Shown here: positions 1 to 16,372 of the stretch, piece after piece
Layout: every line of letters starts with the position of its first letter
Numbering within the stretch: position 1 is the stretch's first letter
NCBI GenBank assembly: GCA_020829485.1
Contig: JAIVFU010000129.1
Span: 1-16,372 of the forward strand
Direction: 5' to 3'
Length of the DNA stretch: 16,372 nt
Source: Nostoc sp. CHAB 5834
GTDB lineage: Bacteria; Cyanobacteriota; Cyanobacteriia; Cyanobacteriales; Nostocaceae
Notes under the pieces: generated by a model
What the model was told of the DNA's origin: nothing
The model's database searches: none
What the model saw: the letters and a program-made list of their open reading frames with translations, nothing else
Position numbers and translations under genes: made by a program

Positions 1-1763
1 ATCTTGATGACATGGACTTTGCGGGCACCACGCGCACGTGTCGCCTCGGTGAGCGCCTGGTAAATCAGCGTGCCGGATGCATCTGCATCGTGGATGCAGA
101 AGAAATAGATTTCCTCCTGTGACTCCCCGATGAGGTCCAGGACATCGCGTGCGGCACGGGAGGCAAATCCCTTGCTAGTGAGCAGAGCGCAGTCGTTGCG
201 CTCGGGCCATCCCGCATCCTTGAGGATGGTGAAAAAGCCTTCTTTCTCGGAGTACAGGATTTTGTTGAACGTCCACGCGGGGCGCTCGTACTTTTCGACG
301 TTCAGGGTACCCAGAGGGATTTCGTCGCCGGTGTGCGGGTGGTAGATGACACCGCGGGCGTCTCGGTACAAGCCGGGCAAATCTTCACCGTTGGAGGCTT
401 CGACGTCGGTGATGACTTGGGCGAAATAGTTGTAATCAGGTTTTTTGCCGAATGTCTGCAGCATGTACGGACGGACAGCGTAAAACAGCTGGCGCAGAGA
501 GTAGCGGTAGGTACCGTCGCCACTGGCTTTCGCAATGGCTGCTGTGAGGTTGTTGGCAATCACATCCCGTTGGGACATGCGCGCGCCATTCTCGGCCACA
601 GCTGTTCGTTTGGCTTTCTTTGCCGCTTTCTCGATGGTTTCAAAAAGAGGGGTCACGAACTGGAAGAGGTCGGGCTCTTTCCCGTCGGTGGTAACCGGCA
701 TGTACGGAGTCGTCACGTTGCACACGATGAACACGGGCTTGCGGCCCACGTCCACCAGATGCTTTAGGCCGCACCCTAGAATGCCCAGCTGGTGCGCCTT
801 TTGGCGCTGTACGTCCACTGTGCCAGTGATAGGCGTGCGGTTCACGAACACTTGAATCGAGTCCTTGACCCCTTCATCTTTCACCTGAACGAAAACATCA
901 ATGCTGAAGGGCAAGGTGGCTGGCAGCCCGCCCCCTTTCAAGGCGATGTTGCCGTTGGTGTGTGCGTGAGCCATTCCGTCGAAGACGTCGCCAATCTTGC
1001 CCAGTACGGAGGGTTTGGGGTCGGAAGAAAGCTGACGGAGTTGGGCCAGGAGTTGGCTTGCTTCTTCACGCGAGAGGGTATTTGCGGTCCTGCTCCCCAG
1101 TTCCTGGGCCTTGCCGGCAGTGATGTCGCGGAACTTCAGCAGCAGTTCGGAGAGCTTCCAGCCCCCGGCCGCTTGGCACATTTCGAAGAAACTGTCGGAG
1201 TCGTACCACCAGGGAGAAGTTTTCCCCTTGTAATGCTTACCAACGTTGGCCAGAAGCTGTGCGTCGGTGCCCCACGTCAGTACGTCATCAGGAACAGGGA
1301 TGTTTTTGCCAAAAGACACCGCGATGAGGGTGCCCGGCTGAGGCTTGCTGGGCACCGCTTGCACATGCGTAGTCCCATCATCTTGCGGGGTCAGGTGGTA
1401 CTGGACCCCGCCCGTTTCGACGTATAGCTTTCCTTGCGATGCTAGAACGGCACCAGCAACTACACGCAATCCATTGCCCAGCGCACCACGGCTCGGGAGG
1501 CGGACCAGTTTAGACGAGGTAAGCGGACGTTTGATGGAAAAGAGTCGGGCCATTTCCGCTTCCCCACCGGGAAGCCCCGGGCCGTCATCCTGAATGAAAA
1601 TCCAGTTGTCTTTGTGGGTGAGCGTAACGTTCGCTCCCGCATCCAGGGCGTTGTCAACAAGCTCTTTGACGACTAGGTGGGCCAACCGCCGTGTTGGGAC
1701 GCCCGCCTTTTGACCCAGCGTCGATACATTACGGAACAGCGTCCAGTCTTCTCTTTCAAACAT
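1..1763 (-). CDS. Single-chain type IIB DNA topoisomerase, topo VIII-like (Top6B-Top6A fusion), 3' end beyond window
   Basis: The frame is open for 587 codons from ATG 1761-1763 to the window edge without a stop. The N-terminal third is a GHKL ATPase. Its N-box is ELVDNALDAGA (residues 34-44), its G1 box DDGPGL (59-64) and its glycine lid RGALGNG (92-98). Residues about 223-262 resemble the H2TH linker of Top6B. Residues about 275-380 look like the transducer domain, with a switch-lysine candidate K362 in DGKEPDL. The C-terminal part is Top6A/Spo11-like. LRQLFY places Y428 where Spo11 has its catalytic tyrosine (VRDIFY in yeast). A Toprim fold follows, with E506 in YSEKEGFF, then TSKGFAS, then D559/D561 in HDADASG. 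Such enzymes cut both DNA strands and pass a duplex in an ATP-dependent way. B-A fusions on plasmids are known as topo VIII. The C-terminus is not visible. The assignment rests on motifs; activity is inferred. Confidence 0.82.
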   Translation of the reverse strand, partial: MFEREDWTLFRNVSTLGQKAGVPTRRLAHLVVKELVDNALDAGANVTLTHKDNWIFIQDDGPGLPGGEAEMARLFSIKRPLTSSKLVRLPSRGALGNGLRVVAGAVLASQGKLYVETGGVQYHLTPQDDGTTHVQAVPSKPQPGTLIAVSFGKNIPVPDDVLTWGTDAQLLANVGKHYKGKTSPWWYDSDSFFEMCQAAGGWKLSELLLKFRDITAGKAQELGSRTANTLSREEASQLLAQLRQLSSDPKPSVLGKIGDVFDGMAHAHTNGNIALKGGGLPATLPFSIDVFVQVKDEGVKDSIQVFVNRTPITGTVDVQRQKAHQLGILGCGLKHLVDVGRKPVFIVCNVTTPYMPVTTDGKEPDLFQFVTPLFETIEKAAKKAKRTAVAENGARMSQRDVIANNLTAAIAKASGDGTYRYSLRQLFYAVRPYMLQTFGKKPDYNYFAQVITDVEASNGEDLPGLYRDARGVIYHPHTGDEIPLGTLNVEKYERPAWTFNKILYSEKEGFFTILKDAGWPERNDCALLTSKGFASRAARDVLDLIGESQEEIYFFCIHDADASGTLIYQALTEATRARGARKVHVIK

Positions 1764-1792
1764 CTTTTTGTCTTGGTTCGGTTTTTAGGTAG

Positions 1793-1821
1793 ATTATACC
1801 CGCAATGCGTGTTTAAATCAA
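1793..1821 (-). promoter_or_regulatory. Sigma70-like promoter of the topoisomerase gene
   Basis: On the minus strand a -35 box TTGATT (1816-1821) and a consensus -10 box TATAAT (1793-1798) are separated by exactly 17 nt. They lie about 30 nt upstream of the ATG at 1763, just downstream of the fliS terminator, so the topoisomerase gene appears to have its own transcription start. The ribosome binding site is weak, only an A-rich AAAAAG before the ATG. Confidence 0.7.
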
Positions 1822-1863
1822 CTGGAAGTCCTCATTCATACTTTTCAAGAACTTGTCGCATAA

Positions 1864-1899
1864 ACTAAAATGCGCAAGCCTAAAATGACTTGCGCATTT
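1864..1899 (-). terminator. Terminator of the flgK-flgL-fliD-fliS operon
   Basis: A perfect 11-bp inverted repeat, AAATGCGCAAG (1868-1878) and CTTGCGCATTT (1889-1899), encloses a 10-nt loop. It starts 18 nt after the fliS stop. The minus-strand transcript continues TTTTAGTTTA, a short U-rich tail. The stem is symmetrical and could also work on the plus strand. Confidence 0.75.
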
Positions 1900-1916
1900 C
1901 GGATTAGGCCCAGTGT

Positions 1917-2249
1917 TCAGGCTGCAGCTGCTGCAGGCATTCGTCCAGGCTCGATAGCTTTCCAAGCGTCCCACAATGTCATGAGGGCTGTGCGGGCTTT
2001 CGTTGCACCAGCTTTGGATTCAAGCAGCACCATGACCGCTTCGTAGACATCGGCATAGGACCGGGAGAAGGGAATCTTGGGGTCTAGCCCCGCATGGAGG
2101 CCTTCTTGTACGATGACCCGGGCCTTTTCCAGATTTCCGGTGTCGATGTGCTTGATGGCACGCTCATAAAGCAGGTCCACGAGTTTCCAGGGGCTGCTGC
2201 TTTGAACGCTTACTTGTTGGTAGGCGGAAATTCCGAATCCTGTGCGCAC
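1917..2249 (-). CDS. fliS: Flagellin export chaperone FliS
   Basis: The product is 110 aa, slightly shorter than typical FliS (about 125-135). The N-terminal AYQQVSVQSSSPWKLVDLLY (residues 9-28) matches the FliS signature in which YQQ-N-V and SP-L--MLY precede the helical bundle. The C-terminal TLWDAWKAIEPG also fits the family. FliS binds the C-terminal helices of flagellin in the cytoplasm, preventing premature polymerisation and helping export. It is the last gene of the flgK operon, 36 nt after the mini-fliD stop. The start is GTG at 2247-2249; no ATG, GTG or TTG occurs further upstream before an in-frame TAA, and AGGA lies about 10 nt upstream. The C-terminus ends in an alanine run (AAAAA). 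Confidence 0.9.
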   Translation of the reverse strand: MRTGFGISAYQQVSVQSSSPWKLVDLLYERAIKHIDTGNLEKARVIVQEGLHAGLDPKIPFSRSYADVYEAVMVLLESKAGATKARTALMTLWDAWKAIEPGRMPAAAAA

Positions 2250-2285
2250 TTTAAAAAATTCCTGTTTGAGAGGTTGGTTGATGTT

Positions 2286-2960
2286 TTAAGCAAACCAGCT
2301 TTGCCCGGTGTTACCGCCGGCAGAGCCCATGGCTTGCATGAGTTGGTAGTACTGCATGAAACTCTTTTCAGTGCGAGCGTTTTGTTGTTCCACTCGGGCC
2401 TGAACCTTCACCAGTTCTTCTTCGAACCGCTTCACGCGCGAATCATTGCGGCTCGTAGCCGAATCGACCCGCTTGGCCACGAGGTCTACGGTCGAAAGAA
2501 TCTTGTCCAGTACTTCGGCGGAGGGCAGCTCGTCGACCGAACCTGTGAATTCCAGCCCGTCACGGGTTGACTTGATGCCCGCCTTCTTGAACTCCTCTAA
2601 CGTAGTGGTGTCCATCAAGGGGCTGCGCAACTTCAGGGTTGCATCTCGAAGCTCCGAGATTCCGCGCAAAGGGTTTGTCTTATCGGACGTGCCCTTGAGC
2701 AGTTTTTGAACGTCGTTGAACTCCGAAATGAATTTCTGAACAGCGGCCTTTTTTTCCTCAGGCGTAGCGGTTGCAGAACTGATGTTCTTGGCCGCCGTTT
2801 TTAGCTCATCAATGTTGGTCTTGATGTTCTTGAGCGGAGCTTCTTTCGCGGTAACTGTCGCCTTGCTCGCATTCAAGCGAGTGATGGGGACCTGGTTCGC
2901 CGCTTTGAGCTGATTGAGTTGCGTCTGCCCTGCCGCATTCAAGTAGATGTTGTTAGCCAT
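2286..2960 (-). CDS. fliD: Miniature flagellar filament cap protein, FliD-like
   Basis: The product is 224 aa, about half of a normal FliD (roughly 450-650 aa). Residues 12-60 resemble the FliD N-terminal region (D0/D1), a heptad-rich stretch starting QTQLNQLKAANQVPITRLNA. Residues about 100-150 contain a GI-x-x-x-RDGLEFTGS-x-x-EL segment typical of the FliD C-terminal domain. Residues 175-215 form the terminal coiled coil (RVKRFEEELVKVQARVEQ) followed by a short AMGSAGG tail. The variable D2/D3 head domains that normally lie between these parts appear to be missing. FliD caps the growing filament and folds incoming flagellin. The position between flgL and fliS supports this role. AAGGA lies 10 nt upstream of the ATG. 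The assignment rests on domain pattern and context, not on strong overall similarity. Confidence 0.75.
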   Translation of the reverse strand: MANNIYLNAAGQTQLNQLKAANQVPITRLNASKATVTAKEAPLKNIKTNIDELKTAAKNISSATATPEEKKAAVQKFISEFNDVQKLLKGTSDKTNPLRGISELRDATLKLRSPLMDTTTLEEFKKAGIKSTRDGLEFTGSVDELPSAEVLDKILSTVDLVAKRVDSATSRNDSRVKRFEEELVKVQARVEQQNARTEKSFMQYYQLMQAMGSAGGNTGQSWFA

Positions 2961-2973
2961 GGCGGTTCAATCC

Positions 2974-3813
2974 TTACAGGTAGTCCATCAGACGGCGTTG
3001 GTTCAAGTGAACGCTCATGACCTTGAGAACCGATTCGTGCAGCTTCTGGTTCTCGGTCAGCTTCATCATTTCCTCTGTGGGGTCTGCGCTGCGGATACGG
3101 TCAACAGCGGTCTTCTCGCGGTCTTTTCGCATGCCCAGCGCATTGAGTAGCTGGTCGGCAGCGGCGCCTTCAGCGGCCCCATCGGTACGCATCTGCAGCA
3201 GGTTCTCCATAGAGGCGTTGACTGCGTCTACCTGCGCTGTGGCAGGAGGGTTACCCGCTTCCATGGTAGTGATGGTGGACCGCATCGCATTGAAGGCAGC
3301 CATTAGGGGCGTTCCATCCACTGCGCCTGACATCGTGACGCCATCTACATTGATGGAAAAGGGCGTGGTAGTACCGGCATAACTTGCCACTCCCGCCGTC
3401 TTCACGAAAGGTTGGGTATCGGCAGTACCGGAGAACATGTACCCGGAAGCGTCCTTGGAGTTGGCCAAGCTGAAGAAGGCTTGCTCCAGGGCCTTCATTT
3501 CCGGCATGATGTCTTGCAGCTTGTTCAGGCCGGTGGAGGCCATCATGGTCAGTTCATGAAAGCGGCTTGTCACGTCCTGCAGGCTGGACAGCGTTTCGTC
3601 ACGTGCGTCGAGGCGCTCCATGCCCTGTTGCAGTACGCTGACCTTGACACCCGTTTGCGAAATCGAAGCCTGGGTCACGGCCATGCGATTGAAGCCCAGC
3701 GGGTCGTCAGAGGCTCGGTTGATGCGGTTACCCGTGGAAATCCGTTCGCTTGCTGCGTCCATCTTGACACTTGCTGCGTTCAGGGCGGTGATGAGGTTTG
3801 GCTTAATGAGCAT
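2974..3813 (-). CDS. flgL: Flagellar hook-filament junction protein FlgL (HAP3)
   Basis: The product is 279 aa, at the short end for FlgL. It has the flagellin-like N-terminal helix with GNRINRASDDPLGFNRMAV (residues 28-46), the FlgL-specific GYMFSGTADTQPFV (about 125-138) and a C-terminal coiled coil ending LNQRRLMDYL. FlgL sits at the junction between FlgK and the flagellin filament outside the cell and is exported by the flagellar type III apparatus. It lies 17 nt after flgK and 13 nt before mini-fliD, in one operon. The ATG is preceded by an AG-rich stretch (GAAGAAG). The reduced length fits the compact nature of the whole module. Confidence 0.93.
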   Translation of the reverse strand: MLIKPNLITALNAASVKMDAASERISTGNRINRASDDPLGFNRMAVTQASISQTGVKVSVLQQGMERLDARDETLSSLQDVTSRFHELTMMASTGLNKLQDIMPEMKALEQAFFSLANSKDASGYMFSGTADTQPFVKTAGVASYAGTTTPFSINVDGVTMSGAVDGTPLMAAFNAMRSTITTMEAGNPPATAQVDAVNASMENLLQMRTDGAAEGAAADQLLNALGMRKDREKTAVDRIRSADPTEEMMKLTENQKLHESVLKVMSVHLNQRRLMDYL

Positions 3814-3830
3814 GTTTTTCTTCTTCTGAA

Positions 3831-5030
3831 TCAGGCTTTGATGGACAGCAGGGTGCTGAACATGGCGTCAGCGGTCTGAATCACCTTGGCATTGGCTTCG
3901 TAGATTTTTTGGGCAATCTTCAGCGCCAGCATTTCGCTGTCGACGTCCACGCCTTCTTCGGTTTGTTGGCGTTCGTCGATGCCGGCCAGGGTTGACTTCT
4001 TCGCAGACGAAACGCCCAAGGCAGCGGCGGAGTCGATACCGAGAGACCCTGCGGTGGTTGCAAGCCCGGTACCCAGCTTCATGGCGCCATCCAGGGACGC
4101 TTGTCGAGCAGGTGTGTATGCGGAAAGGGCCAGGTCCTCTTTGGTGCCCACGAAGGTCAGGGTGTCGCCATTGAACGAGAACAGGTTGGAGCCCGCAGCG
4201 CCCGCGGCATTGGTACCGGAGGTGTTGAAAGCATTCATGGCCGATGAGAACTGTGAAATTTGGTTGGCCACATCGCCGCGATACTTGACCAGCTCGGTCT
4301 TGGCGTTCTGCAGACCCGCCAGCTTTCCCCCTACTTGCAGCGGCAGCTTCTCGGCGACGTCAGAGTTACTCACCAGGTACTGCATGCCCGACACGAACGA
4401 TGCTGTACCGTTGTCTTCAAAGCGTACTTCCCCGCCGATAAGCTCGGCAGCCTCTCGGCCCACTTGCGCCATCTGGTTTTTCAGCTCGGGGGTCGAGCCG
4501 GTGTACATCACCTGACGATTCAGCTCAGCCAGCTCGTTGAGCTTAGCCATGCCTTGTTTTGTTACACCGTTGATGTCCTTAGAGACGTCCAGCAACTGGT
4601 TGTCCAGGGTTTCCACGCCTTGGTTCACGATGGCAGCAAGGCCCTTGGCTTGACCAACGATGCCTTCGCGCAGACCGGGGGCAGAGGGGGTCAGTCCGGC
4701 AGTGAACAGAAGTTCGTTGAGCTTGCCCATGGAGTCCGTTACCGTCGTAGCTAGGTCGCTGACGGCGTACTCAGCGCTTTGCAGTTCTGAAGCTTGGGTG
4801 GTGCTTTGGGCTGATTCGCCTGCCAGCGTCGAAATGCGGGTGGCAGTCACGGGGTTGAAGCGGTGGATGCTGGATGTGGAAACACCGCCGTTGAAAAGTT
4901 CGGTATGGGCTGCGTCTTGGCGGCGATATCCGGGAGTGTTTGCGTTGGCGATATTGGCCGAGCGAATGTCCATCGCCTGCTGCATCGCACGCATTCCCGT
5001 TGCACCAATGTTGAAAGCTCCGAAGCCCAT
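3831..5030 (-). CDS. flgK: Flagellar hook-associated protein FlgK (HAP1)
   Basis: The product is 399 aa from ATG 5028-5030. AAGGA ends 7 nt upstream of this ATG, which makes it a better start than an in-frame TTG two codons earlier. The N-terminus contains the rod/hook/HAP signature SANIANANTPGYRRQ. The C-terminus ends with the FlgK pattern YEANAKVIQTADAMFSTLL. FlgK forms the first junction ring on the hook, exported through the flagellar channel. Typical FlgK is 450-650 aa, so the central variable domain is reduced. It is the first gene of the flgK-flgL-fliD-fliS operon, and its upstream region shares a two-box element with the flagellin gene. No hook, rod, basal-body or regulator gene is seen nearby. 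Confidence 0.94.
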   Translation of the reverse strand: MGFGAFNIGATGMRAMQQAMDIRSANIANANTPGYRRQDAAHTELFNGGVSTSSIHRFNPVTATRISTLAGESAQSTTQASELQSAEYAVSDLATTVTDSMGKLNELLFTAGLTPSAPGLREGIVGQAKGLAAIVNQGVETLDNQLLDVSKDINGVTKQGMAKLNELAELNRQVMYTGSTPELKNQMAQVGREAAELIGGEVRFEDNGTASFVSGMQYLVSNSDVAEKLPLQVGGKLAGLQNAKTELVKYRGDVANQISQFSSAMNAFNTSGTNAAGAAGSNLFSFNGDTLTFVGTKEDLALSAYTPARQASLDGAMKLGTGLATTAGSLGIDSAAALGVSSAKKSTLAGIDERQQTEEGVDVDSEMLALKIAQKIYEANAKVIQTADAMFSTLLSIKA

Positions 5031-5076
5031 GTCCAAGTCCTTTTTTTAGAGTGGGCCGTTGTTTGCGCCCATACCC

Positions 5077-5112
5077 TTATAGACGGGTCGAACCGGAAAA
5101 ACACCTCGTGGA
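5077..5112 (-). promoter_or_regulatory. Putative flgK promoter/operator sharing two boxes with the flagellin gene
   Basis: Read on the minus strand, box 1 TCCACGAGGTGTTT (5099-5112) is followed by box 2 CCGTCTATAA (5077-5086). The distance from CGAGG to CCG is 17 nt. The flagellin upstream region has TCCGCGAGGTATTT and CCGTCTAAAC with the same 17-nt spacing. An AT-rich stretch lies immediately 5' of box 1 in both. Box 2 ends 47 nt before the flgK ATG. The boxes do not match the usual flagellar sigma28 promoter (TAAA, about 15 nt, GCCGATAA). Whether they are -35/-10 elements or activator sites is unknown. Confidence 0.55.
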
Positions 5113-5144
5113 ATTTAAAAAATTTAGAGAGTATTTCGAGTCCC

Positions 5145-5163
5145 AAGCGGGAGCTTCCCGCTT
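5145..5163. repeat. Perfect 8-bp inverted repeat between divergent flgK and small CDS
   Basis: AAGCGGGA (5145-5152), a 3-nt loop and TCCCGCTT (5156-5163) form a strong hairpin, followed on the plus strand by TCTGTTTGTT. It resembles a plus-strand terminator but no gene ends just before it. It lies 59 nt upstream of the plus-strand CDS, so it may be an operator or a leader hairpin. Function unknown. Confidence 0.5.
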
Positions 5164-5221
5164 TCTGTTTGTTGCCTACACAGGGCTATAGAACATCACT
5201 TTTTTCAAGTTAGGAGTGCCT

Positions 5222-5542
5222 GTGCACAACGCAGAAATTTACGGTGAAGAACTCATCACCAAGGTGACGAACATCTTCAAACGCGAGAACGGTTCGGAGG
5301 CTAAGGTTGTTGTGGAAGCGATGTTTGGCGCTGGGCTGCATCGCTCAGTGGACACCCAGGTGTTTCGACGCGAGGGTCCTGATGCGCAATGGCATCTGTG
5401 TTGCAAGGAGCCTGCCCCTGGTTGGGTGTCTGTCGACCACTACGTTAAGCACGGCAGGCCTGAAATGCTCAAGTACGTGACTTGGGGAGAAATCCTGAAG
5501 ACCTCGGCGCTGATTGGCAAACCCATGTCAGCGCTGCATTAG
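5222..5542 (+). CDS. Uncharacterised small protein, 106 aa
   Basis: I do not recognise this family. The GTG at 5222 is chosen as start because AGGAG (5212-5216) ends 5 nt upstream; a GTG at 5216 overlaps that site. The product is soluble with no signal peptide or membrane segment. It has two adjacent cysteines (HLCCKEPAPGW) and a basic middle (RSVDTQVFRREG). It is transcribed divergently from flgK and followed 16 nt later by a strong terminator, so it forms a single-gene unit. A weak -10-like TATAGA at 5187-5192 is the only promoter candidate. Coding status is supported by the start site, the terminator and sensible amino-acid composition. Confidence 0.7.
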   Translation: MHNAEIYGEELITKVTNIFKRENGSEAKVVVEAMFGAGLHRSVDTQVFRREGPDAQWHLCCKEPAPGWVSVDHYVKHGRPEMLKYVTWGEILKTSALIGKPMSALH

Positions 5543-5557
5543 GCCGAGTTTGATTCC

Positions 5558-5585
5558 AAGAGCAGCTCCGGCTGCTCTTTTTGTT
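5558..5585 (+). terminator. Rho-independent terminator
   Basis: AAGAGCAGC (5558-5566), loop TCCG and GCTGCTCTT (5571-5579) form a perfect 9-bp stem followed by a T-rich tail (TTTTTG). It lies 16 nt after the stop of the plus-strand CDS at 5222-5542 and separates it from the downstream HAD gene. Confidence 0.9.
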
Positions 5586-5613
5586 GCGGGGCATGGCCTT
5601 CCTATACGCACGA

Positions 5614-6045
5614 ATGAATTCAATCCTGTTTCTTGATTTTGATGGCGTGCTCTCTCCCGGCAACTCGGGAACGCTCCGGCATGCCCCTGACCTCGCCCGG
5701 CTGCTCGACCCCTACCCCCGCGTGGGACTCGTTCTGACAACCAACTGGCGTGCACGCGAGTCGCTTTCAGATTTGGCGGACTACCTCCGCCCAGCACTGG
5801 GGCGCCGGGTGTATGACAAGACGCCAATTCTTCCGGGTGGCGAAGACCGCGGAGGCCGTCAAATGGAAATCGAGCATTGGCTTGCCGAAAACCCGACAAA
5901 GGACTGGCTCGCCATAGACGACACCGCGAGTCTGTTCCGCCCCGATTGCCCCTGGCTTTTCTTGACGGAGTCCAAGGATGCGCTCGACAGGGCTGCACAG
6001 GTGCTGCTAGCCTTGCGTTTGGGTGAAGTTTTTGGCAGGAGCTGA
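5614..6045 (+). CDS. HAD-like phosphatase, similar to HAD domains of RNA-repair (Swiss Army Knife) proteins
   Basis: The product is 143 aa. Residues 5-13 (LFLDFDGVL) carry the HAD motif I aspartates D8 and D10. TTNWR (42-46) is motif II in the form typical of the HAD_SAK-type family. DRGGRQMEIEHWL (78-90) and LAIDDTASLF (99-108, D102/D103, motif IV) complete the pattern. Such proteins are Mg-dependent phosphohydrolases; the substrate is unknown. The start is uncertain. ATG 5614 puts the HAD fold at the N-terminus, but ATG 5593 in the same frame would add 7 residues, and neither has a clear ribosome binding site. The gene begins just after the 5558-5585 terminator and converges on the flagellin gene. 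Confidence 0.8.
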   Translation: MNSILFLDFDGVLSPGNSGTLRHAPDLARLLDPYPRVGLVLTTNWRARESLSDLADYLRPALGRRVYDKTPILPGGEDRGGRQMEIEHWLAENPTKDWLAIDDTASLFRPDCPWLFLTESKDALDRAAQVLLALRLGEVFGRS

Positions 6046-6061
6046 GCCCCACACGGGCAAG

Positions 6062-6095
6062 AAAAAGCCCTCTGCACGGATGTAGCGCAAAGGGC
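6062..6095 (-). terminator. Flagellin gene terminator
   Basis: On the minus strand GCCCTTTGC pairs with GCAGAGGGC (9 bp with one G-T wobble, 11-nt loop) and is followed by TTTTTC. It lies 37 nt after the flagellin stop. Confidence 0.8.
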
Positions 6096-6106
6096 GGGGC
6101 GTGAAC

Positions 6107-6124
6107 GGCTCTTCGAAAAGAGCC
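6107..6124 (-). other. Second hairpin in the flagellin 3' untranslated region
   Basis: GGCTCTT (6107-6113), loop CGAA and AAGAGCC (6118-6124) form a perfect 7-bp stem between the flagellin stop and its terminator. It has no T-run, so it is more likely an mRNA-stabilising 3' structure than a terminator. Confidence 0.55.
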
Positions 6125-6131
6125 TAGCCGA

Positions 6132-6950
6132 TTAGCGCAGCAGCTGCATTACTGCCGAGGGACGCTGGTTGGCTTGTGCCAGCATCGCCGTGGAGGCTTG
6201 CTGCAGCACCTGGGTGCGTTGCATCGAGGCCATTTCCGTTGCATAGTCGGTGTCCATGATGCGGCTGCGGGCCGAGTCCAGGGCGCCCGATTGCGAGGTC
6301 AGCCCCGATTGGGCGGACTCGAAGCGCGACATGGTGGCACCGTACAGAGCGCGTTGCTCGGTCAGAGTGTCCATGGCCGTGGTGATTTCGTCCATCGCGG
6401 TCTTTGCCGCTGCCGCTGTATCGACAGCTCCTCCGGTAACGGCCGTGATGTCGGCGTTTGCGGAAAGGTCAATGGTGGTCACTGTAATGGTATCCGTCGA
6501 AGCGGCACCTACAATGAATTCCTTCGCGCCGGCGTCGCCTGCCAGTACTTTTTGGCCGTTGAAGTCTGCGCCAGCAATAGTACGAGTCACTTCCTTAGCC
6601 AGCTCCTGAAATTCTGTGTTCAGCTTTGCGCGGTCATCGTTGCTGTTGGTGCCATTGGCAGCCTGCGTTGCCAGCTCCTTCATGCGGCTCATGATGTCCG
6701 TCACTTGGCCCACGGCTGCGTCAGCAGCTTCCGCCAACGACAGGCCGTCACCGGCGTTGCGTTCAGCGACCTTCATGCTCTTCAGGTTGGTCTGCATGCG
6801 GGTGGCAATTGCCAGGCCGGCTGCATCGTCTTTCGCCGAGTTGATTCGCTGACCCGTCGACAGCCGATTCATCGACTCATCGGTCTTGATGGTGTTCTTG
6901 TTCAGGGATGCGACGATGTTGTTGACGTTGTTGTTAACGCTGAGGGCCAT
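6132..6950 (-). CDS. fliC: Flagellin (filament subunit)
   Basis: The product is 272 aa, a compact flagellin with little variable region. Residues 1-140 are the conserved N-terminal D0/D1 helices, with LSTGQRINSAKDDAAGLAIA (residues 31-50) and MKELATQAANGTNSNDDR. Residues about 145-185 are a short central insert. Residues about 190-272 are the C-terminal D1/D0 helices, with SRIMDTDYATEMA and a final VMQLLR. It polymerises into the filament after export with FliS help. It is transcribed alone: terminator 37 nt downstream, promoter region shared in pattern with flgK. GGAG lies 6 nt before the ATG. It could be a host-type flagellin copy carried on an accessory element. Confidence 0.96.
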   Translation of the reverse strand: MALSVNNNVNNIVASLNKNTIKTDESMNRLSTGQRINSAKDDAAGLAIATRMQTNLKSMKVAERNAGDGLSLAEAADAAVGQVTDIMSRMKELATQAANGTNSNDDRAKLNTEFQELAKEVTRTIAGADFNGQKVLAGDAGAKEFIVGAASTDTITVTTIDLSANADITAVTGGAVDTAAAAKTAMDEITTAMDTLTEQRALYGATMSRFESAQSGLTSQSGALDSARSRIMDTDYATEMASMQRTQVLQQASTAMLAQANQRPSAVMQLLR

Positions 6951-7021
6951 GGATACTCCAGTGAGTTGAAATGTGAACTATTTAAAAAGACCGCAATGTC
7001 AGGTTGTTGATGCGGTTAACT

Positions 7022-7057
7022 GTTTAGACGGTTTGACTTCATGAAATACCTCGCGGA
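7022..7057 (-). promoter_or_regulatory. Putative flagellin promoter/operator with the same two boxes as flgK
   Basis: On the minus strand box 1 TCCGCGAGGTATTT (7044-7057) and box 2 CCGTCTAAAC (7022-7031) repeat the flgK arrangement, again with 17 nt between CGAGG and CCG. Box 2 lies 71 nt upstream of the flagellin ATG. No canonical sigma28 promoter is visible. Confidence 0.55.
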
Positions 7058-7078
7058 TTTCTAAAATATTTTTAGAAA
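7058..7078. repeat. Perfect 9-bp AT-rich inverted repeat next to flagellin box 1
   Basis: TTTCTAAAA (7058-7066), spacer TAT and TTTTAGAAA (7070-7078) form a perfect dyad directly 5' of box 1 of the flagellin upstream region. The flgK region has a weaker AT-rich dyad at the same relative place. It could be an activator site or a curved UP-like element. Confidence 0.55.
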
Positions 7079-7145
7079 GTCCTACAACCGCAGTCAAAAA
7101 GCAGCTCCTTGCTATGCTTATTGAAGCGCTTGGACTTCTTGTAAA

Positions 7146-7171
7146 CAAAAAAAAGTGCCCGGAGGCACTTT
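7146..7171 (-). terminator. Rho-independent terminator of the 7183-7860 gene
   Basis: On the minus strand AAAGTGCC, loop TCCG and GGCACTTT form a perfect 8-bp stem followed by eight or more T residues. It begins 12 nt after the stop at 7183 and insulates the flagellin promoter from upstream transcription. Confidence 0.92.
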
Positions 7172-7182
7172 CAAGAATGATT

Positions 7183-7860
7183 TTAGATGAATCCGCCGGG
7201 ATGGTACTCACCGATATGGTATCGGTTGTCTCTGCCACTGTAGGCGTTCAGCATCTCCAGGTATCTGTTCACCACATTTTCCACGTGCGCTTCAGGTTTC
7301 CAGCCGCCGTAGAGCAGCTGAAAAATTTCGTCTGCTTCTTGCAAATCTTGCGCGTTGTAGTACTTGATTTGCAGGCCTTTGGCGCGCGCTTTCAGCCCCG
7401 ACAGGAACGATAAGAACTTCTCAGGCTGATACTTTCGGAGGAAGTCGCAATCCGCAGTAGTTGGGTGGTACTTCGTTTCCAGAGCCCAATACGCGAACTC
7501 CATCCGGATGTCCTTCGTGATTGGCAGCTTCTGCCCTTTGATAATTTTCTCTGTGGACAGCATGTGCAGCAGCTCGGAATACTCGTCCTCGGGTTGCTCG
7601 TGCAGGTCTTTGAACAGCTGGAGCACCCTCCGGTCTGGTACGGTGTATTCCGTCCTGGAAGCGGTAGCGGGATTGTCTTTTTCCGCTTTGCGTTGCCTTG
7701 CCAGGCGTAGGGCAGGGTAGTGCTCGTCAGGAAACTCAAGGAGTTTTGACTCCAGCAGCTGGCGTGCTGTGTCAATGGACGCGGGGCACATGGTGTAGCT
7801 GCCATGGTCATAGTGAACAATGGCTAGGGTAGGTTCAGTTTTCTGTTTGGAGGTTGTCAT
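7183..7860 (-). CDS. Uncharacterised protein, 225 aa
   Basis: I do not recognise this family. The product is soluble, mostly helical and charged. The N-terminal ~60 residues contain ASIDTARQLLESKLLEFPDE and a basic RLARQRKAEK. The C-terminal half is rich in aromatic residues (YHPTTADCDFLRKYQPEKF, then KYYNAQDLQEADEIFQLLYG). No signal peptide, membrane segment or catalytic motif is visible. It follows the 7905-8222 gene by 44 nt in the same direction and ends in a strong terminator, so the two form an operon from the promoter at 8262-8290. It lies next to, but is insulated from, the flagellin gene. Confidence 0.75.
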   Translation of the reverse strand: MTTSKQKTEPTLAIVHYDHGSYTMCPASIDTARQLLESKLLEFPDEHYPALRLARQRKAEKDNPATASRTEYTVPDRRVLQLFKDLHEQPEDEYSELLHMLSTEKIIKGQKLPITKDIRMEFAYWALETKYHPTTADCDFLRKYQPEKFLSFLSGLKARAKGLQIKYYNAQDLQEADEIFQLLYGGWKPEAHVENVVNRYLEMLNAYSGRDNRYHIGEYHPGGFI

Positions 7861-7904
7861 GGTATCTTTGGTTGTGACCTTCCTCGTGTAGCTAACGGCA
7901 GGGT

Positions 7905-8222
7905 TCAGGGCTTATTTTCTGGCCGGTTGTCTGGCCCCCAGACTTGGTTCTTGAACTCAAAATGAAGGTTGCTGGCATGGTCTCGCAGGCTGTTAACCAC
8001 GGGTGCTTTGCTATCGTCAGGGTTCCTGCTGTAAAACGGGTGGTCCACCACAACTTCTGTCAGCGATTTCTTGAGTTTGTGGGTAAAGTGCCTTTCCAGC
8101 TTGGCGATTGCTGCTGCGGGGGAATCCGCGGTTATTACAGTAGTCCGCCATCGGTTGAGCTGTGCTGACCGCCAAACAAACGAGTAGTCTCTCTGCTCTC
8201 GTTTGAATTCAGATAGTTTCAT
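7905..8222 (-). CDS. Uncharacterised small basic protein, 105 aa
   Basis: I do not recognise this family. The N-terminus (KLSEFKREQRDYSFVWRSAQ) is basic and charged, and a helical segment with the pattern AAAIAKLERHFTHKLKKSL follows. No cysteine pairs, membrane segment or known motif is seen. It is the first gene downstream of a good sigma70-like promoter (8262-8290) and is probably co-transcribed with the 225-residue gene 44 nt downstream. The ATG is at 8220-8222. Confidence 0.7.
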   Translation of the reverse strand: MKLSEFKREQRDYSFVWRSAQLNRWRTTVITADSPAAAIAKLERHFTHKLKKSLTEVVVDHPFYSRNPDDSKAPVVNSLRDHASNLHFEFKNQVWGPDNRPENKP

Positions 8223-8237
8223 TTTGGGACTTGGGTG

Positions 8238-8243
8238 TATAAT
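8238..8243 (+). promoter_or_regulatory. Candidate -10 box for the plus-strand CoaB-aldolase operon
   Basis: TATAAT occurs at 8238-8243 on the plus strand, about 160 nt upstream of the ATG at 8406. The sequence 17 nt upstream (AGTTTC) is a poor -35. This is the only plausible plus-strand promoter in the divergent region, which would give the operon a long leader. Confidence 0.35.
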
Positions 8244-8261
8244 TCGTGTGACAACAGATAC

Positions 8262-8290
8262 ATTATCTTCTAAAGCCTAAAAAATGACAA
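8262..8290 (-). promoter_or_regulatory. Sigma70-like promoter of the 7905-8222 / 7183-7860 operon
   Basis: On the minus strand TTGTCA (8285-8290), a 17-nt spacer and GATAAT (8262-8267) each match the consensus at five of six positions. The start codon is 40 nt downstream of the -10 box. On the plus strand TGACAACA occurs at 8249-8256 and again at 8285-8292, a 36-bp direct repeat that overlaps the -35 region and could be a regulator site. Confidence 0.65.
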
Positions 8291-8405
8291 CACGTGCGTT
8301 AGACTGGTGGAGGTTTGGGTCTTTAGCCCGGTTTTTAGGATGCCGCGGCCCTCTCTCTCTTTCTCCGGCGTCTGCTCTGACTCTTTTTTAAACTCGGCCG
8401 GCCTT

Positions 8406-9530
8406 ATGCGAAAAATTCTGATTTCAGGTGGACCCGTCCATTCCCACATCGATTCGGTCAAGATTGTCACCAACCGTTTTCGGGGCGGGTTGATGGCGGG
8501 CTTGGCAGAGAGCCTGGCCAACTTTCCAGGTGCGCAAGTGACGTACCTGACAGCAAAGTCGGCACATATCCCGAACGCTGCACTTGCCTCGGGGCTCCTG
8601 AACGTGGTGTTTCATGACGGCTTTGAGGACTACCGCGAGAAAGTGCTTGCGCTGGCCCCCGACCATTCCGACGTAGTGCTGGGCGCGGCCGTCGCGAACC
8701 TCATCCCGGCCAACCCTTGGCCCGGAAAATTCCCAAGCCATGACTACAACGAAGGCGATATCGTGAATGTCCCTTTCAGGGTCACTCCCCGCGTCATCAC
8801 GGAGGTCAAACGCGTCGCCCCTGGGGTGAACCTCTTTGGCTTCAAGCTGCTGTCCGGCGCCCCTCATGCCGAACTGATGAAAGCAGCGTGGCACACCCTC
8901 ATTGCGGGCCGTTGCGCAGCAGTGATTGCCAATGACGCTACCGACTTGCAGTCCAAATACGTTCTGACAAAAGAGGGCGCTGAACATCCTATTTCGAATC
9001 GTGACCTACCCCAATTTCTGTGGGGACTGATGAACCAGTGCTTCTACCGAACTCAAGCTGTCGAGCAGACCCAGTCCCCAGAGAGCCCCCTGGCATTGAA
9101 GCTGAAGTCGTTGATTGCGACCTACAAGGACAAGCACCCTCAGCTGTTTGTCACGACGCCCGACGGAATGATTTTTGGCACCGCCGCAGTGAAGGAGCCC
9201 GGCGCCACGGGGTTCTGGACTACTGGTCGGGGCAAGCGTGAATTGGATGAGCTGGCATACGTGCAGGCGGTGCATCACGACACGTTGTGTGTATTCACGG
9301 AAGGTGGGAAGTCCTCTCTCAACGCACCCTTGCTCGACAACATTTTCCAGATGAACCCGGAGGCGGTGGCTATCGTTCATGGGCATATCCAAGACGAATC
9401 GCTCCCTACTCTTCCTTACGCTACGCCGGGAACGGTGGAAGATAGCCTTCGTTGCGTACGGGGTTCTTTCAACGTGTTCCGCCACGGCTGTTTCTTGGTC
9501 CTCAATGCACAAGGCGAGGTGATTCGATGA
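8406..9530 (+). CDS. CoaB-like (phosphopantothenoylcysteine synthetase fold) and class II aldolase fusion protein
   Basis: The product is 374 aa from ATG 8406, where the fold begins (RKILISGGPVHSHIDSVKIV). Residues 1-215 resemble the CoaB half of Dfp. ISGGP...IDSVKIVTNRFRGG matches the AGGT...DPVR-ISN-SSG nucleotide-binding start. GAAVANLIP (93-101) corresponds to AAVADxxP, followed by GFKLLSG (145-151) and VIANDATD (173-180). Residues 225-374 resemble class II aldolase/adducin domains. SSLNAPLLDNIF precedes a metal-binding VHGH (H325, H327), and the third histidine is H360 in FRHGCF. The CoaC decarboxylase half is absent, and CoaB is not normally fused to an aldolase. In-frame starts upstream (8307, 8340) are possible but add a low-complexity stretch. 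The methyltransferase gene overlaps its stop. Biochemical role unknown. Confidence 0.8.
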   Translation: MRKILISGGPVHSHIDSVKIVTNRFRGGLMAGLAESLANFPGAQVTYLTAKSAHIPNAALASGLLNVVFHDGFEDYREKVLALAPDHSDVVLGAAVANLIPANPWPGKFPSHDYNEGDIVNVPFRVTPRVITEVKRVAPGVNLFGFKLLSGAPHAELMKAAWHTLIAGRCAAVIANDATDLQSKYVLTKEGAEHPISNRDLPQFLWGLMNQCFYRTQAVEQTQSPESPLALKLKSLIATYKDKHPQLFVTTPDGMIFGTAAVKEPGATGFWTTGRGKRELDELAYVQAVHHDTLCVFTEGGKSSLNAPLLDNIFQMNPEAVAIVHGHIQDESLPTLPYATPGTVEDSLRCVRGSFNVFRHGCFLVLNAQGEVIR

Positions 9531-10192
9531 TGTTCTACAAGACCTATCCTGCGCACAGTGTGTACGCGAGTTTGTACGCACGCTTCTTCAAAGAAGAGCG
9601 CTTGAACGAGTTGCTGGCGTTGGCGGGACCCCTTGATAAAAAGACGGTCGCAGACCTTTGTGGAGGGGGCGGCCGCCTGTCTCTGGCTGCAAAGGCAGCT
9701 GGTGCCCAGGTCACGTTGGTCGACGAATCCCGGCTGATGACGAATGGTGTCAAAGGTGTTCCTGTTGTCAACAAGAGGGTTTCCGCATACCTGCTCTTTT
9801 CGGTAAAGAACGAGTCCCTGGACGGAGCATTCTGTCAACAAGCGGTGAACTACTGGCTGACGCCTTCGACCGCCTCTTCGTTAGCGGCGGCCCTGAAGCA
9901 GGGAGGCTTTTTTGTTTTCAACACGTTCAACAAGAAGCCTTCCGCGGCTCCGCTCGTCAAGCAATACACCCTGGACGGGGTCTCCTTTGTGGAAACAAAC
10001 TGGCTTGTCGATGACCGGATGGTGCATCACATCCAGGTGCGGGAGGGCGAGGAGCCCCACTTCACGTCATTTCAGTGGCTTTCTCCTGAGGAGTTCCGGG
10101 AGATGCTGAGCCCCTATTTCAAAGTGACTGAGCACGTGTCAGGGCCTTCGTCCATCTACGTCTGCACTCGAAACGACAAGCCGGCCGCTTGA
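9527..10192 (+). CDS. SAM-dependent class I methyltransferase
   Basis: The product is 221 aa. Residues 41-51 (VADLCGGGGRL) form methyltransferase motif I, the SAM-binding glycine loop, and LVDES (64-68) gives the acidic residue after strand 2. QQAVNYWL and AALKQGGFFVFNTF fit later motifs of the Rossmann-fold core, and SPEEFREMLSPYF fits the C-terminal region of small-molecule methyltransferases. The start ATGATG overlaps the stop of the CoaB-aldolase gene (ATGA), so the two are translationally coupled and probably act in one pathway, methylating either a product of the aldolase/ligase protein or a downstream metabolite. The substrate cannot be read from sequence. It converges with umuC, 21 bp away, with no clear terminator between them. 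Confidence 0.82.
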   Translation: MMFYKTYPAHSVYASLYARFFKEERLNELLALAGPLDKKTVADLCGGGGRLSLAAKAAGAQVTLVDESRLMTNGVKGVPVVNKRVSAYLLFSVKNESLDGAFCQQAVNYWLTPSTASSLAAALKQGGFFVFNTFNKKPSAAPLVKQYTLDGVSFVETNWLVDDRMVHHIQVREGEEPHFTSFQWLSPEEFREMLSPYFKVTEHVSGPSSIYVCTRNDKPAA

Positions 10193-10213
10193 GGGGCGCG
10201 CGGACTCGGCCAC

Positions 10214-11521
10214 TCAATAGGCGTTGACCTGGGGCACGTCGGCCCATCGGGTGGTGTAGTGGGGGCTCAGGAGCATTCGCTTTGTCTTCCATGCTACGGC
10301 TATCCCGTTCCCGCCCAGCTGGAGCACGTCCCTGCCCATCTTCCGGTTGATGGCGTCCAGGGTGTCCATGAGCTTTCGGGCCCGACCGTCTTCCATGGAG
10401 CTGGAAGCACATAGCGCCAAGGACTGCTGCGCCTGGCTCGCGGGATGGATGTCCGAGAGCATGACGCCAGCCTTTTTGTACTCAAAGCCGCTTCGGTACA
10501 TCCGTCGAACCGCGCGTATCGCAAAGTCCGCAAGCACGCGGCTGTCAGAGGTCGCACAGGGCAGCGCAAATTGAAGGCTCGGGTAGTACTGGGGGCTGTC
10601 GGGCTTGAAGGGATTTGTTTGCAGGAAAACCATCATGGAGCCTGCCACCGCGCCTTCCTTGCGAAGCTTTTCGGCCGCTTTGCACGCATAGGTGCTGGCC
10701 GCCTGGCACAACTCCTCTGGGCAGGTTACCTTTTTCCCAAAAGAACGACTTCTCATGATTTGTTGCTTGGCCGGCGCCATCAGCTCCAGAGGTAAGCAGC
10801 TCACCTCTCTCAGCTCTTGGACCGTCTTTTCGAGGACCACGGAAAACTGCCTTCGAATCAGCGTGGGCTCTGTCGCGCGCAGCTGAAAGACGTTTTCGAT
10901 ACCCATTGCTTGCAAGGAATCCTTCAGGCGCGAGCCCACGCCCCAGACGTCATCCAACGCAAGGTTTTGAAGCCAATGGTCTTGCTGCGCTCGGGTGAGT
11001 TGTGTCCAGTCGCAGACCCCCTCGAACTCGGCGTTTTTCTTGGCCAAGTGGTTGGCCAGCTTCGCGAGCGTCTTGGTGGGGCCCACCCCTACGCATACCG
11101 GGAGCCCCACATCGCGCAGGACCCGTGCGCGGATGGTCTTTCCGTAGGGCACAAAGCCCTTTGGATGAAGCCGCTGCAGCGTAGAAAAGTCGAGGAAAAC
11201 TTCATCGATGCTGTACTTCTCCACCATCGGACTGAATTCGCTGAGCACCGTGCACACCCGGTTGCTCATGTCCGCGTACAGCTCGTAGTTGGAGGACAAG
11301 GCCTGGATTCGGTACCGGGCTGCTTCGACCTTCAGCTTGTGCCAGGGAGCACCCATAGGAACGCATCCAAGAGCCTTGACCTCCTTGCTTCGAGCCACCA
11401 CGGCGCCGTCATTGTTCGACAGCACGACGATTGGGCGGCCCTGCAATCGGGGGTCGAAAAGCTGTTCGCAACTCGCGTAAAAGTTGTTGCAGTCCACCAA
11501 GGCAAACAGGGTCGAGTTCAT
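10214..11521 (-). CDS. umuC: Error-prone DNA polymerase V catalytic subunit UmuC (Y family)
   Basis: The product is 435 aa, close to E. coli UmuC (422). FALVDCNNFYASCEQLF (6-22) carries the first catalytic aspartate D10. EKYSIDEVFLDF (101-112) carries D106/E107. VGVGPTKTLAKLANHLAKK is the Y-family palm/thumb signature. SRSFGKKVT and the C-terminal KRMLLSPHYTTRW match UmuC. With activated UmuD it copies past DNA lesions. The E. coli beta-clamp peptide QLNLF corresponds here to about QQSLAL, which lacks the phenylalanine. The start ATG overlaps the umuD stop (ATGA), giving translational coupling. Confidence 0.95.
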   Translation of the reverse strand: MNSTLFALVDCNNFYASCEQLFDPRLQGRPIVVLSNNDGAVVARSKEVKALGCVPMGAPWHKLKVEAARYRIQALSSNYELYADMSNRVCTVLSEFSPMVEKYSIDEVFLDFSTLQRLHPKGFVPYGKTIRARVLRDVGLPVCVGVGPTKTLAKLANHLAKKNAEFEGVCDWTQLTRAQQDHWLQNLALDDVWGVGSRLKDSLQAMGIENVFQLRATEPTLIRRQFSVVLEKTVQELREVSCLPLELMAPAKQQIMRSRSFGKKVTCPEELCQAASTYACKAAEKLRKEGAVAGSMMVFLQTNPFKPDSPQYYPSLQFALPCATSDSRVLADFAIRAVRRMYRSGFEYKKAGVMLSDIHPASQAQQSLALCASSSMEDGRARKLMDTLDAINRKMGRDVLQLGGNGIAVAWKTKRMLLSPHYTTRWADVPQVNAY

Positions 11522-12144
11522 TCGGGCCGCCGGGCCTTCTGCAGCCGCCCGAAGCGGCCCACGACTACGCCCCAGACCTCAAATTGGCTTTCGGGTGTGA
11601 TGACTAGGGGTGGGTACTCAGGATTACCCGCTATCAGGCGGACTCGGTCGGCGCGCATCTGCAGCTGCTTGACCAGCCTCTCTCCGTTCAAGAAGGCGAC
11701 GACGACATCCCCATTTTTGGGGTCAATGCTCTTGTCGCAGACCAGGAAGTCCCCATCGTGAATCCCGAAGGAGTCCATGGAGTCTCCTTTGACCTGAAAG
11801 AAGAAGGTGCTAGCCGGCTTGTCAATCAGGTACTGGTTGATGTCCAGGGACCGGTCTTCGTAGTCCTCGGCAGGGGAGGGGAACCCCGCGGAGACCTTCA
11901 CCAGCCCAAGGGGCCTCAGGAGGGGTGGCGCGTTCAGGTCGGGCACCCAGGTGCCGGGTAGGGGGCGCCAAACAGGCGCCGTTTTGGAAGCACGGTGGGT
12001 TTCAAGCAGGCGAACTACGTCCCACTTCAGACTGACGGGCACGCGGAGAGTTGTGGTGGGCTCGCCGTAGGCGGCCTTGCGGCCTGCGCCAGAGCGGGAG
12101 CCCCCTCTAAGGGGGGCGGGAGCAGGGCTGTTTGAATTCGTCAC
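11518..12144 (-). CDS. umuD: UmuD-type S24 autoprotease with long N-terminal DNA-binding-like extension
   Basis: The product is 208 aa, against 139 in E. coli. The C-terminal part is classic UmuD. The self-cleavage site is A86-G87 in SAGFPSPAEDY, the nucleophile S122 is in KGDSMDSFGI and the general base K159 is in GERLVKQLQ. The first ~85 residues are extra. They contain RGGSRSGAGRKAAYGEPTTT and LRVPVSLKWDVVRLL, a basic stretch followed by a pattern like a ribbon-helix-helix. Extended UmuD proteins such as UmuDAb of Acinetobacter act as repressors, so this one may regulate as well as activate polymerase V. The start is GTG 12142-12144; a TGA upstream excludes longer forms. No LexA box (CTGT-N8-ACAG) is visible. 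A GC-rich 6-bp hairpin lies inside the coding region at 12100-12117. Confidence 0.92.
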   Translation of the reverse strand: MTNSNSPAPAPLRGGSRSGAGRKAAYGEPTTTLRVPVSLKWDVVRLLETHRASKTAPVWRPLPGTWVPDLNAPPLLRPLGLVKVSAGFPSPAEDYEDRSLDINQYLIDKPASTFFFQVKGDSMDSFGIHDGDFLVCDKSIDPKNGDVVVAFLNGERLVKQLQMRADRVRLIAGNPEYPPLVITPESQFEVWGVVVGRFGRLQKARRPE

Positions 12145-12194
12145 AAATTCAAGTTTAACGCCTTCCGCCCCTATTCAGAAAACCATTTCTTTGG

Positions 12195-12686
12195 TTAAGT
12201 CTTGGGCTTTACGCTGCTTGAGGCTGGTGCGGGCGCCGGGGGCGCCGGGGGCACAATCCCCATCAATTTGTACGCAGCGGGCAGGTACTTCTGAAGGATT
12301 TTCAGCATTGCATCCGCTTCCTGCTTTGAAATCGGCGGTTTTGGTGAGCCGTAGGACGTGCCATTGCGCCGGCTATGCGCGCGTGTGACGAAGGACTGTT
12401 CATCAGGGGTTAGTCCAAGGGATGCCGAGACACACTGTATGGCCAAGTTTCGGCCGGAATCTTTGGAGCGAACCTCATAGAATTGAAGCACTGCATGCAC
12501 TATTTGGAAGTAGCCCTCGTATGCCAAGGTGAATGTTTGCATAGGGAGCCCCCTGTCCAGCTGGGTCGCAGCCTCTAGGTAGTTTTCGGCATTCGTCAAA
12601 ATGACTGGTAGGGCCCCAGCATCAGGAAGAATCGGTTCGAGGGAGTTGGTTCTAATCAGGTTTTCGTAGTTGGCCGGACGTTGCAT
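12195..12686 (-). CDS. HEPN-like protein, partner of the adjacent nucleotidyltransferase
   Basis: The product is 163 aa and all-helical in appearance. AEGYFQ-type residues (LAYEGYFQIVHAVLQFYEV, about 53-71) and RAHSRRNGTSYG (about 102-113) resemble HEPN proteins, whose active site is usually R-x4-6-H. Here an RRN-x-x-x-Y version is present and the histidine after the arginine pair is missing, although one histidine (H104) precedes it. HEPN proteins paired with MNT nucleotidyltransferases form toxin-antitoxin modules in which HEPN is an RNase toxin neutralised by the partner. Its ATG overlaps the nucleotidyltransferase stop by one base (TGATG). The C-terminus is a Pro/Ala-rich tail (PPAPPAPAPASSS). 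umuD follows 50 nt downstream. Confidence 0.65.
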   Translation of the reverse strand: MQRPANYENLIRTNSLEPILPDAGALPVILTNAENYLEAATQLDRGLPMQTFTLAYEGYFQIVHAVLQFYEVRSKDSGRNLAIQCVSASLGLTPDEQSFVTRAHSRRNGTSYGSPKPPISKQEADAMLKILQKYLPAAYKLMGIVPPAPPAPAPASSSVKPKT

Positions 12687-13243
12687 CAGACTATCCTTAG
12701 GGTGGGCCCCTTAGCTATTTGAGAGATGACTGAGTCTGACTCTACCAGTGCAATCCATTCCGAAGGTTCATAAAGCGAAAAATTGATGGGCCGACCCAGG
12801 CTCGTCTCAAGGGTGTGCAGCGCTTCGGACACTTTGAGCAGAGGCGCGTCTCCAACGACTATCAAGTCGATGTCGCTTTGCGCGCCGTCCGTGCCCTTGG
12901 CGACCGAGCCAAATACGAATGCGGATTCGATTTCAGTCTCAAAGGGGGCCAGCGCCTCTCGAAGGGGCTCCACCACGGCAAACGTTTTGCGAGCAATGCT
13001 GCTTAACTCGGGATAGAGAACGAAATTCGGATTTGCTCTGATGCTCCGTTGGGCTCCTCGTCGTTCGTCTTCCAGTAGCACTCCCACCGCCACCAGGCGG
13101 TCGACTTGCTTTTGAGCGCTGCCTCGGCCACTATCCGCCAGGCGCAAGAGGTCTCGCAGGCTGAAGCTGCGCTCAGGGTGTAGAAGGGTGGCCGCCAGAA
13201 CTCTTTGCAGACTCGGCGTAAACAGGAAGTCAGCAACGCTCAT
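12686..13243 (-). CDS. Winged-helix plus MNT-type nucleotidyltransferase, likely antitoxin/autorepressor
   Basis: The product is 185 aa. Residues about 8-66 form a winged helix (LLHPERSFSLRDLLRLADS, then QKQVDRLVAVGVLLEDERRG). Residues about 105-160 form a minimal nucleotidyltransferase. FGSVAKGTDGAQSDIDLIVV supplies the G-S motif (112-113) and the metal aspartates D124 and D126. The usual third acidic residue is not evident in GRPINFSLYEPSEW. In MNT-HEPN modules the nucleotidyltransferase AMPylates the HEPN toxin. The N-terminal winged helix suggests this protein also represses its own operon through the inverted repeat at 13260-13296, which overlaps its promoter. It heads a run NTase-HEPN-umuD-umuC. 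Confidence 0.82.
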   Translation of the reverse strand: MSVADFLFTPSLQRVLAATLLHPERSFSLRDLLRLADSGRGSAQKQVDRLVAVGVLLEDERRGAQRSIRANPNFVLYPELSSIARKTFAVVEPLREALAPFETEIESAFVFGSVAKGTDGAQSDIDLIVVGDAPLLKVSEALHTLETSLGRPINFSLYEPSEWIALVESDSVISQIAKGPTLRIV

Positions 13244-13259
13244 TTTGAATCCTCGATAC

Positions 13260-13296
13260 AGGGACGAATGTCCTTATTATAGGGACATTCATCCCT
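13260..13296 (-). promoter_or_regulatory. Inverted-repeat operator with embedded -10 box, upstream of the nucleotidyltransferase gene
   Basis: AGGGACGAATGTCC (13260-13273) and the complement of 13283-13296 (AGGGATGAATGTCC on the minus strand) are inverted copies with one mismatch, separated by 9 nt. The minus-strand -10 box TATAAT (13276-13281) lies in the centre, 33 nt before the ATG. No good -35 is seen. A dimeric regulator bound here would block RNA polymerase, fitting autorepression by the winged-helix protein. Confidence 0.75.
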
Positions 13297-13337
13297 TAAT
13301 TGTGGACGAGTTCAAGTGATGCGTTGCCGAGGTAGGG

Positions 13338-14009
13338 TCAGCTGGGGGCCCCGCTGAACTTCTCGATTGCTGCTTGAAGCGCTTTTCCTTGCTGTGTTGT
13401 TGTTCGCAGCTCGGGATAGTGCAGCAATTCCCAATCGGAGGGTAAGTGCGGTCTGGACTGTTCCGACTTGGCCCGGCTTCGCAGAATGTGCAAGTCCATG
13501 ACCAGCAGCTCTCTGCCTCGCGCCAGAACTTCTGCACAGTAGTGCATAGCCGCCGCAGACGTGCAGATAAGCCCCCAGACTTCCTGGCTTAGATAGGGAA
13601 TTTCGCGCAAGGGGGTGAGCTGGTACTCCATCGAGCTCAGATTTCCGTGCTTTAGCCAGCGGAGCCCCTTTCTGCCGCCTTCGATAGCCCAGTACGTCAT
13701 GAACGCAATCGCCATCATCGAAATTGCTTTGCCCCAAATATCAGGCGCTTCCTGGGTGAGGGGGATGTCGACACCCATTGCTCTCAAAGCAGGGGCCAGC
13801 ACAATCCCGGAAGCGAGCGCGACACCGGTGTGGATTCGCTCTAAGGTCTTCGTCGAAGGAGGCCTGTTCGCCAGGCGCAAGCGCTCTCTCAGGCCTTGAA
13901 TGTCGGAAGCGGTGAGTCCCGCCCAATACTCAGCTACCGGCCCCTGAAAATGTTTTTTCCGAATCTCTGGAAGAGGCAGGACATGAAAGTGTGAAGATTT
14001 TGTTGTCAT
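13338..14009 (-). CDS. Uncharacterised protein with two predicted membrane segments, 223 aa
   Basis: I do not recognise this family. Residues about 61-79 (TGVALASGIVLAPALRAMG) and about 92-111 (WGKAISMMAIAFMTYWAIE) are hydrophobic and separated by a short loop, forming a helical hairpin. The N-terminal ~55 residues are basic and probably cytosolic (RERLRLANRPPSTKTLERI). The C-terminal ~100 residues are soluble and contain two cysteines (C149, C158) near a histidine (H156). There is no signal peptide. It lies upstream of the nucleotidyltransferase-HEPN unit in the same direction, but that unit has its own promoter. A candidate promoter is at 14142-14170. Confidence 0.7.
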   Translation of the reverse strand: MTTKSSHFHVLPLPEIRKKHFQGPVAEYWAGLTASDIQGLRERLRLANRPPSTKTLERIHTGVALASGIVLAPALRAMGVDIPLTQEAPDIWGKAISMMAIAFMTYWAIEGGRKGLRWLKHGNLSSMEYQLTPLREIPYLSQEVWGLICTSAAAMHYCAEVLARGRELLVMDLHILRSRAKSEQSRPHLPSDWELLHYPELRTTTQQGKALQAAIEKFSGAPS

Positions 14010-14025
14010 GGGTTGTTTCAGGGAC

Positions 14026-14094
14026 TTAGCGGGCTTTGCTCAGGTAGCTTCGCAGTCCGGCCTCAATCGCGGAGTCGAAATGCGCTGCGTCCAA
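14026..14094 (-). CDS. Possible 22-codon leader ORF or gene remnant
   Basis: A TTG-initiated frame bounded by stops encodes 22 residues ending HFDSAIEAGLRSYLSKAR and stops 16 nt before the ATG of the two-TM protein. Its composition looks protein-like, but there is no convincing ribosome binding site. It could be a leader peptide, the tail of a lost gene, or chance. Confidence 0.2.
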   Translation of the reverse strand: MDAAHFDSAIEAGLRSYLSKAR

Positions 14095-14141
14095 TTACAA
14101 AAGATTGGTACCCCCGCATGTAGCTGCAACAAGCAGTCAAA

Positions 14142-14170
14142 CGTATATCTACCGTGGTTTAAGTCGACAA
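14142..14170 (-). promoter_or_regulatory. Candidate promoter of the two-TM protein gene
   Basis: On the minus strand TTGTCG (14165-14170), a 17-nt spacer and TATACG (14142-14147) each match the sigma70 consensus at four of six positions. It lies immediately after the terminator of the upstream 52-residue gene and about 130 nt before the ATG at 14009. Confidence 0.4.
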
Positions 14171-14193
14171 AAAAGAGCGACCTAAGTCGCTCT
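14168..14193 (-). terminator. Rho-independent terminator of the HAD / small basic protein operon
   Basis: On the minus strand AGAGCGAC, loop TTAG and GTCGCTCT form a perfect 8-bp stem followed by TTTTTG. It begins 18 nt after the stop at 14212. Confidence 0.9.
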
Positions 14194-14211
14194 GTAGAAA
14201 ATCAGCTACGG

Positions 14212-14370
14212 TTAGTCCTCGCGCCGCGCATCTTCACGGCCCCGTTGACGCTCTGCTTTGTGGGTCCGCTTCTTGGCGGCAGCGCCGATGGCTCCGCCTC
14301 CTCTGTTGAACGGTCGGCCGCTCCAGTATTCGTAGCCGGGGCCTTTGCCACCTTTGTTGGTTCTGCTCAT
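14212..14370 (-). CDS. Small basic Gly/Arg-rich protein with KGPGYEYWSGRP motif, 52 aa
   Basis: A complete frame of 52 codons runs from ATG 14368-14370 to TAA 14212-14214. The N-terminal KGPGYEYWSGRP (residues 9-20) resembles a motif I recall from short conserved proteins of phages and plasmids, from memory only. The rest is strongly basic (AAKKRTHKAERQRGREDARR), which suggests nucleic-acid binding. AGGA lies 10 nt before the ATG, inside the end of the HAD gene, and only 4 nt separate the two genes. A perfect terminator follows 18 nt after the stop. These signals support a real small gene although its function is unknown. Confidence 0.78.
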   Translation of the reverse strand: MSRTNKGGKGPGYEYWSGRPFNRGGGAIGAAAKKRTHKAERQRGREDARRED

Positions 14371-14374
14371 CTGT

Positions 14375-15031
14375 TCACAGTCCTTCTAAGTGTTGAGCTC
14401 CTATTCCGGAGCGCTGATTGAGGTCACGGTCAGCGGAAACCCACCATTGCGCAAACGAATGCAAACAATCGTGCTTGCTGTCAGCAATGGAAAGGTCTAG
14501 CGACCGATTGGGCGAGTCGAATTGGTGGTGGTTGACCAGCGCCTTGTGAACAGAGGGGCTGAGCCCTCTGAAGTTGTGCGCTAAATCGTCCACAAACGCT
14601 ACAGGCTGCAGCTGGTCGATGACGGCCTTTTTTGGATTGTCATCGTTGCTTCGGCCTGTTGCATACACTTCCGAAATGGGCAAGCCGTGGCGTTGCAGAT
14701 TGCGGGCGCGTGCTTCTCGGAAACGGAGGGGCATGGAGGTAACCACCACCAGCGTGTAGCCAGCAGATTGAAGTTGCAAGCAAGCTTCTTTGGCGCCTTC
14801 AATGAGCGGGAAGCTTTCCCACTCTTCTTCCCCAAAATTGGCGAAAAACTCTTCGTGCTCCTGAGTGCCCTTGGTGAAGGCCAGCCCGTATTCATTGGCC
14901 GCGTGGTATGCGCCGGGGATTTGCTGAGGCAATTCTTTGCCAAATGCCTTTTTGTAGACGACGGGAAAAATCGCGTTGTAGTGGACGAGGACACCGTCGC
15001 CATCCAGCGCAATGATTTTTTGATGCTTCAT
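14375..15031 (-). CDS. HAD-superfamily hydrolase
   Basis: The product is 218 aa. Motif I is ALDGDGVL (D10, D12). A helical cap containing KKAFGKELPQQIPGAY follows. Motif II is VVVTSMP (T98/S99), motif III is K134/K135 in DNPKKAVI and motif IV is FVDDLAHN (D148/D149). These are the residues of a Mg-dependent phosphatase, probably acting on a small phosphorylated metabolite or nucleotide. AGGA lies 5 nt before the ATG. It is the first gene of a two-gene unit with the 52-residue basic protein. It differs in cap and motif II from the other HAD protein in the window (5614-6045), so the two are not recent duplicates. Confidence 0.85.
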   Translation of the reverse strand: MKHQKIIALDGDGVLVHYNAIFPVVYKKAFGKELPQQIPGAYHAANEYGLAFTKGTQEHEEFFANFGEEEWESFPLIEGAKEACLQLQSAGYTLVVVTSMPLRFREARARNLQRHGLPISEVYATGRSNDDNPKKAVIDQLQPVAFVDDLAHNFRGLSPSVHKALVNHHQFDSPNRSLDLSIADSKHDCLHSFAQWWVSADRDLNQRSGIGAQHLEGL

Positions 15032-15312
15032 TCAAGTCCTGATTGTTGTTGCACTACCTCGTATAGCCCCCAAAAAGCTGTGGAACTGTCCTAAAGCCAT
15101 GAATCGGCGGTCTTCCAGATACCGGTAACCGCTCGCCGATGGTAGAAATAGGGCATGCCAGATTCCGCCCTCAAGACGCAACTCCCCCTACAAACCGAAT
15201 ACCGGGGATATGTACCGTTACCCATAACCCGACCTCAAAATAAAGCATAAGCTGTCCTAAAATATCGATATTAAGAGCGGATGGCATGCTAAAATAAAGC
15301 ATAACCCGTCCG
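15032..15312. other. Noncoding, repeat-bearing stretch upstream of tnpB; probable left end of the IS
   Basis: No convincing gene is present. It holds short direct repeats and a 12-nt palindrome AATATCGATATT (15261-15272). A 31-codon plus-strand frame (15155-15250, ATG to TAA) lacks a ribosome binding site and is not called. The transposon boundary cannot be fixed without the right end. Confidence 0.5.
15237..15311 (+). repeat. Imperfect 21-bp direct repeat 5' of tnpB
   Basis: AAAATAAAGCATAA occurs at 15237-15250 and at 15291-15304, each followed after three bases by GTCC, so 19 of 21 positions match with a 54-bp period. CATAACCCGACC (15222-15233) and CATAACCCGTCC (15300-15311) give a second overlapping repeat, and CTGTCCTAAA occurs at 15086-15095 and 15252-15261. 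These may be transposon-end motifs or scars of repeated insertion. Confidence 0.6.
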
Positions 15313-16372
15313 TTGCTGCGCGCCCCTAAAATCCGCTTGGACCCCAACCTCGCTCAGGCAAATCACTTTGCCCGAGCCTGCGGTACCGCGCGCTTCGCCT
15401 GGAACTGGGCGCTTTCCGAGTGGCAGCGGCATTACGAAGCCCATCTGGCCGACCCCTCTTTCCCCAAGCCCTCTGAGGGGGCCTTGCGTCGGCAGCTCAA
15501 CGCCATCAAGCGCGAGCAGTTCCCCTGGATGCTGGAGGTGACCAAGTGCGCCCCTCAAGAGGCCATCCGGGCCTTGGGTGTGGCGTACAAGAACTGGTGG
15601 GCTTCCCTTTCCGGCAAACGTAAAGGGCCCAAGGTCAAGGCTCCTACAGTCAAAAGAAAGGGGCAGCGGGACTCCTTCAAATTCGATGAGAAGTTTGCGG
15701 TTGACGGTTGCCGCGTGCGTATCCCCAACCTCGGGTGGGTGCGCATGCGAGAGCCGTTGCGCTTTAGTGGCTCCCTCAAAGGGGCCACGGTCTCTCGCAC
15801 CGCCCACGCCTGGTTCATCTCCATCCTGGTGGAGACCGAAGACGTTCCCCTGCCCAGCAAAAGCCAAGCTGCGGTCGGTGTGGACCTCGGAGTCAGTGCG
15901 CTGGCGGTGCTGAGCACGGGGAAGCCGGAGGAAGGGCCCAAGGCCCTTCGCATCCTGCTCGGCCGGCTCAAGCGGCTCAGTAGAGCCCACAGCCGCAAGG
16001 TAAAAGGGTCTGCTAACCGACGGAAGTCCGCACAGGCCCTAGCCCGGTTGCATTGGCGTATCTCTTGTGTACGGAATGATGCGCTTCACAAGCTCAGCCA
16101 CCGGCTCACCCGAGACTATGCCTGGATTGCCATTGAGGACCTGAACGTCAAGGGGATGATGGCTAACAGGCACTTGTCCCTCTCCCTTGCCGATGCCTCC
16201 TTCGGTGAGCTGCGTAGGCAGCTCACGTACAAGGCGGCCCAGCGGGGCGTGCATCTGGCGGTCGTAGACCGCTGGTACCCGAGTTCCAAGAGCTGCAGCG
16301 CCTGTGGCGCTGTCAATGAGGCGCTCACCTTGGGCACCCGAGTGTGGGTGTGTACTGCCTGTGGTGCAACTC
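15313..16372 (+). CDS. tnpB: IS200/IS605-family TnpB RNA-guided nuclease, 3' end beyond window
   Basis: The frame is open for 353 codons to the right edge. The N-terminal KIRLDPNLAQ, then ARACGTARFAWNWAL, is the typical TnpB start. The RuvC-like aspartate is in VGVDLGVSAL (codon 15883-15885) and the glutamate in IAIEDLNVKG (codon 16135-16137). A zinc finger, CSAC (16294-16305) and CTAC (16351-16362), follows; the last catalytic aspartate lies outside the window. TnpB is an omega-RNA-guided DNA nuclease that helps retain the transposon. No tnpA is seen upstream, as in IS1341-type elements. The start is unclear. TTG 15313 is the best usable codon, because an in-frame ATG at 15286 is followed three codons later by TAA. 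Confidence 0.9.
   Translation, partial: MLRAPKIRLDPNLAQANHFARACGTARFAWNWALSEWQRHYEAHLADPSFPKPSEGALRRQLNAIKREQFPWMLEVTKCAPQEAIRALGVAYKNWWASLSGKRKGPKVKAPTVKRKGQRDSFKFDEKFAVDGCRVRIPNLGWVRMREPLRFSGSLKGATVSRTAHAWFISILVETEDVPLPSKSQAAVGVDLGVSALAVLSTGKPEEGPKALRILLGRLKRLSRAHSRKVKGSANRRKSAQALARLHWRISCVRNDALHKLSHRLTRDYAWIAIEDLNVKGMMANRHLSLSLADASFGELRRQLTYKAAQRGVHLAVVDRWYPSSKSCSACGAVNEALTLGTRVWVCTACGAT

Follow-up and report, generated by a model that had tools for sequence, protein, structure and literature searches.

Organization of the Locus

The window (the whole stretch of 16,372 nucleotides that was analysed) seems to be an entire metagenome contig, as the longest contig recorded for the protein's own cluster has exactly this length. 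Its left edge is occupied by a minus-strand gene, at positions 3..1763, encoding the N-terminal 587 aa of a protein that we identify with near certainty as topoisomerase VIII (topo VIII), a single-chain type IIB enzyme. The open reading frame, Pfam matches, alignments and a structure model delimited, in this order, a GHKL ATPase domain, an H2TH region, a transducer, a 5Y-CAP winged helix carrying Y428 and the first part of a Toprim domain. The frame starts with an ATG at position 1763, is open through all 587 codons and runs off the left edge. The 119 relatives listed (best 120 of 1254 matches, query included) are 726–838 aa long, so a C-terminal part of about 165 aa is expected beyond the contig edge. 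A weak promoter-like site, TTGATT-17-TATAAT, was visible on the minus strand at 1793..1821, approximately 30 bases 5' of the ATG (10 of 12 matches; two such sites were found against 1.6 expected in the 3.9 kb scanned). An inverted repeat with no assigned strand, made of two 21-nt arms (81% complementary) and a 10-nt spacer, lies at 1858..1909 between fliS and the topo VIII gene. It possibly marks the end of the flagellar transcript and was absent from the list of the terminator scan. The repeat and the weak promoter-like site suggest that the topo VIII gene is perhaps transcribed alone.

The segment 1917–6950 is a reduced flagellar filament gene set, entirely on the strand of the topo VIII gene (minus). 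It is composed of fliS (110 aa, 1917–2249), fliD (224 aa, 2286–2960, with Pfam matches below the curated cut-off), flgL (279 aa, 2974–3813), flgK (401 aa, 3831–5036) and the flagellin gene fliC (272 aa, 6132..6950), whose product showed strong family scores. The set is located between the two parts of the window that are shared with phages. The second of these parts, on the plus strand, consists of a gene for a CoaB-like DFP-domain protein of about 374 aa (8406..9530), which large phages also possess, and an overlapping methyltransferase gene (9527..10192). The two starts correspond to our reading of the sequence: searches with the DFP protein used 8403–9530 or 8307–9530, and the listed methyltransferase frame begins at 9452.

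Further to the right, genes for a UmuC/UmuD-type translesion polymerase were found at 10,214–12,144. The two-gene unit at 12,195–13,243 matches the PADLOC candidate defence system PDC-M05, with component B at 12,195–12,686 and component A, which has a nucleotidyltransferase domain, at 12,686–13,243. No PADLOC defence model matched topo VIII. The right edge holds a gene for a TnpB-type protein (OrfB_IS605, Cas12f1-like) at 15,313–16,371.

A Single-Chain Type IIB Topoisomerase

Two Pfam families matched the 587-aa protein above their curated cut-offs, HATPase_c at residues 27–125 (E 1.7e-7) and TOP6A-Spo11_Toprim at residues 502–571 (E 7.8e-7), which puts the domain assignment far beyond chance. 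A single frame thus contains the B part and then the A part of a type IIB topoisomerase. This order bears out the initial annotation, which had proposed a single-chain enzyme of the topo VIII kind. The protein search returned 1254 matches at E ≤1e-3 among 7996 scored candidates. Nine positions were invariant in 120 of 120 aligned sequences (best 120 of 1254, query included), namely E34, D37 and N38 of the N-box, the transducer lysine K362, R424, Y428, E506, D559 and D561. In the same best 120 of 1254, D59, G61, G63 and H558 differed in one to three sequences. A separate alignment of 46 sequences gave the same invariant positions. In P0012, a close relative of full length, the catalytic tyrosine is residue 430. 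The earlier numbering of Y428, E506, D559 and D561 was exact, and the GHKL boxes and transducer lysine that it named were recovered by alignment.

The structure model showed a helical insertion at residues 163–254, in the position of the H2TH, and 371 of its residues aligned to Top6B as compared to about 272 to GyrB. A profile match of residues 227–410 to 2q2e_B 285–482 covered the last part of the H2TH. The H2TH-like stretch, which had been noted with reserve, is therefore real. An H2TH is in fact expected here, as PMC5922973 gives this element for both topo VI and topo VIII. The Paenibacillus pPPM1a protein also aligns through this region, and the suggestion that the H2TH distinguishes this protein from other versions is not retained.

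For the A half, the sequence-profile match to Top6A reached the Toprim part only. The model of a full-length relative aligned over residues 398–661 to Top6A (1d3y, 72–364), a segment that includes Y103, which we take to be the catalytic tyrosine of Top6A. This alignment supports a position of Y428 in a 5Y-CAP winged helix, with the Toprim residues E506, D559 and D561 downstream. Top6A ranked 48th in the structure search with this relative. It was not among the 50 rows listed for the window model, which were filled by the B half. When the structures were aligned with Top6A and Top6B, no more than 20% of the residues were identical. Sequence searches for solved structures returned relatives among topo VI, gyrase and MutL, and no topo VIII structure.

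The archaeal and plant topo VI (Top6A and Top6B) has the same folds for both halves. Topo VI consists of two separate subunits, whereas one chain is found here; the presence of the B part distinguishes the protein from Mini-A, a short A part on its own. It is practically inconceivable that a GHKL ATPase and a Toprim nuclease, two unrelated domains devoid of Top6A similarity, were joined by chance. Nothing was found in favour of this idea, the Top6A matches refute it, and in all of the best 120 of 1254 sequences a single chain carried the catalytic residues of the A and B halves alike.

Relation to Known Enzymes and Distribution of the Family

According to PMC7614492, PMC8185306 and PMC8084294, topo VIII is a type IIB enzyme, usually a homodimer, that is carried by plasmids and integrated elements and is commoner in bacteria than in archaea. 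The few enzymes assayed each showed weak activity according to PMC7614492: that of P. polymyxa, borne on a plasmid, relaxes supercoils with Mg2+, that of Microscilla relaxes them without ATP, and that of Ammonifex performs only ATP-independent cleavage. The pPPM1a protein of Paenibacillus polymyxa M1 resembles the window protein in being a single chain with the same domain order and catalytic residues (identity 44%, with 99% of the window protein aligned). It differs by its position in another branch of the topo VIII tree and by its gene neighbourhood. Presumably this is the P. polymyxa enzyme that was tested biochemically.

The topo VIII of the window is very probably catalytically competent, as judged from its residues; the C-terminal part expected beyond the contig edge and the weak activity of the enzymes assayed stand against this. 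The protein might on the other hand be a cleavage-only or inactive topo VIII that serves as a nuclease or is decaying, as illustrated by the Ammonifex enzyme and by the statement, also in PMC7614492, that many topo VIIIs are in variable states of inactivation. We consider this unlikely, given the frame open over its whole available length and the nine catalytic or motif positions intact here and throughout the best 120 of 1254 sequences.

Closer relatives are encoded by two Pseudomonas megaplasmids, pBASL58 (904 kb) and pMPPla107 (972 kb), with 58.6% and 55.3% identity, respectively, over 99–100% of the window protein. Both are annotated as "hypothetical protein". A tree of 83 rows, built by a quick method with a midpoint root, several long rows and no topo VI outgroup, placed the window protein in a group of 24 rows (SH-aLRT 99). 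The group also holds the copies from Hydrogenophaga, pBASL58, pMPPla107 and the phage record G003. The Paenibacillus group was apart, the pPPM1a and window proteins being both members of this one family tree without topo VI. The two megaplasmids are unlike the window in having neither a DFP relative nor a Flagellin_N match. They carry 14 (pBASL58) and 15 (pMPPla107) tRNA genes some kilobases from the topo VIII gene (L001:23318-28970 and L002:21546-24032, respectively). In pMPPla107 the topo VIII gene, PLA107_RS37785, is at L002:14992-17268, and the same megaplasmid has a ParC-family match.

A topo VIII match was present in three of 398 genomes of one phylum, one being the centre genome and one a partial match (up to two candidates scored per genome in the listed rows), and in one of nine genomes of a second phylum, again the centre genome. 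Fused enzymes had been called rare. The small number of carriers among the genomes sampled from the one phylum agrees with this view, and the 1254 matches among scored candidates speak against it. Seven of 72,556 plasmid records matched, five of them over at least 80%. A tblastn search of 50,697 phage records gave no match, and a single-protein scan of viral contigs revealed no close relative. An alignment-based scan of the viral contigs detected seven topo VIII loci, phage structural genes being checked in one of them (L055, from G003).

The assignment to a betaproteobacterium made in the initial annotation is echoed by weak hints only, a topo VIII relative in Hydrogenophaga defluvii (69% identity, among the matches listed) and relatives of UmuC, at 54%, that bear the names Azonexus and Accumulibacter.

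No universal partner gene emerged from a comparison of neighbours across 61 topo VIII loci (frames of at least 100 aa). The largest neighbour cluster, present at eight of the 61, corresponded to an integrase (one representative scanned). Another cluster occurred at six of the 61 loci (L017, L022, L023, L045, L059 and L060; four Bacillota and two IMG/VR contigs). The one representative scanned with Pfam, a large protein at L017:3066-6371, matched PF05183 (RNA-dependent RNA polymerase).

The DFP–Methyltransferase Pair and Its Probable Phage Setting

The DFP protein matched a protein of the uncultured 485-kb phage LR745208.1 with 44.8% identity over 99% of its length, and a methyltransferase gene follows there too. 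A more distant match (26.3% over 49%) was seen in an uncultured phage of 462 kb. Eleven DFP loci came out of the alignment-based scan of viral contigs. Ten were matched almost from end to end; their contigs measure 25 to 485 kb, and four exceed 200 kb. The scores of L073 and L074 equal those of LR745208.1; these entries are apparently one phage, which leaves about nine distinct versions. In the same ten of the 11 loci a methyltransferase gene was located downstream, at a distance of about 1.2 kb in L093, and the order of the pair is kept in large phages. No DFP match was found among 72,556 plasmid records, and a profile search detected no relative in pMPPla107, pBASL58 or pPPM1a. The 398 genomes of one phylum yielded no full-length match. 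Three weaker matches to the N-terminal part were recorded there (E 8e-12 to 4e-16; up to four candidates scored per genome in the listed rows). The window thus carries a gene pair that large phage contigs possess, and whose DFP member was absent from the plasmid records and, at full length, from the genomes sampled from this phylum.

The record G003 (L055, IMG/VR 3300024239_000355; 195,192 nt) resembles the window in having both the DFP–methyltransferase pair and a topo VIII with 60% identity, as well as a distant TnpB. It is unlike the window in that no Flagellin_N match and no umuC relative were found. Genes for tail-fibre-like, major-head-like and endolysin-like proteins are present within 21.5 kb of its topo VIII gene, and a two-part terminase, a baseplate-like protein, a tail protein, helicases and a ribonucleotide reductase are encoded elsewhere in the record. 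These structural and replication genes show that topo VIII does occur on a phage record of jumbo size. Phage genes were checked in G003; the other contigs with DFP are viral according to their classing by IMG/VR or by the depositor. The large terminase subunit of G003 is in two parts with homing-endonuclease-like genes in between (L068:6339-11342). Its topo VIII (L055) is identical to P0037, for which the longest contig is 869,618 nt. If both belong to the same phage, the latter would be exceptionally large.

All 19 window proteins were compared by tblastn with 1.89 Mb of sequence taken from ten records, some of which were covered in part. Matches were limited to the DFP protein, the methyltransferase, TnpB and topo VIII, plus the flagellin and FlgK of one contig (G409, see below). 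Nine records with DFP were included, some over part of their length, and UmuC and the flagellar genes did not recur in them. Within the window itself, a 16-kb fragment, no terminase, capsid, tail or other phage structural gene was recognised by Pfam or PHROG. The PHROG scan covered ten of the 19 window proteins, and eight of the ten, including topo VIII, the DFP protein and the methyltransferase, had no match.

The Flagellar Gene Set

The FlgK of the window is short. Ten relatives with at least 35% identity over at least 96% of the length, themselves 387–407 aa long, were found among 7995 scored candidates, one of them, 97% identical, from a different contig. A further 34 matches were weaker and 423–680 aa long. 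Searched as single sequences, FlgK, FliC and the protein p13338 had no match in the viral contigs, and the alignment-based FlgK search of these contigs gave a single locus, L062 (G409). On plasmids, FlgK matched nine distant records (26–30% identity), p12195 matched one distant record (32%) and p7183 matched none. FlgL and p7183 had no match in phage records. The flagellin matched 12 phage records, of which eight were under 8 kb; these matches were not counted as evidence, because short records may be host DNA.

The flagellin gene adjoins a short flgK in G409 (L062:9081-10951), a viral-classed contig of 94.5 kb, with genes for a ribonucleotide reductase (RNR), Hsp70, Hsp20, a helicase and an exonuclease nearby. 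We did not accept G409 as a proven phage: its RNR, Hsp20, exonuclease and helicase matched PHROGs, virion matches were weak, and a search for the Terminase_6N family, the one terminase family used, was negative.

There is a slightly better than even chance that the window belongs to a huge phage with its own topo VIII and a reduced flagellar set. This set could re-coat or alter the flagella of the host. A literature search that paired flagellin with huge phages listed six papers; neither "flagellin" nor "flagell" occurs in the main text of three papers on jumbo or huge phages.

Origin of the Contig

The contig probably comes, at odds of roughly two to one as judged from gene content, from the genome of a huge bacteriophage. 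Several observations count against this reading: the window shows no recognised phage structural gene, eight of its ten scanned proteins lack a PHROG match, topo VIII had no match in the 50,697 phage records and was found in none of the nine other viral records with the DFP pair, UmuC and the flagellar genes were not seen again in the DFP records covered, the closest listed copies (72–74% identity) are on contigs of undefined kind, and the tree group of the enzyme includes two megaplasmid copies. A smaller but appreciable chance is left to the contig being part of a proteobacterial megaplasmid, where topo VIII would serve plasmid upkeep and the DFP–methyltransferase pair would have been taken from a phage. 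Such an origin would agree with the pBASL58 and pMPPla107 proteins of the same tree group and with the placement of topo VIII on plasmids and integrated elements in the reviews cited above. It is difficult to reconcile with the lack of a DFP relative in the plasmid records and in all three topo VIII plasmids considered, and with the matches of the window to plasmids at megablast sensitivity, which were limited to stretches of 100–116 bases in umuC and tnpB. In addition, Pfam recognised no replication, partition or transfer family among the 19 window frames, five of which had no family at all.

The flagellin with its strong family scores, the UmuDC and TnpB genes and the relative in a Hydrogenophaga isolate would also be compatible with the chromosome of an uncultured betaproteobacterium possessing a second flagellar filament set, or with an integrated element or prophage in it with which topo VIII arrived. 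This is doubtful, and even less probable than a plasmid origin, in view of the scarcity of the short FlgK (ten close relatives among the scored candidates) and of the lack of a full-length DFP match in the 398 sampled genomes. The locus had initially been attributed to an accessory element, an idea that holds in spirit, with evidence that favours a huge phage over a plasmid.

Proposed Role of Topo VIII

The best explanation, again with a probability of about two in three, is a fragment of a huge phage whose topo VIII would most likely relax and unlink that genome. The following steps are modelled on topo VI as described in PMC5922973 and PMC11302465. Two identical chains would make up the working enzyme. 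Their GHKL domains would form an entry gate that is driven and closed by ATP, and the gate segment would be held and bent by the H2TH and transducer regions. Each chain would attack one of the two DNA strands through its Y428, while E506, D559 and D561 would bind the Mg2+. A second duplex would then pass and the break would be resealed, a third gate being absent. For a huge phage, such an activity would provide the relaxation and unlinking of several hundred kilobases of DNA during replication.

PMC7824862 describes topo IV-like enzymes in a subset of jumbo phages. Our search for literature linking topo VI or topo VIII with jumbo phages returned only one paper with both terms, on Ralstonia defence systems; a broader search yielded 138 papers, and the 20 listed had no topo VI or topo VIII term. 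The wider literature may hold others. If the phage setting is true, a type IIB enzyme is in use in some huge phages alongside those topo IV-like enzymes. The unlinking of very long DNA would then have been solved by two strand-passage machines of different origin.

The finding also touches the megaplasmid pMPPla107. According to PMC8544880, pMPPla107 alters sensitivity to nalidixic acid/quinolones by a mechanism that is not clear; parC/parE are pointed to, and topo VIII is not named at any mention of "topoisomerase" there. One of the proteins annotated as hypothetical on this megaplasmid is a topo VIII. The protein described here is a further, apparently intact member of a known but little-studied family, and a family with very few assayed members thereby gains one more.
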